From assembly GCF_015240255.1 (NCBI RefSeq), contig NZ_CP061205.1, forward strand, positions 1,695,501-1,759,500: a stretch of DNA of 64,000 bases, written 5' to 3'. The position numbers were made by a program, and so were the translations under genes. A model generated the notes under the pieces. That model ran no database searches, was not told the DNA's origin, and saw only the letters and a program-made list of their open reading frames with translations. Below, piece by piece: positions 1-64,000 of the stretch (position 1 is the first letter of the stretch; each line of letters starts with the position of its first letter). The stretch is from Kordiimonas pumila. Lineage in GTDB: Bacteria; Pseudomonadota; Alphaproteobacteria; Sphingomonadales; Kordiimonadaceae.

Positions 1-2
1 AT

Positions 3-1460
3 AACCTGATGGTTGCGCCGCAACTAAACCCGGCATTGCAAGCTTTCCCTAACGGATGCCTTGATCCCGCGGGCGCGGCCGTTGGCGGTGAAGCCTGCTA
101 TAACAGCCAGTGGATAAGTGACGATCCAAATGTTACTTATGGCACCTACGATGTGTACTCAAATGTAGATGTCTGGGGGCTTTCTGCTACTATGAGCTAT
201 CAGGTAAGTGATACATTCGAGATTAAGTCGATCACTGCTTACCGCGATCTGGATAGCGAATTTGCCCGTGACGGTGATGGCTCCCCGCTTCAGATTAATG
301 CGACTGAAGATGTTTTTACATACCGCCAGTGGAGTGAAGAACTACAGTTTCTGGGCACTGCCATGGATGGGCGTTTGAATTATATTGTGGGCGGTTTTTT
401 CTTTGATGAAAAAGGCCAGAACCCCAATATTGTTGACTTTGGCTTTGCCCGCTTCCTGAGCGGCGGTGATATCCACAATACATCTCTTGCAGGTTTTGGC
501 CAGGTAACATACGAACTGACAGATAGGGTATCTCTGACAGGTGGTATTCGTTACACAGACGAAACAAAGCGTTTTACGCCTAACCAGTATATTATCAGCA
601 CGTATACCGTGCCGTTCTTCCCGCCCTTCCTGCAATTCCAGCCGGGTGATGTGCTTACGACAACTGACCAGCAGGAAGCGAAAGCGAATGAGTGGACGCC
701 TCATGTTAACCTGTCTTTCCGGCCAAATGACGATGCAATGGTATATGCAAGTTATTCACGCGGCTTTAAAAGTGGCGGTTTTACGCAGCGTATTTTCCCT
801 GCAATTGCAACGCCGCCGTCTTTCGAGCCAGAAACAGTTGATGTTGTAGAAGGTGGTTTCAAGCTTGATACATTTGACCGGCGTCTGCGCCTTAATGGTT
901 CTGCTTATTATACATGGTATAATGATTTGCAGGTAACGGTGCCTGTCGGCGTGGCCCCAACAACACAAAATGCAGCCAAAGCACGGATCAAAGGCTTTGA
1001 ACTGGAAGCTACGGCTGTTCCTGTTGATAATTTGCTGGTGTCCTTTGCGGCGGGCTATACCGATGCCTACTATCTGGAACTTGATGGCCGTGTTAGCCCA
1101 ACGATTACGCTTGATAACAATTTCCCCGGCACATCAAAATGGACACTGAATAGCTCTGTTTCTTATGACATGGCGGTTGGAAGCGACATGATCCTGACAC
1201 CGCGTGTGGACTGGAGCTACCGATCATCATATTTCTTTGATGCTGAAAACCTTGTTGGGCAGGAGGGCTACCATCTTGTTAATGCAAGCCTGACGCTGGA
1301 GAATGAAACGGGTGGTTGGTCTGTGTCTGTGTTTGGTAAAAACATTGGCGGCACAGACTATTATATTCACGGTGAACAGATTATGGACCCAGCGGGCTTC
1401 CGTATGCTGTCTCCTTCTCGGGGCAGCGAATGGGGAATTCGTCTGGAGAAGAGCTTCTAG
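3..1460 (+). CDS. TonB-dependent receptor, C-terminal part (5' end outside window)
   Basis: This is the 3' part of an outer-membrane TonB-dependent receptor, which imports a siderophore, vitamin B12 or other large ligand using TonB energy. The reading frame is already open at the first base, so the signal peptide, TonB box and plug lie upstream; the ATG at 9 is not a credible start. The visible 485 or so residues look like the beta-barrel: alternating aromatic/polar strands, the typical YASYSRGFKSGGF strand near residue 250 of this fragment, and a terminal phenylalanine (LEKSF) expected for BAM-dependent insertion. The next gene starts 4 nt after its stop, so receptor and nitronate monooxygenase are probably cotranscribed. 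The ligand cannot be read from the sequence; the neighbours hint at an organic nitrogen compound, which is inference. Confidence 0.9.
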   Translation, partial: NLMVAPQLNPALQAFPNGCLDPAGAAVGGEACYNSQWISDDPNVTYGTYDVYSNVDVWGLSATMSYQVSDTFEIKSITAYRDLDSEFARDGDGSPLQINATEDVFTYRQWSEELQFLGTAMDGRLNYIVGGFFFDEKGQNPNIVDFGFARFLSGGDIHNTSLAGFGQVTYELTDRVSLTGGIRYTDETKRFTPNQYIISTYTVPFFPPFLQFQPGDVLTTTDQQEAKANEWTPHVNLSFRPNDDAMVYASYSRGFKSGGFTQRIFPAIATPPSFEPETVDVVEGGFKLDTFDRRLRLNGSAYYTWYNDLQVTVPVGVAPTTQNAAKARIKGFELEATAVPVDNLLVSFAAGYTDAYYLELDGRVSPTITLDNNFPGTSKWTLNSSVSYDMAVGSDMILTPRVDWSYRSSYFFDAENLVGQEGYHLVNASLTLENETGGWSVSVFGKNIGGTDYYIHGEQIMDPAGFRMLSPSRGSEWGIRLEKSF

Positions 1461-1464
1461 GATT

Positions 1465-2502
1465 ATGGCAGATACATATGTAAATGCCAGTGTCAGCAAC
1501 CGTTTCACGCAAGAGTATGGCCTTGCCCATCCTTTTGCGTGTGCGGGGCTTGCTTTTGCTGGAATGACACCGCCGCTTGCGATTGCTGTATCAAAAGTGG
1601 GTGCTCTGGGTGCTGTGGGCATTGGTAAAATGCCAGCCCCTTATATAGAGTTTTTGGTGAACAGCATTCGTGCTGCAACAGACGGTCCGTTCAATGTGAA
1701 TTTCATCACGATTTTCACAGAAGATAGCCACATTGCTATGTGCGAAAAACTAAAGCCTGCAGTGGTTTCTTTCCACTGGGGGCACCCGCCTAAAAGCTGG
1801 ATTAGTCGCTTGCAGGCAGCTGGAATAAAAGTGTGGGAGCAGGTTGGTTCTGTTGACGCGGCAAAGCTGGCCGTTGATGAAGGTATCGACCTGATTATTG
1901 CACAGGGCACAGAGGCCGGGGGCCATAACCTTGGCACACTGCCCTTGTTTGTTTTACTGCCGGAGATTATTGATGCTGTGGCACCTGTTATGGTGCTGGC
2001 AGCGGGCGCTATTTCAGATGGAAGGGGCGTTGCTGGCGCTCTTGCTATGGGCGCAGACGGCGTTTGGGTTGGCACCCGGATGGCTGCAACGGTTGAGGCT
2101 GATATTGTTGATAGTTACAAAACAAAAATGCTGCAATCAGAAGCAGATGATGCTGTTTTATCTTCGCTCTTTGGTAGGGATACGCTAGACTTTAACCCCA
2201 TGCGGTTGCTGCGAAACAAGATCGTTGAAGAATGGCAGGGGCGCGAAGAAGAGGCACCTGTTGATCCGTTTGCAGAAGAACTGCTGGGCACCATGAAAAT
2301 AGGTGATATGGAGCTACCTTTGCATAAGTTTAGTAATATGATGCCAATGAGCACCGCAACGGCAGATGTGGAACAAATGCCGCTTCTTGCGGGGCAGGGT
2401 GTTGGGCTTATTAAGACAATAGAACCTGCGGGTGTTGTCGTGGAAAAAATGATGGCAGACGCAAAAGCTATTCTTCAAAAACTTGGTAAGGCAGCAGGGT
2501 GA
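1465..2502 (+). CDS. Nitronate monooxygenase (2-nitropropane dioxygenase family)
   Basis: This is an FMN-dependent TIM-barrel enzyme of the NMO/NPD family, which oxidises alkyl nitronates to carbonyl compounds and nitrite; some members act on other substrates. It has 345 residues from ATG 1465. The frame is open further upstream, but that would run into the receptor gene, and ATG 1465 gives the usual N-terminus. Family signs are the early P-F-A-C-A-G-L-A-F-A-G-M segment, the flavin-phosphate motif AQGTEAGGH around residues 145-153, and GAISDGRG followed by GADGVWVGTRM. Its stop overlaps the amidase start by 4 nt (GTGA), which implies translational coupling. The general family call is safe; the true substrate is unknown. 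Confidence 0.88.
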   Translation: MADTYVNASVSNRFTQEYGLAHPFACAGLAFAGMTPPLAIAVSKVGALGAVGIGKMPAPYIEFLVNSIRAATDGPFNVNFITIFTEDSHIAMCEKLKPAVVSFHWGHPPKSWISRLQAAGIKVWEQVGSVDAAKLAVDEGIDLIIAQGTEAGGHNLGTLPLFVLLPEIIDAVAPVMVLAAGAISDGRGVAGALAMGADGVWVGTRMAATVEADIVDSYKTKMLQSEADDAVLSSLFGRDTLDFNPMRLLRNKIVEEWQGREEEAPVDPFAEELLGTMKIGDMELPLHKFSNMMPMSTATADVEQMPLLAGQGVGLIKTIEPAGVVVEKMMADAKAILQKLGKAAG

Positions 2503-3875
2503 GTATGCCGGATAGACCAATATACCAGTTAGACGGTGTTGCAGTACTTGCAGCCTTTAAAGAGGGCAGCCTTAGCCCGGATGGATATATGCAGGCGGTA
2601 GCCCCTGCTATAGCAAAAGCAAAAGAACTGAACGCCTATGTTTCGGGGGCAGAACAGTTTAGCGCTCTTGAAAAGGGTGGCATTTTGGCCTGCCTGCCTA
2701 TTTCTGTAAAAGACAATATTGCTGTAAACGGCGTGCCGACGACGGGCGCAACCGCGGCTTTTGCTACTTTAATGCTGGAAGAAAATGCGGCTATTACACG
2801 ACTACGTAAGGCTGGTGCTGTGATTGCAGGCAAAACCAATCTGCATGAACTGGCTTTTGGTATTACGGGTGCAAATGCGCATACAGGGCCTGCCCTAAAC
2901 CCTTTTGACCCATCAAGGCTTGCAGGGGGCAGTTCGAGCGGTGCGGCAATTTCAGTGGCTGTTGGTGCAGCGGCAGTTGCTATTGGCACAGATACCGGGG
3001 GGTCGTGCCGTGTGCCAGCGGCACACTGCGGTGTTGTTGGTTTTAGGCCCACAACAGGGCGTTATCCGGGGGGAGGCTATATCGCACTTTCTGCATCGCG
3101 TGATACGCTCGGTGTTATTGCCCGGTCTGTTATGGATATTGCGCTTGTTGACAATGTTATTATGCAGGCGGAAAATACCATTTCCGGCATGCCGCTACAG
3201 AATATCACGCTGGGTGCAGTAGCGCCCGAAAGCTTTGGCATGGGGTTTGATCCCGCTGTGGTTGAGGCCTACTCGAAAGCCTTGAAGTCACTTGAAACGC
3301 AAGGTGTGAATATTGTTGAAGCAGACCTTGGTGACGCAATAGCCATTGATGAAGCTTGTGGGTTTATCATTGCGGTTTACGAATCTGAAGCAAGCTTGAC
3401 CCGCCTTGCTGCCGCAAAGCTTGGGATCTCGCCGCTTGATTTTGTCGCCTCTATTAAAAGCCCTGATGTTAAAGGCCTAATTGCTATGCAGGGTGGTGTG
3501 GAGGCTATTCCAGAAAGTGTTTACCGGGAAGCAGTAGATACGAAACTGCCACAGCTTCGGCAGGCTTTTGCAAAGGTTTTCAACGTATCGGGTGTGGATG
3601 CGCTGATCTATCCAACAAGCTTGTTTTTGCCGCCGCCCGTGGATGTGGGGGAAACGATTTCAGTGGCAGGTGCCGATCTGCCCACTTTTCCAGCCTATAC
3701 CGCAACAACACGGCCTGACAGCATGTCTGGTCAGCCTTCAGTGTCGCTACCATGTGGCTTGGTAGAAGGGTTGCCAATAGGTTTACAGCTCGTGGGTGCA
3801 CGCGGTGATGATACCCGGCTTTTGACTATTGCAGCAACAATTGAAAAAGCCTTACCCGCACGACCGATCCCATAA
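2499..3875 (+). CDS. Amidase, amidase-signature family
   Basis: This serine hydrolase of the amidase-signature superfamily cleaves carboxamides to acid and ammonia. It has 458 residues, a usual length. The Ser-cisSer-Lys triad is visible: Lys71 in SVKDN, Ser145/146 in GGSSSG, and nucleophile Ser169 in DTGGS, with the family's glycine/serine-rich stretch between. I take the GTG at 2499, which overlaps the upstream stop as GTGA; an ATG two codons on (2505) is the alternative. The gene sits between nitronate monooxygenase and a PPOX flavoprotein and about 1.7 kb from a nitrilase, so an aliphatic or aryl amide substrate is plausible. There is no tRNA-dependent gatB partner nearby, which argues against GatA. 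Confidence 0.9.
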   Translation: MSMPDRPIYQLDGVAVLAAFKEGSLSPDGYMQAVAPAIAKAKELNAYVSGAEQFSALEKGGILACLPISVKDNIAVNGVPTTGATAAFATLMLEENAAITRLRKAGAVIAGKTNLHELAFGITGANAHTGPALNPFDPSRLAGGSSSGAAISVAVGAAAVAIGTDTGGSCRVPAAHCGVVGFRPTTGRYPGGGYIALSASRDTLGVIARSVMDIALVDNVIMQAENTISGMPLQNITLGAVAPESFGMGFDPAVVEAYSKALKSLETQGVNIVEADLGDAIAIDEACGFIIAVYESEASLTRLAAAKLGISPLDFVASIKSPDVKGLIAMQGGVEAIPESVYREAVDTKLPQLRQAFAKVFNVSGVDALIYPTSLFLPPPVDVGETISVAGADLPTFPAYTATTRPDSMSGQPSVSLPCGLVEGLPIGLQLVGARGDDTRLLTIAATIEKALPARPIP

Positions 3876-3888
3876 AGGACATGTGAAT

Positions 3889-4509
3889 ATGACTGATACA
3901 AATACACTTGAGAGCCTTGACGGACTGCGTGCCATCATTGGCGAGCCACACGAACTGGTCACAAAAAAAATTGTACCGTATCTGGATGACATGGCGCATC
4001 GCTTTATTGCGCATTCGCCTTATGTAATGCTGTCCACTGCCAGCAAGGAAGGCGTGCCTGATGTTTCGCCGCGTGGTGACGGGCCGGGCTTTGCCTATAT
4101 AGCAGATAACCATACGCTATATTTGCCTGAACGGCAGGGTAACAAGCTTGCTTTCAGTTTGCAGAATATTCTTGAGAACCCCAACGTTGCTCTCATGTTT
4201 ATCATCCCTGGCGTTGATGAGGCATACCGTGTGCATGGCACGGCGCGTATCATTAACGACCCGGTTATACTGGAGCGTTTAACAGCACGCGGCCAGCCTG
4301 CGTTACTGGCGCTTGAAATTAAGGTGAAACAAAGTTTCCTGCACTGTGGCAAGGCCATGAAACGTAGCCAGCTTTGGAAAGTGGACCCAAAAGAAACCAA
4401 AATGTCCTTCCGGTTTGGAGCAACTGTTGCACGCGAATCTGGCGGCGGCGATGAGGTTGCAAAAATGGTTGATCAGTTGGTTGAGGAAGATTACCGCGAC
4501 AATCTTTAG
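3889..4509 (+). CDS. PPOX-class FMN-dependent protein (DR_2398/MSMEG_1061 type)
   Basis: This is a split-barrel flavoprotein of the pyridoxamine-phosphate-oxidase-like superfamily, 206 residues. The ATG at 3889 follows an AAGGA element at a good distance; a longer reading frame would overlap the amidase. Characteristic stretches are DMAHRFIAHSPYVMLSTA, DVSPRGDGPGF and VHGTARI, matching what I recall of the DR_2398-like subgroup. Members bind FMN or F420 and reduce or oxidise varied small molecules; the reaction here is unknown. It is the last gene of the receptor-NMO-amidase unit, 13 nt after the amidase. Its stop overlaps the stop of the convergent NmrA-like gene by 4 nt. Confidence 0.82.
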   Translation: MTDTNTLESLDGLRAIIGEPHELVTKKIVPYLDDMAHRFIAHSPYVMLSTASKEGVPDVSPRGDGPGFAYIADNHTLYLPERQGNKLAFSLQNILENPNVALMFIIPGVDEAYRVHGTARIINDPVILERLTARGQPALLALEIKVKQSFLHCGKAMKRSQLWKVDPKETKMSFRFGATVARESGGGDEVAKMVDQLVEEDYRDNL

Positions 4510-5387
4510 CGTGTAAAGGTTTTCGCGGCGTGGGTGAGGTAATCAGAGAGGCTTTTAGGTTGCTTGCCTGTGAGATTTAAAACGGCATCACTGGTGTAAT
4601 TTTCCCCGCCTGCTGCACAGCATGTCATCAGGCTTGCCACTTGGCCTGCAAGCCAGCCATTTAAGCTTGCGCCGTGTTTAAGCAGGGTTGGCATTAGAAA
4701 TCGCGGCGGGCTGACATGGCGCACTTTGTGGTTTAGGGCAACTGTAAGACCAGCCGCAACCTCTGCCATAGTTAGGGTTTCGGGGCCGGTTAAAATATGC
4801 ACAGTGCCATCAAGGGACCTGTCTGTTAAAGCGCGTGCAGCGGCAACGGCTACGTCTTCGAGGTCAACAAAACCTATAGCACCGCGTTTGGTTGATGCTG
4901 GCAGAAAGCCACGTTTGATTGGTTCTTTGAACAGTTCGAGCGACTGGTAGAAAAATGTTGGTCGCAAAATAACATAAGGCAGGCCGGAGGCGATAAGGGC
5001 GTCTTCCACCGCGCCGTGCTGAACGCCAAATGACACTCTGGGTGACAGGCCAGCCGTTATGGCAGATATTTTTACTATTCGAATAGTACCCAGTGCCGCC
5101 GCTGTATTGATGAGTTGAATTTCCTGCGCTGCCATGCCGGGATGATCCCCGATAACAAGCAAGACTGTATCAACGCCGTTTAAGGCGCGCTTTACGGTTC
5201 TAATATCGCTAATGTCGCCGTTTATCACTTCAATTGGGAAGGGGTGACTGTGGGGTACGGCCATAGGTCGCCGTGTTAGCACCCTCAGCAAACCTGACAT
5301 TTCTGTGGTGCCTAGTTTTTGTAAAACAGCACCGCCTACGCGGCCTGTGGTACCTAGTAATAAGGTTTTATTTTGGGTTTCCATCAT
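4506..5387 (-). CDS. NmrA-like / atypical SDR NAD(P)-binding protein
   Basis: This 293-residue Rossmann-fold protein belongs to the NmrA/atypical short-chain dehydrogenase group. The N-terminus carries the dinucleotide-binding motif LLGTTGRVGGAVLQ (residues 10-23), followed by RPMAV at the end of the second strand. Later segments VDTVLLVIGDHPG, VKISAI and LRPTFFYQSL fit NmrA-like proteins, which act as NAD(P)H quinone reductases, isoflavone-reductase-like enzymes or redox-sensing regulators. The classical YxxxK pair is not evident. The gene is divergent from the nitrilase operon and converges with 4-nt overlap on the PPOX gene. Its role in the neighbourhood is unknown. Confidence 0.8.
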   Translation of the reverse strand: MMETQNKTLLLGTTGRVGGAVLQKLGTTEMSGLLRVLTRRPMAVPHSHPFPIEVINGDISDIRTVKRALNGVDTVLLVIGDHPGMAAQEIQLINTAAALGTIRIVKISAITAGLSPRVSFGVQHGAVEDALIASGLPYVILRPTFFYQSLELFKEPIKRGFLPASTKRGAIGFVDLEDVAVAAARALTDRSLDGTVHILTGPETLTMAEVAAGLTVALNHKVRHVSPPRFLMPTLLKHGASLNGWLAGQVASLMTCCAAGGENYTSDAVLNLTGKQPKSLSDYLTHAAKTFTR

Positions 5388-5452
5388 GCCTAATAGTTAC
5401 AGCAAAAATATTTGAGCGTCTTGGTTCATAAGGGACCTTAAAGTTTGCTGAA

Positions 5453-5467
5453 AGTGCACGATGCACT
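5453..5467. promoter_or_regulatory. Candidate operator, 15-bp palindrome
   Basis: AGTGCA-CGA-TGCACT is a perfect 6-bp-arm inverted repeat with a 3-nt centre in the divergent interval between the NmrA-like gene and nitrilase. It lies about 66 nt upstream of the minus-strand start and 99 nt upstream of the nitrilase TTG. Its position suits control of either gene. No regulator gene is adjacent, so the assignment is tentative. Confidence 0.35.
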
Positions 5468-5554
5468 GTGGTTCATATAATTGGCGCTGATAGCCAAGAC
5501 TTTTCAAATCTGACATGAAAATATTAGCTCTACTATTCATCATATTCTGTTTGT

Positions 5555-5560
5555 GGAGAG
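5555..5560 (+). promoter_or_regulatory. Shine-Dalgarno GGAGAG deciding the TTG start of nitrilase
   Basis: GGAGAG lies 5 nt before an in-frame TTG at 5566. The ATG at 5515 has no comparable site and would add 17 residues of unlikely hydrophobic sequence. The site therefore supports the later start. Confidence 0.7.
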
Positions 5561-5565
5561 AATTT

Positions 5566-6585
5566 TTGGCTAATGAGCTTCAAACATTTAAAGCGGCTGC
5601 CGTGCAAGCGGCCCCTGTGTATTATGACCTAAAAGCCAGCATTAAAAAGGCTGTTGGTCTTATTGAAGAAGCCAGTAAAAAAGGCTGTAGCCTTATTGCT
5701 TTTGGCGAGGCATGGTTGCCAGGGTATCCATTTCATATCTGGCTTGGCGCGCCTGCATGGTCCATGCAGTTCACCGTACCTTATTTTGATAACTCGCTTG
5801 ACCTGAAAAGTGAAGACTTTGCTGTTCTTTTAAAAGCCGCCGTAGACAATAGCATTATGGTTTCTATGGGATACAGTGAGCGGTGTGGCGGTAGCCTGTA
5901 TTTGGGGCAGTGCCTTATCGGCACAGACGGCAAGCTCATCTATGCACGCCGTAAACTAAAGCCAACACATGTGGAGCGCACCGTATACGGCGAAGGATAT
6001 GGCAGTGATTTAATGGTGTCGGATACTGGTCTTGGTAAGGTTGGTATGCTTTGTTGTTGGGAACACTTACAGCCACTTAGTAAATATACACTTTATAGTC
6101 AGAATGAGCAGATTCACATTGCTGGTTGGCCGGCCTTTTCCCTGTACCGTGAAAATGCTTATGCGCTTGGTAAAGAAGTGAATATGTCGGCTAGTCGTGT
6201 TTATGCAGTTGAGGGGCAGTGTTTTGTCATTGCAGCCAGCAGTGTCGTAACAGAGGGCTGCCTTAAAATGTTACATGCCGAAACGATGGTGCCTGATCTT
6301 TTAAGCCTAGGCGGTGGTTCCGCGATGATATTTGGGCCAGATGGCTGTGAACTGGCTGACTATTTACCTGAAACCGCAGAAGGCCTGATAGTCGCTGACA
6401 TTGACCTGAACCTTATCAAATATGCAAAAACGGTTGCAGACCCGGCCGGGCATTATGCCAAGCCTGAGGCAACACGCCTGCTATGGAACAAGGCACCTTT
6501 GCATGCAGTGGAAACAGCCGAACAAAAAGCAGATCATGTAACAAACATAGAGGGTGATAGCGATGATGACACAGGTGAGGCGTAA
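5566..6585 (+). CDS. Nitrilase
   Basis: This carbon-nitrogen hydrolase of the nitrilase branch hydrolyses nitriles to carboxylic acid and ammonia. From TTG 5566 it has 339 residues. The triad is clear: Glu48 in GEAWLPGYP, Lys132 in RRKLKPTHVER, and Cys164 in LCCWEHLQPL; the C-W-E context and the YGEGYG segment are those of true nitrilases rather than amidases or cyanide-only enzymes. The start at 5566 has GGAGAG at 5 nt and gives the normal N-terminus (ANELQTFKAAAVQAAP). The aldoxime dehydratase gene follows 2 nt after the stop, so the nitrile substrate is probably the product of that enzyme. The C-terminal tail is short and acidic (GDSDDDTGEA). Confidence 0.93.
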   Translation: MANELQTFKAAAVQAAPVYYDLKASIKKAVGLIEEASKKGCSLIAFGEAWLPGYPFHIWLGAPAWSMQFTVPYFDNSLDLKSEDFAVLLKAAVDNSIMVSMGYSERCGGSLYLGQCLIGTDGKLIYARRKLKPTHVERTVYGEGYGSDLMVSDTGLGKVGMLCCWEHLQPLSKYTLYSQNEQIHIAGWPAFSLYRENAYALGKEVNMSASRVYAVEGQCFVIAASSVVTEGCLKMLHAETMVPDLLSLGGGSAMIFGPDGCELADYLPETAEGLIVADIDLNLIKYAKTVADPAGHYAKPEATRLLWNKAPLHAVETAEQKADHVTNIEGDSDDDTGEA

Positions 6586-6587
6586 CA

Positions 6588-7655
6588 ATGGGTGATCATG
6601 CTACCATTGTCCCCCGCCGTTCTGCGCCGCCAGTTAATAGGCCAGATGGATACGAACCAACGTATGATGCTTTTGAGCCGAGGTTTGCCAGCCACGATTA
6701 TATCGTGCTGGTTGTGTTTGGGTTTGAGATGCCGGATGCACATTCAGCCCCGGGTGCCGTCAAGACCCGGTTGGAAATGTGCTTGAAAGCGGCGCCGCAG
6801 CCGGTAATTCGTGAAGCTGGCATAACGGCATCCAGCATTGGCCCGCACGCTGAAATGCATTTTGTTTACTGGAAAACAATCGCAGATTATGAAGCGTGGG
6901 TAAAAAATTCAGGCATTGAAGAAGTGTTCGGCGATGCCAGTTTATTGTCTGGTCAGGTTGGCCTGTGGCGGGAAATTTGTTTTTTGTCGCTAGACCACAA
7001 TGAAACATCAGGGTCACGTAGTGAAGAACTGTCCGGTATTGCCAATATTGCTGATCAAATGGCGATTACGCCGCATCATGGCTATTGGGGAAGTGCCCGT
7101 GACAGAATGGTGGCGGCAGCCGAAGATGGCCTAGCCTCAGATGCGCCTGTGCAGCCTGATGCGACAGACGGTAAAGGCCAGCGCATCACGGTTCAGGGGC
7201 CTGAAAATGCATGCTTTATTCGAAGTTCGCAGGACCTGTCCCGGGCTAACCCGGAGCAAAAGGAAATGTATTTTAGCACTGTGAAACCTGCCCTGATGAA
7301 TGGCTTAAGCTATCTGAAACATAACCCATCTGTCAGCGGGTGTTCTGGCGTTCGTTTTGTTGAGGAAGTTACGGAAGCAGGCCTTAAGTCTGAGCGTAGC
7401 TGTGTTACCGGCTTTTTTCGGTCGTTTGCAGATCTTGAGAACTGGACACACAACCACCCCACGCACCATGCCATTATGGCAAATTTTATAAACATGGTGC
7501 AGCACTGGCAAGGGCAGCCGGGGCTGCATCTTTGGCATGAAATAACGGTGTTTCCTAAAGCCACACTTTACGGCGACTATATTAACTGTTCGGCGGCAGG
7601 AACTTTGATGGCGGTTGGCATCCCTGTTTTACCCTCAGCCATACAGACGCCGTAG
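6588..7655 (+). CDS. Aldoxime dehydratase (haem-containing)
   Basis: This 355-residue protein resembles the haem aldoxime dehydratases (OxdA/OxdRE/OxdB), which dehydrate aldoximes to nitriles using ferrous haem. From memory of the Pseudomonas/Rhodococcus enzymes (Arg178, Ser219, proximal His299, distal His320), the counterparts here are Arg171 or Arg173 in HHGYWGSARDRM, Ser213 in FIRSSQD, His293 in HPTHHAI, and His314 or His317 in LHLWHE. The constant offset of about six residues supports the match. Each half has the ferredoxin-like strand pattern of the family. Two bases separate it from nitrilase and 24 from the AhpD-like gene. Together the first two genes convert R-CH=NOH to R-CN and then to R-COOH. 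Aliphatic versus aryl preference cannot be told. Confidence 0.88.
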   Translation: MGDHATIVPRRSAPPVNRPDGYEPTYDAFEPRFASHDYIVLVVFGFEMPDAHSAPGAVKTRLEMCLKAAPQPVIREAGITASSIGPHAEMHFVYWKTIADYEAWVKNSGIEEVFGDASLLSGQVGLWREICFLSLDHNETSGSRSEELSGIANIADQMAITPHHGYWGSARDRMVAAAEDGLASDAPVQPDATDGKGQRITVQGPENACFIRSSQDLSRANPEQKEMYFSTVKPALMNGLSYLKHNPSVSGCSGVRFVEEVTEAGLKSERSCVTGFFRSFADLENWTHNHPTHHAIMANFINMVQHWQGQPGLHLWHEITVFPKATLYGDYINCSAAGTLMAVGIPVLPSAIQTP

Positions 7656-7679
7656 TATTCAGTATAAAAAGGAAGAATG

Positions 7680-8240
7680 ATGTTTACGTATTTTGATAAA
7701 GAAACTGCACCTAAAGAGTCTGTAAAACAGATGGAACAATCTGTTGCCATCTTTGGGATGTTACCCAATATGCACCGTATTTTGGCGGGTGCCCCTGCAA
7801 CCTATGAAGCCTATAATACTGTTTATAATCTTTTTACCAAACACACGGAGTTTACACCGCTTGAAGCGCAGGTCGTGGTGATGACATCAAACCATGAGAA
7901 CCGCTGCCATTACTGCATGGCGGGCCATACTATGGGGATGAAGCTTGCCAAAATGCCAGATGACATTATCGAGGCCCTTCGGGAAGGTACACCTATTGCT
8001 GACCCCAAGCTTGAGGCGCTGCGTACTTTTACGAAAGAGCTTCTGGATAACCGCGGTCATATAGGCGATGATCGGCTACAGGCATTTCTGGGTGCGGGCT
8101 ATACAAAACGTCAAGCGCTAGAGGTTTTGTGTGGGCTGGCATCAAAGTTGATTTCAAATTTCACAAACGCTTTGGCGCATACAGAGGTTGATGCCCCGAT
8201 GAAAAAATATGAGTGGCAGCATCCGGCAGATCGCACATGA
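7680..8240 (+). CDS. AhpD-like / carboxymuconolactone decarboxylase-family protein
   Basis: This 186-residue all-helical protein has an AhpD-type redox motif, Cys76-x-x-Cys79 with His83 (NRCHYCMAGH), preceded by an acidic-histidine pair (NHEN). Members are peroxidase-like thiol reductants or CMD-fold enzymes. I prefer the second of two adjacent ATGs (7680), which stands 6 nt from AAGGA; the first (7677) is too close. It is third in the nitrilase-aldoxime dehydratase operon, 24 nt behind. It might protect the haem enzyme or remove peroxide or other by-products, which is speculation. Confidence 0.85.
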   Translation: MFTYFDKETAPKESVKQMEQSVAIFGMLPNMHRILAGAPATYEAYNTVYNLFTKHTEFTPLEAQVVVMTSNHENRCHYCMAGHTMGMKLAKMPDDIIEALREGTPIADPKLEALRTFTKELLDNRGHIGDDRLQAFLGAGYTKRQALEVLCGLASKLISNFTNALAHTEVDAPMKKYEWQHPADRT

Positions 8241-8249
8241 AAAACCTAT

Positions 8250-10415
8250 TCAATGAGAGGGTGTTTGTTGCCCCTTTGTGTTTGGCGGTGCTACACGTGC
8301 GACTATGTGTGGGAAAACGCCGAGTGACAATATGACAGCAAGGCCAGCACCATATGTGATTTCCAACCCAAAACGCTGCGAGGGTGGAAAGTCGGAAAGG
8401 GCAAAAACAGAAAAGCCAATCATAATTGTGATAGTGGAAACAAGCGCTGGCCAGCTTTGGCTATCAAGGGCGTTTTTCCAGATTTCCCAGTCCCTGATTG
8501 ACGTGGCACCTCTTTCTTTCATTTGTCGTCTTGCGGTTACTGTCAGGTGGATCATGTTATCAACAATTAGGCCAAGGCAGATATTCATGGCGGGAGATGA
8601 AATAATATCTATGGGGATGCCAGCAATACCGAGTGTACCGAGCACGATTGCAGAAATAGACGCGGCGCAGACCATGACTCCGACTGTGACCATCAGACTA
8701 GATGAAATAATAAAAGCGATAACACCAAATAATAAAATGAGCGTTAGAATGCCCATTGTCATGCTTTTTGTTACAGAGGCGGCCAGTTCACCTTGCAAAT
8801 AATAGGTGCCACCAGTAAGGGTTACGGCAAAGCCATGCTGCGCTGGTATTTTCTCAATTTCATTAATAATTTCAAGCCTGTCACGGTCGCGGCCTGCCTC
8901 TATCATACGCAGCATAAACAGGGCGTGCGTGCGTTCCTTGTTCACAAAGCTGTTGGCAACTGCGCCGTATTCAGGCTTTGACAGAATATCAAGCAAGATA
9001 TTCCAGGGTAATAGCTTGCCAAGCCAGTGCTCATCGCCTTCCGCCATAATAACCGGTAATGATATAACCGAGCCAACCGAAGCATGTTCGCTTAAGGCTT
9101 GCTGCAATTCCCACATACGGTCATAGGAATCTCCCTTATCAAGCTTACCAAGGTCATTACGGCGAATAACAAGCAACAGCGGGTTACTGCCGCCGTTGTC
9201 ATCAACATAAAAAATGCCTTTATAGATTTTGGAATCTTCTTTGAAATAAGACAACAGGCTTGGGTCCGTGTTTAATTTGCTGATGCCGGTTATGCCTAGC
9301 CCTAAGGCAGCCCCAATAGTGATAACCAGTAAAACCCGGGTAATGTGCCTTGCCCTAGGGAATTTTCTGGCAAGCATATAACTGAAACTGGACGGGTTTA
9401 CCTGTGCCATCCGCAGAAATGCTGGGAAAATGGTGTAGGCACATACAAAGGCACAGGCCGTGCCAATTGTGCCACCAATGCCAAGTTGGTTTAGGGGCTT
9501 TGCTTCAACAAAAATAAGGCTGCTAAAGCCCAAAAGGGTTGTCGTACCTGCCCAGAAAGAAGCAGGGAGCGTGTGGCGGATAGTTTCCTGCAGTTTTGCA
9601 CCGGCAACTTTGTTTTCCGAATTACACCAGTTCGAAACCAGAAAAATAATGTGCGACAATGTCAGAACAAAAACAATAGTACCAAGGTTTGCGGTTAGAA
9701 TTCCGATGGGGATGCCCATAAAACTTTGAAGGGTGAGGGTAAGAACCGCCGCCGTAACGCAGGTAACAACGGCGCCAGAAACAACAGTGGCAGACCTGAA
9801 AATAACACTCAGCACCAAAGCACTGAGGATCACAGCACCTAGGGTGAACACTTTCATGTCATTTGTTAAATTGCGGCGAATTTGCTCAACAATATAAGGC
9901 AGGCCTGAAATATGAATACTGTAGCGTTGACTTTCCTCTTCGCTGGCAATTTGTTCAACCTTTTCAACAAGGCCTGCGAAGTTATCTGTGTTTATGAATG
10001 CAATAACAAAGCTAGATTTTTCATCTTTGCCGATAAGCAGTCGTTTCCAAAGTGGGTTTTTTCTTGCTGCATCAAGGTCGTCGGGGCCGTTTGTAATGCT
10101 TTGTACGGATGTAACGCCCTTTAGCGCTTTGATGCGTGTTGTGAGGCTGCCAATTTTTGTGATAAAATTAGGATCTTCAATACTGCCTGCTGTACCAACA
10201 TTCAGAAGTATTTGCTGGTTAGAGGGGAATACCTCTCGGATAGCCTGATTTTTTTTGTATATGCTACTGTCAGAGGAAAAGAAAAAGTCAGGCGTAACTT
10301 CTGGTTCCAAGTCTACATTCAGGAAAAATGCTGCCCAGATAGCAATAACAAAAACCGGCACAGCGATATAGATAAGGTAGCCTGAAATGCCTTCAGTTTT
10401 GGGAAGAATTTTCAC
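8250..10415 (-). CDS. RND-superfamily (MMPL/SSD-type) exporter
   Basis: This 721-residue inner-membrane transporter has the duplicated RND layout: TM1 near residues 13-31, a periplasmic loop (FFFSSDSSIYKKNQ), five more TM segments (about 190-345), a second lone TM (about 358-380), a second periplasmic domain, and a final five-TM block (about 550-710). Sequence and length fit the 'predicted exporters of the RND superfamily' (MMPL domain), which move lipids, hopanoids or hydrophobic compounds with proton motive force. No membrane-fusion or outer-membrane partner is adjacent. It converges with the AhpD-like gene at a 9-nt gap and lies downstream of metE-thioesterase on the same strand, separated by a hairpin. 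Confidence 0.85.
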   Translation of the reverse strand: MKILPKTEGISGYLIYIAVPVFVIAIWAAFFLNVDLEPEVTPDFFFSSDSSIYKKNQAIREVFPSNQQILLNVGTAGSIEDPNFITKIGSLTTRIKALKGVTSVQSITNGPDDLDAARKNPLWKRLLIGKDEKSSFVIAFINTDNFAGLVEKVEQIASEEESQRYSIHISGLPYIVEQIRRNLTNDMKVFTLGAVILSALVLSVIFRSATVVSGAVVTCVTAAVLTLTLQSFMGIPIGILTANLGTIVFVLTLSHIIFLVSNWCNSENKVAGAKLQETIRHTLPASFWAGTTTLLGFSSLIFVEAKPLNQLGIGGTIGTACAFVCAYTIFPAFLRMAQVNPSSFSYMLARKFPRARHITRVLLVITIGAALGLGITGISKLNTDPSLLSYFKEDSKIYKGIFYVDDNGGSNPLLLVIRRNDLGKLDKGDSYDRMWELQQALSEHASVGSVISLPVIMAEGDEHWLGKLLPWNILLDILSKPEYGAVANSFVNKERTHALFMLRMIEAGRDRDRLEIINEIEKIPAQHGFAVTLTGGTYYLQGELAASVTKSMTMGILTLILLFGVIAFIISSSLMVTVGVMVCAASISAIVLGTLGIAGIPIDIISSPAMNICLGLIVDNMIHLTVTARRQMKERGATSIRDWEIWKNALDSQSWPALVSTITIMIGFSVFALSDFPPSQRFGLEITYGAGLAVILSLGVFPHIVARVAPPNTKGQQTPSH

Positions 10416-10469
10416 ACAGACTACTTTCGTTTTCTGATTGACAAAAAGGATATCACCAGCACGCTTTTA

Positions 10470-10500
10470 GCGTTGCACAGAATGAACTGCCGTGCAACGC
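10470..10500 (-). terminator. Intergenic hairpin between thioesterase and exporter genes
   Basis: GCGTTGCAC and GTGCAACGC form a perfect 9-bp stem with a 13-nt loop, 13 nt beyond the thioesterase stop. No clear U-run follows on the minus strand, so it may be a pause, a processing site or a Rho-assisted end rather than a simple intrinsic terminator. Confidence 0.4.
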
Positions 10501-10512
10501 CTGTGATTTTAT

Positions 10513-11289
10513 CTAGTCTAAAGCACTGACAGGTTTATGGTCTTTGTTAACGGCAACCATAATAAAATTTGCCTGACCACAGTGTCGCCTGTTATGAGAA
10601 AATAGGCTTTCTGCCCAAAGCTCAACAGCTACAGCCATGGAACTATTGCCTGTGCTGGTTACATGCGAATATAGTATTATAATCTCACCTTTTTGGACTT
10701 GGCTGGTAAAGTCTGCCCGCTGTGATGAAGCCATAACAACGGCTTTGCGGCAATGCCTTGTTGCTGTAATAGAGGCAGCTTTCCCCATGGCGGCGAGGGC
10801 ATTTCCGCCGTACAGACTGCCATAATGGCTGGTTTGCTCAGGGAACACAATATCAACCATAGCTTGGGTTTCGAGTGTATCTATTGTAGTTTTGGCTGGT
10901 AAGGGCGGCAAGATGCCGCCCCCTTTATTAAACTCTGCACCAACAGCAACCATGTTGAACTGGCCTCTGCTGCAAAGCCGCCTTTCACCAGTTAGCAGGG
11001 CTTCTGCAATCAGTTCAACTGTCACGGTAAGCGACCGCTGACCAACACGTGTGACATGGGCATTCACATCGGCTATCTCACCAACATAAGCAGGGGCCTC
11101 AAAATCAATATGCTCACACGAGGCGGTTACGAAGTTTGCTCTTGCATAGCGCGCGGCAGCTATAAAGGCTGCTTTGTCCATTTGCGCCAACCCTACACCC
11201 CCAAACATGGTGCCGTGGTGGTTGGCATCACCCGGGAAGATGATGTCAACCAAACGGGTTATGCCTGTATAGGCTGCACTGTCAGTCAT
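10513..11289 (-). CDS. Double-hotdog acyl-CoA thioesterase, second domain degenerate
   Basis: This acyl-CoA hydrolase has 258 residues and two fused hotdog domains. The first carries the full signature, Asn23-His-His-Gly-Thr-Met-Phe-Gly-Gly with catalytic Asp38 in LAQMDKAA. The second repeats the motif as SHYGSLYGG...LAAMGKAA, with Ser154 in place of Asn and Gly169 in place of Asp, so only the first half looks catalytic; the second is probably structural. The start at 11289 overlaps the metE stop as ATGA, implying translational coupling. An upstream in-frame extension lies inside metE and is not credible. Coupling of a thioesterase to methionine synthase, and thereby to B12 control, is unusual. 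Confidence 0.85.
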   Translation of the reverse strand: MTDSAAYTGITRLVDIIFPGDANHHGTMFGGVGLAQMDKAAFIAAARYARANFVTASCEHIDFEAPAYVGEIADVNAHVTRVGQRSLTVTVELIAEALLTGERRLCSRGQFNMVAVGAEFNKGGGILPPLPAKTTIDTLETQAMVDIVFPEQTSHYGSLYGGNALAAMGKAASITATRHCRKAVVMASSQRADFTSQVQKGEIIILYSHVTSTGNSSMAVAVELWAESLFSHNRRHCGQANFIMVAVNKDHKPVSALD

Positions 11290-13640
11290 GTATTTCGGCT
11301 TTCTGCATGTTGGCGAAGGTTTTTGGCGGCGGCTACCATGGCAATCAGGGCCGGGCGCACTTCGTCCCATGAGCGTGTTTTTAAGCCGCAGTCAGGGTTT
11401 ACCCAAATTTGGGTTGCCTTTAAAAGGCCGTTGGCTTTTTCAAGCAGGTTGCTTATTTCGGCCGTTTTGGGGATGCGCGGTGAGTGAATATCATAAACGC
11501 CTGGCCCAATATCATTTGGGTAACTGTAGGATACAAAGGCATCCAGAAGCTCCATTTTAGAGCGAGACGTTTCAATGGAAATGACATCGGCATCCATCGC
11601 AGCGATAGAGGATATAATGTCATTAAACTCGCAGTAACACATATGGGTATGTATCTGGACTGCATCCGTCACACCGCTGGTTGCAAGCTTGAAACAGGCA
11701 ACAGCCCACTCAAGATATGCACTCCATTCCAGACGCCTTAAGGGCAGCCCCTCTCGAAGTGCAGGTTCATCAACTTGAATAAGGCGGATGCCCGCAGTTT
11801 CAAGGTCCGTCACTTCATCTCTGAGGGCAAGGGCAATCTGTTTGCATACGTCAGCGCGGGGCATGTCATCGCGGACAAACGACCATTGCAGCATGGTAAC
11901 GGGCCCGGTTAACATGCCTTTTACGGGCCTGCTGGTAAGGGACTGGGCATATGCGGTCCATTCTACTGTCATGGCGTGCGGGCGGGCAACATCGCCGTAT
12001 ATGATAGGGGGGCGCACACAGCGTGAGCCGTAGCTTTGTACCCATGCGTGTTTGGTAAAGGCATAGCCGGCCAGTTGTTCACCAAAATATTGTACCATGT
12101 CATTACGTTCAAACTCGCCGTGCACCAATACATCAATGCCGATCTCTTCTTGCCAGCGAATGGCTCTTTTTGTCTCTGTTTTCAAAAAAGCATTGTAGGC
12201 TGTAGGGCTTAGTTCTCCTTTGTTAAAGGCGGTACGGGCCTTGCGTACCTCAGCTGTTTGGGGAAAAGACCCAATAGTCGTTGTTGGGAAAAGTGGTAAG
12301 CCGGTGGCTTCCTGCTGTAGGAAACTGCGTGTTTTAAACGGGCTGTTTCTACTGGTTAATTCAGAGCCTGTAGCCTGCACACGGTTTTGTACGGTTTTAT
12401 TGTGCACCTTGTCAGAAGTAGCGCGTGCTTGCAGGGCTTTGGTTGCTGCTTGCAGCGCGCCTGCGACAGTCTCAACACCTTTTTCAAAAGCTTGACCAAG
12501 GGTTGATAACTCTGCCATTTTCTGGACAGAGAAAGCTAGCCAGCTCTTTAGGTCACTATCCAGTTCTGTCTCAAGTTCAAGATCAATGGGGGTGTGCAGG
12601 AGCGAGCAGGAAGGTGCAAGCTCAATGCCTGTTAAACCACGTTCCTGAACTACCGGTAATAGCCAGTCATGCAGCTTTTGCAGGTCTGCCCGCCAAATGT
12701 TCCTGCCGTCAATGACACCAAGGGACAATATCTGGTTTTGCTGAAGCTTTTGCCTGACTGCTGTGAGTTGTTCTGGTGCGCGCACCAAATCTATGTGTAG
12801 GCCGGCAACAGGTAGGGATGTTGCTATGTCAAGATTGTTACCGAGGCTGCCAAAATATGATGTTAGCATAATTTTGAGCGAGGGCACTGTTTTAGCAATT
12901 TTGCTATATACCCTTTTGTAGGCTGCACGCTCTATTTCGCTGAGATCCAACACAAGGGCGGGTTCGTCTATTTGTAACCATTCCGCTCCTGCTGCCTGAA
13001 GTTGCTCCATAAGGTCCAGATAAACTGACAGTATCTTGTCAATCAGGTTAATACATTCTGTTGTACCATCTGTGCATTTGCTCAGTTTTAAAAAGCTAAT
13101 AGGCCCAAGGATTACGGGGCGAGTTTTATAACCGATCGCTAGCGCTTCGCGGAACTCATCAACCGGTTTTGTGGATGCAAGGGTAAAATCTTGATCGGGC
13201 TCCAGTTCCGGCACCATATAGTGATAATTGGTGTCGAACCATTTGGTCATTTCCAGTGCTGGCACACCGTGGGCTGGTGCGCTGTGACCATGCACGCATA
13301 TGGGGTGCGAGGCGCCGCCTACGCTGCCCCGTGCCATGGCAAAATAGGTTTCAAGGTTCACTGGGCCGCCGCTCCAGCCATAAGCTTTGGGAATGGCACC
13401 AACCATAACGGCAGTATCCAGAACATGATCGTAAAACGAAAAGTCATTTGATGGTATGGTGGTAATGCCAAGCGCGTGTTGGCGCGCCCAGTTGGCGCAC
13501 CGAAGGGCTGTTGCTGTTTCAGACAGGTCTTTTGCGCTTAGCTGGCCAGACCAGTATTTTTCGAGGGCAAATTTTAGCTCTCTGCGTGGCCCAATTCTGG
13601 GCGTTCCAAGTGATGCAATTGATAGAGTGTTTTTAGACAT
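11286..13640 (-). CDS. metE: Cobalamin-independent methionine synthase MetE
   Basis: MetE transfers the methyl group of 5-methyltetrahydropteroyl-triglutamate to homocysteine to make methionine, without B12. From ATG 13640 it has 784 residues, the usual length, in two homologous barrels. All four zinc ligands are present at the same spacing as in E. coli (His641, Cys643, Glu665, Cys726): His666 and Cys668 in HTHMCYCEF, Glu690 in SIETSRS, and Cys751 in NPDCGLKTR. The upstream leader holds a cobalamin riboswitch, so B12 should shut the gene off; a palindrome over the promoter suggests a second control. A GTG-initiated in-frame extension to 13739 is possible but adds sequence unlike MetE. The 3' end overlaps the thioesterase start by 4 nt. 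Confidence 0.96.
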   Translation of the reverse strand: MSKNTLSIASLGTPRIGPRRELKFALEKYWSGQLSAKDLSETATALRCANWARQHALGITTIPSNDFSFYDHVLDTAVMVGAIPKAYGWSGGPVNLETYFAMARGSVGGASHPICVHGHSAPAHGVPALEMTKWFDTNYHYMVPELEPDQDFTLASTKPVDEFREALAIGYKTRPVILGPISFLKLSKCTDGTTECINLIDKILSVYLDLMEQLQAAGAEWLQIDEPALVLDLSEIERAAYKRVYSKIAKTVPSLKIMLTSYFGSLGNNLDIATSLPVAGLHIDLVRAPEQLTAVRQKLQQNQILSLGVIDGRNIWRADLQKLHDWLLPVVQERGLTGIELAPSCSLLHTPIDLELETELDSDLKSWLAFSVQKMAELSTLGQAFEKGVETVAGALQAATKALQARATSDKVHNKTVQNRVQATGSELTSRNSPFKTRSFLQQEATGLPLFPTTTIGSFPQTAEVRKARTAFNKGELSPTAYNAFLKTETKRAIRWQEEIGIDVLVHGEFERNDMVQYFGEQLAGYAFTKHAWVQSYGSRCVRPPIIYGDVARPHAMTVEWTAYAQSLTSRPVKGMLTGPVTMLQWSFVRDDMPRADVCKQIALALRDEVTDLETAGIRLIQVDEPALREGLPLRRLEWSAYLEWAVACFKLATSGVTDAVQIHTHMCYCEFNDIISSIAAMDADVISIETSRSKMELLDAFVSYSYPNDIGPGVYDIHSPRIPKTAEISNLLEKANGLLKATQIWVNPDCGLKTRSWDEVRPALIAMVAAAKNLRQHAESRNT

Positions 13641-13711
13641 AGGCTTAACCCCAAATGTTGGGGGCAAAGGCCAAGGGGAAGCATGCCTGAACAAGCAGCA
13701 AAAAGCTGGCG

Positions 13712-13750
13712 TTAAAGCATAAGCATTCCTCCGGGGCACCCCGCCCGAGG
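13712..13750 (-). promoter_or_regulatory. Leader hairpin with embedded GGAGG, between riboswitch and metE
   Basis: Downstream of the aptamer the minus-strand RNA can fold CCUCGGGCGGGGUGCCCCGGAGG, pairing CCUC with GAGG and CGGG with CCCG. GGAGG at 13732-13728 would be a strong ribosome site, but what follows is only a two- to four-codon frame (AUG CUU AUG CUU UAA, 13726-13712), about 85 nt before the metE ATG. It may be part of the riboswitch expression platform or a coupling leader; no U-run follows, which argues against an intrinsic terminator. Confidence 0.4.
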
Positions 13751-13762
13751 ACGTTCAATTTT

Positions 13763-13945
13763 GTCGCGGCAGGTCTCCTGACTTGCGGGTCAATGCTTTT
13801 GTCCGGCCTTCCCGATGCATGACACATCAGTGGCTGATAGTGGACAGAAGCTCACCGCCTACAGTTGCGGGGGCAGTTTTGGCATTGCTTGGCCATAAGC
13901 CTAACGCACCAAATTCCCTCTTAGCTCTTGGCCAAGTGTGGCCAG
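13763..13945 (-). ncRNA. Cobalamin (B12) riboswitch upstream of metE
   Basis: Read on the minus strand, this region has the conserved adenosylcobalamin aptamer pieces in order: AGAGGGAATTTGGTGCG (13922-13906), CTGCCCCCGCAACTGTA (13875-13859), the B12 box AGCCACTGA (near 13835-13827), CGGGAAGGCCGG and the 3' closing segment AAGTCAGGAGACCTGCC (13785-13769). Order and spacing match the family. It lies about 120 nt before the metE start. Riboswitches of this class repress metE when cobalamin is available, implying that a B12-dependent MetH or B12 uptake exists elsewhere in the genome. Confidence 0.95.
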
Positions 13946-13962
13946 AGAACCGTGACAGGAAG

Positions 13963-13992
13963 CGTGTAGCATTCTTGTGGGCATGAAGTCAA
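13963..13992 (-). promoter_or_regulatory. Candidate metE promoter
   Basis: On the minus strand, TTGACT (13992-13987) and TACACG (13968-13963) are separated by 18 nt and would start transcription just before the riboswitch. The -35 box lies inside the right arm of the long palindrome, so a protein bound there would block RNA polymerase. Confidence 0.45.
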
Positions 13993-14028
13993 TCATAATA
14001 TAAAGATTTCTTTATATTATGATTGACT
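13987..14028. promoter_or_regulatory. Perfect 19-bp-arm palindrome, candidate methionine-pathway operator
   Basis: The arms 13987-14005 and 14010-14028 are exact inverted copies (AGTCAATCATAATATAAAG and its complement) around ATTT. The core ATATAAAGA-TTTC-TTTATAT resembles the operator I remember for the ArsR-family SahR regulator, which senses S-adenosylhomocysteine in Proteobacteria; this match is from memory. It overlaps the metE -35 region, a good repressor position. It is not a terminator for any plus-strand gene, since none ends here. Confidence 0.6.
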
Positions 14029-14187
14029 GTGTGGTATTTTACTCTATTTTTCGATTAAAAGAGCAGCCCCAAAGTATTGAAATACAATTTATTGAAGAAA
14101 TGCCCAATTAAGGGTTTCTTTTTGGGGAAGGCTTTTCTATATTTTCGACATTATGTGTAAGTATTGAATAGATCGATTGGGGTATCT

Positions 14188-14742
14188 ATGCCGAGTAATA
14201 AAGTTTCTACTGTAAAGAGTAGCGTCTTAAGCCTGTCTGAAGAGTATGTTGAAGCTGATATTGCTCTTCCTAAAGTAGCAGCAGATGCCAATCTGATTCC
14301 AGATACAGATTTCTCCAATCAACACGGCGTTGAAGACCGTGGACATGTGGGCGGCTTTCTGTGAGTGATGGCAGCGGTACGAATGATGTTCTGAACAGCT
14401 TGCCGCGGCTATTAGACGGAGATGTTATCGGTCTTGCGTATGACAGTGAGACGGGCTCGTTGTGGGTATCAGTGAACGGTGTATGGCAGAACGGAGCTGA
14501 TAGGAGCGAGCGGCGCTGATGTTGTGAGCGACTTTGAAACCGATGAGGATATACTTGATATTTCTGGCGCAGGAACAGGGTTTACTGGTTTAAGTGATCT
14601 TGTAAGCGCGACGACAGAAACATCTATGAATGGTAGTGACGGCGTGCTGATAGAGTTGAGTGCGGATAATGTTCTCTTTATCAAAGGGTTAAGTCTTGCC
14701 GAATTGCAGACGCTCTATGATGGCGGTAATGTGCTTATATAG
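14188..14742 (+). pseudogene. Remnant of an RTX/SPRY-type secreted protein
   Basis: Three pieces in two frames look like one decayed gene. (1) 14188-14364, ATG start, MPSNKVSTVKSSVLSL... to a stop. (2) 14361-14520, shifted frame, containing DGDVIGLAYDSETGSLWV and NGVWQNG, a fragment like a SPRY domain. (3) From about 14503 to 14742, back in the first frame, GADVVSDFETDEDILDIS...ELQTLYDGGNVLI, which resembles the C-terminal end of RTX/haemolysin-type calcium-binding proteins secreted by type I systems. Two frame changes and the small size against normally very long adhesins suggest deletion plus frameshifts. A short expressed secretion-signal protein from the last piece (ATG 14479) is possible but not well supported by a ribosome site. 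Confidence 0.6.
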
Positions 14743-14774
14743 ACTGTTCAGCCGGATAAAGGGCAGTGTGGTTT

Positions 14775-15233
14775 TTATGCTGCCCTTGATTGACGTGTTT
14801 TGACCGTTTTCATGGATATGCTGGAATGTACATGGTCCACCCCGGGTAAGTGGAAAACCCGGTCATTGAGAAACAGTTCATAATCCCGGATATTTTTAAC
14901 CAGAATATGCAGGATATAATCATACTGACCTGTAACAGAATAGCAGGCCAGTATTTCCGGCATGCGGCCCACAGCTTCTTCGAACAGTTTAACATTGTTT
15001 TTTGAGTGGCGGTTTAGCGTGACCTGTGCAAAGGCGGTTAGCTCAAAGCCAACAGCGTCGTGGTTAATGGTTGCCTGATAGCTTTCAATGACACCAGCAT
15101 CTTCCATTGCCTTGATGCGCCGCCAGCAGGATGCTGTAGAGGCACCTACCTGTTCAGCAATTTGCTGGGAACTGAGTTTGCAATTCTCCGTGAGCAAAGC
15201 CAAAATTTTTTTGTCTATTTGATCTATTTCCAT
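14775..15233 (-). CDS. Lrp/AsnC-family transcriptional regulator
   Basis: This 152-residue regulator has an N-terminal AsnC-type helix-turn-helix (DQIDKKILALL...SSQQIAEQVGASTASCWRRIK) and a C-terminal RAM ligand-binding domain (VTGQYDYILHILVKNIRDYE). Such proteins respond to amino acids and form octamers or hexadecamers that wrap AT-rich DNA. I use ATG 15233; a TTG at 15251 would add six residues. It is divergent from the indolepyruvate oxidoreductase gene across a very AT-rich interval, so it probably controls that gene and itself in response to an aromatic or branched amino acid. Confidence 0.9.
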   Translation of the reverse strand: MEIDQIDKKILALLTENCKLSSQQIAEQVGASTASCWRRIKAMEDAGVIESYQATINHDAVGFELTAFAQVTLNRHSKNNVKLFEEAVGRMPEILACYSVTGQYDYILHILVKNIRDYELFLNDRVFHLPGVDHVHSSISMKTVKTRQSRAA

Positions 15234-15251
15234 TTTGAAATAATAATCCAA

Positions 15252-15378
15252 TATATATTTATATATGAAATATATTAATCATAATACGATATAAATATAA
15301 TAATTATGAAATTAAATATAGGATAAAATGAATTACAATTGCATTTAATGTCAGAAACAATGAATGCGAAGTAATATT
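15252..15378. promoter_or_regulatory. AT-rich divergent promoter interval, probable Lrp/AsnC target
   Basis: This interval of about 125 bp is far richer in A+T than its surroundings, with several partly palindromic runs such as TATATATTTATATATGA and ATAAATATAATAATTAT. Lrp-type proteins bind such DNA, and both flanking starts face outward. No single operator can be singled out. Confidence 0.45.
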
Positions 15379-18300
15379 ATGGGCCATATTGATCTCTCTT
15401 ATGAACTGAAGGACCGTTACAAGGCGGGACGTGAACGTGTTTTTCTAACAGGCACGCAGGCCATTGTCCGCATTATGCTGATGCAGGCTGAGATGGACAA
15501 GCGGGATGGCTTGAATACTGCTGGTTTTGTGAGTGGATACCGTGGATCGCCGCTAGGGGGTGTTGATCAGGAAATGTGGCGTGGTTCCAAGCTTCTTGAG
15601 GCAGCGAAGGTTAAGTTTTTACCCGCTATCAATGAAGAGTTGGGCGCAACTGCAGTTCTTGGCTCTCAGCAGGTGGAAACAGACCCAGACCGCGATGTTG
15701 ATGGGGTGTATGCCATGTGGTACGGCAAAGGCCCCGGTGTTGACCGGGCAGCAGATGCCCTGAAACATGGTAATGCTTATGGTTCATCACCAAAAGGTGG
15801 CGTTCTGGTGGTTGCAGGCGATGATCATGGTTGTGTGTCATCCAGTATGGCGCACCAGTCTGATGTGGCATTGATGGATTGGTTTATGCCGATCCTTAAT
15901 CCGGCAAGTGTGGCTGAATTTGAAGAGTTTGGTCTTTATGGCTATGCCCTTTCCCGTTACTCGGGCATGTGGGTTGGCTTTAAGGCAATTTCTGAAACGG
16001 TTGAAAGTGCACAGTCGTGCGAGGTGAAGCCGCTGCCAACCTTTACTATCCCGGCTGATTTTGAAATGCCTGAACTTGGTGTCCATTACCGCTGGCCAGA
16101 CCTGCCGGGACCACAAATTGAAAACCGCATGGTCGCTAAAAAAGGGGCGGTTCTTGCCTTTGCGCGGGCGAACCCAATCGACAGAATTATCCTGAATCCA
16201 AAAGCCGCACGATTTGGCATAGTAACAACAGGCAAGGGCCACCTAGACTTGATGGAAGCGCTTGAGAGGCTTGGTCTCGATGAAGCACGCCTCACAGAAC
16301 TTGGTGTGGGTATTTATAAAGTTGGCATGGTGTGGCCGCTTGAACTTGCAGGCATGTGTGAGTTCCTTGAAGGCAAGGAAGAAATTCTGGTTGTTGAGGA
16401 AAAGCGCGGCATTATTGAGAGCCAAATCAAAGAATATATCTTTTCCCATGAAGGTGCGCCAGAATGCCGTGTGTACGGCAAAGAAAATGCTGATGGCTCT
16501 GAATTGTTACCGTGGGTTGGGGAACTAAGCCCCCTTATGGTGATGAAGGCTGTTTCCAAGCAGCTTGGTAAAATGTTTAGTGCCTCTTTTGATACGATTA
16601 TAGCTGAGGCAAGCAGTAAACCAACAAAAGCTGCCCCCATAACAGACATTTCCCGAATGCCCTATTTTTGTTCGGGTTGCCCGCATAACAGGTCAACTGT
16701 TGTGCCTGAGGGGAGTAAGGCCCTTGCAGGGATCGGGTGCCATTTTATGGCTTCGTGGATGGACCGGAAAACAGAATCGCTCATTCAGATGGGCGGCGAA
16801 GGTGTGAACTGGGTTGGCCGTTCGCTGTTTAATGGCGGCAAACATATTTTTCAAAACCTCGGTGAGGGTACATATTTCCATTCAGGATACCTGGCTATTC
16901 GTCAGGCGCAGGCAGCAAATACCAATATTACCTATAAGATTCTGTTTAATGATGCTGTGGCCATGACTGGCGGTCAGCCGGTTGACGGCCAGATTACAGT
17001 ACCTGCTATTGTTAATCAGGTGCGGGCAGAAGGTGTTAGCTGGATCAGGGTTGTGAGCGACGAACCTGAAAAATATAACACAGTGACCCTGCCATCTGGT
17101 GTATCTGTGCATCACCGCGATGAGCTAGATGTATTGCAGCGTGAATGCCGGGATATTAAGGGTGTAACTGTACTGGTTTATGATCAGACATGTGCCGCAG
17201 AAAAGCGCCGCCGCCGCAAAAAAGGGCAATTCCCGGACCCTGCAAAGCGTGCGTTTATTAACCACGCCGTTTGTGAGGGCTGTGGTGATTGCTCGGTTCA
17301 GTCAAACTGTTTGTCCATTCAACCAAAGGAAACAATGGCGGGCCGCAAGCGCCAGATTGATCAGCATTCCTGCAACAAAGACTATTCCTGTGTTAATGGC
17401 TTTTGCCCAAGCTTTGTTACGGTGGAAGGCGGTATGCTCCGTAAACCGCAGGCCCTTGAGATTGATGGTTTCAAGGATGCTGTAAGCGGGCTTACGGCGC
17501 CTGATACCACACTCGCACGTGCCTATAACTTACTTATAGGCGGTGTTGGCGGTACCGGAGTTGTGACCATTGGTGCCGTGATTACAATGGCGGCTCATAT
17601 TGAGGGCAAAGGCAGCTCGGTTCTTGACTTTATGGGCTTTGCACAAAAAGGTGGTACGGTTCTGAGTTATGTAAGGCTTGCAAACAAGCCATCGGAGCTG
17701 CACCAAGTGCGTATTGAAGAAGGCAGTGCCGATGCTGTTGTTGGCTGCGATATGGTGGTAGCAACTGGACCGCAAGCAATGAAAACATTGGCAGACGGCA
17801 AAACCCGTATTTCTTTAAACCTTGAAGAGATACCTACAGGTAACTTTACGACAAACCGTGATGCTTTGATGCGTGCAGACAAAAGGGTTGCTCTTTTAGA
17901 GGCGGTAGCGGGTAAAGACAATTTCAATGCTATCAATGCCAGCAAAATTGCGATTGATCTTCTGGGCGATTCCGTTTTTTCAAATATGCTAATGGCAGGC
18001 TATGCATGGCAGCAAGGCCTTATCCCGGTGTCGCTTGAGGCAATGATGCGGGCGATCGAGCTTAATGGTGTAGCTATTGAGAAAAATCAGGCTGCTTTCC
18101 ATTGGGGCCGGCTTGTTTTTGCAAAACCAGAGTTTGTGTTCAGCAACATTGAAACGCCGTCAGCACCGATGAAACCTGATTATGCGGGCCTGAAGGCTTT
18201 TCATGCGGCATTCCTGACAAAATATCAGAATGCAGCATACGCAGAAAGATATAATAGCTTTATGGCAGCAGTTGAGCAGGCTGATACGACGTTGCTTGGC

Positions 18301-18834
18301 GCGCCTAAATTGTTGTCAGAGACAGTCGCGCGCGCTTATTACAAGCTTCTCGCCATCAAGGATGAGTATGAAGTGGCACGGCTTTATACTGATGGTAGTT
18401 TCGAGGCTGACCTGAAGAAAACATTCGAGGGTGACTATAAGGTTAAATACCATATGGCACCGCCCATATTTGGTGCGAAAAAAGGCCCGAATGGACGGCC
18501 TAAAAAGTATCAATTCGGCCCTTGGATGAAACTTGCACTGCGTGTGATGCGCCAGTTCCGTTTCTTGCGGGGCACTGCTTTTGATGTTTTTGGTATGACA
18601 GAGGAACGCAGAAGCCAGCGCGCTATGATTACAGCTTATGAAAAGCTTGTGTCTGATGTGCTGGCAAGCATTAATGCCGATAATTATGCAACGGCGGTCA
18701 CTGTGCTTGCAAAAGTTATGGATGTTCGTGGGTATGGCCCTGTATTTGACGAATCCCTAATTAAATACAATCAGGAATTGCCAGCTTTAATAGATGGCTA
18801 TAGAAACCCTGAAGTGAACACAAAAGCAGCATAA
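15379..18834 (+). CDS. Indolepyruvate ferredoxin oxidoreductase, fused alpha-beta type
   Basis: This 1151-residue enzyme oxidatively decarboxylates aryl-2-oxo acids (indolepyruvate, phenylpyruvate) to aryl-acyl-CoA, passing electrons to ferredoxin. Domain order: N-terminal pyrimidine/TPP-binding region (RVFLTGTQAIVRIM; GYRGSPLGGVD), TPP domain with FCSGCPHNRS near residue 430, a ferredoxin-type 4Fe-4S segment (CEGCGDCSVQSNC near 633, then CNKDYSCVNGFC), and a C-terminal gamma-type domain from GGVGGTGVVTIGA near 717. The aerobic fused form is common in Alphaproteobacteria. ATG 15379 gives the usual N-terminus; ATG 15364 is five codons earlier. The aminotransferase 16 nt downstream supplies the 2-oxo acid, and the divergent Lrp gene is the likely regulator. 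Confidence 0.93.
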   Translation: MGHIDLSYELKDRYKAGRERVFLTGTQAIVRIMLMQAEMDKRDGLNTAGFVSGYRGSPLGGVDQEMWRGSKLLEAAKVKFLPAINEELGATAVLGSQQVETDPDRDVDGVYAMWYGKGPGVDRAADALKHGNAYGSSPKGGVLVVAGDDHGCVSSSMAHQSDVALMDWFMPILNPASVAEFEEFGLYGYALSRYSGMWVGFKAISETVESAQSCEVKPLPTFTIPADFEMPELGVHYRWPDLPGPQIENRMVAKKGAVLAFARANPIDRIILNPKAARFGIVTTGKGHLDLMEALERLGLDEARLTELGVGIYKVGMVWPLELAGMCEFLEGKEEILVVEEKRGIIESQIKEYIFSHEGAPECRVYGKENADGSELLPWVGELSPLMVMKAVSKQLGKMFSASFDTIIAEASSKPTKAAPITDISRMPYFCSGCPHNRSTVVPEGSKALAGIGCHFMASWMDRKTESLIQMGGEGVNWVGRSLFNGGKHIFQNLGEGTYFHSGYLAIRQAQAANTNITYKILFNDAVAMTGGQPVDGQITVPAIVNQVRAEGVSWIRVVSDEPEKYNTVTLPSGVSVHHRDELDVLQRECRDIKGVTVLVYDQTCAAEKRRRRKKGQFPDPAKRAFINHAVCEGCGDCSVQSNCLSIQPKETMAGRKRQIDQHSCNKDYSCVNGFCPSFVTVEGGMLRKPQALEIDGFKDAVSGLTAPDTTLARAYNLLIGGVGGTGVVTIGAVITMAAHIEGKGSSVLDFMGFAQKGGTVLSYVRLANKPSELHQVRIEEGSADAVVGCDMVVATGPQAMKTLADGKTRISLNLEEIPTGNFTTNRDALMRADKRVALLEAVAGKDNFNAINASKIAIDLLGDSVFSNMLMAGYAWQQGLIPVSLEAMMRAIELNGVAIEKNQAAFHWGRLVFAKPEFVFSNIETPSAPMKPDYAGLKAFHAAFLTKYQNAAYAERYNSFMAAVEQADTTLLGAPKLLSETVARAYYKLLAIKDEYEVARLYTDGSFEADLKKTFEGDYKVKYHMAPPIFGAKKGPNGRPKKYQFGPWMKLALRVMRQFRFLRGTAFDVFGMTEERRSQRAMITAYEKLVSDVLASINADNYATAVTVLAKVMDVRGYGPVFDESLIKYNQELPALIDGYRNPEVNTKAA

Positions 18835-18850
18835 GATTTGGAGTGATAGT

Positions 18851-20032
18851 ATGTTTAGCAGTATGGCTAGTTTGCCAATTGACCCAATATTGGGTTTGAT
18901 GGCGAAGTTTCGTGAAGACCCGAACAGTGATAAGGTTGATCTTAGTGTCGGTGTTTATAAAACAGCTAATGGGCATACGCCTATTTTTGAAGCTGTGAAA
19001 GCGGCAGAGAAATACAGGCTGGAGACAGAAGACACCAAAGCTTATATCGGCATGATGGGTACGCCAGGCTACAATGATGCGATGCTTCGTCTACTCATCG
19101 GCGCTGACTACCCAAGTGACCGCATTGCTGCTGCGTTAACGCCAGGCGGCTGCGGCGCGCTAAGGGTTGCGTCAGAGTTTTTGATGCGGGCAAACCCCGA
19201 TGCAACCGTATGGGTAAGCGACCCAACATGGGCAAACCACATGCCTCTTATTGGCGGCGTTGGTTTGAAAATTAAAACATACCCTTATTATGATAAAGCA
19301 TCCCACGGTGTGAACTTTAGTGGCATGATTGAAACTCTAAAGGGGTTGGGGCCAAACGATGTGGTGCTATTGCATGCATCCTGCCACAACCCATCAGGCG
19401 CTGATCTGTCTCCGGCTCAGTGGGACGAGATTGCCGCTGTTGCTGCGGAGCGCGGTTTCATTCCTTTCATTGATAGTGCGTATCAGGGGCTGGGTGAAGG
19501 GCTTGATGCTGATGCGTACGGCATTAGAAAAATCGCTGCCTCTGTTGAGGAAATGATCCTTGCGTCTTCCTGCTCTAAAAACTTCGGTCTGTACCGTGAC
19601 CGCGTTGGTCAAGTGGCTGTGATGACCAAAGCAGACCGCAAAGAAGTTACTGTTGGTCAGATCAGCTCGATTGCTCGTGGTATGTATTCAATGCCGCCCG
19701 CGCATGGCGGCGCTGTTGTTGAGCATATTCTGACAACACCGTCGCTTACTGCCTCATGGCAGAAGGAACTGGCGGGTATCTGTTCATCTATCCAGACATC
19801 CAGAACCCTCTTGAAAGCTGGCTTGGAAAAGGCTGGTGTTGAAGGTGATTTTGCTTACCTGATACAAAATCAGGGCATGTTTTCTTTCCTTGATTTAACA
19901 GTAGAGCAAATTAACAAATTGCAAGCTGATTATTCTGTGTATCTGGTAAACTCTGGGCGTATTAACCTTGCAGGCGTTACGGCTAATAATATTGACTATC
20001 TCGCCGCATCAATAAAAAGCGTTACCGGCTAA
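18851..20032 (+). CDS. Aromatic/aspartate-type aminotransferase (class I)
   Basis: This 393-residue PLP aminotransferase of the AspC/TyrB type starts with the typical DPILGLMAKFREDPNSDKVDL region. Active-site residues: Asn180 in HNPSG, Asp208 and Tyr211 in FIDSAYQG, and Schiff-base Lys243 in SCSKNFGLYRDRVG. It lies 16 nt behind the indolepyruvate oxidoreductase, so it most likely removes the amino group from tryptophan, phenylalanine or tyrosine to feed that enzyme. Annotation by similarity alone would say aspartate aminotransferase; the context favours an aromatic substrate. Confidence 0.9.
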   Translation: MFSSMASLPIDPILGLMAKFREDPNSDKVDLSVGVYKTANGHTPIFEAVKAAEKYRLETEDTKAYIGMMGTPGYNDAMLRLLIGADYPSDRIAAALTPGGCGALRVASEFLMRANPDATVWVSDPTWANHMPLIGGVGLKIKTYPYYDKASHGVNFSGMIETLKGLGPNDVVLLHASCHNPSGADLSPAQWDEIAAVAAERGFIPFIDSAYQGLGEGLDADAYGIRKIAASVEEMILASSCSKNFGLYRDRVGQVAVMTKADRKEVTVGQISSIARGMYSMPPAHGGAVVEHILTTPSLTASWQKELAGICSSIQTSRTLLKAGLEKAGVEGDFAYLIQNQGMFSFLDLTVEQINKLQADYSVYLVNSGRINLAGVTANNIDYLAASIKSVTG

Positions 20033-20061
20033 TATAGGCAGACTTATTGCTGAACAATGAT

Positions 20062-20090
20062 AGGCCTGCAGTGAAGACTGCGGGCCTTTT
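20062..20090 (+). terminator. Intrinsic terminator after the aminotransferase gene
   Basis: AGGCCTGCAGT, loop GAAG, and ACTGCGGGCCT form an 11-bp stem with one mismatch, followed by TTTATTTT. It ends the indolepyruvate oxidoreductase-aminotransferase unit before the convergent TetR gene. Confidence 0.85.
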
Positions 20091-20103
20091 ATTTTGGTGT
20101 TTT

Positions 20104-20718
20104 TTAAATTTTCGTATCGGTGTCGGTTAGGCCGTTGAGCCCGTTTAGGAGGATATCAGCGATCATATCAGCGAGTTTTTCAGAGCTTAGGCTACCGCTT
20201 GGTTTAAACCAGAGGTAGGTCCAGTTGATCATACCGAGCATGAGCATGGACACCACGGATTTTGCTTTGTGGATGTTGAGATCAGACGGGGCTATTCTAT
20301 CAGCGAGTTCTGCAAAGGCATGCACGACACGGTTCTGGATCTCGACCACTTCCTTTTTCCGCTCAGGGGGCAGGGAGCCAAGTTCGTTTACGAGCAGGTG
20401 ATGGCAGTCAACCGTGCGCTCATAAATGATCAGATAGTCTCGAATGATTTTACGCAGCGTTTCCGCGGGCGGCAGGTCTTCCTGCATAAGGCTGGTGGCG
20501 CTTGCTTCCAGTTCGCGCACATGGTCGAGCATGGCGTGATAGAGCATATCCTCTTTAGAGGGGTAATAATGGTAGATCAGTGCTTTTGAAATACCACACT
20601 TGGCGGCAATACCTGAGATGGAGGCCTTGTGATAGCCTTCAACAGCAAAGACATTGGCGGCTGTCTCCAGAATCTTCTGTTTGCGGGTGTCATAGTCTGC
20701 TGACTGGGGACGGGCCAT
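20104..20718 (-). CDS. TetR-family transcriptional regulator
   Basis: This 204-residue TetR-type regulator has its helix-turn-helix at about residues 30-55 (SISGIAAKCGISKALIYHYYPSKEDML). The C-terminal ligand domain is of the larger kind (KIIRDYLIIYERT...) found in regulators of fatty- or aryl-acyl-CoA catabolism, a weak resemblance only. It lies 93 nt downstream of glucokinase on the same strand and convergent to the aromatic aminotransferase. Its targets are unknown. Confidence 0.88.
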   Translation of the reverse strand: MARPQSADYDTRKQKILETAANVFAVEGYHKASISGIAAKCGISKALIYHYYPSKEDMLYHAMLDHVRELEASATSLMQEDLPPAETLRKIIRDYLIIYERTVDCHHLLVNELGSLPPERKKEVVEIQNRVVHAFAELADRIAPSDLNIHKAKSVVSMLMLGMINWTYLWFKPSGSLSSEKLADMIADILLNGLNGLTDTDTKI

Positions 20719-20811
20719 TGATATACCTTTTGTTTTTCCTATCTGTAGCGACCAACACCATAGGATGCAAGTATCCAGAAACCGGGCAGCATATGCGCTT
20801 AAACTTCCGTT

Positions 20812-21810
20812 TTATGATGTCGTAGTGGGTGTTTGGCTGAGCAGGGCGGCCCCGTACAAAGCGGCATCTTTTTCTGTGATCATATAGGCGGGTATTTTCG
20901 CGAGCATATTTTCCATGGGCGCTTTATTCAGGAAATGGTTGGTGAACTGGCTTGTTACAATAAAGTCTGCAATCTGCGGCAGGATCCCGCCGCCGAGATA
21001 AACACCGCCAGTTGCGCCTTGAGCCAAGGCAATGTCTCCGGCGGCATCACCCAGCATAGAGCAAAATACGCTTAATGTTTTAAGGCAGATGCTGTCCTTG
21101 TTTTCAAGCGCCTGTATGCTGATGGTTTTAGGGTCATACTCTTTTGGGGCTACATTCTCAAGTGCACAGATAGCTTTGTAAATACGTGTAATACCCGCGC
21201 CGCATAGCAATGTTTCAGTTGTCACGCGACCAATCGTTTTGGAAACCTCTGCCCACACATCGACAGCATCTTTGCCTAAGGGTATAAAAGACATATGCCC
21301 TGCCTCTGTGGGTACAACGGTATAGTTATGATCGTGTTTCACGAGTATTGCTGATCCAAAGCCAGTGCCTGGCCCCATGATGCTAATGGCGCCAACAGGG
21401 TTGTCGCTCCCTTTGTATAAAACGGTTACATCTTCCATGTTAAGGGCAGGGGCCGACCGTGCAAGAGCTTCAAAATCATTAGCCAGTAAAAGTTCTACTA
21501 AGCCAAATTCGTGTTTTAGGGCGGCTTGGTCCAGATGCCAGCCAATGTTAGTGATATGCGCTTTCCCTTTTGACACAGGGCCAGCTACAGCAAGGCAAGC
21601 TTCTGTTGGTATATCCCCTTCAAGGGTTGAAAGGTAGGTATGCAGGATACTAGAAAAATTTGAAAATTCCGCACAAGTATATGTTTTATAATACAAAAGT
21701 ATAGGTTTGGATTCTGCACTGCTGCAAACAGCAACTGCAAGCCGCGCATTTGTGCCGCCAATATCTGCCACCAAAACTGAGCTAGTATGAGTAGGTTGCT
21801 TTGCCGCCAT
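20812..21810 (-). CDS. glk: Glucokinase
   Basis: This 332-residue ATP-dependent sugar kinase of the bacterial glucokinase (Glk) family phosphorylates glucose to glucose 6-phosphate. Visible motifs: ATP phosphate-binding DIGGTNARLAVA (residues 16-27), substrate loop LLANDFEALA, MGPGTGFG, and PTEAGHMSFIPLG. It is not a ROK protein, since the ROK zinc motif is absent. No other central-carbon gene is adjacent. A LacI-type palindrome 83 nt upstream of the start suggests sugar-responsive control. Confidence 0.92.
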   Translation of the reverse strand: MAAKQPTHTSSVLVADIGGTNARLAVAVCSSAESKPILLYYKTYTCAEFSNFSSILHTYLSTLEGDIPTEACLAVAGPVSKGKAHITNIGWHLDQAALKHEFGLVELLLANDFEALARSAPALNMEDVTVLYKGSDNPVGAISIMGPGTGFGSAILVKHDHNYTVVPTEAGHMSFIPLGKDAVDVWAEVSKTIGRVTTETLLCGAGITRIYKAICALENVAPKEYDPKTISIQALENKDSICLKTLSVFCSMLGDAAGDIALAQGATGGVYLGGGILPQIADFIVTSQFTNHFLNKAPMENMLAKIPAYMITEKDAALYGAALLSQTPTTTS

Positions 21811-21892
21811 ATGACCCTGTTACCCCTTGTAGTATACGTTCATGCGTTACGGATTATGGCAATGAATATAGGAAAAAGGTTTTTATGCCAAA

Positions 21893-21908
21893 TTGACAGC
21901 GCTGTCAA
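21893..21908. promoter_or_regulatory. LacI-family-type operator upstream of glk
   Basis: TTGACAGCGCTGTCAA is a perfect 16-bp palindrome with the central CG step typical of LacI/GalR operators. Motifs of the TGACAGCGCTGTCA type are known for LacI-family sugar regulators in Proteobacteria. It stands about 83 bp before the glk start. The regulator gene is not in the window. Confidence 0.65.
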
Positions 21909-21997
21909 AGATCAAAAAGTTTGCTTAGCATGTGTTTGATACGGAGTAACGGTAAAAGGGTACTTTTTAGTGTGGATATAGGGGGACTGGTTTTATA

Positions 21998-22582
21998 CTA
22001 TATTGGTTTCATAAGGTTCAATTGCTGTATGAGAATGCTGCGAATACTATCACTTGTGATATCTGATGAAATAAAGCTGTGTAACGTGGCTGATGTTCCA
22101 ATGTGTGCTAGAAGCAGTGCGCTGGCCTGAATGTCGTAGTCAGCCCGTATCTCGCCTTTTTCTTTTAGCTTGGTTAAGGTGTGTTCCATCAGCCTTTGGC
22201 TACTTTCTGTTGACTTTGCAAGAGCGGCCCGTATTTCCTTATCTGTGAAGCAAGATTGTAAAATATGTATATTCAGATGATGTAAACCGGGGTTTTTCTC
22301 GCCAGAAAGTTCGTCTGCACCGGCATGGAAAAATGCTTTTAGTTCTTCCAAGCTGTTTATTTGAATATTTCCCCGGTGTTCATTCGCCCATTCCAGAAGT
22401 TCGATGATAAGTTCACGCTTGTTTTTAAAGTGTGTGTAAAGCGCCCCTATGCTTAAGCCGGCCTGTTCACTTATCTGCTTCATGGTTGCAGCTTCGTAGC
22501 CACGTTCTGTAAAACACATTATGGCCGCGTCCAGAATTTGCTGCCTTCTTTCTTGCATGTGTTTTGGGTCGCGTTTGGGCAT
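21998..22582 (-). CDS. TetR-family transcriptional regulator
   Basis: This 194-residue TetR regulator begins with a basic arm (MPKRDPKHMQERRQQILDAA) and has its helix-turn-helix at residues 34-55 (MKQISEQAGLSIGALYTHFKNK). The C-terminal part is helical with no recognisable ligand motif. It is divergent from an exported amidohydrolase gene across 160 bp, the usual arrangement for local repression. GAATCATGGTTC near 22679 is a weak palindrome that might be its site. Confidence 0.88.
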   Translation of the reverse strand: MPKRDPKHMQERRQQILDAAIMCFTERGYEAATMKQISEQAGLSIGALYTHFKNKRELIIELLEWANEHRGNIQINSLEELKAFFHAGADELSGEKNPGLHHLNIHILQSCFTDKEIRAALAKSTESSQRLMEHTLTKLKEKGEIRADYDIQASALLLAHIGTSATLHSFISSDITSDSIRSILIQQLNLMKPI

Positions 22583-22742
22583 GATGGTGTATTCCTAAAA
22601 TCGCATGTTCTCTGTTTATAAGCTTGTTTATCAGCTTGACATAAAAATAAAAGAATATAAGTTCGCTTTAAATAAATGAATCATGGTTCTTTTATTTTGA
22701 AATAACAATATAAAAATAGAAAACATTCAGAGAGGATAGAAA

Positions 22743-24035
22743 ATGAAGGTGAAAGCAATTTGCAATATTGTGGTGGCGTATCTGTTTTTCGGCATGGCGG
22801 GTGCGGTGTTTGCCGAAACGACGGTTATTCATGCAGGACATATTATTGTCGAACCGGGTAAGCCGATTCTAGAAAACTACAGCATTATTGTAGAAAATGA
22901 TAAAATTACAGCGATTAAGCCCGGTTTTGTTGAGGGCGATAAAACGGTAGACCTTAAAGGTGCTTATGTTTTACCGGGCCTTATTGATATGCACACCCAT
23001 GTCACCCTTAGCTTGAACCTAATAGATCCAACGGCTAGCATTTTAAGGGCTGGTGTAGGGCGGATACCACCACTGGTGTTTGCCAGCCTGCCAAGGGTGC
23101 AACAAGTATTACATAATGGTTTTACAACAATTCGTAATCTTGGTGACCCTGCAAGTATCACATACGACCTACGCGATGCCATTAATCAAGGCATTATTGA
23201 AGGGCCGCGTATTTTAGCGTCAGAGCCGCAGTTTAATGTCTCGGGTGGTGATTACGATGCCTTTTCTTTTGGAGTAAAGCCTGAGGCTGAGCACTTTTTT
23301 GAAAACCGAGGGACATGTGACGGTGCCATTGACTGCCGCCGTGCCGTGCGAGAAGAAATTCACCGTGGGGCTGGCGTTATAAAGCTGCGTATGGCCGGGC
23401 TTGGTTTTATGGATAACGATATTGGTGCGATCGAGTATGAGGATGAAATCAACGCAATTGTTGATACAGCTCATAAGCTGAACCGAACCGTTGCTGCGCA
23501 CTCAAACTCAAAGCCTGAAGGTAACCGCCTAATTATTATGGCCGGTGTAGATAGTATCGAACACGGCCCTGTTGCAGAGGCTGAGGTTAAGCTAATGAAA
23601 GAGCACGGAGTTGCTCTAACACCGACACTTATTGCCAATGAAACAGCTAAATCATGGATGGATGCCATAAAAGCCGCCACGGGCCGCGATGTTTATCAGG
23701 AAACCATTGATGGTGCTAAAAATGCTTATAACACGGGTGTGATGATTGTATATGGAACCGATCTGGGCTTGTTTGGGCCTGAAAAACAGCTTGATGAGTT
23801 TGAATTGTTGGTAAAACAAGCGGGCATGACACCAACAGATGCCTTGAAAGCGGCTACTATTAATGCTGCAACGGTACTAAATATGCAGGATAAAATTGGT
23901 AGCCTTAAAGACGGTAAATTTGCAGATATCATTGCTGTTTCTGGCAATCCCCTTGCTGATATTTCGGCTATGAAAAAAATCAAATTCGTTATGAAGGCCG
24001 GGAAAGTCTACAAGGATGATAATATCTCCAAATAA
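22743..24035 (+). CDS. Exported metal-dependent amidohydrolase (imidazolonepropionase/prolidase-like)
   Basis: This 430-residue amidohydrolase has a cleavable signal peptide (about residues 1-24, ending AVFAET), so it acts in the periplasm. Metal site: His-x-His in LIDMHTHV near residue 83, a lysine in GAGVIKLRMAG expected to be carboxylated, His in TVAAHSNS, His in SIEHG, and Asp in VYGTDLG. This pattern matches the Xaa-Pro/Xaa-Arg dipeptidase-like branch of the superfamily (Sgx9260-type proteins). It is preceded by a strong AGAGGA ribosome site. Together with the following D-aminoacylase-like gene it suggests periplasmic breakdown of modified peptides. Confidence 0.88.
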   Translation: MKVKAICNIVVAYLFFGMAGAVFAETTVIHAGHIIVEPGKPILENYSIIVENDKITAIKPGFVEGDKTVDLKGAYVLPGLIDMHTHVTLSLNLIDPTASILRAGVGRIPPLVFASLPRVQQVLHNGFTTIRNLGDPASITYDLRDAINQGIIEGPRILASEPQFNVSGGDYDAFSFGVKPEAEHFFENRGTCDGAIDCRRAVREEIHRGAGVIKLRMAGLGFMDNDIGAIEYEDEINAIVDTAHKLNRTVAAHSNSKPEGNRLIIMAGVDSIEHGPVAEAEVKLMKEHGVALTPTLIANETAKSWMDAIKAATGRDVYQETIDGAKNAYNTGVMIVYGTDLGLFGPEKQLDEFELLVKQAGMTPTDALKAATINAATVLNMQDKIGSLKDGKFADIIAVSGNPLADISAMKKIKFVMKAGKVYKDDNISK

Positions 24036-24062
24036 CATATAGACTAGCATGGTTGTGTTTAG

Positions 24063-24112
24063 AGGCTTGCAGTGAACTCATTATAGGTGAAATCACTGCA
24101 GGCCTTAATTTT
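24063..24112 (+). terminator. Probable terminator after the amidohydrolase
   Basis: GGCTTGCAGTGA and TCACTGCAGGCC form a 12-bp stem with one G-U pair around a 17-nt loop, followed by TTAATTTTTA. It separates the first amidohydrolase from the next gene. Confidence 0.6.
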
Positions 24113-24217
24113 TATAGGCGTAATACGGGTTATAAAGGCGTATTTCAGGCATTTATCTTGGGTTCTCTGTGGTATCAAATAACAGTGGTGAACCGAATAA
24201 AGGATGGGGTAGGCTAA

Positions 24218-25777
24218 ATGAGATCAATAATACCAAGCTGCATAAGGATATGTTCTATTTATGGTTTTGCGTTGCTGGGCCTTGCAGCCTGTGGCGAAAG
24301 TCAGGACAGGGCACCTACGCCAACAAGTTTTTTAATAGAGAATGCCAGTGTTATTGACGGCACAGGCTCTGCTGCACACCGTATAAGTGTTCGCGTTGAT
24401 GGGGAGCAAATTATTGCTGTTGGTGATTTGAACGCTATGGCTGGCGAACGAATTATTGATGCATCTGGGCTTGTTTTGGCTCCAGGCTTTATTGATACCC
24501 ATAATCACCACGACTGGTCCATGAAAGAAGACCCAACACTTTTGCCTGCGGTGAGCCAAGGGATAACCACCATCATTGTTGGACAGGATGGTAGCTCAAG
24601 CGTGCCAATTTCATCTATGTATGCTTTTTTGGAAAAGTCGCCGGTTGCCCTGAATTACGCTTCTTATGTTGGGCATAACACTGTGCGTGAGCAGGTTATG
24701 GGCGATGATAACAAACGCCCGGCAACACAGGCTGAAATTGAGCAAATGGCAGACCTTGTAAGAAGGGATATAACTGCAGGGGCACTGGGGCTTTCCTCTG
24801 GGCTTGAATATGACCCGGGCATATATTCCTCAACAGGGGAAGTACTGACACTGGCTAAAGCTGCTGCAAGCCTTGGTGGCCGCTATATTAGCCATATGAG
24901 AAGTGAAGACCGTGCCATATGGCCTGCGGTGGAAGAGCTCATCGAGATTGGCCGCGAAACCGGCATGCCTGTGCAGGTGTCACATATCAAGCTTGCCATG
25001 CGTAGCCTGTGGGGTAAGGCAGACGACATGATTGCCTTGCTGGATGCGGCGCGCGCTGAGGGTATTGATGTCACAGCGGATATTTATCCCTATGATTACT
25101 GGGCTTCAAGCTTGGAGGTTCTGTTGCCGAATAGAGATTTTGAAAACAGGGCAGATTTTGAATTTGCACTCAGTGAACTGGTGCAACCTGATGATTATTA
25201 CTTGATACAGTTTGCCCCCGCCCCAACCCTTGTTGGCAAAAGCATGGGTGAGATTGCACGAGCGCGCGGCGAAGACCCTATTGATACGTATATGGCCCTT
25301 TTAAAAGAAGTGCATGCGTGGGAAAAAGCGAACCCAGAATCCGGTATGGAAACCGAAGGTGTGATGGGGCGCAGTATGCGTACAGACGATGTGAAAAAGC
25401 TTATGCTATGGCCTCATACTAATATATGCAGTGATGGCACTTATGAAGGCCATCCTAGAGGATACGGCACATATCCCCGCATTTTGGGGCGCTTTGTACG
25501 TGACGAGCATGTAATGCCACTGGAAGTGGCTATCCATAAAATGACAGGGCTTGCTGCAAGCCATATGGGTATTACTGACCGAGGCTTGATTAAGGAAGGC
25601 TATAAAGCTGATCTAGTGCTGTTTGATGCGGACACTATTATTGATAATGCTACAATCGCTGAAGCCACAAAGCTTTCTACTGGTATTCAGAATGTTTGGG
25701 TAAATGGTACGCTTGTTTACAATACAGGTAATGCAACAGGCGAATATCCTGGTCAGATTATTAGGTATGTGCCTTAA
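24218..25777 (+). CDS. Lipoprotein D-aminoacylase / N-acyl-D-amino-acid deacylase family
   Basis: This 519-residue amidohydrolase of the D-aminoacylase family hydrolyses N-acyl-D-amino acids or related amides. The N-terminus is a lipoprotein signal with lipobox LAAC at Cys25, so it is membrane-anchored, unlike typical cytoplasmic members. Metal site: FIDTHNHHDW near residue 93, later QVSHIKLA, and SDGTYEGHPRGYGT near residue 406, the segment typical of the family. Early motifs ENASVIDGTG and APGFIDTH belong to the small beta-sandwich domain. The cyclophilin gene follows after 27 nt. Confidence 0.9.
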   Translation: MRSIIPSCIRICSIYGFALLGLAACGESQDRAPTPTSFLIENASVIDGTGSAAHRISVRVDGEQIIAVGDLNAMAGERIIDASGLVLAPGFIDTHNHHDWSMKEDPTLLPAVSQGITTIIVGQDGSSSVPISSMYAFLEKSPVALNYASYVGHNTVREQVMGDDNKRPATQAEIEQMADLVRRDITAGALGLSSGLEYDPGIYSSTGEVLTLAKAAASLGGRYISHMRSEDRAIWPAVEELIEIGRETGMPVQVSHIKLAMRSLWGKADDMIALLDAARAEGIDVTADIYPYDYWASSLEVLLPNRDFENRADFEFALSELVQPDDYYLIQFAPAPTLVGKSMGEIARARGEDPIDTYMALLKEVHAWEKANPESGMETEGVMGRSMRTDDVKKLMLWPHTNICSDGTYEGHPRGYGTYPRILGRFVRDEHVMPLEVAIHKMTGLAASHMGITDRGLIKEGYKADLVLFDADTIIDNATIAEATKLSTGIQNVWVNGTLVYNTGNATGEYPGQIIRYVP

Positions 25778-25804
25778 TAATAAGGCTATATACCGAGGCT
25801 TTTT

Positions 25805-26434
25805 ATGAAGAAAATAGTAAAGGTGGTATTTATTCTGTTGTGCTGGAGTAGTATAGCGCCTGTCGCTGTCGCGGCGCATGACATAGATGCTCCACCTGTT
25901 ACTGTAGCGCTCGAAACCGAGCTTGGCTCTATTGTTATAGAGGTTTACCGAGGTAAAGCGCCGTTATCAGCGGGTGATTTTTTGAAATATGTTGATACCG
26001 GCCTTTTGAACGGCGCAGGCTTTTACCGTGTGGTTCGCGCGGATAATGATAACGGCAATCCAAAAATTGAGGTTATTCAGGGCGGCCTTCTGGATGAAAC
26101 CAAAGGGCTTGGTTCTGTTGCACATGAAAGTACCGAATTAACAGGCCTAAAGCATGTTGCAGGCGCCGTGTCTTTGGCGCGTGACACTGTTGGAACTGGC
26201 TCAGCCGTAGCTTTCTTTATCTGCGTCACTGATCAGCCCTCTCTTGATTATGGTGGTAAACGCAACCCGGATGGCCAAGGTTATGCTGTGTTTGGGCAGG
26301 TGACAATCGGTATGGATGTTGTTCGTGCAATTCAGGCTTTACCCGCCAATGCTTCCATAGATGATGCGTATGTTAAAGGGCAAATTTTAGAAAACCCGCT
26401 ACTGATTTTAAACGCCACAACGCTCACACAGTAA
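25805..26434 (+). CDS. Periplasmic cyclophilin-type peptidyl-prolyl isomerase
   Basis: This 209-residue cyclophilin has a signal peptide (about 1-22, ending AVAAH), placing it in the periplasm. The catalytic fold begins at VTVALETELGSIVIEVY; the usual core FYRVV, VIQGG, GAVSLAR and AFFICV segments are present, with later Asp/Gly-rich YAVFGQVTIGMDVV. It catalyses proline cis-trans isomerisation during folding. It follows the lipoprotein deacylase by 27 nt and is probably cotranscribed, perhaps assisting that enzyme's folding, which is inference. Confidence 0.9.
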   Translation: MKKIVKVVFILLCWSSIAPVAVAAHDIDAPPVTVALETELGSIVIEVYRGKAPLSAGDFLKYVDTGLLNGAGFYRVVRADNDNGNPKIEVIQGGLLDETKGLGSVAHESTELTGLKHVAGAVSLARDTVGTGSAVAFFICVTDQPSLDYGGKRNPDGQGYAVFGQVTIGMDVVRAIQALPANASIDDAYVKGQILENPLLILNATTLTQ

Positions 26435-26635
26435 AGCAGGCAGTGTAGCTGAAACAGGACTTCAGGCTTTTGCAAGCTTAAGTATATCGTAAAATATACA
26501 CCAAATTTCCAGACAGGCCTTGCAGGCTCTGAACATCATTGTATGGTGGAAATGACTATATTGCTATTCTGGCAAGGGCCAGTGTTCCTTATGCCTGAAC
26601 ATAACGATCAAGCTTTCAAAAAGTAACGAGGCCCT

Positions 26636-27886
26636 ATGACCTTACGATCCACTGTTATTGGAATATCTGCTCTATTAACGGGAGCGGGTGCCCTTCATAT
26701 GGGCATGAGCCTTCAAGGGACGCTTGTTGGGGTGCGGGCCGGGATTGAGAATTTCCCTGCAATTCTGATTGGCCTCATTATGTCAGGCTATTATGCGGGC
26801 TTTGTTGCAGGCAGCGTTTATGCCCCCAAAATAGTGAACAAGGTTGGCCATATCAGAACATTCTCTGCTTTTGCATCTTTGGCATCTGCTGCGGCTCTTT
26901 GCCATTCAGTTTTTGTAGACCCTGTGAGCTGGCTGGTTTTCAGGGCACTCGCGGGTTTTTGTTTTGCGGTATTAAGCTTGGTAACGGAAAGCTGGCTTAA
27001 TGAACGATCAAGCAACCTTAATAGAGGTACGGTGCTGGCTGTTTATTTTATGGTGGTGTTGATGTCAGCCGCCTTGGGGCAGATCTTTCTTATCTTTGCA
27101 TCACCAGCAGGCTACGATCTATTCATCTTGATTTCTGTGATTATTTCAATAGCGCTTGTTCCTATTGCTTTAACATCTATGCCAACACCGGCGGTGAGCG
27201 AGCCGCACCGTATGTCACTTGCTAAATTGTATAAGACGTCTCCTGTGGGGGTTGTTGGCTGCTGCGGGGCCGGCTTGGTATCGGGTTCATACGGCGCTCT
27301 CGGTGCCGTTTTTGCGCAGGCAAAAGGTTTGGCGACAACTGAGATTGCGATCTTTATGTTCTTGCTCGTTGCGGGCGGCGCAGTGGCGCAGTGGCCTCTG
27401 GGGCGGCTTTCAGATAGAATGGACCGGCGCTATGTTTTGGTGGGATTAACCATTACAGCTACCATACTGGGCGTTGCAGTTTGGGTTGATGTGCTGCAGG
27501 GAATATTGTGGTTATATACCTTTGGTGCTTTAATGGGAGCGATGCTTTTATCGATGTACGGTGTGGCTATCGCCCATGCAAATGACTTTTTAGAACCTCA
27601 TGAATTTGTACCAGCCAGTGCTTCTCTCTTACTTATTTACGGGTTGGGTGCCATTTTAGGGCCGATCATTGCGGCTGCCATAATGGGGTGGATAGGGCCA
27701 AACGGTCTGTTTATATATTTAGCCGTATTTTCTGGCATAGTAGCCTTGTTTACAATTTACAGAATGACGCAAAGATCTGTTGTGCCTAGCGACGATTCTA
27801 CAGACTTTGTTTTGGCGCAAGGTATTAGTCCGGTTGCTTTTGAACTTGATCCAAGAGCAGAGGCTGATGATGAAGCATCAGCGTAA
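26636..27886 (+). CDS. MFS transporter, YcaD-like
   Basis: This 416-residue major-facilitator carrier has twelve predicted membrane segments and the loop motif PLGRLSDRMDRR between TM8 and TM9. The N-terminal half (GMSLQGTLVGVRAG...LIMSGYYAGFVAGS; LVTESWLNERSS) is that of YcaD-type carriers whose substrates are unknown. GAGG stands just before the ATG. A C-terminal cytoplasmic tail of about 35 acidic residues ends the protein. It follows the deacylase-cyclophilin genes after 200 bp and may carry their products. Confidence 0.85.
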   Translation: MTLRSTVIGISALLTGAGALHMGMSLQGTLVGVRAGIENFPAILIGLIMSGYYAGFVAGSVYAPKIVNKVGHIRTFSAFASLASAAALCHSVFVDPVSWLVFRALAGFCFAVLSLVTESWLNERSSNLNRGTVLAVYFMVVLMSAALGQIFLIFASPAGYDLFILISVIISIALVPIALTSMPTPAVSEPHRMSLAKLYKTSPVGVVGCCGAGLVSGSYGALGAVFAQAKGLATTEIAIFMFLLVAGGAVAQWPLGRLSDRMDRRYVLVGLTITATILGVAVWVDVLQGILWLYTFGALMGAMLLSMYGVAIAHANDFLEPHEFVPASASLLLIYGLGAILGPIIAAAIMGWIGPNGLFIYLAVFSGIVALFTIYRMTQRSVVPSDDSTDFVLAQGISPVAFELDPRAEADDEASA

Positions 27887-27977
27887 GTGCAGCTTAATTT
27901 TATAGAGTATATAATGCTTTGTTAATATCTGCGACTTATATCATACTATTATGGGGTGCGGTTAAGGTGAGTGGTTA

Positions 27978-29999
27978 TTGGTAAGGTCGACTGTAGCTGA
28001 GAGCATGCGGGTGAAAACTGTAAATTTTGCTAAACGCGCCTTTTTTGTCTTTTCCTTTTTCGGGATTATTGGCCTTAGTATAACGTATGGGCTTTTTGAG
28101 GCTGAAAAGCAGGAAACCCTTGCAAAGGCAACAGATAGCCTTGCTCAATACCGGGGTGCTTTAGAGCGGGAGCTGGCGCAAGACCTAGCTCTTACGGCTA
28201 GCATGAAATCTTATATTGCAGTTCACCCCCAACTGGACCAAATAGAGTTTTCACATTTTGCGCAGCAACTTTTAATTCAGAAAAACCATATCAGGAATAT
28301 AGGTGCAGCAAAGGATATGGTCATTAGCCATATTTACCCCCTTGAAGGTAATGAAAAAGCACTTGGATTTTCCTATAAAACGTCAGCCAAACAATATGAG
28401 GCCGTGCAAAAAGCCGTCGACGAAGACACCATCGTTCTAGCAGGCCCCTTGACACTTGTTCAGGGTGGTTCAGGCCTTATTGCAAGGCAGCCTGTAGTGT
28501 TGACTGATGATGGTACTATATGGGGTGTTGTTTCTGTTGTGATAAATTCTGATGATTTATTCGCAAGTGTTACAGACGCTGCAAAAGGGTTGGATATCGC
28601 CATCCGAGGTAAAGATGCTGCGGGCGAAGCCGGCGAAATCATTCTGGGGGAGCAGGCTGTTTTTGATGACCCTGTGTCCGTGAATGCAAGAGTGGCATTG
28701 CCTTACGGTAGCTGGTATATTGCTGCTCGATTAGTGAACCCACCTTCTTACACAGTGTTTCATTTTGCCCTTATTCTAACGATTGCTGTTTTGTGCGCGT
28801 TAACTATTCTCGTTATACAGCGGCAGTTGGTTTATGATAAGCGGCTGGTTAAAGAAAAGCAGATTGCGGAACAGGCCAATACAGCCAAATCTCGCTTTTT
28901 AGCGCATATGTCTCATGAAATACGCACCCCGATGAACGGTGTGATCGGTGTTATTCAGTTATTGCAGGATGAGACACTAACTGCTGATCAGAAGTATCTG
29001 GTTGAGACGGCAAAATACTCTGCAGAAAACCTACTGAATGTTATTAATGATATCCTGGATTTCTCAAAAATTGAAGCACAGCAGTTAAAGCTGGAAACTG
29101 CGCCGTTTAAATTGCGTGATGTCGTGGAATATGTGCGCCGTAATATCACCCCTCTTGCGCAGGCAAAGAATGTTGGTTTTGAAGTTGTTGGTGTAGCAGA
29201 AATTTATCAGTACTGGGTGGGGGACCAAACCAGACTTGGTCAGATATTGTTAAATTTAGCAAGCAACGCGGTTAAGTTTACGGAACATGGGCATGTTTCA
29301 CTAAAATTCACCTCGATAGTAAGAGATGATGCCTACTTTTTGGAGTGCGATGTAACAGATACTGGTATTGGAATGAATGACGTTGAGCTTAGTAGGATTT
29401 TTAAATCCTTCTCGCAGGCTGACACATCTGTAAATCGTAGATTTGGTGGTACAGGATTAGGGTTATTCATTACCAAAACGCTTGTTGAGATGATGGGGGG
29501 CACTATCTCTGTTAGGAGTAAGGCTGGGGAAGGCTCTGTCTTTACTGTTTCTGTACCTCTCGAAAAAGCTAATGACACAAATGAAGAAGTAGCGATTACT
29601 TTTAATGGTAGCTCATTACCGTCTATGAAAGGCGTTGTCATTTTGCTGGCAGAAGATGTAGACCTCAATGCTATTCTGTTTCAGCGGATGATGGCAAAAA
29701 CTGAGGCAACTATTCTAAGGGCTGTGAACGGTAAGGAAGCTCTGGATATATTTGAAGATGCAAAGCCTGACATAATCTTTATGGACATTCAAATGCCAGC
29801 AATGGACGGTATGACGGCAACGCAACTTATTCGGCATCAGGATCCTCACATTCCTATTATTGCCTTAACCGCGAATGTTATTAGTGATGATGTGCAGTCC
29901 TATTATGAAAATGGCTTTACGAAAATCCTTTCAAAGCCCATGAAAATGTCTGAACTGTTCGTGATTTTGGCAGATTTTATGGCCTCAAGAAACAGGTAA
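27978..29999 (+). CDS. Hybrid sensor histidine kinase with extracytoplasmic sensor
   Basis: This 673-residue hybrid kinase has TM1 (about 21-40), an extracytoplasmic domain of about 220 residues resembling CHASE (ALGFSYKTS...[15 protein letters not shown]), TM2 (about 258-280), HisKA with phospho-acceptor His313 in [12 protein letters not shown], HATPase with N box ([13 protein letters not shown]), G1 (DTGIGM) and G2 (GGTGLGL), and a receiver domain with Asp603 in FMDIQMP. The TTG at 27978 stands 6 nt after AAGGTGAG; ATG 28005 is an alternative. No output regulator is adjacent, so the partner is elsewhere. Confidence 0.92.
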
Positions 30000-30138
30000 A
30001 CCTCTTCTTTTTTGCTTCGTTAGTAATTTGCTAAGATGTAAATGATATCAATTGTTTACAGCATTTAATTTTATTCTGGATAAGGATGAGTGCTGCGCGG
30101 CCTTGTGTCAAACCCGATAGTCTAGAGGAGGCGTTATC

Positions 30139-30912
30139 ATGAGCTCTATACGGTATAGGCTGTGCATCATTACTGTTCTCTGGATTACGGTGACTTTGTC
30201 ATCTTCTGTCCGTGCCGATGATAAATTTCTGCTATTTGCTAATAACAGTATCAGCCTTTTAACCGGGCAAGGTTTCAAATTACCGGGCGATAAAGTGTCT
30301 ACGCTCACGCTTGAACATGCTAGTGGTTGGGCATGGGGTGATGTGTATGGCTTTTTGGATGTGCTCGAATTTCATTCTAACCCTAATCAGGATAGTAGTT
30401 GGTACGGGGAGGTTTCCCCCCGGTTCAGTCTTGGCAAGCTTGCTGGGTTGAAATTTGGCAATGGTTTGGTAAAGGATGTTCTTGTTTCCACAACGTGGGA
30501 ACGCGGTAAAAACGGCGTTGAGGCGCTGCTTATAGGCGCGGCAGTTGATCTCAATATTAGTGGTTTTAAATATTTCAAAACAAATTTGTATGCCCACCAT
30601 AAAGGCAGTTTTGATGTTGGCGCAGATGACATGCAAATTACCATTTCATGGGCGCGGCCTTTTACTGTGGGGGCGCAAAAATTCCTGCTTGATGGTTTTT
30701 TAGATTATGAGTTTGGCCTTGGGTCTGCAGTTCCAAACCTGCATCTTGTACCGCAGGTAAAGTGGGATATGGGGGCAACATGGGGTGCGCCCGGAAGGTT
30801 TTATCTGGGAACGGAAATTGATATTTGGCGAAATCAGTTTGGTGTGAGAGATAGCGAAACTATGGAAACAAACCAACTTGCAGCCAGTTTGTTGTTAAAG
30901 GCCACTTTTTGA
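30139..30912 (+). CDS. Tsx-like nucleoside channel outer-membrane protein
   Basis: This 257-residue outer-membrane beta-barrel has a signal peptide (about 1-26, ending VRADD) and a terminal phenylalanine. Segments such as TLEHASGWAWGDVYGFLD, the Arg/Phe-containing PRFSLGKLAG and ending LLLKATF fit the Tsx (nucleoside-specific channel) superfamily. A very good ribosome site, GAGGAGG, precedes the ATG. Whether nucleosides are the substrate is uncertain, since many distant members are uncharacterised. Confidence 0.82.
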   Translation: MSSIRYRLCIITVLWITVTLSSSVRADDKFLLFANNSISLLTGQGFKLPGDKVSTLTLEHASGWAWGDVYGFLDVLEFHSNPNQDSSWYGEVSPRFSLGKLAGLKFGNGLVKDVLVSTTWERGKNGVEALLIGAAVDLNISGFKYFKTNLYAHHKGSFDVGADDMQITISWARPFTVGAQKFLLDGFLDYEFGLGSAVPNLHLVPQVKWDMGATWGAPGRFYLGTEIDIWRNQFGVRDSETMETNQLAASLLLKATF

Positions 30913-30985
30913 CGAAAAGTTTGTTGCTGCTGGCGCGGCTGCCTTTATAACGGGGCTGGTTTGTCACTAGGTTGTGTTGTTTTCT

Positions 30986-31648
30986 ATGAAACAGAATTCC
31001 CGAAATATTGAGAGTAACCAGTCAGGCCCGCATGACAGGTTGGTGGAAACTGTCAAAAAGCATTTGGCTCATACTTTTCAAAAACCGATTGCAGACCATA
31101 CGCAGGTTGTTTTTGATACACTTGAACAACAGTTGGCGGGTGATAGCCGCAGCCTGATACTGGATGCCTGCTGCGGTGTGGGCGATAGCAGCCGGCACTT
31201 AGCGACGAATTATCCTGATCATTTGGTTATTGGTATTGATAAATCCAACCATAGGCTAAGCCGCGAGCGTGACGGCCTGCCTCCTGAGAACCTTATACTG
31301 GTACGGGCTGATCTGAACGATTTTTACCGGCTAGCACATAAGGCAGGCTGGAAGCCTGCTCGGCATTATATCCTGTATCCTAACCCTTGGCCAAAGTCGG
31401 TTCATTTAGGGCGGCGCTGGCACGGCGCGCCTGTGTTTCCATCTATTATTGGCCTTGGGGGGCACTTTGAAATGCGCTCAAACTGGAAACTGTATCTGGA
31501 AGAGTTTCAAATAGCCCTTACCGTTGCGGGGTATAATAGCACGCTTACCCTTTATAACCCTGATGGTTTGTATCTGACGCCGTTTGAGAAAAAATATCAT
31601 GAGAGTGGCCAGATGCTGTGGCGTCTTGAAGCATTTCTCTCAAATTAA
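30986..31648 (+). CDS. TrmB-like SAM-dependent methyltransferase
   Basis: This 220-residue Rossmann methyltransferase resembles tRNA (guanine-N7) methyltransferase TrmB. Motif I is LDACCGVGDSSRHLA, a variant of the TrmB form; the diagnostic NPWPKSVHLGRRW and the C-terminal TPFEKKYHESG echo TrmB's catalytic PWPK and TxFE motifs. The altered motif I suggests a paralogous TrmB-like enzyme rather than the housekeeping one. I use ATG 30986; GTG 30974 is four codons earlier. It is followed by a small hairpin. Confidence 0.75.
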   Translation: MKQNSRNIESNQSGPHDRLVETVKKHLAHTFQKPIADHTQVVFDTLEQQLAGDSRSLILDACCGVGDSSRHLATNYPDHLVIGIDKSNHRLSRERDGLPPENLILVRADLNDFYRLAHKAGWKPARHYILYPNPWPKSVHLGRRWHGAPVFPSIIGLGGHFEMRSNWKLYLEEFQIALTVAGYNSTLTLYNPDGLYLTPFEKKYHESGQMLWRLEAFLSN

Positions 31649-31657
31649 GGGTGTCAT

Positions 31658-31680
31658 TTTCAAAGAATGGCTCTTTGAAA
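31658..31680 (+). terminator. AT-rich hairpin after the TrmB-like gene
   Basis: TTTCAAAGA and TCTTTGAAA form a perfect 9-bp stem with a 5-nt loop, 10 nt after the stop codon; GCAATTTTGC follows. It is weak as an intrinsic terminator but well placed. Confidence 0.4.
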
Positions 31681-31755
31681 GCAATTTTGCTTGTCGTGTG
31701 CTGTAATCAATATACTTCATAGTGAATGAAAATATGTGAAATGGGGAAATGTGTT

Positions 31756-32514
31756 ATGACAGACTTGATTAAAACGGAAACCAAGGATCGTATTCTGGTC
31801 ATTACATTAAACCGGCCAGATAAAAAAAACGCTCTGACACATGCAATGTATACGGCAATCGCAGATGCTTTAGCTGCTGCACGGGAAGATGAAAATACCC
31901 GCGTTATTGTTTTTCAAGCGAACGGGGATGCCTTCACTGCCGGGAATGACTTAATCGATTTTCAAAAAGCAGGTGGTTTGGAGGGTGCACAGCCTGTATT
32001 GCGGTTTTTGAACGAATTATTGATCTCTGAAAAGCCAATTATCGCAGCCGTAAACGGTATTGCGGTTGGGGTTGGCCTTACCATGCTGTTGCACTGCGAT
32101 CTGGTTTATATGGCTAAGGGTGCTGAGTTGCAGGCCCCGTTTGTCGATTTGGCACTTGTGCCGGAAGCGGCGTCATCGCTGTTGTTACCAGCAAGAATTG
32201 GGCATGTCCGTTCAGCAGAAGTCTTTATGCTAGGAAAGCGTGTATCCGCAGAGGAAGCATGCGCATGGGGCCTTGCAAATACTGTATGTGCTCCAGAAAA
32301 GCTAGAGGCAGTTGCTTATAAGGCTGCGCTGGCTTTATCGAAAAAAGCACCAAAATCTGTACAAACCGCCAAGCGCCTCATGCGCGGTGATAAAAGTGTT
32401 ATCGAGGCACGCATGCAGGAAGAAAGTAGGTATTTTTCTGATCAATTGAAATCAGCGGAATTTGCGGAAGCGGTTACGGCTTTCCTGCAAAAGCGGGCTC
32501 CTGATTTTCAATAA
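31756..32514 (+). CDS. Enoyl-CoA hydratase/isomerase-family protein, ECI2-like active site
   Basis: This 252-residue crotonase-fold protein has oxyanion-hole segments FTAGNDLIDF (residues 60-69) and NGIAVGVGLT. The usual first hydratase glutamate (in xPE before the loop) is replaced by Phe129, while Glu137 in LVPEAASS sits where delta3,delta2-enoyl-CoA isomerases of the ECI2 type have their single catalytic glutamate. An isomerase acting on unsaturated fatty acids is therefore more likely than a hydratase. ATG 31756 follows GGGGAAA; an upstream ATG at 31726 is less likely. Confidence 0.85.
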   Translation: MTDLIKTETKDRILVITLNRPDKKNALTHAMYTAIADALAAAREDENTRVIVFQANGDAFTAGNDLIDFQKAGGLEGAQPVLRFLNELLISEKPIIAAVNGIAVGVGLTMLLHCDLVYMAKGAELQAPFVDLALVPEAASSLLLPARIGHVRSAEVFMLGKRVSAEEACAWGLANTVCAPEKLEAVAYKAALALSKKAPKSVQTAKRLMRGDKSVIEARMQEESRYFSDQLKSAEFAEAVTAFLQKRAPDFQ

Positions 32515-32613
32515 ACCAGGTAGTATTTCAATATAATATTATACCCGCCAGCTTGAAGCTGCTAGAGCTATCCTGTATGCAAAAATACAGTATTTGCTCT
32601 GGTGGATAAATGT

Positions 32614-33837
32614 ATGACAAATGATAAAAACGCCGGGCTAGCCGCTAGACCTCATTGGATAAGCCCTGAAATGTGCCTTATTTTAATGGCTGGGGGTGCT
32701 CCTTTTGCGTATTCTATCTGGTCGGCATTATTGAATAATTTTGCCGTAGAGGCAGCGGGCTTTACCGGGCGTGAGATAGGTATCTTGCAAAGTCTGAGAG
32801 AAATTCCCGGCTTTTTATCCTTCACGGCGGTTTTTATACTGCTGGCTCTTAGAGAGCAGCATTTTGCGATCTTGTCGCTTGCTGTTTTAGGCTTGGGCGT
32901 TGCTGTAACTGGGTTTTTCCCCAGTGTTTACGGCTTGTATTTCACAACGGTTTTAATGTCGATTGGCTTTCATTATTATGAAACGGCACAGATGTCGCTT
33001 TCTTTGCAGTGGATACCGAAAGCAACGGCCCCGCGTGTCATGGGGCTGCAAATGACAGCAAAATCAATCTCATCCATTGTTGCTTATGGCTTTATCTGGT
33101 TATGTCTTGAACTTGCTGGTGTGCAATACGCATGGCTTTTTGCCATTGGCGGCGGTGTGACGGTTGGTCTTGCCGTTTTTATATGGCTTGCCTTCCCAAA
33201 ATTTGAGCACGGCGAACCGCAGATACGCAAGCCTGTGCTGCGCAAGCGGTACTGGCTATATTATGCCCTTACCTTTATGGGGGGTGCGAGACGCCAGATT
33301 TTTGTGGTTTTTGCAGGCTTTCTGCTGGTTACCAAGTTTAACTTTACCGCAGCTGAAGTAAGTGCGCTTTATCTAGTCAACCACCTTGCTACCAGCTTTT
33401 TTGCACCGCTTTTAGGGCGCTGGATAATTCGCTTTGGTGAACGCAATGCTCTTGTGATTGAGTATATTGGCTTGATCGCTGTGTTCTTGGGATACGCTTA
33501 TACAGAAAGTGTTGTGGTTGCATCATGCCTTTATGTGCTCGATCATGTGTTTTTTGCCTTTGCTATTGCCCAGAAAAGCTATTTACAAAAAATTGCTGAT
33601 CCCCGCGATATAGCATCTACCAGTAGTGTTAGCTTTTCTATTAACCACATTGCTGCGGTTCTTATTCCGTGGCTTTTTGGGGCTTATCTGTGGACCAAGT
33701 CGCCAGCACTGGTTTTTGTTGCGGGAGCTATTATGGCGTTTATCTCTCTCCTTTTGGCGCTTTTTGTTCCGCGCCAGCCAGAACCCGGCCGCGAGGTGGC
33801 TTTTATGCATGCTGCAACACCAATGGCGGCTGAATAG
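32614..33837 (+). CDS. MFS transporter
   Basis: This 407-residue major-facilitator protein has about twelve hydrophobic segments, starting near residue 18 after a soluble N-terminus. Its subfamily is not obvious to me. GGTGG lies 8 nt before ATG 32614; GTG 32602 is less likely. It ends 2 nt before the amgK-like kinase, so the two are probably cotranscribed, and a cell-wall sugar or related substrate is conceivable. Confidence 0.82.
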   Translation: MTNDKNAGLAARPHWISPEMCLILMAGGAPFAYSIWSALLNNFAVEAAGFTGREIGILQSLREIPGFLSFTAVFILLALREQHFAILSLAVLGLGVAVTGFFPSVYGLYFTTVLMSIGFHYYETAQMSLSLQWIPKATAPRVMGLQMTAKSISSIVAYGFIWLCLELAGVQYAWLFAIGGGVTVGLAVFIWLAFPKFEHGEPQIRKPVLRKRYWLYYALTFMGGARRQIFVVFAGFLLVTKFNFTAAEVSALYLVNHLATSFFAPLLGRWIIRFGERNALVIEYIGLIAVFLGYAYTESVVVASCLYVLDHVFFAFAIAQKSYLQKIADPRDIASTSSVSFSINHIAAVLIPWLFGAYLWTKSPALVFVAGAIMAFISLLLALFVPRQPEPGREVAFMHAATPMAAE

Positions 33838-33839
33838 AC

Positions 33840-34838
33840 ATGATCGCGAGACTAGAACAACAACATATTTTTGCAACTGAAAGCGGCTGGGGGGAGGCCG
33901 ATATTCACCCCTTGCCAAGTGATGCATCCTTCAGAACATATAGCCGCTTGCAGATGGGCACAGAAAAATGCCTGTTAATGGATGCGCCGCCCGAACACGA
34001 AAATTTAAGCGCATATCTAACTGTACAGGCACACCTAGAGCGGCTTGGCCTGCGGGCACCCCGTGTTTATGCCTCGGACATAAAACGCGGTTTTGCCCTT
34101 ATAGAAGACTTTGGCACAGATACCTTTACCCAGTTATTAGCCACGGGTCATGCTGCTATGCCGCTTTATATGCAGGCTGTTGATGTGTTGGTGCATTTAC
34201 ATGCTATGGGCGGCGGCGCTGATCTGGATGTGCCACCATATGATATGGCGGTTTACCTGCGGGAAGTGAACCTTTTTACGGAGTGGTTTATACCAGCAGT
34301 GTATGGCCGCGAGGTGACAGCCGCTGAGCAGACTCGCTGGCAAGAGGCTTGGCAGGCTGTGCTTGCCCCTTTGGCGTCAGATAGGTCTTCGCTTGTTCTG
34401 CGGGATTATCATGTTGATAATCTGATGATCATAAAAGCGGCAAAAGGTATTTCAGCCTGCGGTCTTCTGGATTTCCAAGATGCTCTGATTGGGTCTAAAG
34501 CATATGACCTGGTATCGCTGCTTGAAGATGCACGCCTTGATGTGCCGGATACGATCAGAGAGGCGGCGCTAGAGCGTTTCTTTGCAGGGTGCCCTGATAT
34601 TCCGCGTAGCCCTTTTTTGCGGGATATGGATATTCTGGGGGCGCAGCGACATGCAAAAGTTGCAGGTATTTTTGTGCGGCTTAGCCGCCGTGACGGTAAG
34701 CATACATACTTAAAGCATATTCCCCGTGTGCTCCATCTTTTGAATAGGTGTCTTGCGCGTGCGGAAATGTTGCCGGTTCGCACAGTTTTGGCTGATATAG
34801 CGCCAGACTTTGCCAAGAAAACTGTATTAAAGCCTTAG
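33840..34838 (+). CDS. amgK: AmgK-type sugar kinase (N-acetylmuramate/N-acetylglucosamine kinase)
   Basis: This 332-residue aminoglycoside-phosphotransferase-fold kinase shows the features of AmgK, which phosphorylates MurNAc and GlcNAc at C1 in the peptidoglycan recycling route that bypasses de novo UDP-MurNAc synthesis. Evidence: PLPSDASFRTYSR near the N-terminus, a Brenner motif VLRDYHVDNLM with catalytic Asp, then GLLDFQDALIGSKAYDLVSLLED with the metal-binding Asp. MurU, the usual neighbour, is not next to it; an MFS gene precedes at 2 nt. Its stop overlaps the convergent glycosyltransferase stop by 4 nt. Confidence 0.82.
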   Translation: MIARLEQQHIFATESGWGEADIHPLPSDASFRTYSRLQMGTEKCLLMDAPPEHENLSAYLTVQAHLERLGLRAPRVYASDIKRGFALIEDFGTDTFTQLLATGHAAMPLYMQAVDVLVHLHAMGGGADLDVPPYDMAVYLREVNLFTEWFIPAVYGREVTAAEQTRWQEAWQAVLAPLASDRSSLVLRDYHVDNLMIIKAAKGISACGLLDFQDALIGSKAYDLVSLLEDARLDVPDTIREAALERFFAGCPDIPRSPFLRDMDILGAQRHAKVAGIFVRLSRRDGKHTYLKHIPRVLHLLNRCLARAEMLPVRTVLADIAPDFAKKTVLKP

Positions 34839-35956
34839 GCTTTAAGGATGCTTTTATAGAGAGTATCATACTGTGTAATCATGCGATCAAGTGCGTAGTT
34901 ACGGAAAGCCTTTTCCCTGTTCGCAGCGCCAATTTTTTGTGCCTCTTGCGGGTGCGCAAGCAAATGGGCAAGATTACTGGCAAGCGGCTGTGCCTCGCGG
35001 CCTGAAATATAAGCTGCATTTTCATCTGTTACCATCAGGCGTATGTCACCTACATCAGTGCTGACAACAGGCAGGCTGCAGGCCATGGCTTCAATAACGG
35101 AAAGCGGCATCTGTTCTGTATCAGATGAAAGCGCAAAAATATTGAATGCAGGGATGATTTTTTCAGGGTTTGAAATGTTGCCAGTAAAGATAACCCTGCC
35201 AGCAGAACAAACCCGCTGAGCCAGCATCTTAAGGGCGGCAACGCCTACACCATCACCTACAATAACCAGTTTGGCGGTGGGCTCGCTATCTTCCACAAGG
35301 CTAAAGGCCTCTATCAGGCGGCCTATGTTTTTCTCAGGCCTGAGGCCCGCTACAGTGCCAATAATTTTATCAGCGTCTGTTATGCCAAAGCGCGCCAACA
35401 TCTCGGGGTCGGTTGCTCCGTCAAACCGTTTCAGGTCAACACCATTTGGAATAAAGGCCAGTTTATTCTTCTTGATATGCCAACTTTTGCGGGCAAGTGT
35501 TTCCAGTGTTTTTGATGGCACGATAGTTTTATTACAAAACCTGTAGGCAAAGGAACGGAGGAAACGACGGCTTGAAAGTTCAGCAGACTGCTCGTCTTCC
35601 GCAAAGCCATCTTGCACATGCACCATGGGACATACGGAGAACAAGCTGTTGGCTAAAATCCATTCAATCGCGCCCCAGTTATAGCTTATAAGCAGGTCTG
35701 GTCGCAGGTCTTTTAATATTTTACGGCAGGCCTTTACCGCTTTAAGGGTTTGCCCCTTTTTAATAACGGTTTGTGTATTGAAAAGAGGTTCGACACCGGG
35801 CAAAAGTTTTAGGGCGTCATAGCGGCCATCCATGGCGTAAACCAGATGTGTAAAGCCAGCCTCTGAGCCTTTTATATAGTCGACAAAACGCCGCTGTGTT
35901 CCACCCAGTTCAAGGGAGGAAAAAATATGCAAAATTCGTGGGCTGTTTTTGGTCAC
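34835..35956 (-). CDS. Glycosyltransferase family 4 (GT-B)
   Basis: This 373-residue GT-B glycosyltransferase of the GT4 group has an N-terminal acceptor domain beginning ILHIFSSLELGGTQRR, with GG-x-x-R typical of retaining family-4 enzymes. The C-terminal donor domain has FIPNGVD, GTVAGLRPEKN, LVIVGDG and the E-x7-E type segment EQMPLSVIEAMACSLPVV. It transfers a nucleotide-activated sugar to an envelope glycan or lipid. No polysaccharide cluster surrounds it. It converges with amgK with a 4-nt stop overlap. Confidence 0.9.
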   Translation of the reverse strand: MTKNSPRILHIFSSLELGGTQRRFVDYIKGSEAGFTHLVYAMDGRYDALKLLPGVEPLFNTQTVIKKGQTLKAVKACRKILKDLRPDLLISYNWGAIEWILANSLFSVCPMVHVQDGFAEDEQSAELSSRRFLRSFAYRFCNKTIVPSKTLETLARKSWHIKKNKLAFIPNGVDLKRFDGATDPEMLARFGITDADKIIGTVAGLRPEKNIGRLIEAFSLVEDSEPTAKLVIVGDGVGVAALKMLAQRVCSAGRVIFTGNISNPEKIIPAFNIFALSSDTEQMPLSVIEAMACSLPVVSTDVGDIRLMVTDENAAYISGREAQPLASNLAHLLAHPQEAQKIGAANREKAFRNYALDRMITQYDTLYKSILKA

Positions 35957-36101
35957 TATTTGCTGCTTTATATTTGTGTTTCTGTTTTTACAATTCTGAA
36001 ATACTGGCTAGAGTAATACAAGTATCATTTACAGGAACAAACGAATAGTGCAGTTTTCTGGCTATGACCGAGTTGGCCGGTTAATGTGGGGTGTGTGTTG
36101 T

Positions 36102-36118
36102 GGTTCATCGGCGGTTCA
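36102..36118. promoter_or_regulatory. Direct repeat GGTTCA-N5-GGTTCA, candidate OmpR-family site
   Basis: Two GGTTCA hexamers (36102-36107 and 36113-36118) repeat with an 11-bp period, the half-site spacing of OmpR/PhoB-type regulators. They lie 25-41 nt before the PepSY gene, whose operon encodes such a regulator. A related GGTTAA is at 36079-36084. The site is very near the start codon, which is awkward for a promoter; the real start could be the later ATG at 36170. Confidence 0.4.
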
Positions 36119-36142
36119 GTGCAACTGTGCGAAGGTTAGGGT

Positions 36143-36460
36143 ATGAAAACAATTAGTAATTTTTTGCGTATGGGAATGGTGGCTTTTGCTCTTTTAATAG
36201 CGGGGGCAGGAACCTCCATGCCTGTTTTTGCCTTTGATGATCAGGATGCCGCGCTTAAAGCACTCAAAAACGGTGACATTTTACCCTATGCCAAAATCAA
36301 GAAAAAAGTAGAAAAACAACTGGGGGGGCAGGTTGTGGGGTCTAACCTTCGGCGTACCAATAAGGGGTGGCAATATGACCTGCGTGTCAGGCGTGATAAC
36401 GGCAAGGTTATGGTGGCCATTGTAGACGCTGCCACTGGTGCCATATTGTTAACAAGATAA
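36143..36460 (+). CDS. Exported PepSY-domain protein
   Basis: This 105-residue protein has a signal peptide (about 1-30, ending PVFAFDD) and a single PepSY domain (ILPYAKIKKKVEKQLGGQVVGSNLRR...VMVAIVDAATGAILL). PepSY proteins next to two-component systems are thought to modulate sensors in the periplasm. It is 30 nt upstream of the response regulator gene and is probably the first gene of the operon. Confidence 0.88.
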   Translation: MKTISNFLRMGMVAFALLIAGAGTSMPVFAFDDQDAALKALKNGDILPYAKIKKKVEKQLGGQVVGSNLRRTNKGWQYDLRVRRDNGKVMVAIVDAATGAILLTR

Positions 36461-36490
36461 CAGCGATATTCGAGGGAAAAGGGTACTATT

Positions 36491-37159
36491 ATGCGTGTTT
36501 TAATCGTTGAAGATGATGAGGCACTGGCAAGCCAGATTAAAGAAAGCTTGCTTGATGTAGGCTATGCTGTTGATGTCTCGCACGACGGTGAAGATGGCCA
36601 CTTTCTTGGTGATACAGAACCTTATGACGCAGTGGTCCTTGACTTGGGCCTCCCGGTTATGGACGGGAAAAGTGTTTTAAAGCGGTGGCGTGCTGACGGC
36701 AAAAAAATGCCTGTACTGTTGCTTACTGCTCGCGATAGCTGGACCGATAAGGTAGAGGGGCTTGATGCTGGCGCAGACGACTATCTGACAAAACCTTTCA
36801 TTGTTGAAGAGCTGCTTGCTCGCCTGCGCGCTCTTATCCGCCGGTCTGCGGGTCAGTCGAACCCTACGCTTGAATGTGGCCCGGTTTTGCTTGATACCCG
36901 AAACGGCAAGGTTACAGTTTCTGGTAGGTCAATAAAGCTAACAGCGCAGGAATTTAAGCTGTTATCGTACCTGATGCACCATGAAGGCAAAGTGATTTCC
37001 AGAACAGAACTAACCGAGCATATTTACGATCAGGATTTTGATAGGGATTCAAACACCATTGAAGTGTTTGTAAACCGGATACGCAAAAAAATGGGCGTTA
37101 ATATCATTGGCACTGTGCGCGGCCTTGGCTATAGGCTGGAAGCGGACGAGGAAGCCTAG
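36491..37159 (+). CDS. OmpR-family response regulator
   Basis: This 222-residue regulator has a receiver domain with phospho-acceptor Asp51 in VLDLGLP, Asp-Asp pair near residues 8-10 (EDDE), and Lys in LTKPF, followed by a winged-helix output domain (LTAQEFKLLSYLMHHEGKVISRTEL...RDSNTIEVFVNRIRKK). It resembles QseB/PmrA-type regulators. Its stop codon shares one base with the GTG start of the kinase gene. Confidence 0.95.
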   Translation: MRVLIVEDDEALASQIKESLLDVGYAVDVSHDGEDGHFLGDTEPYDAVVLDLGLPVMDGKSVLKRWRADGKKMPVLLLTARDSWTDKVEGLDAGADDYLTKPFIVEELLARLRALIRRSAGQSNPTLECGPVLLDTRNGKVTVSGRSIKLTAQEFKLLSYLMHHEGKVISRTELTEHIYDQDFDRDSNTIEVFVNRIRKKMGVNIIGTVRGLGYRLEADEEA

Positions 37160-38523
37160 TGAAGCCGGGGGCTTGGCAATTTTTCAGCACGCTCACGGGG
37201 CGTTTGCTGGTGTCTGCAATTCTGTGGTCATTGGCAGCACTTGCTATTGGTGGCCTTGCCCTTTCTTTTGTGTTTCGTAGTTATGTGCTCTCGGATGTTG
37301 ATCAGCGCTTATCAATGCTGATTGATACCATGGTTGGTATTAGTGAAATATCCTCTGATGGGGTTTTGCGGTTTAATCGGCCCCTTTTTGACCAGCGTTT
37401 TACCACGCCGTATTCCGGGCTTTATTGGCAAATTTCAGAAGAGGGGCAAGATGCCTTTCGCTCGCGTTCATTATGGGACTATGAGCTGGATAATGATCTT
37501 GAACATCGCTCCTTCTCTATTCACTTTATTGAGGCTGAAGGCCCAGACGGGCAGCGCCTCAGAATGGCGGAGCGTGACATTATTCTGCCTGAAGCAGACA
37601 GGCTGTTTCACTATCAGGTAGCAACAGATATGGTTGAGGTTCAATCTGCGATCGACCGGTTTAACTGGATGCTGGTTGGGGCGCTTGGCCTTATTATGCT
37701 TACCGTAACATTAGCGCTGGTTTTGCAGGTAAGCTACGGCCTTAGGCCGCTTCGAAAAATCGGGCGGAGCCTTGCTGAAATCCGGGCGGGTAAAGAAAGC
37801 CGAATTGTAGGAAGTTGGCCGCATGATCTAAAGCCGCTTGCGCAGGAAATAAATGCGCTTCTTGACCAGAACGAACAGCTCGTGGACCGCGCCAGAACCC
37901 ATGTAGGCAATTTGGCGCATGCCCTTAAAACCCCCCTTTCTGTTATCCAGAACGATGTTGAAGGCAAGGGCGATGAGCGTTCCCGCCGGATTGCTGAACA
38001 ATCAAAACTCATTCTCGATCACATTGACCACCATTTGAAACGCGCCCGTATTGCGGGGGGAGGCTCAGGCAAGGGGTTGCCAATAGCAGAGAGGCTGCAA
38101 AAGCTTGTTCGGGCTGTGGAAATTATGACCCGTGACAAGGGCATAACCTACGACTTGACGTGCCCCAAAAACCTTAAATTTGACGGGGAAAAACAAGACT
38201 TTGACGAAGTGCTGGGTAATCTGATTGATAATGCGGGCAAGTGGGCAAAGGCACATGTTGTGGTGAAGGCCATAAGCGTAGAAGATAACCGCCGGGCCTT
38301 TTTGGAAATCAGGGTAGAGGATGATGGGCCGGGGGTGCCTGTTGGTGAACTGGAAACGCTTTTTGAACGGGGCAGGCGGCTTGATGAGCGTGTGCCGGGC
38401 ACAGGGCTTGGGCTTTCCATCGTGCGGGATATTGTCGAAATGTACGGCGGTTCAGCACATTTGGACCGGTCTGCTCTTGGTGGGCTAACGGCGATTATTC
38501 GGTTGCCCGCAAAAGTAGCCTAG
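37159..38523 (+). CDS. Sensor histidine kinase, partner of the OmpR-type regulator
   Basis: This 454-residue kinase has TM1 (about 14-38), a periplasmic sensor of about 130 residues, TM2 (about 170-192), a HAMP-like linker, a HisKA segment with His254 in NLAHALKTPLSV, and an ATPase domain with N box (LGNLIDNAGKWA), DDGPGVP and GTGLGLSIV. The PepSY, regulator and kinase order is common in Alphaproteobacteria. The GTG start at 37159 overlaps the regulator's TAG by one base. Its stop overlaps the convergent DUF423 stop by 4 nt. Confidence 0.95.
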   Translation: MKPGAWQFFSTLTGRLLVSAILWSLAALAIGGLALSFVFRSYVLSDVDQRLSMLIDTMVGISEISSDGVLRFNRPLFDQRFTTPYSGLYWQISEEGQDAFRSRSLWDYELDNDLEHRSFSIHFIEAEGPDGQRLRMAERDIILPEADRLFHYQVATDMVEVQSAIDRFNWMLVGALGLIMLTVTLALVLQVSYGLRPLRKIGRSLAEIRAGKESRIVGSWPHDLKPLAQEINALLDQNEQLVDRARTHVGNLAHALKTPLSVIQNDVEGKGDERSRRIAEQSKLILDHIDHHLKRARIAGGGSGKGLPIAERLQKLVRAVEIMTRDKGITYDLTCPKNLKFDGEKQDFDEVLGNLIDNAGKWAKAHVVVKAISVEDNRRAFLEIRVEDDGPGVPVGELETLFERGRRLDERVPGTGLGLSIVRDIVEMYGGSAHLDRSALGGLTAIIRLPAKVA

Positions 38524-38897
38524 GTGTTTCTTGTGGAACCAATGGCCATTGCTAGCCACCCGACCATTAAAAGCATGCCGCCGACCGGTGTTACCCAGTG
38601 AAAGCTACCCAAGCTGCCCGGTCCCATAATGGCACGTATATAAAGGCTACCGGAAAAACATAAAATCCCTGCAATAAACATGAGAGCTGCGGTTGTTGCC
38701 GTTCGTTCCTTGCCCCATTTTGCTAGTACGGCGGTGGCTACAAGGGCAAAGGTGTGATAAAAATGAAATTCATTGGCTTGCTGAAAGAAGCCAGCCTCAG
38801 CACCGGTCAGGTTAAAGCTATGGCTGCCTGATGCTGCAAGTACTGTAGCCAGAAATCCGCTAACGCCAGCAACTGCTATAATAGAGGGTGCTTTCAT
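38520..38897 (-). CDS. DUF423 family inner-membrane protein
   Basis: This 125-residue protein has four membrane segments and conserved DUF423 features: an early GASG/AASGSH segment (residues 21-27), FHFYHTFAL in the second helix, and the closing GPGSLGSFHWVTPVGGMLLMVGW. The family function is unknown. It lies 4 nt after the GMC oxidoreductase on the same strand, so it is probably part of the P450-GMC transcript. Confidence 0.9.
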   Translation of the reverse strand: MKAPSIIAVAGVSGFLATVLAASGSHSFNLTGAEAGFFQQANEFHFYHTFALVATAVLAKWGKERTATTAALMFIAGILCFSGSLYIRAIMGPGSLGSFHWVTPVGGMLLMVGWLAMAIGSTRNT

Positions 38898-38901
38898 CCC
38901 G

Positions 38902-40512
38902 TTATTGTCCTGCCTTTATCATATCTGCGCATTTTTCAGCGATCATAATAGTTGATGCATTTGTATTGCCGCCTATAAGGCGCGGCATCACAGACGCATC
39001 TGCAATTCGTAGCCCTTCAATGCCAATCACTTTCAGGTTTGGGTCTACAACACTGCTTTTACTATGTGCTGGCCCCATTGAGCAAGTTCCAACGGGGTGG
39101 TAAATTGTCTCAGCCTGTGCGCGAATAGCCTCATTAACTGCGCTATCGTCATCTGGGGCTATTTCATCCCAAGGTGACTTTTCCTTCTCTATTATGGCGT
39201 TAAGGCTGTTTTGGCGCATAAGCGCACGCACCATTTTGGCACCGCGCCGCATAACATTTATGTCTTCCGGCGCAGAAAGATAGTTGGGGTCAATGCGTGC
39301 AGGGGCACGGGGGTCGCAGCTGTTAAGGCTAATCGTACCACGGCTGTGAGGCCGCAACTGGCAAATGTGAATGCCAAACCCATGTTCCTTGGGGCGCGAT
39401 AAACCATGTGGTTTGTTCGCCATTGCCAGCATAATATGAAGCTGAATGTCAGGGCGTTCCAGTGCTTTGTCTGTTTTCAAAAAGCCGCCAACGGGTGTGA
39501 TACAATCTGATATAACACCCGGTTTTTTCATAAACCATTTCGCGAGTTCGGTAAAAGCTTTGAGCGGTGCATTATATTTTATCACAGAAAGGGGGGCATT
39601 TAAGTGGGCATAAAGGGTTAGGTCCAGGTGGTCCTGTAGGTTTTTCCCGACACCCGGTAATTCATGAAGAACGGGTAAGCCGACGTTCTGAATATCAACG
39701 GGGTCACCAATACCTGACAATTGTAGAACCTGCGGGCTATTAACAGCGCCGCCGCATAAGATAATTTCCCTGCCGGCCTGCCAAGTTTCGGTTTGATTGT
39801 TTCTGAAAACCTCCACCCCTGTTACTTTACGGCCCTGAAGTAACATACGCTGTACGTGCGCACCTGTTATAACAGTAAGGTTTTTCCTGTTAGCTGCAGG
39901 GTGTATATAAGCTTTGGCAGCACTTTGGCGGCGGCCCTTTTTGATGGTCTGATCATACCAGCCAACACCTTCTTGGGTCGGGCCATTAAAATCATCCGTG
40001 TAGGGCAAGCCCATCTCTTTAGCGGCCTTAAGAAAAGCTATATTCAAAGGGCTTGCAGAAGTGTGCTGGCTGGTTTTTAACGGCCCATCTGAATTATGAA
40101 AGGCGTCATTTTCTCTATCGCTACCTTCAGACTTTTTAAAGTATGGCAGTAGTTCATCAAAGGACCAGCCGGTACAGCCCATCTGGGCCCATTCATCATA
40201 GTCTCGGCTATTACCGCGCACGTATAGCAGGCCGTTAATAGCAGATGATCCGCCCAGTACTTTGCCGCGCGGCCAATACAGGCTTCGGCCCTGTAGGTGT
40301 TTTTGCGGTACTGTCCAATAGCTCCAGTTAAGTTTGTTGGGGGGTACAACATTTATGATCATGCCGGGCATGGAAATGTTGAGCGAGGTATCGCGGTCCC
40401 CAGCTTCAAGCAGTAAAACACTTACCGATCTGTTTTCACTCAGGCGGGCGGCAAGTGCGCATCCTGCCGACCCTGCACCGATGATTATGTAATCATAAAT
40501 CTTTGTGTTCAT
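38902..40512 (-). CDS. GMC-family FAD oxidoreductase (alcohol/choline dehydrogenase type)
   Basis: This 536-residue flavoenzyme oxidises alcohols to aldehydes. FAD-binding YIIIGAGSAGCALAARLSE lies at residues 8-26, the GMC signature WPRGKVLGGSSAINGLLYVRG near 78-98, and the second signature GGAVNSPQVLQLSGIG near 250-265. Catalytic His is expected in YHPVGTCSMG, with the family's Asn in GGNTNAST. It follows the P450 gene with no intervening base, so the P450 probably makes the alcohol it oxidises, as in alkane or terpene degradation; the substrate is unknown. Confidence 0.93.
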   Translation of the reverse strand: MNTKIYDYIIIGAGSAGCALAARLSENRSVSVLLLEAGDRDTSLNISMPGMIINVVPPNKLNWSYWTVPQKHLQGRSLYWPRGKVLGGSSAINGLLYVRGNSRDYDEWAQMGCTGWSFDELLPYFKKSEGSDRENDAFHNSDGPLKTSQHTSASPLNIAFLKAAKEMGLPYTDDFNGPTQEGVGWYDQTIKKGRRQSAAKAYIHPAANRKNLTVITGAHVQRMLLQGRKVTGVEVFRNNQTETWQAGREIILCGGAVNSPQVLQLSGIGDPVDIQNVGLPVLHELPGVGKNLQDHLDLTLYAHLNAPLSVIKYNAPLKAFTELAKWFMKKPGVISDCITPVGGFLKTDKALERPDIQLHIMLAMANKPHGLSRPKEHGFGIHICQLRPHSRGTISLNSCDPRAPARIDPNYLSAPEDINVMRRGAKMVRALMRQNSLNAIIEKEKSPWDEIAPDDDSAVNEAIRAQAETIYHPVGTCSMGPAHSKSSVVDPNLKVIGIEGLRIADASVMPRLIGGNTNASTIMIAEKCADMIKAGQ

Positions 40513-41877
40513 TTACGAAATTTCTTTTAACGTAATGGGTAGGCCATCTACGGGCTTGATCAGCGGTAAAATCTGGAACTTGGTTTCATACCCTTGTGGC
40601 AACACAATTTCATAGTTTGGTAAAAGGTGTGTCATGATAACCTTTGCCTGCATGTAAGCAAAGTGAAGGCCAAGGCACATATGGGCACCGCCGCCAAAGG
40701 GAACCCATGCAAACTTGTGGCGCTCTTTCGCGCCACCTTCTGGCGAAAACCGCATTGGGTCAAACTCTTTGGCATTTTCCCAAACAGATTCAAGGCGGTG
40801 CGTGGCAACCGTACTGATGCCAATGTTAGTGCCTGCCGGAATGCGGTGGCCCTGAAATTCTACATCACGTACCGTTTTGCGCGGCATGGCGGGCACTGGC
40901 GGGTTAATACGAAGGGCTTCTTTAAAAGCAAACTCTGTGAGTTCCAGTTTCCCCATTAGTTCGTACGGCAGCTTGCCATCATTTAGGCCTAGTTCATTGA
41001 TTTCATTTCGTAATTTTTGCTGCCATTCGGGATGCCTGCCCAGTTCGTAAACAAGTGTGGTAACGGAACTGGTGACAGTGTCGTGGGCGGCCATCCACAG
41101 AAAATTCATATGGTCAATAATTTCACGGTCCGTAAAATGTTTTCCGTTTTCATCTGTGGCTTGGCAAAGCTGTGTGAAAATATCTGTACCTGCCGTTTTC
41201 CGCCGTTTTTCTATCTGATCACCAAGGTATTTGATCATGAATTTGCGGCTTTTTACACCTTTCCACATGAGGGTGCCTGGGATGGGAATACGCACAATAC
41301 CCACGGCTGCGGCCACCATATTCGTGAGGGCTTCGTTCACTTTGGCGCTTTCATCTCCGGGTTCAAGCCCCAGAAAAACCGTGGTCGCCATATCAAGGGA
41401 AAGCTGTTTGATGGCAGGGTAGAATGCGAAATTTTTCTTTTTACCCCAATCGCTTATGCGCTCTGGCATGGCATCGTTCAGGCGTTCAAGATAGCCTTTC
41501 ATTGGCCCGGTTTTAAAGGCAGCCCCCATAACATGGCGGTGAGCTTTGTGTTCGTCAAAGTCCATGAGCATTAAACCACGGGGGAATAGCTTGGCAAGAT
41601 AGGGCGCCCAGCCCATTTCACTGGAGAAATTTTTGCCTTTGTCCATCAAGACAAATTCATTCGCATCAGGGCCTATCATATTGATACTATTATTGAAAAA
41701 TACATTATTACGGTAAACTAAGCCGTATTTATCCTGCATTTCCTTGCCGTAAGCTGCAGGATCCTTTAGAAGCTTTAGCGTATTGCCAAAGAAAGGTAGG
41801 CCGCTTTCCCCCGGAATATCCATTATACTGGCGGGGCGCTGTTTTCCCACCTGTGATTCTGTGTTGGGTGAAGGCAT
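40513..41877 (-). CDS. Cytochrome P450
   Basis: This 454-residue P450 monooxygenase has the haem-binding loop FGGGAHMCLG with Cys401, the K-helix EALRINPPVP, and the I-helix AAHDTVTSS carrying the acid-alcohol pair. Its N-terminus (PGESGLPFFGNTLKLLKD) and overall character recall the CYP120/CYP26/CYP51-like bacterial P450s rather than CYP153 alkane hydroxylases; this is an impression. No membrane anchor is seen. No ferredoxin or reductase gene is adjacent. It is directly followed by the GMC oxidoreductase. Confidence 0.93.
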   Translation of the reverse strand: MPSPNTESQVGKQRPASIMDIPGESGLPFFGNTLKLLKDPAAYGKEMQDKYGLVYRNNVFFNNSINMIGPDANEFVLMDKGKNFSSEMGWAPYLAKLFPRGLMLMDFDEHKAHRHVMGAAFKTGPMKGYLERLNDAMPERISDWGKKKNFAFYPAIKQLSLDMATTVFLGLEPGDESAKVNEALTNMVAAAVGIVRIPIPGTLMWKGVKSRKFMIKYLGDQIEKRRKTAGTDIFTQLCQATDENGKHFTDREIIDHMNFLWMAAHDTVTSSVTTLVYELGRHPEWQQKLRNEINELGLNDGKLPYELMGKLELTEFAFKEALRINPPVPAMPRKTVRDVEFQGHRIPAGTNIGISTVATHRLESVWENAKEFDPMRFSPEGGAKERHKFAWVPFGGGAHMCLGLHFAYMQAKVIMTHLLPNYEIVLPQGYETKFQILPLIKPVDGLPITLKEIS

Positions 41878-41930
41878 TTCTTTGGTTCCTTCTTGAAGTA
41901 AAACAAAGGCTTAATAGCAAGCTCTTAGTT

Positions 41931-41950
41931 TATTGATAAAATTATCAATA
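41931..41950. promoter_or_regulatory. 20-bp palindrome upstream of the P450 operon
   Basis: TATTGATAA-AA-TTATCAATA has perfect 9-bp arms. It overlaps the end of the 5-oxoprolinase gene and lies 54-73 nt before the P450 start, a good operator position. The TTGAT/ATCAA halves are 6 bp apart, not 4, so it is not a standard FNR box. Confidence 0.5.
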
Positions 41951-44900
41951 GGTATCATACCCGCCTCCACCCGGTGTTTCAACCACGATTATATCACCGG
42001 GCTTAACATGGGTGCTGTCAGATGCCGCGAGCAGTGTTTTGTGTGCCATGTCTGTGCCAAATTTGTGCCAAATCTGCGCCAAATCTGTGCCATTTGTGCC
42101 ATCTGTGCCAGCGGTATATAGCACAGTGGCTTTGCCAGGTTTACCGGGTTTGCCGCCCCTCAAGCCAGGTGGGCCGTCTGCCCGCTGACTGGAGAGAATG
42201 GCAACTTCCATCGGCTCTAAAAATGTTATGACCCTGCATGCCCCATTGCCGCCTTTCCATTTACCTTCGCCGCCACTCTCTAGCCGAATGGAAAACTCTT
42301 CCAGCCGCACCGGATAGCGCCACTCTAGCACCTCTGGGTCGGTTAACCGGCTGTTGGTCATATGCGACTGAATAGTATCGCAGCCATCAAAGCCCGGCCC
42401 GGCGCCCGTGCCGCCTGCGATAGTTTCATAATATTGGTACCGCTCGTTGCCAAATGTTAGATTATTCATGGTACCTTGCGAGGCGGCTACGGCACCGGCT
42501 GCCAGAAACAGTGCGTTGGTGACAGCCTGACTTGTCTCCACATTGCCTGCAACAACGGCGGCGGGGGGGCCAGGGTTGAGCATGGAGCCTTCTGGTACGA
42601 TTAAATGAAGCGGTTTCATGCAACCTGCATTAAGGGGGATGTTAGCCCCGGTTAATACCCTGAAAACATAAAGAACGGCTGCTTTTGTAACAGCAAGTGG
42701 GGCGTTAAAATTATTGGCAAGGGTAGGGCTGGTGCCAGTGAAATCGACAACAGCGGTGCGTGATGTTGCATCGGGTGCTATTGTCACACGAATAACACCG
42801 CCGCAATCCATGGGGTAGGTGCAGGTCCCTTCCTTCAGTGTTTCAATAACACGGCGGACGGCTTCTTCTGCATTATCCTGCACATGGCCCATATAGGCAG
42901 TAACTGTTGCATGGCCATAATGAGCAACAAGTGCCTTAACCCCTGATGCCCCGCGCCTGTTGGCTGCAATCTGGGCTTTAAGGTCAGCAATATTCTGGTC
43001 TATATTGCGGGCGGGGTATGGCCCTGAGGCAAGCGCCGCTCTCACTTCAGGTTCAGCTAGCTGCCCCGATTTTACAAGGTGAAAGTTGGTGAAGCGAATG
43101 CCTTCTTCCGCAATGGTTTTTGAGTGGGGCGGCATGGAGCCAGGGCTGATGCCGCCAACATCTGAATGGTGCCCGCGTGATGCCACAAAAAAATCAGGTT
43201 CTTTACTGGTTTTGTTCAGAAACACTGGGGTGATAACTGTAATATCAGGTAAATGGGTGCCGCCAGCGTAGGGGTCGTTCACCATAAAGACATCGCCGTC
43301 CTGAATACTTGCACGGCGGACTTTCAGGATAGCTTTTACACTTTCGCCCATGCTGCCAAGGTGTACAGGCATGTGCGGGGCATTGGCAATAAGGTTGCCG
43401 TCTGCATCAAACACAGCACACGAAAAATCAAGCCGTTCTTTCACGTTCACAGAACGGGCCGTTTTTGCCAGAACACCGCCCATTTCTTCTGCGACTGACA
43501 TAAAAAGGTTATTGAAAACCTCCAGCATTATGGGGTCGAGCGCAGTACCTGTATGCTGGTTAGGCCTGATATGTTCAATTTCAGACAGGATCAATGTATC
43601 ATTTTTTGTCAGCACAGCTTGCCAGCCGGGTTCAATCATGGTGGTGCCGCCCTCTTCCAAAATAATGGCTGGGCCGATGATGGCTGTATTGGGCTTTAGG
43701 GTTGCTCTGCGATAAATAGTTGCGACATGGCTTTGAGCGCCGGAATACAGCGTACATTTGGTTTCAGCATGCTTGCTTGTACCCTGTGCTGTTAGCTTTA
43801 AGGTTGTAGCACTTGCTCTGTGCACTGCCTCTGCTTGTACAGACTGGACTATGATATCTGTATCTTTGCTGACAAAGCCAAACTGCTGGTCGTGTGCCTT
43901 TTCAAAGGCTGTTATAATTTCCTGTGTGCTACCATGGGGTACCGTAAGGGCTGTATCACTACCATCGTATTTCACCTGAACATACGGATAGGTGATAATC
44001 TGTTCTTTAGAGATCCCTTGTGCGGCAAGTTTTGCTTTGCTGCTACGGGATACGGTTTTAACAGCAGCGCCAATTGTCTTTGCCTTTTTTACAGAGCATT
44101 CGAGGGCTTGTTCCGTAATGACGCTTTGTTCGGCAATGCCCATACCAAGGGCAGATAAAACTCCGGAAAACGGTGGGATAATAACCTTGGTGATGCCAAG
44201 GGATGCTGCCACAAGGCATGCGTGCTGGCCGCCTGCACCGCCAAAAGAAAGCAGTGCATGGCCTTTTATATCGTGCCCACGTTCAACCGAAACCCTTTTG
44301 ATTGCGCGCGCCATATGCTCAACTGCAACAGCAAGGAAGCCTTCCGCTATGGTTTCAAGCGCGGGGCGCGTGCCGGTTTCTGCTTCAATTTGGTCTGCAA
44401 TCTCTGCAAACCCTTTTTTGGTGGCTTGCCGGTTAAGCTGCTGGTCACCCTTTGGACCAAAAACAGCCGGGAAAAGATCTGGCTGCAGTTTGCCCAGAAG
44501 TACATTACAGTCGGTTACTGTTATGGGGCCACCCCGACCATAAGATGCGGGGCCGGGGTTTGCACCCGCAGACTGTGGCCCTACCTGAAAGCGCCCGCCT
44601 TCGAAGCGGCAAATGGAACCGCCGCCTGCCGCTACAGTGTGAATATCCATCATTGGGGCGTTGAGGCGAACACCAGCTACAACACTATCCTGCACGCGCT
44701 CATAGGTGCCGCTATAATGGCTGACATCGGTTGAAGTGCCACCCATGTCAAAACCTAAAATATGTTGTATGTTAGCCCGTTCTGCGGTTTTTGCTGCACC
44801 AACAATACCGCCCGCTGGTCCAGACAGGACAGCATCTTTACCGCTGAAAGAGGTTGCTTCTACAAGGCCGCCGCTCGATTGCATAAAATAAAGCGGTGTA

Positions 44901-45607
44901 TCGCCAATTTCACTACGGATCTGGGCCACATAGCGCATCAGAATAGGCGACAGGTAAGCGTCTGCTACCGTTGTATCACCGCGCGGGATAAATTTCATTA
45001 AAGGGCTAACGGTGTGGCTTGCTGATATCTGGGTGTAGCCAATGCTATGGGCAAGCTCTGCCAATTTAGCCTCGTGATCTGTAAAGCGGTAGCCATGCAT
45101 GAGGCAGATAGCAATACTTCTTAATCCCTCCTTAAAGGCTTTAATCAGCGCATTTTTGGCGTCAGCTTCATCCAGTGGGGTAACAAGCTTCCCGTCCGCG
45201 CTTATACGCTCTGTTACTTCAACCACTTTGTCGTAAAGAGGTGCCGGGCGTTTGGGGCCAAGAGCAAAAAGGTCTGGCCGGTGTTGCTGGCCAATAAGCA
45301 GGGCATCTTTAAAACCCTTGGTAACAACAAGAAGGGTTGGTTCGCCGCGCCGTTCCAGAAGTGCATTGGTCGCAACCGTTGTGCCCATTTTGATCGCTTT
45401 TACGCGGTCAGAAGGGAACGGGGCATCTGGTGCAACGCCCAAAATTTCACGCATGGCAAAAACAGCAGCATCTCTATAGCGTTCGGGATTTTCAGACAGG
45501 TACTTGTGGCTAGTGAGAGTGCCGTTTGGGGCGCGTGCGATCACATCGGTAAAGGTACCGCCGCGATCAACCCAGAATTGCCATTTTTTACTCATGGGCA
45601 AGACCAT
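41945..45607 (-). CDS. 5-oxoprolinase / hydantoinase, fused HyuA-HyuB
   Basis: This 1220-residue protein fuses the HyuA-type ATP-binding half (about 1-690; DRGGTFTDV near residue 14-22, LGFDMGGTSTDVS near 290) with the HyuB half (about 700-1220; DPIMLEVFNNLFMSVAEEMG, GDVFMVNDPYAGGTHLPD). The fused form is typical of ATP-dependent 5-oxoprolinase, which opens pyroglutamate to glutamate in glutathione turnover; hydantoin or acetone-carboxylase-like substrates are alternatives. ATG 45607 has AGGG at a usable distance and lies in a hairpin loop; ATG 45595 (MSKKWQFW) is the other candidate. Near the C-terminus a short repeated stretch (GTDGTNGTDLAQIW...) comes from a tandem DNA repeat. Confidence 0.88.
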   Translation of the reverse strand: MVLPMSKKWQFWVDRGGTFTDVIARAPNGTLTSHKYLSENPERYRDAAVFAMREILGVAPDAPFPSDRVKAIKMGTTVATNALLERRGEPTLLVVTKGFKDALLIGQQHRPDLFALGPKRPAPLYDKVVEVTERISADGKLVTPLDEADAKNALIKAFKEGLRSIAICLMHGYRFTDHEAKLAELAHSIGYTQISASHTVSPLMKFIPRGDTTVADAYLSPILMRYVAQIRSEIGDTPLYFMQSSGGLVEATSFSGKDAVLSGPAGGIVGAAKTAERANIQHILGFDMGGTSTDVSHYSGTYERVQDSVVAGVRLNAPMMDIHTVAAGGGSICRFEGGRFQVGPQSAGANPGPASYGRGGPITVTDCNVLLGKLQPDLFPAVFGPKGDQQLNRQATKKGFAEIADQIEAETGTRPALETIAEGFLAVAVEHMARAIKRVSVERGHDIKGHALLSFGGAGGQHACLVAASLGITKVIIPPFSGVLSALGMGIAEQSVITEQALECSVKKAKTIGAAVKTVSRSSKAKLAAQGISKEQIITYPYVQVKYDGSDTALTVPHGSTQEIITAFEKAHDQQFGFVSKDTDIIVQSVQAEAVHRASATTLKLTAQGTSKHAETKCTLYSGAQSHVATIYRRATLKPNTAIIGPAIILEEGGTTMIEPGWQAVLTKNDTLILSEIEHIRPNQHTGTALDPIMLEVFNNLFMSVAEEMGGVLAKTARSVNVKERLDFSCAVFDADGNLIANAPHMPVHLGSMGESVKAILKVRRASIQDGDVFMVNDPYAGGTHLPDITVITPVFLNKTSKEPDFFVASRGHHSDVGGISPGSMPPHSKTIAEEGIRFTNFHLVKSGQLAEPEVRAALASGPYPARNIDQNIADLKAQIAANRRGASGVKALVAHYGHATVTAYMGHVQDNAEEAVRRVIETLKEGTCTYPMDCGGVIRVTIAPDATSRTAVVDFTGTSPTLANNFNAPLAVTKAAVLYVFRVLTGANIPLNAGCMKPLHLIVPEGSMLNPGPPAAVVAGNVETSQAVTNALFLAAGAVAASQGTMNNLTFGNERYQYYETIAGGTGAGPGFDGCDTIQSHMTNSRLTDPEVLEWRYPVRLEEFSIRLESGGEGKWKGGNGACRVITFLEPMEVAILSSQRADGPPGLRGGKPGKPGKATVLYTAGTDGTNGTDLAQIWHKFGTDMAHKTLLAASDSTHVKPGDIIVVETPGGGGYDTY
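42052..42111. repeat. Tandem micro-repeat inside the 5-oxoprolinase gene
   Basis: Three 11-bp units (CTGTGCCAAAT, TTGTGCCAAAT, CTGCGCCAAAT) are followed by three 9-bp units (CTGTGCCAT, TTGTGCCAT, CTGTGCCAG) sharing the core TGTGCCA. The three 11-bp units sum to 33 bp, so the frame is kept. They encode a short Gly/Thr/Asp-rich stretch in the surface-like C-terminal tail. Confidence 0.85.
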
Positions 45608-45619
45608 AGCGTCTTGCCC
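45596..45619 (-). promoter_or_regulatory. Hairpin at the 5-oxoprolinase translation start
   Basis: GGGCAAGAC and GTCTTGCCC make a perfect 9-bp GC-rich stem with a 6-nt loop. In the mRNA the AGGG ribosome site is in the 5' arm, AUG 45607 is in or next to the loop, and AUG 45595 directly follows the 3' arm. Such a stem would limit ribosome access. Confidence 0.6.
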
Positions 45620-45844
45620 TAAATTTCCAAATCACGTTTTTGAATACTTAGTAAAAAACAGCGTTGGTTTTGGGCTACCGTATGTAAGGCATGGCTTTTT
45701 AAAAACATATATTGGCCCTTTTGGTAAAGCGAACTGATACCAGAAAGTCTATAGTTTGTTTATGCAGCTTCATAATGGGGCAGTATCATGAGGGGTGAGA
45801 GTTTTTACCCTGACATTTCTTACATACCTTCAGGGAGTATAATA

Positions 45845-46327
45845 ATGAAAAAAAATACACTTTTGGCTATAGTTGCGTATGCCGGATTTTTACTGGCCCC
45901 AGCAATGACAGCGCCTGTTGTGGCCGCTCCAGACGCTGACCGTGAATGGCCGACAGCATGGTTTGAAATTTTTAAAATGGCCCCAGGTAGGCATGAAGCT
46001 TTTATGCGTGAAGTTGCCAAAGGCGATGAGGTTTCAAAAGCAGGTGGTCAGCCACCAATCCAGCTTTTTATTCATCAGAACGGTGCTGACTGGGACGTGC
46101 TGATGTTTAAGCCTGTGACAGGTGTTAAGCCAACACCAGAGCAGAAAGCTGCAATGGAAGCAAAAAGCAAGGAACTGAATATGCCTAGTGGCCCGGCGTA
46201 TTTTGTGAATTTCCGTAAAAATATTATCGCACACACGGATACGGAAACACTCGGTCCTGTTAGTGCAGAAGAGTGGCTTGCCCGGCTTGATAAATGGCGG
46301 AAAGAGCACCCTGGCGCAGAACAGTAG
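45845..46327 (+). CDS. Exported protein of unknown function
   Basis: This 160-residue protein starts at ATG 45845, 9 nt after GGGAG, with a clear signal peptide (MKKNTLLAIVAYAGFLLAP...VVAAPDAD, about 1-28). A longer frame from 45788 would hide the signal. The mature part (WFEIFKMAPGRHEAFMREVAKGDE...WDVLMFKP) has a pattern reminiscent of small dimeric alpha-beta barrel or antibiotic-biosynthesis-monooxygenase-like domains, but I cannot assign it. It is divergent from the 5-oxoprolinase gene. Confidence 0.7.
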   Translation: MKKNTLLAIVAYAGFLLAPAMTAPVVAAPDADREWPTAWFEIFKMAPGRHEAFMREVAKGDEVSKAGGQPPIQLFIHQNGADWDVLMFKPVTGVKPTPEQKAAMEAKSKELNMPSGPAYFVNFRKNIIAHTDTETLGPVSAEEWLARLDKWRKEHPGAEQ

Positions 46328-46563
46328 GCGCATTTATAAGAACAATGAGGGCTATAGGGGCAGCATTCTGTGCTGATATCCTGTAGCTCTCGGCTATATT
46401 TTAGGTGTAACCAGCCTGACTGAATACACGGTAGGATGCGGCTAATGGATGTTCTGCGTCTAGAGATCGTGACACATATAAACCGGCATCTTGCCTTGGC
46501 TGTTGTGTTTTTAGGGTGATGTTTTAGAAAAATTGTGTGGTGGGGAGGTATCATTACCCAAAA

Positions 46564-46586
46564 CGGGGGAAGGGTCGCTTCCCCCG
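46564..46586 (-). terminator. Intrinsic terminator of the small 41-residue gene
   Basis: On the minus strand CGGGGGAAG and CTTCCCCCG form a perfect 9-bp stem with a 5-nt loop followed by TTTT. It lies 14 nt past the stop codon of the small gene and supports that gene being a real transcript. Confidence 0.8.
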
Positions 46587-46600
46587 AAGGGATACAGGTA

Positions 46601-46726
46601 CTATTTGCCTTTTGGCTTGTTAGCCACAGGCGAGGCTTTACCAGGCTTTGAACTCATTTGAGTTGTTGTCGCTGCTGATTTAATGCCAGATTTTACAGGT
46701 GCTTTAGTCGATTTATTCAAGGACAT
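46601..46726 (-). CDS. Small basic protein, 41 residues
   Basis: ATG 46726 to TAG 46601 encodes MSLNKSTKAPVKSG... ending KPKGK: 41 residues, about a quarter Lys, otherwise Ser, Thr, Ala, Pro and Gly, with no aromatic residue, Cys, acid or membrane segment. AAGGGG stands 6 nt before the ATG, a promoter-like TTGAAA-N16-TATATT is about 70 nt upstream, and a perfect intrinsic terminator follows. It looks like a disordered nucleic-acid- or ribosome-binding peptide; the function is unknown. The alternative is that the transcript is a small RNA and the frame incidental. Confidence 0.6.
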   Translation of the reverse strand: MSLNKSTKAPVKSGIKSAATTTQMSSKPGKASPVANKPKGK

Positions 46727-46796
46727 TTAATGCCCCTTTCAGAATAATGCAGCATCATTTTGCTGCGAAGTACAACCACCATCGGCTGCATGGATA

Positions 46797-46824
46797 AATA
46801 TACATATGTTTCTGAAATTTTCAA
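46797..46824 (-). promoter_or_regulatory. Candidate promoter of the small gene
   Basis: On the minus strand TTGAAA (46824-46819) and TATATT (46802-46797) are 16 nt apart in very AT-rich DNA. Transcription would begin near 46790, giving a leader of about 60 nt that can form a GCAGC/GCTGC hairpin near 46750-46770. Confidence 0.5.
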
Positions 46825-46886
46825 TATTGTAAAATATCTGAAAACAAAAATATTTAGCCTTGAAATTATGTTATAGAATACAGGTA

Positions 46887-47489
46887 TTATCCGCCAAGGC
46901 CAGTGACAAGGGCATTATAGCGAGTGCGCATGTCACCCTCCATACCACTACAAAAACGGGGCTTACCAAAGTCTGTCATAAGAGCATCAAACAGGCCGCG
47001 TCTACGCCCCACCTCGAACATGAGCACAGTCGTTGAAATATCGCCGATTAGCTCCATGCGTTCATTCACTGTCTGCTGGCTTGCGATACGGGCTAATTGC
47101 TCACTGATGCTTGAATTGCCTGCCATCATGGCAACCTTAAAGCTAACGTCTGCGGCAATCTGGTTTAGTTCGCGAGCTTCTATTTTCTCGTCTTCGCAGA
47201 TCAGATTAAAAGCCATCACTTGTGTTGCGTCTTCAATAAGCCGAATGATAGCGGTATCGCGGTTTTCTTTAATGTAGATCAGGTGTTCGGCGGCCAGTGT
47301 GCGGGTTAGTTGTGCACGCTTTAGCATGTGCTCAATTGATTTACGGATAGCCGGGTCATCCATGCTGGGAGAGGTCGGCGTTACTGTTTCCTTTGGCTCT
47401 TCAGCATAAACCTTACCGCTCACATAGGCAAACACGGCCAAGGCAAGGATGGTAAATATAATGATCAGCCAAAGGTTCAGGCGATTCAT
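46887..47489 (-). CDS. Membrane-anchored protein of unknown function
   Basis: This 200-residue protein has one N-terminal hydrophobic segment (about 6-25, LWLIIIFTILALAVFAYVSG) that could be an uncleaved anchor or a signal peptide ending YAEEP. The rest is alpha-helical and charged, with one Cys in LICEDEK and another in RFCSGMEG. I do not recognise a family. It is divergent from the YaiI-family gene by about 100 bp. Confidence 0.7.
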   Translation of the reverse strand: MNRLNLWLIIIFTILALAVFAYVSGKVYAEEPKETVTPTSPSMDDPAIRKSIEHMLKRAQLTRTLAAEHLIYIKENRDTAIIRLIEDATQVMAFNLICEDEKIEARELNQIAADVSFKVAMMAGNSSISEQLARIASQQTVNERMELIGDISTTVLMFEVGRRRGLFDALMTDFGKPRFCSGMEGDMRTRYNALVTGLGG

Positions 47490-47590
47490 GGCAATACAGC
47501 TTTCATATTATTTTTAATTTGGGGTGTTTTATCAGCTTTAATGCATTTATAAAGCCCTTCTATAGACCAAACGCTATTAAAGGGTAGTAA

Positions 47591-48052
47591 ATGCTTGAAA
47601 TATTTGTAGATGCAGACGCTTGCCCGGTGAAAGATGAGGTCTTGAAAGTAGCATACCGCCATGACCTGGTGCTGCATCTTGTTTCGAACCAGTGGCTTAG
47701 GCTGCCAGTTGGCCCAAAAGTGAACAAGGTAGTTGTGGATGCAGGCTTTGATGCGGCTGACGACTGGATTGCAGAGCGTGCGGGCGAGGGTGATGTGGTT
47801 ATCACCGGCGACATTTTGCTGGCCGACAGGTGCGTAAAAGCTGGTGCCACTGTTATGGGGCATGGGGGCAGGCTGTTTACAGCAGATAATATTGGTATGG
47901 CAATTGCCATGCGCGAGCTTAAATCGCAGCTTCGAGATATGGGGGAAGATCGCGGTTTTAATGCGAGCTTCACCAAGCAGGACCGTGCTACTTTTCTGGA
48001 AGCTATGGAAAGCTGGTATCAAAAAACCCGCCGTTCCAGCTCTATGCCCTGA
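47591..48052 (+). CDS. YaiI/YqxD-family (DUF188) protein
   Basis: This 153-residue protein of the YaiI/YqxD UPF0178 family has the conserved start IFVDADACPVKDEV, then DWIAERAGEGDVVITGDILLADRC and the closing ADNIGMAIAMRELKSQLRD. The fold is PIN-like with conserved aspartates, so a nuclease activity is possible but not proven for the family. AAGGGTAG precedes the ATG. Its 3' end overlaps the convergent small gene by 11 nt. Confidence 0.93.
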   Translation: MLEIFVDADACPVKDEVLKVAYRHDLVLHLVSNQWLRLPVGPKVNKVVVDAGFDAADDWIAERAGEGDVVITGDILLADRCVKAGATVMGHGGRLFTADNIGMAIAMRELKSQLRDMGEDRGFNASFTKQDRATFLEAMESWYQKTRRSSSMP

Positions 48053-48224
48053 TATCGATTTTCAGGCCTTTGTTTTTGCCGGGGTCTACCGCAATATCAA
48101 GCTGAAACCGGCTTTCCGGGATGGAATTTACATCCAGTTTTACTTTACTTTCTTTGCTGGTATCAATTTTAAGGCCTTGGCCAGGCTGAATTTGAAGGGG
48201 TGTTGGTGTTGTTGCCTCGATCAT
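48042..48224 (-). CDS. Small protein with repeated beta-strand motif
   Basis: This 60-residue protein starts at ATG 48224 after AGGA. It contains four similar strand-like segments: LKIDTSK, VKLDVNS, FQLDIAV and LKIDIRA, spaced about 12-15 residues, suggesting a small all-beta fold or assembling peptide. No family recognised. It overlaps the end of the YaiI-family gene by 11 nt in convergent orientation and lies downstream of the M19 dipeptidase gene. Confidence 0.6.
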   Translation of the reverse strand: MIEATTPTPLQIQPGQGLKIDTSKESKVKLDVNSIPESRFQLDIAVDPGKNKGLKIDIRA

Positions 48225-48344
48225 GTCAAATCCTGTAAAATACAAAGGTGTTTATGCCTGAAATTTTCTTTGCCACAGCCTTTGCTGGCTGTACAGAGAT
48301 GCATAAAATTTTACAAAATTTTTTTGTGTATAACTTTTTCAGGG

Positions 48345-49502
48345 TTAATCAGGCAGCCATGTTTGTAAAAACTTCAGGCTGTTTTCCCCCATCACTTTAC
48401 GGATATCGGCCTCTGGCACACCGGCTTGTATAAGGGCTTCGGTTATGGTGCTAATATGGTCTGAGGCAAGCGCCGTGACCGCGCCGTCCCAGTCAGAGCC
48501 CAGAGCGATATGATCAGCGCCCACTAGGTCAATACCGTATTTTATTGCGCCAGCAATAGCGGTTGGAGATGTGTCGCATACTGCGGCATCCCAGTAGCCA
48601 ATGGCGATCAGACCGCCTTTTTCAGCGATTGCTTTCATAAGTGTGTCGGGGTAGTTGCGGGCTGTGTCGCAGTACCCTTTTAGCCCGGTATGTGAAATAA
48701 CTACAGGGCGCGTGGTAAGGCTGAGCACTTCCCATGCAGTGGCTTCTGATGAATGGGCCAGATCAATGATGATGTTCAATTCATCAAGCCGTTTAACAAC
48801 AGCACGGCCAAAATCTGTTAGGCCGGCTTTTGAAACGCCGTGCAGGGAACCAGCAAGCTTGTTATCAAAAAAATGAGTCAGGCCAACCATACGGAAACCC
48901 GCATTATACATAATATCAACATTTTTGATGTCGCCTTCAAATGGGTGGCCGCCCTCGGTGCCGAGCATAACGGCAATAGCACCATTATCGCGGTTGCGGT
49001 GGGCCGCAAGGTCCGCTTTGTTTTTCACAAAAACCATCTGCCCCTTTGATTTGGCGACATAGGTATGCAGTAGGTCTGACTGATAGAGTGCGCGCTCAAG
49101 CAGGCTGTTCCATGTGCGCACGGGCCAGCCTTGGGCAATGGCAAGCTTGGTTATACTGTCGCTCGAACCCGTATTTTCTTCATAATTTTGGCCTTCTGGC
49201 GATTTGGTAACAGTTGTCATTACCTGCAGGTTTATGTTGCCGTCTTGAAGGCGCGGCAGGTCAACCTGCCCGTAATCAGAGCGTTTCAGAAAATCGCGAG
49301 ACCACAAAAGGCTGTCGGCATGCCAATCAACAATTTTAAGGCTGCTGTGTAATTTGTCAGCGGCGGGTGACACGCTGTAGTCAGAGACATCAACAATTTT
49401 GTTCATGCTTTTTTCAATGATAGGCGGCACGATGATGCGTTCAGCAATAACCAGAACAACCACAATAACCAAAACAGATACCCATATTTTTGCAGTACGC
49501 AT
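48345..49502 (-). CDS. Membrane-anchored dipeptidase, M19 family
   Basis: This 385-residue zinc dipeptidase of peptidase family M19 (renal dipeptidase type) has an N-terminal membrane anchor at residues 8-20. Zinc ligands are His61 and Asp63 in DWHADSL, Glu in GTEGGHPF, His in DLAHSS and His in ISHTGLKG; Asp in GSDWDG completes the site. M19 enzymes accept dipeptides with a C-terminal D-residue. ATG 49502 has GGGGG 8 nt upstream. An 18-bp palindrome lies directly upstream of that ribosome site. Confidence 0.92.
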   Translation of the reverse strand: MRTAKIWVSVLVIVVVLVIAERIIVPPIIEKSMNKIVDVSDYSVSPAADKLHSSLKIVDWHADSLLWSRDFLKRSDYGQVDLPRLQDGNINLQVMTTVTKSPEGQNYEENTGSSDSITKLAIAQGWPVRTWNSLLERALYQSDLLHTYVAKSKGQMVFVKNKADLAAHRNRDNGAIAVMLGTEGGHPFEGDIKNVDIMYNAGFRMVGLTHFFDNKLAGSLHGVSKAGLTDFGRAVVKRLDELNIIIDLAHSSEATAWEVLSLTTRPVVISHTGLKGYCDTARNYPDTLMKAIAEKGGLIAIGYWDAAVCDTSPTAIAGAIKYGIDLVGADHIALGSDWDGAVTALASDHISTITEALIQAGVPEADIRKVMGENSLKFLQTWLPD

Positions 49503-49512
49503 AACCAGCCCC

Positions 49513-49530
49513 CTTTTCTTGCAAGAAAAG
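49513..49530. promoter_or_regulatory. 18-bp perfect palindrome before the M19 dipeptidase gene
   Basis: CTTTTCTTGCAAGAAAAG is an exact palindrome with no central gap, ending 11 nt before the start codon, next to the ribosome site. It could be an operator; with no loop it is a poor RNA hairpin. Confidence 0.45.
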
Positions 49531-49774
49531 TTTATACACTGAAAGAAGGAAGGGAATAATAAAATTACAGTTGGGAACAAGAAAAAGGGGATATTGCCTG
49601 CTTTGTGGAAGCGTGGCTCCAGAGCTGTCCATGCTCTATTTCATGGCTGGCCTGTCTAGGCCTGCGGGTTCAATACGTCAGACGGCGCTTCTTATTAGAA
49701 GTTTTCAAAATACATCTTGCTTGCAAACAGGGTGATATACAATAAGGTGGTCCTGCTGTTGTAGAGGGATCGCT

Positions 49775-50959
49775 GTGGCACTTGATATACCAACTTTGTC
49801 TATTGCTGTCATGCTGGTGATGCTGCTTTCGTCACTTGCGCTGTTAGTAAACTGGCTTGCGAACCGTGTGATAGACGGGCTGCTATATATTGCCTTCGGC
49901 ATTATTTTGGTTTCCTTTGGAACTTGTGTCAGCTTTGAAAACCCGTTAGAGACTGAGCCTTTGGCCTATCTGGCTGGGCAAAGTGTTATTATATTAGGTC
50001 ACGGTATTCTATGGCTTGGGGTTACTGATTTTTGGGCCATGCGGTCAAAGCGTATGATGATCGCTTTGTGGCTTATCAGTGTGCTTTCCATTGGCATTAT
50101 GGCCTATCTTATGCTGTTTCATGACGGTGGGTATGTGGCTGCTGTCCGAGCCTTATTTGAAGGCCTTGTGTCGTTTGGGATTGCTTCAACGCTTTTAAAA
50201 GCCATTGGGGGGCGCAAAGGGCTTTATAAAGGGGTAATACGGCGTGCAACAGTGGGGGCAGCCCTTGCTTTTTTGCTGTTCATTGTACATGGGTTTTACG
50301 GTTTTTACCGTGCGATGCCGCTTGATTTCCTTCAGCTTACAGGTAACTTCTTTCTCAATTCCATAGAGATTTTATCCTATGTGGAGATGGTGGTGTTCTC
50401 CATGTCGATCGCGGTTGTCATTATTATTATGACAGCCGAGCGTTTGCAGGCTGAATTAAAGCTGCATGAAATGCTTGATCCCCTTACAAAAGCGCTTAAA
50501 CAGCGTGCCTTTCTGGAGGTGGTAAAAGCTGTTTTAGCGCGCGCGAGGCGGAATGCCGAACCTGTTTCCCTTATTATGATGGACATTGATAGATTTAAAA
50601 AAATCAATACAGAGCATGGCCGTGCGGTTGGGGATGCTGCACTCGCGGCGTTTGCGGGTCTGGTCGTGGAGGGCAGGCGCGCGCAAGATGTGTTTTGCCG
50701 CTTTGGCGGCGAAGAATTTGTTTTGCTGTTGCCCGGAACCGCTGAAGAGGGGGCTGATCTAGTAGTGCGGCGGATAAGGCAGAAAATTGCGCACACTGCC
50801 TTGAAGCCGCTTGGTGTGCCCATTCAGCTAACAATCAGTATGGGCGTTGTAACAGCGCGCGGCGATGATCTGGATGCAGACGGCATGCTGGATTTTGTAA
50901 ACAAGCAAATATCCAATGACCAAAAACTCCAGTTTGAAATTATTCAAACCGGTAGTTAG
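49775..50959 (+). CDS. Diguanylate cyclase with N-terminal membrane sensor
   Basis: This 394-residue protein has about six to seven membrane helices over residues 1-215, then a GGDEF domain (about 235-390) that makes cyclic di-GMP. The active-site loop is GGEEF (311-315) with metal-binding DIDRFKKIN earlier, and an RxxD inhibitory site (RAQD) stands five residues before it, so product feedback is expected. The GTG start at 49775 follows AGAGGGA. There is no EAL domain. Its stop overlaps the convergent KAS III stop by 4 nt. Confidence 0.92.
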   Translation: MALDIPTLSIAVMLVMLLSSLALLVNWLANRVIDGLLYIAFGIILVSFGTCVSFENPLETEPLAYLAGQSVIILGHGILWLGVTDFWAMRSKRMMIALWLISVLSIGIMAYLMLFHDGGYVAAVRALFEGLVSFGIASTLLKAIGGRKGLYKGVIRRATVGAALAFLLFIVHGFYGFYRAMPLDFLQLTGNFFLNSIEILSYVEMVVFSMSIAVVIIIMTAERLQAELKLHEMLDPLTKALKQRAFLEVVKAVLARARRNAEPVSLIMMDIDRFKKINTEHGRAVGDAALAAFAGLVVEGRRAQDVFCRFGGEEFVLLLPGTAEEGADLVVRRIRQKIAHTALKPLGVPIQLTISMGVVTARGDDLDADGMLDFVNKQISNDQKLQFEIIQTGS

Positions 50960-52086
50960 AGCCGCTCCACTTCAATGTAACCCGCAGAATAGCTGGCCCC
51001 AAATGAACATATGAGGCCAAGATCACCTTTCACAAAGTCTGATTTATATTTATGAAAAGCTATCATGCAGCCTGCGCCGGCGGTGTTCGCATAATCATCC
51101 AGAATGATGGGGGCATCTTCCTGGCTTGGGTCTCGCCCCAGCAGCTTTCGTGTGGCAAAAATATTCATGTTGATATTGGCTTGGTGTAACCACAGGCGTT
51201 TGAAGTCTTCAATTTTTCTGCCTGTTTCAGCCATTTGGTTTTGCACAATTTCAATAACCTTTGGCAGAAGCTCTTTAAACACCACACGGCCATTCTGTAC
51301 AAAGCGCATGGCAGGGTCGTTTATTTTGTCGCGTTCAATCATGGCTCTGCTGCCAAAGCCAGCCTGAATATTGGTTGAATATTCAGTGAATAGTTTGCGG
51401 CTGTTGATGCGGAAAGCATTCTTGGATGTTGTTTCAGTCTCGCGTTCCAGCACCATAGCAACGGCGGCATCACCAAAAATAAAATGGCCGTCGCGTTCTT
51501 CAAAGTTCAGCAGAGGTGAAAGATATTCAGCGGTAACAACAAGAGCTTTGTTTGCCATGCCGGATAAAAGGGCGTCTGTTGCCGTTGAAATGCCGAAGGT
51601 GGCGCTGGAGCATGCCATTGACATATCAAAGGCAAAACCTTTTGCGCCGAGTATACTTTGCAGTTCTGTTGCCATCGAGGGAATGAAGCGCTCCCATACA
51701 GAAGCCGAAATGATCACAAGATCAATGTCCTCGCCGTTAAGGTTAGCTTCTTCGAGGGCCGTTTTTGCAGCGGCAAGCGCCATCTGAACCTGAACTGGCG
51801 TACCCATCAGGTTGTCAGGCGCACCCTCAGCAAGGTAAGGCCGCATGCGGCCAACTTCGGTGGGGCCTTTGCCGTCCATAAGGTACCGGTTTTTGATGCC
51901 AGAGGCTTTTTCAATAAAAGCTGAGGACGACATCTCCCGTGCGGCAAGGGTCCCTGCTGCTATTTCGGCGGCATGCTCATTATTCCATGCTTCGGAATGG
52001 GCATTATAGCTTTCAACGAGCGCATCGTTCGAAACGGCATGTTTGGGGGTAAATACCCCCGTGCCGCTGATAACAATCCCCCCCAT
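50956..52086 (-). CDS. 3-oxoacyl-ACP synthase III (KAS III) paralog B
   Basis: This 376-residue KAS III-type condensing enzyme has Cys159 in MACSSATFG, His in WLHQANIN, and Asn in YANTAGAG. The long N-terminal region (NALVESYNAH-like, SSSAFIEKASGIKNRY) and length match the FabH-like proteins of the Pseudomonas PA3286 kind, which condense medium-chain acyl-CoA with malonyl-ACP rather than acetyl-CoA; this subgroup match is from memory. GGGGA precedes the ATG. It follows its paralog after 15 nt. Confidence 0.9.
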   Translation of the reverse strand: MGGIVISGTGVFTPKHAVSNDALVESYNAHSEAWNNEHAAEIAAGTLAAREMSSSAFIEKASGIKNRYLMDGKGPTEVGRMRPYLAEGAPDNLMGTPVQVQMALAAAKTALEEANLNGEDIDLVIISASVWERFIPSMATELQSILGAKGFAFDMSMACSSATFGISTATDALLSGMANKALVVTAEYLSPLLNFEERDGHFIFGDAAVAMVLERETETTSKNAFRINSRKLFTEYSTNIQAGFGSRAMIERDKINDPAMRFVQNGRVVFKELLPKVIEIVQNQMAETGRKIEDFKRLWLHQANINMNIFATRKLLGRDPSQEDAPIILDDYANTAGAGCMIAFHKYKSDFVKGDLGLICSFGASYSAGYIEVERL

Positions 52087-52101
52087 ACTATTCCCCTATA
52101 G

Positions 52102-53235
52102 TTATTTTACCTTTTCTACCAGCAAGCTACCAATTGAATAGCCTGCACCAAACGAGCAGATGAGCCCCTTATCCCCAACTTTAAGGTCATCATGGTATTT
52201 GTGGAAAGCAACAATAGAGCCTGCACCCGCCGTGTTACCATATTCATCAAGAACAGTTGGTGCTTCAAGCGCTTCGGGTTCCCGGCCCAAAAGCTTTTTA
52301 GCTGCAAACATGTTCATATTGATATTGGCCTGATGCAGCCACATGCGGCTTAGGTCTTTTACTTCAAGATGTTGGCTTTCAAGCTGCGCCCAAATAAAAT
52401 CGGTTACAAGCGGTAGAAGCTCGCGGAAAACCTTGCGGCCTTCCTGCATGAAAAACATGTCTTCGCGGAACATGCTATTATCATCAAGCCGTGTCATTGG
52501 GCCGTAATGTGAGCGAATGTTACTGGAAAATTTGGTTTCTGCTTTGGTATTTGTCACTTTCCAGAGGTTGTTGCCTTTGGCAAGGTCTGCCCGCTCAAGG
52601 ACCACGGCAACGGCAATATCCCCAAAAATAAAGTGGCTGTCGCGGTTGCGGAAATCAATAACAGTAGAGAAAATTTCGGGGTTGATCATGAGCACCCGAT
52701 CAGCAGCACCTGACTTGATAGCGTTCACGCCAGCAATAAGGCCGTATGTGGCGCTAGAACAGGCCATAACCATATCCATGGCGGAGCCTTTTGTGCCCAG
52801 ATGATGCTGCACTTCAATGCCGATTGCCGGAAAATAGCGCTGTAGCAGTGCAGCGGAACATACCAGATGGTCAATATCTTCTGCTTGCAGTCCGGCATTT
52901 TCAAGGGCAGCTTTCGCGGCTTCAATTGCCATTTTAGCCTGAAAACAAGGCTCTTCGTCTGTGCCGTGGCCGCCTTCAGGCATTTTAGACATCATCCGGT
53001 CAAGGTCCATGACCCCTTCCACGTCAACAAGGTGGCGCGCCTTAATGCCAGATGCCTTTTCGATGAAAGCAGCACTTGAATGTTGTTTTGCCGGAATAAT
53101 ACCGGCGTCTATGTCGGCTTTATTTTCGGCATTAAATTTATCAACAAATGCATTGAAGGTTTCTACAAGCTCCTCATTGGTGATTTTATGCGGAGGCACA
53201 TAAAGGCCAGTTCCTGAGATAACAACATCAACCAT
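52102..53235 (-). CDS. 3-oxoacyl-ACP synthase III (KAS III) paralog A
   Basis: This 377-residue KAS III-type enzyme has Cys159 in MACSSATYG, His in WLHQANIN and Asn in YGNTAGAG. It aligns without gaps to the next gene through at least residue 165 (shared SGTG, AFIEKASGIK, SGxA, HFIFGD), so the pair is a tandem duplication that has since diverged. AAAGGAT precedes the ATG. Substrate chain length or partner may differ between the two copies, or they may act as a heterodimer. Confidence 0.9.
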   Translation of the reverse strand: MVDVVISGTGLYVPPHKITNEELVETFNAFVDKFNAENKADIDAGIIPAKQHSSAAFIEKASGIKARHLVDVEGVMDLDRMMSKMPEGGHGTDEEPCFQAKMAIEAAKAALENAGLQAEDIDHLVCSAALLQRYFPAIGIEVQHHLGTKGSAMDMVMACSSATYGLIAGVNAIKSGAADRVLMINPEIFSTVIDFRNRDSHFIFGDIAVAVVLERADLAKGNNLWKVTNTKAETKFSSNIRSHYGPMTRLDDNSMFREDMFFMQEGRKVFRELLPLVTDFIWAQLESQHLEVKDLSRMWLHQANINMNMFAAKKLLGREPEALEAPTVLDEYGNTAGAGSIVAFHKYHDDLKVGDKGLICSFGAGYSIGSLLVEKVK

Positions 53236-53433
53236 AAAAGCTTATCCTTTTATTTACGCAAAGCTACCGGGAAATCTTTTTGGCCCACCGCCTAATTATG
53301 ACAACCCGGTTACATCGGCGGACAGGTATACTGCCTTTTATCCTTTCCGCCAACCGTTCATTGCGTTATTTAGCCGCAATATTATAGCCAGTTTCCTGTA
53401 TAACAACACTGGCTGCTATGCTAGGAATGCGTC

Positions 53434-54183
53434 ATGTCTATTTGGGGTAAAATAATTGGCGGTACAGCAGGGCTTGCACTAGGCGGGCCTATCGGTGCCC
53501 TTATTGGCTTAACGGTGGGTGCTGCCGTTGATGCGGGGGTTGATGCAACCCGCCGCGAGCCTGATGATGCAACCCGCAGTATTACCTTTACTATTGGTGT
53601 GATTGCGCTGGCAGCCAAGATGGCAAAAGCGGATGGCCATGTCTCCCGCGCAGAAGTAGAGGCCTTTAAACGGGTCTTTCAGGTGCCGCCTCATGAAATG
53701 GCCAATGTGGGCCGGGTGTTTGATATGGCACGCCAGCATACTGCTGGCTTTGATGCGTATGCACATCAGATTGCGGGCATCATGAAAGATAACCGCAGGG
53801 TGCTATCTGACCTTATAGAGGCATTATTCTTTATTGCGAAAGCTGATGGTTCTGTACACCCTAATGAACTGAATTACATTCGCGCTGTGGCTAAAATTTT
53901 TGGTTTCAGCCGCGCTGAAATTGAAGACAGAGTACATAGGCATGTTGGTGCAGACCCGTCATGCCCTTATTCTGTTCTTGGGGTTGAAAGATCTGTAGAT
54001 AATGCGACACTTAAGCATAAGTACCGGGCATTGGTTCGCGAGCATCATCCAGACCGATTGATCGCGGCTGGTGTCCCAAACGATATGATTGCCGTGGCGA
54101 CAAGGCGTGCCGCAGAAATTAATGCAGCGTATGACCAGATTATGGCAGAGCGCACAAAAGAGACAGTGAATGAAGTTTCGTGA
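53434..54183 (+). CDS. TerB- and DnaJ-domain protein (DjlA-like)
   Basis: This 249-residue protein has a glycine-rich hydrophobic N-terminus (about 5-35), a TerB-like helical domain (about 50-165; MAKADGHVSRAEVEAFKRVF and AKADGSVHPNELNYI repeats) and a C-terminal J-domain with His205-Pro-Asp in REHHPDRL, which stimulates DnaK ATPase. The order is that of DjlA co-chaperones at the inner membrane. It overlaps the DMT gene by 14 nt, beginning a chain of overlapping genes. Confidence 0.92.
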   Translation: MSIWGKIIGGTAGLALGGPIGALIGLTVGAAVDAGVDATRREPDDATRSITFTIGVIALAAKMAKADGHVSRAEVEAFKRVFQVPPHEMANVGRVFDMARQHTAGFDAYAHQIAGIMKDNRRVLSDLIEALFFIAKADGSVHPNELNYIRAVAKIFGFSRAEIEDRVHRHVGADPSCPYSVLGVERSVDNATLKHKYRALVREHHPDRLIAAGVPNDMIAVATRRAAEINAAYDQIMAERTKETVNEVS

Positions 54184-55066
54184 TATTGTACTGGCCGTTG
54201 TTATTGCCGCAGTTTGGGGTGTGAACTTTATTGCGGTGAAAGCGGCAGTAGATGCTTTCTCTCCGTTTCTTGCTAATACCCTGCGGTTTTCATTTGTTTT
54301 TCTGGCGCTTTCGCCGTTTTTGAAGTGGGTGCCGGGCAGAATGAAAAGCATGCTCGCGGTTGCTGTCATTCTTGGGGTGGCCCATTTTGGGCTGATATTG
54401 TTTGCCATGCAAGTTGCAGACGGGGTGAGCGCTGTTGCGATTGCGAGCCAGCTTGGGGTGCCGTTTTCAACAATTCTGGCTATTATCGTTTTGAAAGAAT
54501 CAGTTGGCTGGCGGCGTATTGTTGGTATTGCATTAAGCTTCTCCGGGGTAATTGTTTTGGGCTTTGACCCAGTTATTTTTGCATACTGGCAAGCACTGGG
54601 GCTTGTGACTTTAGCCGCGTTTATGTATGCGGTCAGTACCGTTATGATGCGCACTCTCAAAGACATTCCTGCCGTTACCACACAGGCATGGGTGGGCTTC
54701 GCCGGTGCCCTAGGGTCGCTGTTGTTTTCTTTTGCTTTTGAAAATAACCAGCTGGAGATGATAAAAGCCGCCAGCAACGATGCGTGGCTTGCTCTCTTAT
54801 ATAGTGCGATTGGTTCCTCGATCATTGGGCACGGCGGCGCTAATTATCTGTTTCGTAAATATGACGTATCCGCTGTGACGCCTTATTTCCTTGTTATGCC
54901 ACTTTTTGCAGTTATGGCAGGGGTAATGGCACTTGATGAAACAGTGTCGTCAAAAGTAGTTCTTGGTGGTGTACTAACTATTGCGGGGGTTTTGATTGTA
55001 ACCCTCAGAAACCGTAAGAAGCATAGCAAAATGGCAGATGTAGCAAATGCTGAAGGGATGACATGA
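54170..55066 (+). CDS. EamA-family (DMT superfamily) metabolite exporter
   Basis: This 298-residue inner-membrane transporter has ten membrane helices in two EamA repeats (VWGVNFIAVKAAVDAFSP in the first; IIGHGGANYLFRKYD in the second). Related carriers export amino acids, purines or other metabolites. It starts 14 nt inside the TerB-DnaJ gene and overlaps the amidase start as ATGA, so expression is coupled. Confidence 0.9.
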   Translation: MKFRDIVLAVVIAAVWGVNFIAVKAAVDAFSPFLANTLRFSFVFLALSPFLKWVPGRMKSMLAVAVILGVAHFGLILFAMQVADGVSAVAIASQLGVPFSTILAIIVLKESVGWRRIVGIALSFSGVIVLGFDPVIFAYWQALGLVTLAAFMYAVSTVMMRTLKDIPAVTTQAWVGFAGALGSLLFSFAFENNQLEMIKAASNDAWLALLYSAIGSSIIGHGGANYLFRKYDVSAVTPYFLVMPLFAVMAGVMALDETVSSKVVLGGVLTIAGVLIVTLRNRKKHSKMADVANAEGMT

Positions 55067-55803
55067 TCACCTGTTCTTCACCGAACTGGGATGAAAGACC
55101 GGACGGTAGCCAGATTGATCTGGTCGTACTCCATTATACGGGTATGGAAACAGGGGATGCAGCACTCTTACGGCTCTGTGATGCGGAAGCCAAGGTTTCT
55201 GCTCATTATATGATAGGGGAAGAGGGCGCTGTTTATGCTTTGGTGCCGGAAGAAAAGCGTGCATGGCATGCAGGTGTGTCTAGCTGGCTTGGACGTGACA
55301 ATATAAATCACACATCCATCGGTATAGAGCTGGTGAACCCCGGTCATGAATTTGGGTATCGGCCATTTCCTGCTGTGCAAATTGATAGTTTGCTTGCCCT
55401 TTTATCAGGCATTAAAGCCCGACATAAAGTTCCTTATTATGGATATGTAGGGCACAGTGATATTGCGCCGCTGCGTAAAACAGACCCGGGTGAATATTTC
55501 CCGTGGCAGCAATTGGCGGTAGCAGGGTTTGGTTTACATTCAGCGGTTGATGGGGCTGACACAGCACTTTTGCCGGTTAAGGGTGCTGACGGGGTTTTGT
55601 TACAGGAACTTCACGAAAAATTATCTATCCTTGGCTATGCTTTTACTGATAGCAAGGCCGTGGATTCTGAAACGTTTATGGTATTAAAAGCCTTTCAGGC
55701 GCATTGGCGTCAATCGGCGGTAACAGGCTTTTATGATATAGGGACGCGTGCACTTCTCACCGATTTGGCACGTCAAATGTCGACAACCGGGGAAACTCAA
55801 TGA
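55063..55803 (+). CDS. N-acetylmuramoyl-L-alanine amidase (AmpD/AmiD type) with PG-binding domain
   Basis: This 246-residue zinc amidase cleaves the MurNAc-L-Ala bond. Ligands are His24 in VVLHYTG, His131 in VGHSDIAP and Asp141 in KTDPGEYFPW; the AHYMIGEEG strand is typical. Residues from about 175 resemble a PG_binding_1 domain (LLQELHEKLSILGY...FQAHW). No signal peptide is present, favouring cytoplasmic muropeptide recycling (AmpD role), although the domain layout is AmiD-like. It overlaps both neighbours by 4 nt (ATGA). Confidence 0.9.
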   Translation: MITCSSPNWDERPDGSQIDLVVLHYTGMETGDAALLRLCDAEAKVSAHYMIGEEGAVYALVPEEKRAWHAGVSSWLGRDNINHTSIGIELVNPGHEFGYRPFPAVQIDSLLALLSGIKARHKVPYYGYVGHSDIAPLRKTDPGEYFPWQQLAVAGFGLHSAVDGADTALLPVKGADGVLLQELHEKLSILGYAFTDSKAVDSETFMVLKAFQAHWRQSAVTGFYDIGTRALLTDLARQMSTTGETQ

Positions 55804-57005
55804 ATAAAATTCTTTTTGCTGTGTGTTTACTGTCTGCAACAGTGGGTGTCGAAGCGCAGCAGGTACCTGTAACATCAGAGCATAAACCTAATAGCTATAC
55901 GCTTGCATGCCTTGCATCGCTTACTAAGGACTGCGCCGTCAAGGCCGCTATCCAAACGGTTATCGATGAAGATTTTGGGGCTGAGCGGGCTAAGGTCTTG
56001 ATAGGTGTTGCAAGGGCAATGCTGGGAACGGGCCAAGCAGAACAGGCTGCAGAAACCCTTATACTGGCGCTGGATGAAGCGCGTTCTGTGAATATTAGCC
56101 TCGTTACGCAAGAAAAGATCACGTCTATTGCGCCGCTGCTGGCCGAGGCAGGTGATGTGGCAGGTGGGCTTGCGCTTGTACAGGAGCTTTCACAAGATAC
56201 AGTGCGCGATAAAACGCTTATCAATATTGCGGAAAAGCTTATTAAGGCTGGAAATATATCGGGGGCAAAAGTTGCACTTGATCAGGTGACAAACGAGTCG
56301 CGGGCTTTTTGGCGCTTTTTAGGGCTGTTACCACTGGCGCCAAACGGTGCCTTAACCTCTCTTGAGTTTGACGAGCTGGAAGTAAAAGTTCAGGCCCTAA
56401 CTGATAAGCCGCAACAATATCGTGGCTTCATTAGGCTTGCTGTTATTGCAGGTAAAGCGGGCGATGAGGCAAGAAGTACTGCGCTCATCGCCGTGGCCGA
56501 TGAAATGTTCCCAAGTGTTGTGGGTATGCAGGCGCGGGCCACGGTAACGGGCGAGCGTGCGCGGCTTATGTATCAGGCTGGGCTTGATGCAGCTCTTGTG
56601 GAAACCAGCTATAATCTTGCTATTCTGCATGGCACCCGCGTGCAAGGGCAGGATGCCAGAATCGAGCTTGCTCATAATGTTGGGCCTATTGAGGCTGCAA
56701 CCGGGAAGACAGAACTAGCGTTAAAACGACTTGAGTATTTTACAAATGAAACCGAGAAAGCAGGCTATCTTGCAAGCCTTTCTGTTACAGATAATGCAGG
56801 TCAGGTAGCTGCGGCTATTACAGACTTCTTGGGTGCGATTGAAGATGTTGAAGGCGCTTATGACCGCGATATTATCCGGCTTACCCTTCTTGAGGGTGTT
56901 TTAAAAAGCAAAAATAAGGCGCTTGCCATTACCATCATCAAAAAGCTTGAGGATGATGATAATCAGGCATATGGGCTCGCGTTGCTGGCACCCCTTTTAG
57001 CATAA
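55800..57005 (+). CDS. Exported helical-repeat protein of unknown function
   Basis: This 401-residue protein has a signal peptide (about 1-19, ending VEAQQ) and is otherwise made of alpha-helical pairs resembling TPR/SEL1-like repeats (AMLGTGQAEQAAETLILALDEA; LLAEAGDVAGGLALVQEL; LIKAGNISGAKVAL). Such scaffolds bind partner proteins. Its ATG overlaps the amidase stop, so a periplasmic role linked to peptidoglycan turnover is suggested. I cannot name the family. Confidence 0.75.
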   Translation: MNKILFAVCLLSATVGVEAQQVPVTSEHKPNSYTLACLASLTKDCAVKAAIQTVIDEDFGAERAKVLIGVARAMLGTGQAEQAAETLILALDEARSVNISLVTQEKITSIAPLLAEAGDVAGGLALVQELSQDTVRDKTLINIAEKLIKAGNISGAKVALDQVTNESRAFWRFLGLLPLAPNGALTSLEFDELEVKVQALTDKPQQYRGFIRLAVIAGKAGDEARSTALIAVADEMFPSVVGMQARATVTGERARLMYQAGLDAALVETSYNLAILHGTRVQGQDARIELAHNVGPIEAATGKTELALKRLEYFTNETEKAGYLASLSVTDNAGQVAAAITDFLGAIEDVEGAYDRDIIRLTLLEGVLKSKNKALAITIIKKLEDDDNQAYGLALLAPLLA

Positions 57006-57304
57006 GAGAAAAGTGTGGTACTTTAGGTTGCTGTAAAGTGGCTTGGTCACGCTGCATGCTGAGTGCTGCCTTATACAATTTTTACCGTTCTTGATATGTT
57101 TGGTGGTATTACCTTATGGCTTTTTTATCTGGTATGGCGCCACAGTAGATATTGTGAAGGCCATAAAGGCAACTGACCTATAGTGAATACTATAGATATG
57201 TCCGTAACAGGACTGCCTTATGTTTGACAGTGTTCATACTTAGGACTGTTGTTTTATAGTGGCTGGTATATAACTGTGTAGTCTGGAAACACCCTAAGGT
57301 CTTG
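57006..57304. other. Intergenic region before tamA
   Basis: This 299-bp interval has no credible coding frame. TTGACA at 57224-57229 could be a -35 box, but no convincing -10 element stands 16-18 nt after it. No terminator or strong palindrome was recognised. Confidence 0.4.
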
Positions 57305-59086
57305 ATGTTGCGCCTCTTAATTTCTGTCATTTTGCTGTTTTTTTGCTTGGGACGCCCTCTCTCAGCGGCGGATTCGTGTTCGTCTGGTGGTTTTAGAACT
57401 CATTTTACGCTTGAAATGACGGAACCTAACGAACGCCTGCGCGATATCCTTATGTCGGTTTCGGTTTTGAATGAAAAGACCGGGCAGTGCCTGCGATCTA
57501 TCGCCAGAGTGGAAAGTAACCTTCAGTCAGATGTAGACAGTTTTCAGCGTGTTCTGCGCTCAGAGGGGTATTATGCCGCGTCGGTTGATTACAAAGCCTT
57601 GCGGGGTGATAAGTCGGTCGATGTCAGCGTGGCGGTATATGCGGGGGTTCTTTATAAAATTGACAGTGTTAGTTTTTCTTTTGCGGGTGCAGAAAAAGGC
57701 GATACCGAAAATATCCAGCTTGAAGCGGTTCTAAAAAAGGGTGAACCGGCAAGTGCGGCAGACATTGTAGCTACAGAGCAGGTCTTGATTTTTGGGTTGC
57801 TTGAACAAGGCTATCCGTTTGCGGAGGCGGGTGAACGCAGTGTAACCGTGAACCATGCTACAGCGAGTGTTGCGGTAAATTATGTGCTGCAAAACGGACC
57901 TAAAACAAAGCTTGGTGAAACTATTTACGAGGGGCTTGACCGGACAGAGGCTTCGTACCTTGAAAGGTTAAAGCCGTGGCAAGAGGGTGATCTATACACC
58001 CGCAGTGAAGTGGATGAGTTTCGCTCGCGCCTGATGGCAACGGGCCTGTTTCGCTTAACTACCGTTACCTTACAGCAGCCGAATGAAGGCACAGATATTG
58101 CCCCAATAGTTGTCAATGCAGAAGAGGCCCCGCCGCGTAGGATAGAGGCAGGCGCAGGCTATTCAACAGGTGAAGGTTTTGAGCTAGAGACATCGTGGAC
58201 ACACCGTAATACATGGGGCCGGGGTGAAAATCTCAAATTTTCCATGAAGCTTGGGGAAAGCGAGCAAACGCTAGAGGCTGACCTTAGAAAACCTCAGTTC
58301 AAGCGCTACGGCCAAACTGCTATTTTTAATGCCCGCACAGGCCGTGAAAGTACACCTGCTTATAAATCTCATATTTTTGAATCGTATGCCGGGTTAGAGC
58401 GCCAAATAGGTAAACGCTGGATCGGCTCGCTTGGTGTTTCTGGTAAGGCGACACAGGTGCGGGAAGACGGCGAGCATGATGAATATGTGCTTCTTGGCAC
58501 GCCCCTCGGCCTCAGCTACGACACCTCTGATGTGCTGCTTGATCCAACACGCGGTATCCGCCTTAATTTGCGGTTGGGGCCAAACATGTCACTGATCGGG
58601 GACAGGTTCTTTTTTCTGACCAGCGAATTAAAAGGCTCTGCATACTGGCAGCCTGATTTTATGTCGTCAGTTACCTTTGCTGTTAGGGGCCGCGCGGGCA
58701 TGACCTTTGGCCCAGATCAGGACCGGATCCCCCTGACAGAGAGATTTTTTGCGGGCGGCGGTGGGTCTGTCCGAGGGTATTCTTATCAGGGCATAGGCCC
58801 TCAGGATGAAGACGGCGACCCTCTTGGTGGTAGATCTGTGCTTGAGGTGGGGTTTGAGGCCCGTGTGCGGGTTAGTACATCCATAAGCATTGTTCCCTTC
58901 CTTGATGGCGGTGCGCTTTATACAGACCAAATTCCGACATTTAACGGGTTTCGCTGGGGCACAGGGCTCGGTCTTCGCTATCACACTTCTATTGCCCCGG
59001 TCCGGCTTGATGTTGCATTCCCGCTTGACCGGCGGGAAGGGGACAGCGCTGTTGCGGTTTATTTGAGCATAGGGCAAAGCTTTTGA
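57305..59086 (+). CDS. tamA: Translocation and assembly module outer-membrane protein TamA
   Basis: This 593-residue Omp85-superfamily protein has a signal peptide (about 1-21, LLISVILLFFCLGRPLSA), POTRA-type domains (about 30-260; RVLRSEGYYAASVDY, LLEQGYPFAEAGERSV) and a C-terminal 16-strand barrel with the conserved FFAGGGGSVRGYSYQGIGP loop motif, ending in phenylalanine. With TamB it assembles outer-membrane proteins or moves lipids between membranes. ATG 57305 is 6 nt after AAGG; a TTG one codon earlier is less likely. Its stop overlaps the TamB TTG start. Confidence 0.95.
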   Translation: MLRLLISVILLFFCLGRPLSAADSCSSGGFRTHFTLEMTEPNERLRDILMSVSVLNEKTGQCLRSIARVESNLQSDVDSFQRVLRSEGYYAASVDYKALRGDKSVDVSVAVYAGVLYKIDSVSFSFAGAEKGDTENIQLEAVLKKGEPASAADIVATEQVLIFGLLEQGYPFAEAGERSVTVNHATASVAVNYVLQNGPKTKLGETIYEGLDRTEASYLERLKPWQEGDLYTRSEVDEFRSRLMATGLFRLTTVTLQQPNEGTDIAPIVVNAEEAPPRRIEAGAGYSTGEGFELETSWTHRNTWGRGENLKFSMKLGESEQTLEADLRKPQFKRYGQTAIFNARTGRESTPAYKSHIFESYAGLERQIGKRWIGSLGVSGKATQVREDGEHDEYVLLGTPLGLSYDTSDVLLDPTRGIRLNLRLGPNMSLIGDRFFFLTSELKGSAYWQPDFMSSVTFAVRGRAGMTFGPDQDRIPLTERFFAGGGGSVRGYSYQGIGPQDEDGDPLGGRSVLEVGFEARVRVSTSISIVPFLDGGALYTDQIPTFNGFRWGTGLGLRYHTSIAPVRLDVAFPLDRREGDSAVAVYLSIGQSF

Positions 59087-62000
59087 CTGAAACAGCAGAC
59101 ATAAAGCCATCAGGCAGCCTAAAGGCTTTTGCTAAAAAGCTGCTGACAGCGCTTTTGGGGCTTGCTGCTGTTGTGGCGGTTACCGTGGGTGGTGCTTTGC
59201 TATGGCTTTCATCGGACACAGGAAAAAACTGGCTTGCGGGGGTTTTGTCAGAAAAGCTGGATAGTCCGGGTTTTGATATTTCGCTTGCCTCGATAGAGGG
59301 CTCGCTTTTTTCAAACTTTAGCGTGCACGGGCTAACTATTGCCGATGCTGAAGGTACATGGCTGGAAGCCCCTAAGCTTGATGTCACATGGTCACCTTCT
59401 GCGCTATGGGGAGGGACTATAGCTGTTGAGCAGGTAGCTGGTGACACTGTTACCGCCCATAGAATGCCAACTGTGCCGGCTTCTGAGCAGGCAGGTGATA
59501 CTGGTGGAACTGCTTTTTTACCGAGCCTCATAATTGGTGATGTTGATCTGCAGGTTGTTTACGCAGAAATGCCCTATAGGCTTTCCCTTTCAAAGGTGGC
59601 TTTGTCGCCCGAAAGGGCAGAGGGCGCGCTGGTGTTTACAGATCAAGGCCAAACAGACAGGGTGCAAGCCAGCGTACGCTGGGCAGCAGATAACGCAGGC
59701 AAAGCCAATAAAAAATTTCGGTTAGCTGTTGATCTTCTCGCCCAAAAAGGTGGGATGCTGGGTGACATGATAGGCCTTAAGGCGCAGGAACCTTTGGTGG
59801 TACGCCTCTCTGGCGGTGGTGTGCCTGATAAATGGCAAGGCACCATAGACGCTGCAATGGAAGGCGCGCTTCAGGTGTCGGGAAATGCCTCTGGCAACAG
59901 GGAAGAATTGACCCTGACCTTGAAGCAGGCACAAAACAGCTTTCTACCCGCAGAGGTTTGGGCGCTGTGGGGGGCTGAAGCAGAAGCTGTTATTCAAGCC
60001 AAGATAGGTGATGTTCGGGAGATCACTGTAGAAGTAGACAGCCGTGTAAGTGGAGCGGGGGCAAAACTCTCTGGAGTTCTGGAAACAAAAGATGGATGGC
60101 GGCTTGAGAATGCTAATCTTACCCTTGATGTGCCCACGTTTAAAGGCGCTGGGGTTGCGGCTGAAACTATTCGTATTGAGGCCGGTGGTTCACTTGGCCT
60201 GAAGAATGGCCACGTAAAATATTTGCTCACGGGTGCGAGCCTGCAACAAGGGGCAGCAAACCTGGGTGCGATAGATACCCTTGGGGTGCTAACGTATGAT
60301 GCAAAAGGTGTTTCTGGCACTGTTGATACGGCAAAGTTTGCTGCATTTTATGAAGATACTGCTCTTGAAAGTGTGGTGTTATCTGGTGGCTGGGCCTATG
60401 ACTATGAGGGTAAAAACTGGCAGGTGGATGTTAGCAAAGCGGTTGCTGATATAGCATCTGCAAACAATGTTACAGTGAAGGGAACTGGCGGGCAGTTCGA
60501 AATGGCAAGCGGCCATATTGAAAGCTCGGTCAGTGCACTGGCGCCTTTCCACGATGGGCGCTTAACCGGGGGGAATTTAAAGCTTGATGTTGAGTCGCAC
60601 GGTGACGGTGAGGCTGTGGAAACTGATATCACCCTGACCACTGCGAGCATGGCATATGCCGATGAAAAGCTTGCATCTCTTTTAGGGCTGGCACCTCAAG
60701 TGAATGCAAAAATACGCCAGACACCGGAACAGATAAGCCTTCAAGGTCTAAAAATTGATGGTGCAGCTCTTTCTGTTACAAGCGAAGGCAGTGTGAAGCC
60801 AGATGGTACAGGCTTGGATATTGAAGCCGCAGTGAAGCTTGCTAACATAGCGGCCCTTACTGGTAATAAAATGACAATGACCGGCTCCTTAGATGTTATG
60901 GCCCATGCTACAGGAAGCTTGAAAGCACCCGCCATCACCCTGGAAACAGCGCTTGCATCTCTTGATGGTTACGGCGTAGCGCTAACAGACCCCACTTTAA
61001 CGGCAAAGCTTAGCCCTGACCCTGCTCTTGAAAATGCATGGGCGGGAACCGTGGATTTGCACACAGAAACAACCGCGGGCACGGTTACTATTAACACCAG
61101 CCTTGCGGTTACACCTGAAATATTGGCGTTAGATGAAATTCATGTGGCCTTGCCGGGGATTGGTGGCACTGGGGCAATGGCCTTGGCATTTGATGGCCCG
61201 GTTGATGGGTACCTCAATTTAAAATTACAGGAAACCACGCTTGAAACCGTGCAATTGCAAGGCATGGCTGAACTGGATATGCAGCTAACAGGCACTACGG
61301 ACAATTTTCAGGTCGCGATTAATGTCAGCGCGGATAATGCGGAGTTGATCCGTCAGGGTGCTTTTCCGCTGCGTATGGAAATAGCAGCAGGTGCGCTTGA
61401 TATTGGCTGGTATGCGGGAGAGCTGAATTATAATACGGATATTATTATAAAGGGCATATCGCAAGGGTCACAGCATATTGATGTGATACATATTGCAGGT
61501 GTTTCCGGCAGTAATGCACCGCTTACCCTTGAGGCAAACGGTTATCTTGGAAATAGCTTTACGGTAGAAGCTGGCCTTACATCGCAGGATAAAAAGGCAG
61601 AGTTGAGCTTTTCTCTGCTCTACGGTGGGGTTCAGGCCGCTACCACTGACACGGTGAAGCTGGATTGGGCTGACGGCTTTTCCCTTTCAGCGCCAGCGTT
61701 TACGCTTGCGGGCGGTGAGGGCAGCTTGGAGGCATCCTTGCAAGGAGATACAGAAAAAGCTTTATTGAAGCTTGATACGATAGATATGGCGTTTCTTAAT
61801 ATTTTACGCCCGGGCACGGTGTCTGCAGGTTCCCTTTCTGCTGATGTAACTTTCGAGCGGCTTCACGGCGCTGAAACAGGGGTTGCTAATTTTCATTTTA
61901 ACAATACAGAATTTGCAGGTGGTTCGTTTCTGGAGGAAAAGTCGCAGTATTCAGCGGACCTGAAGGCCACGCTGAAAGATCATATTATATATATTGACGG

Positions 62001-63393
62001 TGCGGCGATTAAAGCGGGCCAAACTTTTGGTACACTCGTGGCAGAGCTGCCTTATGAGCGTGCCGATGGCCGTAAATTCAAGCTCAAATCTGGTGTGCCC
62101 TTGAAAGCTGATTTGAACTGGGAAGGGGATATTGCACCCATATGGGTGCTTGCGCGGCGACCAAATCATATTCTTTCGGGGTTGCTCGACGGCCAGTTAC
62201 ACCTTGAGGGTACACTGGAAGCCCCAGTGTTTGACGGGCAGTTGGAAATGAAAAATGGCCACTATGAATACGAGCCGCTTGGGCTGGTGGCGGACATTGC
62301 CCGGTTGGAGGTGAGCGGTAATCAAGAACGTATCAAACTGGCAGCCCTTGAGGCGACGGACGGCGCTAAAGGCACTTTGTCTGGCACAGGGTATGTTGAG
62401 TTGGCGGAGAATTTATCTTTCCCCGGCCAGCTTAACTTTACGCTATCTGATTTTCAGGTGGCCCGGCAGGACCATATGAACGGGACCGCATCGGCAGATC
62501 TCTCATACGTGCGGGAAAAAGGCGGCGCATCTACACTTAAAGGCAGTGTGGAAACCGGGCGTATTAATGTAGCTATGCCGCGCGAGTTGCCGCGTAGTGT
62601 TGTGGAAATCGATGTTACTGAAATGAATGGGTTTGACGATGACGATGCCGCGCTAGACCTGAAAAAGCCCACCAAGCAAGTGCCGGTTGTGCTTGATGTT
62701 GCGGTTTCTATTCCGCGTGCTTTTTTCTTTGAAGGACGAGGGCTTACAAGCGAATGGCAGGGAAACTTGCATATGGGTGGTACGTCTGATGATCCACGCC
62801 TGCTGGGCAGCATGACCATTCGCGAAGGAAACTTTAAGTTCGGCAGTAAAGATTTTAAAATATCAGATGGGTTGCTGTCGTTTAAAGGCGGGCGCGGGTT
62901 TGACCCAGACCTTGCTATAACGGCAGAATATAATGAAGGCAGCCTTGCCGCACGTTTGCAAATAAGCGGCCCGGCATCAGCGCCTGTTATCAAGCTGTCA
63001 TCTGTGCCGCCGCTGCCAGAAGACGAGATAATGTCGCGTATTTTGTTTGGTCGGTCGGTTACGGAAATTTCTGCTTTGCAGGTGGCAGAGGTTGCTGTGG
63101 CAATTGATACACTGCGCGGCGGCAGTAAATTTGATATGGTTGGGCAACTTAGGCGTAAATTAGGGCTTGATACGCTGACGTTTGGCACGAGTGACACTGA
63201 GGAAAGTGCAACCCTTATCAGGGGGGGTAAATATATTAGGGATAATATTTATCTGGAGGTTGAAACCTCTACAGCCAGTAGTGAAACATCAACGAGACTG
63301 AAAATTGATATTACCAAAAACCTGCTTGCAGAAACCGAGGTTGGCCCACGCCAAGGTAGCAGGTTAAGTATAAAATGGTTCTGGGATTATTAA
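59083..63393 (+). CDS. tamB: Translocation and assembly module protein TamB
   Basis: This 1436-residue AsmA-like protein has one N-terminal membrane anchor (about 20-42) and a very long beta-helical periplasmic body forming a hydrophobic groove that spans the periplasm. The C-terminal DUF490 domain (about 1090-1436) is clear (FKFGSKDFKISDGLLSFKGG; VPPLPEDEIMSRILFGRS; ending LSIKWFWDY). It partners TamA. Translation begins at TTG 59083, which overlaps the tamA stop (TTGA). No later start is needed. Confidence 0.95.
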   Translation: MTETADIKPSGSLKAFAKKLLTALLGLAAVVAVTVGGALLWLSSDTGKNWLAGVLSEKLDSPGFDISLASIEGSLFSNFSVHGLTIADAEGTWLEAPKLDVTWSPSALWGGTIAVEQVAGDTVTAHRMPTVPASEQAGDTGGTAFLPSLIIGDVDLQVVYAEMPYRLSLSKVALSPERAEGALVFTDQGQTDRVQASVRWAADNAGKANKKFRLAVDLLAQKGGMLGDMIGLKAQEPLVVRLSGGGVPDKWQGTIDAAMEGALQVSGNASGNREELTLTLKQAQNSFLPAEVWALWGAEAEAVIQAKIGDVREITVEVDSRVSGAGAKLSGVLETKDGWRLENANLTLDVPTFKGAGVAAETIRIEAGGSLGLKNGHVKYLLTGASLQQGAANLGAIDTLGVLTYDAKGVSGTVDTAKFAAFYEDTALESVVLSGGWAYDYEGKNWQVDVSKAVADIASANNVTVKGTGGQFEMASGHIESSVSALAPFHDGRLTGGNLKLDVESHGDGEAVETDITLTTASMAYADEKLASLLGLAPQVNAKIRQTPEQISLQGLKIDGAALSVTSEGSVKPDGTGLDIEAAVKLANIAALTGNKMTMTGSLDVMAHATGSLKAPAITLETALASLDGYGVALTDPTLTAKLSPDPALENAWAGTVDLHTETTAGTVTINTSLAVTPEILALDEIHVALPGIGGTGAMALAFDGPVDGYLNLKLQETTLETVQLQGMAELDMQLTGTTDNFQVAINVSADNAELIRQGAFPLRMEIAAGALDIGWYAGELNYNTDIIIKGISQGSQHIDVIHIAGVSGSNAPLTLEANGYLGNSFTVEAGLTSQDKKAELSFSLLYGGVQAATTDTVKLDWADGFSLSAPAFTLAGGEGSLEASLQGDTEKALLKLDTIDMAFLNILRPGTVSAGSLSADVTFERLHGAETGVANFHFNNTEFAGGSFLEEKSQYSADLKATLKDHIIYIDGAAIKAGQTFGTLVAELPYERADGRKFKLKSGVPLKADLNWEGDIAPIWVLARRPNHILSGLLDGQLHLEGTLEAPVFDGQLEMKNGHYEYEPLGLVADIARLEVSGNQERIKLAALEATDGAKGTLSGTGYVELAENLSFPGQLNFTLSDFQVARQDHMNGTASADLSYVREKGGASTLKGSVETGRINVAMPRELPRSVVEIDVTEMNGFDDDDAALDLKKPTKQVPVVLDVAVSIPRAFFFEGRGLTSEWQGNLHMGGTSDDPRLLGSMTIREGNFKFGSKDFKISDGLLSFKGGRGFDPDLAITAEYNEGSLAARLQISGPASAPVIKLSSVPPLPEDEIMSRILFGRSVTEISALQVAEVAVAIDTLRGGSKFDMVGQLRRKLGLDTLTFGTSDTEESATLIRGGKYIRDNIYLEVETSTASSETSTRLKIDITKNLLAETEVGPRQGSRLSIKWFWDY

Positions 63394-63428
63394 ATAGCTA
63401 CCATGTTGGCAGGGTGTTCAGTCAAGCA

Positions 63429-63902
63429 TTACTGTTTTGATAGGTCGCCCGTATCAAGAATGGGGGAAGCGTCTAGCCCCTCTGCATCCATCATGGTTGC
63501 AATACGTTGCAGCGAACTGATGAGCATGGTGCGCTCCCAATCTGGCAGCTTACGATATTCTCTAAGGAAACCAGCCTGCATAAGCTCTGGTGCATCTTTT
63601 AAACGCTGAATGCCTGTTTCTGTGAGAGAAGCATATATGCTGCGTTTGTCAGTAAGACTTCGCTCGCGCTTAACGAGATTAGCTTTTTCCAAGCGGTCCA
63701 GAATAGAGGTTATAGTTGCTTGGCTTAACGACACTGTTTTTGCAATCACTGAAAGTTTGATTTTGCCCTTTTTATGTAGCGTTTGCAGTACCACCAACTG
63801 CGGTGCTGTAAGGCCAGAGGTTTTAGCAAGCTTTTTGGATTGCAGGTCAACCGCACGAATAATGCGCCTAAGCGAGATCAGGATATCATCATAATCAGTC
63901 AT
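63429..63902 (-). CDS. MarR-family transcriptional regulator
   Basis: This 157-residue winged-helix regulator has its recognition region at IKLSVIAKTVSLSQATITSILDRLEKANLVKRERSLTDKR-like sequence (residues about 50-90), the standard MarR layout with flanking dimerisation helices. I use ATG 63902 (MTDYDDILISL); an in-frame ATG at 63962 would add 20 atypical residues. It converges with tamB. Targets are unknown; it may regulate itself or a gene beyond the window. Confidence 0.88.
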   Translation of the reverse strand: MTDYDDILISLRRIIRAVDLQSKKLAKTSGLTAPQLVVLQTLHKKGKIKLSVIAKTVSLSQATITSILDRLEKANLVKRERSLTDKRSIYASLTETGIQRLKDAPELMQAGFLREYRKLPDWERTMLISSLQRIATMMDAEGLDASPILDTGDLSKQ

Positions 63903-64000
63903 GTAGATCACAGTGTAATTGAAAGCAGTATTTGGCTTACAGTCAAACACTGGCATATGCAATGCCTGTTGTATCCTTAAGACTTTCTGCTGGTTTTTTA

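Follow-up and report, generated by a model that had tools for sequence, protein, structure and literature searches.

Genes of the 64,000-nucleotide stretch of Kordiimonas pumila DNA analysed here (the window) probably serve as the front end of a more extensive catabolic locus, through which indole-3-acetaldoxime, its nitrile and its amide would be fed into auxin breakdown. This suggests that the block serves to degrade precursors of auxin and not to produce the hormone. The gene identities, their order, the conserved catalytic residues, and the linkage of iac genes with a nitrilase-dehydratase pair in a second lineage are direct observations.

The gene block

The window genes concerned are the following:

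1..1460, plus strand: TonB-dependent receptor gene, 3′ part (PF00593 and PF07715; 764 aa)
1465..2502, plus strand: nitronate-monooxygenase-like FMN protein, NMO (PF03060, 153 bits)
2499..3875, plus strand: amidase, nearest to indoleacetamide hydrolase (PF01425, 274.7 bits)
3889..4509, plus strand: PPOX-type FMN flavoprotein (TIGR04025, 196 bits; cut-off 170)
4506..5387, minus strand: NmrA-like NAD(P)-binding protein (PF13460 and PF05368), parting two plus-strand gene runs
5566..6585, plus strand: nitrilase (TTG start; PF00795)
6588..7655, plus strand: haem aldoxime dehydratase (PF13816, 216.8 bits; fold match to OxdB and OxdRE)
7677..8240, plus strand: AhpD/CMD-family protein (PF02627; motif C77-x-x-C80-x-x-x-H84)

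The receptor gene starts 834 bases before the window and is preceded by a divergent AraC/FeaR-like regulator. An earlier note had read the last three genes as a nitrilase, a dehydratase and an AhpD-like protein in one run, leading from aldoxime to acid; open reading frames and family matches agree with it in position and name, and the enzyme identities, the run and the route were right. Gaps are 2 nt between nitrilase and dehydratase and 21 nt between dehydratase and CMD gene. For the amidase, the best NCBIfam model is PRK07488, indoleacetamide hydrolase (407.3 bits, under the cut-off of 532). The NmrA-like protein has a 27% identical homologue near the oxd-nit genes of a Streptomyces plasmid, and none over threshold in the 80 named dehydratase loci described below. 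Its gene, on the opposite strand, stands between the run with the receptor and the run with the nitrilase, which speaks against the reading as a catabolic locus. A shared operator for the two runs was considered and rejected, no motif common to the receptor and nitrilase upstream regions rising above shuffles. GC content is 0.476–0.500 and no island is marked. Three of 18 congeners have a DNA match to an MMPL gene that lies 3′ of the nitrilase-dehydratase-CMD run (protein 61–68% identical there); the genes of the Kordiimonas pumila left flank are absent beside MMPL in all three, so that no empty site is demonstrated.

Aldoxime dehydratase and nitrilase

The profile search of 6588–7655 proposed in the earlier note gave a significant match to aldoxime dehydratases (PF13816, cut-off 25), and PDB matches include OxdB (7f2y, E = 2.3e-46) and OxdRE (3a15, E = 3.3e-35). 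With the AlphaFold model (pLDDT 90.4), ranks 1–10 of the structural comparison are OxdB, OxdRE and aldoxime dehydratase 3w08 (TM 0.83–0.91), the other matches shown being at 0.39 or less. Fold and active-site residues are thus those of OxdB and OxdRE, although the window enzyme is only 26–27% identical to them. His293, put forward earlier as proximal ligand, does align with the PTH-motif His of both enzymes, which we take, in role and number, to be their proximal haem His. H317, S213, R173 and E139 also align to OxdRE (OxdB has Thr at S213), and we presume the roles and numbers of the distal Arg, His, Ser/Thr and Glu to be as in OxdRE. H293, R173 and H317 do not vary among the 24 aligned sequences, and E139 is conserved in at least 90%; when more distant sequences are included, in an alignment of 14 rows, H317 is nearly invariant. 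The NCBIfam OxdA equivalog model gives 168.5 bits against a cut-off of 600, and therefore the protein is not filed under the OxdA subtype. In the tree it groups with seven other members in a clade that excludes the three PDB enzymes (SH-aLRT 99), being 46–51% identical to its own clade and 26–35% to the other listed loci (best 80 of 435). This clade has no characterised member among the sequences compared.

The nitrilase, which appears arylacetonitrilase-like, scores 173.2 bits with PF00795 (cut-off 23.2) and aligns with NitA 6zby (E = 6.1e-109; 53% identity over 313 columns), which we take to be the Pseudomonas fluorescens EBC191 nitrilase. Its CN_hydrolase domain carries the Glu, Lys and Cys motifs FGEAW, RRKLKPTHVER and CCWEH (E65, 145–155 and C181, numbered from ATG 5515), so that the key residues claimed previously for both enzymes are present. 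The score with the Nit6803-family model TIGR04048, 213.5 bits, lies below its cut-off of 502.6. The longest ORF begins at ATG 5515, but TTG 5566, the start chosen in the earlier note, is preferred because a ribosome-binding-like GGAGAG lies directly 5′ of it and the resulting 339-aa protein is close in length to several relatives (334–341 aa). Identity is 59–63% to the nitrilases of six of the seven dehydratase clade-mates and 49% to that of the seventh. An indolic substrate has a precedent, the EBC191 nitrilase acting on indole-3-acetonitrile according to the text available in PMC8955678.

The AhpD-like protein

The third protein of the run matches PF02627 (27.2 bits, cut-off 23) and AhpD 6e8l (E = 8e-35). 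It shares CxxCxxxH with the AhpD-like CMD proteins 6e8l and 3lvy, over nearly its full length, and differs from them in the placement of its gene in a nitrilase-dehydratase run, with a role that is predicted. The score with the peroxidase-related model TIGR01926 is 42.8, below its cut-off of 81.8. We considered whether it could be the 4-carboxymuconolactone decarboxylase of the cat-pca branch and ruled this out, since it matches AhpD and has CxxC, and since a separate catC (PF02426, 128.2 bits) is present for the catechol branch. The earlier view of a redox protein attached to the pathway is partly right. A real AhpD-like CxxC protein is there; a homologue lies near the dehydratase in one of the 80 other named loci (best 80 of 435), the Emcibacter operon L117, where it is 73% identical and placed between nitrilase and dehydratase, and in none of 26 further stretches.

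An iac-cat-pca cluster upstream

Just 5′ of the window lies a near-complete iac-like cluster (indole-3-acetic acid, IAA, to catechol) with cat/pca genes, in the order MarR, pcaJ and pcaI (minus strand), iacH-A-B-I-C-D-E, catB-catC-catA and pcaD, followed by a CHMI-like gene, a flavin-reductase/LysR fusion, the AraC gene (minus strand), the receptor and the window genes. The iac names were assigned in this analysis from homology, homologues of iacA, B, C, D, E, I and H being found together. Against four plasmid clusters, IacC is 58–70%, IacA 46–51% and IacE 48–58% identical; IacI is 39–47% identical in the two plasmid clusters having it, and IacB 51–68% in the iac-like loci L185 and L187–L191. 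No iacF-like frame is present among the listed upstream frames, iacE and catB overlapping by 29 nt with no frame between. The MarR protein best matches 7kua (E = 6.4e-30) and 7l19 (E = 9.5e-25), both among the structure codes of an auxin-MarR paper (PMC9613470, as far as its text was available), and is 45% identical to the MarR of Novosphingobium EMRT-2; it appears related to regulators of auxin loci and may belong to the IacR subgroup. The earlier note, right about the enzymes, had missed this cluster outside the window, which leads to a different probable substrate and a different interpretation of the locus. A route from benzaldoxime through benzoate to catechol, considered from the Rieske and cat genes alone, was dropped in view of iacH-A-B-I and the auxin-locus-like MarR further upstream.

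On this basis, the receptor would import an indolic compound through the outer membrane, the dehydratase would convert indole-3-acetaldoxime to indole-3-acetonitrile, and the nitrilase would convert the latter to IAA and ammonia, while the amidase (2499–3875) would recover indole-3-acetamide. IAA would next be degraded to catechol by the products of the adjoining iac-like genes, and those of catA, catB, catC, pcaD and pcaIJ would channel catechol through the beta-ketoadipate pathway. The CMD protein may be a thiol redox helper, perhaps holding the dehydratase haem ferrous, and the genes of the locus would presumably be co-expressed.

It could be argued, on the contrary, that the locus makes IAA from aldoxime to influence a plant or alga, iac only clearing the excess. 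Oxd together with nitrile enzymes has been interpreted as IAA synthesis (in the available text of PMC6829993 and PMC12462448), but a near-complete IAA-to-catechol set and beta-ketoadipate genes share the locus here and in Erythrobacter, and therefore IAA would be consumed; we regard auxin making as highly improbable. A reading that is unlikely, though by no means negligible, is a broad arylacetaldoxime pathway, acting on phenylacetaldoxime or other plant aldoximes with the acid leaving via Paa, and with the iac neighbours reflecting chance packing of catabolic genes. PaaA of phenylacetate catabolism, the sole paa gene looked for, is indeed present in the genome about 0.94 Mb away (502.5 bits, cut-off 280), and characterised Oxds accept several aldoximes, as described in the accessible part of PMC8955678; but the iac-like cluster is directly upstream, the same association is seen again in Erythrobacter, joined differently, and the amidase has indoleacetamide hydrolase as its nearest match. 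The presence of PaaA speaks against exclusively indolic use, since phenylacetaldoxime could be used too.

Recurrence in other genomes

A search with a single dehydratase sequence found no near relatives; with an alignment as query, 435 dehydratase loci were found and the best 80 examined, 51 of which are at least 18 kb long. Of these 80 named loci, 46 have a nitrilase (200 bits or more) no further than 1.5 kb from the dehydratase, and 16 have a TonB receptor, likewise scoring 200 bits or more, within 10 kb of it. Just 5′ of the nitrilase, a receptor homologue (45–68% identical) is found in six of the seven dehydratase clade-mates. The iacA gene occurs within 10 kb of the dehydratase in one locus of the 80 (51 being at least 18 kb long), and its absence from the stretch examined in the other 79 would agree with mere detoxification of aldoximes or nitriles, the acid being excreted or incidentally used. 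The 16 loci with a nearby receptor suit uptake for use, however, and we hold detoxification alone to be highly improbable.

The second lineage supporting a catabolic front end is uncultured Erythrobacter 2-204, where the same iac-cat-pca set, with an iacF-like gene, directly adjoins AraC-receptor-nitrilase-dehydratase (identities: IacB 89%, IacC 81%, IacA 71%, nitrilase 62%, dehydratase 51%); no NMO, amidase, PPOX, NmrA or CMD match is found in that stretch. These genes partly occur elsewhere: in G123 (L185), NMO (66% identical), amidase (52%) and PPOX (62%) homologues follow iacHABICDE-MarR, and an NMO homologue (44%) stands beside AraC-receptor-nitrilase in L117. On the Streptomyces plasmid, cat-iac genes are at 187.5–196.9 kb and oxd-nit at 235.0–237.1 kb.

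PF13816 and IacA (E 1e-20) were not found in any of 18 congeners, four of these being only 76–83% complete. Our own genome left out, Oxd and IacA occur together in 2 of 384 genomes drawn from the class (Oxd 3, IacA 2; Fisher p = 4e-5) and in 2 of 397 drawn from the phylum (Oxd 12, IacA 11; p = 0.04), in statistics that ignore kinship, with the genome G454 among the positives of either draw and no more than 5 candidates scored per genome, so that misses are possible. In the genomes G123, G454 and G517, which have both genes, the two lie over 1 Mb from each other or on separate contigs. Of 11 genomes whose dehydratase is close to ours or linked to a receptor, only one gave IacA at E 1e-60. Among the seven clade-mates' genomes Erythrobacter alone has it and it is undetected in the other six, which favours a broader arylacetaldoxime use, and the front end is therefore not tied to iac. 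In Novosphingobium, TonB receptors and AraC genes adjoin iac-like clusters having no annotated nitrilase or dehydratase; thus, the receptor could be one for IAA or for some other compound.

Relation to known systems

An alphaproteobacterial nitrilase version of the pathway had been thought little described; nitrilase-dehydratase pairs are in fact common, as the 46 loci above show, and published, including in Bradyrhizobium (PMC8955678). According to the text available of that paper, Oxds often share an operon with nitrilases or nitrile hydratases, and in Bacillus and Bradyrhizobium oxd has as neighbours a gene probably coding for a nitrilase and one for an AraC-type regulator. As far as these descriptions go, the Bacillus OxB-1 and Bradyrhizobium LTSPM299 operons resemble ours in the nitrilase beside the dehydratase and the AraC-type regulator. 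Plasmids of Pantoea and Acinetobacter have, as here, the nitrilase before the dehydratase with a 2-nt gap, but in contrast to ours their stretches carry no annotation for a TonB receptor, a CMD protein or any iac gene.

With the iac clusters of Pseudomonas putida 1290, Acinetobacter, Marinomonas and Novosphingobium, the locus has in common seven iac genes (H, A, B, I, C, D and E), together with a flavin reductase and a MarR that is related to theirs; the order A-B-I-C-D-E is that of Marinomonas (as given in the accessible part of PMC11373566), and in Novosphingobium EMRT-2, too, the cluster is accompanied by catB, catC, catA and pcaD, as well as by an AraC gene and by a TonB receptor with 38% identity to ours. 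It differs from known iac clusters in that no iacF was found, in the fusion of the flavin reductase to a LysR effector domain, and in the attached nitrilase, dehydratase, second amidase, NMO, PPOX and CMD genes.

Among open PMC papers, we found none joining aldoxime dehydratase genes to iac or a TonB receptor in one locus. The terms 'aldoxime dehydratase' and 'TonB-dependent' both occur in PMC3137637 and PMC7699435. Both iac and aldoxime-dehydratase clusters are enriched in environmental Nocardiaceae, co-location not being stated in the part of PMC12462448 available.

Biological meaning

We propose tentatively, and with less than even confidence, that some alphaproteobacteria have an undescribed extension of auxin catabolism, in which indole-3-acetaldoxime or its nitrile is imported by a dedicated TonB-dependent receptor and converted, by a separate dehydratase clade with an AhpD-like partner, to IAA and then through catechol into the beta-ketoadipate pathway. 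Studies explaining the role of bacterial aldoxime-nitrile genes in plant-bacteria exchange are described as largely lacking in the accessible text of PMC8955678. In two lineages the genes are physically linked to a near-complete cluster for breaking down IAA, which offers a testable answer for this clade, aldoxime being food and auxin an intermediate, and the locus also offers a candidate uptake receptor. If this is true, Oxd-nitrilase operons, which are often interpreted as routes of auxin synthesis, would in this case consume auxin precursors.

Identity of the three genes

The three open reading frames claimed in the earlier note were all found in place, and both its profile check and its proximal-histidine check support a haem aldoxime dehydratase (Oxd) as the second product:

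5566–6585, nitrilase (Pfam PF00795, 173.2 bits; TTG at 5566 is the preferred start)
6588–7655, Oxd (Pfam PF13816, 216.8 bits)
7677–8240, AhpD/CMD-family CxxC protein (CMD; Pfam PF02627, 27.2 bits, cut-off 23)

The dehydratase scores 168.5 bits against the NCBIfam OxdA equivalog, below the cut-off of 600, and is thus classed as an Oxd without assignment to the OxdA subtype. The protein aligns over nearly its full length with OxdB and OxdRE, and its H293 (the proximal histidine), H317, S213, R173 and E139 fall on OxdRE H299, H320, S219, R178 and E143, which we take to be active-site positions. For its predicted structure (pLDDT 90.4, 24 input sequences) the top ten PDB matches are all Oxds, and those ranked below them score far lower.

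The same note had held the nitrilase–dehydratase pairing to be little described. It proved ordinary: PMC8955678 describes such clusters in Bacillus and Bradyrhizobium, and of 80 named dehydratase loci (the best 80 of 435), 46 have a nitrilase scoring 200 bits or more within 1.5 kb of the dehydratase and 16 have a TonB receptor above the same score threshold within 10 kb. These counts are lower bounds, since just 51 of the 80 span at least 18 kb. Six of the 34 dehydratase-bearing plasmid records were examined; a nitrilase 51–56% identical to that of the window adjoins the dehydratase in three, a distant nitrilase (31–32%) occurs in two and a nitrile hydratase in one.

Genomic context

The first base of the window lies inside a TonB-dependent receptor gene, preceded by an iac-like set (indole-3-acetic acid, IAA, to catechol) and by cat and pca genes (catechol to the beta-ketoadipate pathway).

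Gene order from upstream of the window into the three-gene run
First, minus strand: MarR, pcaJ, pcaI
Next, plus strand: iacH, A, B, I, C, D, E, catB, catC, catA, pcaD, CHMI-like, flavin reductase–LysR effector fusion
Then, minus strand: AraC gene
Then: receptor, nitronate-monooxygenase-like FMN protein (NMO), amidase (2499–3875), PPOX-type FMN flavoprotein (PPOX), NmrA gene (minus strand), nitrilase, Oxd, CMD

The iac names are our own assignment, by identity and gene order. IacC (58–70%), IacE (48–58%), IacA (46–51%) and IacD (43–52%) resemble four plasmid clusters, IacI two (39–47%), IacH three (44–51%; 29% to the fourth), and IacB further iac-like loci (51–68%); the gene order agrees with that of the Marinomonas iac cluster (PMC11373566). 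PcaI, pcaJ, catB and pcaD surpass their NCBIfam cut-offs, and catA falls slightly below (381.6 against 392). The closest structures to the MarR protein are two entries that are both listed by code in an auxin-MarR paper (PMC9613470).

In the fusion gene (L054:6248–7432, just upstream of the window) a flavin reductase domain precedes a LysR effector-binding domain. It is kept in an Erythrobacter iac-like cluster (L194:2816–3988, 57% identity), and no DNA-binding domain was matched in Pfam in either. The effector domain may enable the fused reductase to sense a pathway compound.

Distribution and recurrence

PF13816 was not found in any of 18 congeners (four of them 76–83% complete) or 10 other family members searched, nor IacA at E 1e-20 in the 18 congeners; one other family member gives a weak IacA match (25% identity), and nitrilase-family matches in congeners reach at most 39%. 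An MMPL-family gene (8250–10415, minus strand) lies 9 nt past the CMD gene. It has a DNA match in 3 of the 18 congeners (protein 61–68% identical), so that the species-specific block may end there, with this gene as a possible old flank. No empty site was shown in congeners, and GC is flat (0.476–0.500). Farther on, a cobalamin riboswitch (RF00174, 125.7 bits, 13751–13969, minus strand) lies upstream of a cobalamin-independent methionine synthase gene (11286–13739), an ordinary arrangement.

In a dehydratase tree made by a quick method, with a long terminal branch on the window row, the window enzyme and seven clade-mates (L105–L111) form an eight-row group (SH-aLRT 99), with OxdA, OxdRE and OxdB outside. 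Six of the seven mates have a TonB receptor scoring 200 bits or more directly upstream; L108 has a receptor fragment at a contig end. Receptors and AraC genes also adjoin iac-like clusters of Novosphingobium whose annotation shows neither nitrilase nor dehydratase, and the receptor alone is therefore no sign of aldoxime uptake. At E 1e-60, among clade-mate genomes of unstated completeness, only that of the uncultured Erythrobacter sp. 2-204 gave an IacA match. Another clade-mate, Sphingopyxis Root154 (L107; receptor 68% identical), is reported as an IAA degrader whose iad-like operon is fragmented and uninduced by IAA (PMC11630574).

The Erythrobacter carries the iac-cat-pca set again, on a single contig.

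Gene order in Erythrobacter sp. 2-204
First: iacG fusion, CHMI, pcaD, catA, catC, catB, iacF-like reductase, iacE, D, C, I, B, A, H
Then: pcaI, pcaJ, MarR; AraC; receptor, nitrilase, Oxd

The nitrilase unit thus stands beside the MarR end there and beside the iacG end in the window genome, so the joint differs; the association was either preserved through rearrangement or arose more than once. The Erythrobacter stretch gave no match to NMO, the second amidase, PPOX, NmrA or CMD. In G123, of the same class, iacHABICDE–MarR is followed by NMO–amidase–PPOX; the same genome has a dehydratase gene at L036:7585–8595, with no nitrilase match within that 14.5-kb stretch. Emcibacter NORP245 (L117) has a 73% identical CMD homologue between nitrilase and dehydratase; it follows an octopine/nopaline-dehydrogenase-like gene (L117:6570–7655; PF02317, 101 bits) that belongs to the same run. 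One Streptomyces plasmid carries both clusters about 38 kb apart.

Co-occurrence was counted with own genome excluded, kinship ignored, at most five candidates scored per genome and unequal thresholds (Oxd E 1e-5, IacA E 1e-70). Among 384 genomes drawn from the class, three had Oxd, two IacA and two both (Fisher p 4e-5); among 397 from the phylum, 12, 11 and two (p 0.04), the positive genome G454 being common to both draws. In the genomes of these draws that had both genes, the two were non-adjacent.

Possible pathway

In the main alternative to the indolic pathway given next, the route would serve arylacetaldoximes broadly and phenylacetate would exit via phenylacetate catabolism (Paa), whose PaaA the genome encodes. 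The simplest reading is that indole-3-acetaldoxime would be converted to the nitrile, then to IAA, catechol and beta-ketoadipate, with the second amidase, nearest to indoleacetamide hydrolase, recovering indole-3-acetamide. E. coli with Caballeronia IacA is reported to have converted more than 90% of 3-indoleacetonitrile against 34% of IAA (PMC7225977), and the nitrile may therefore also enter directly.
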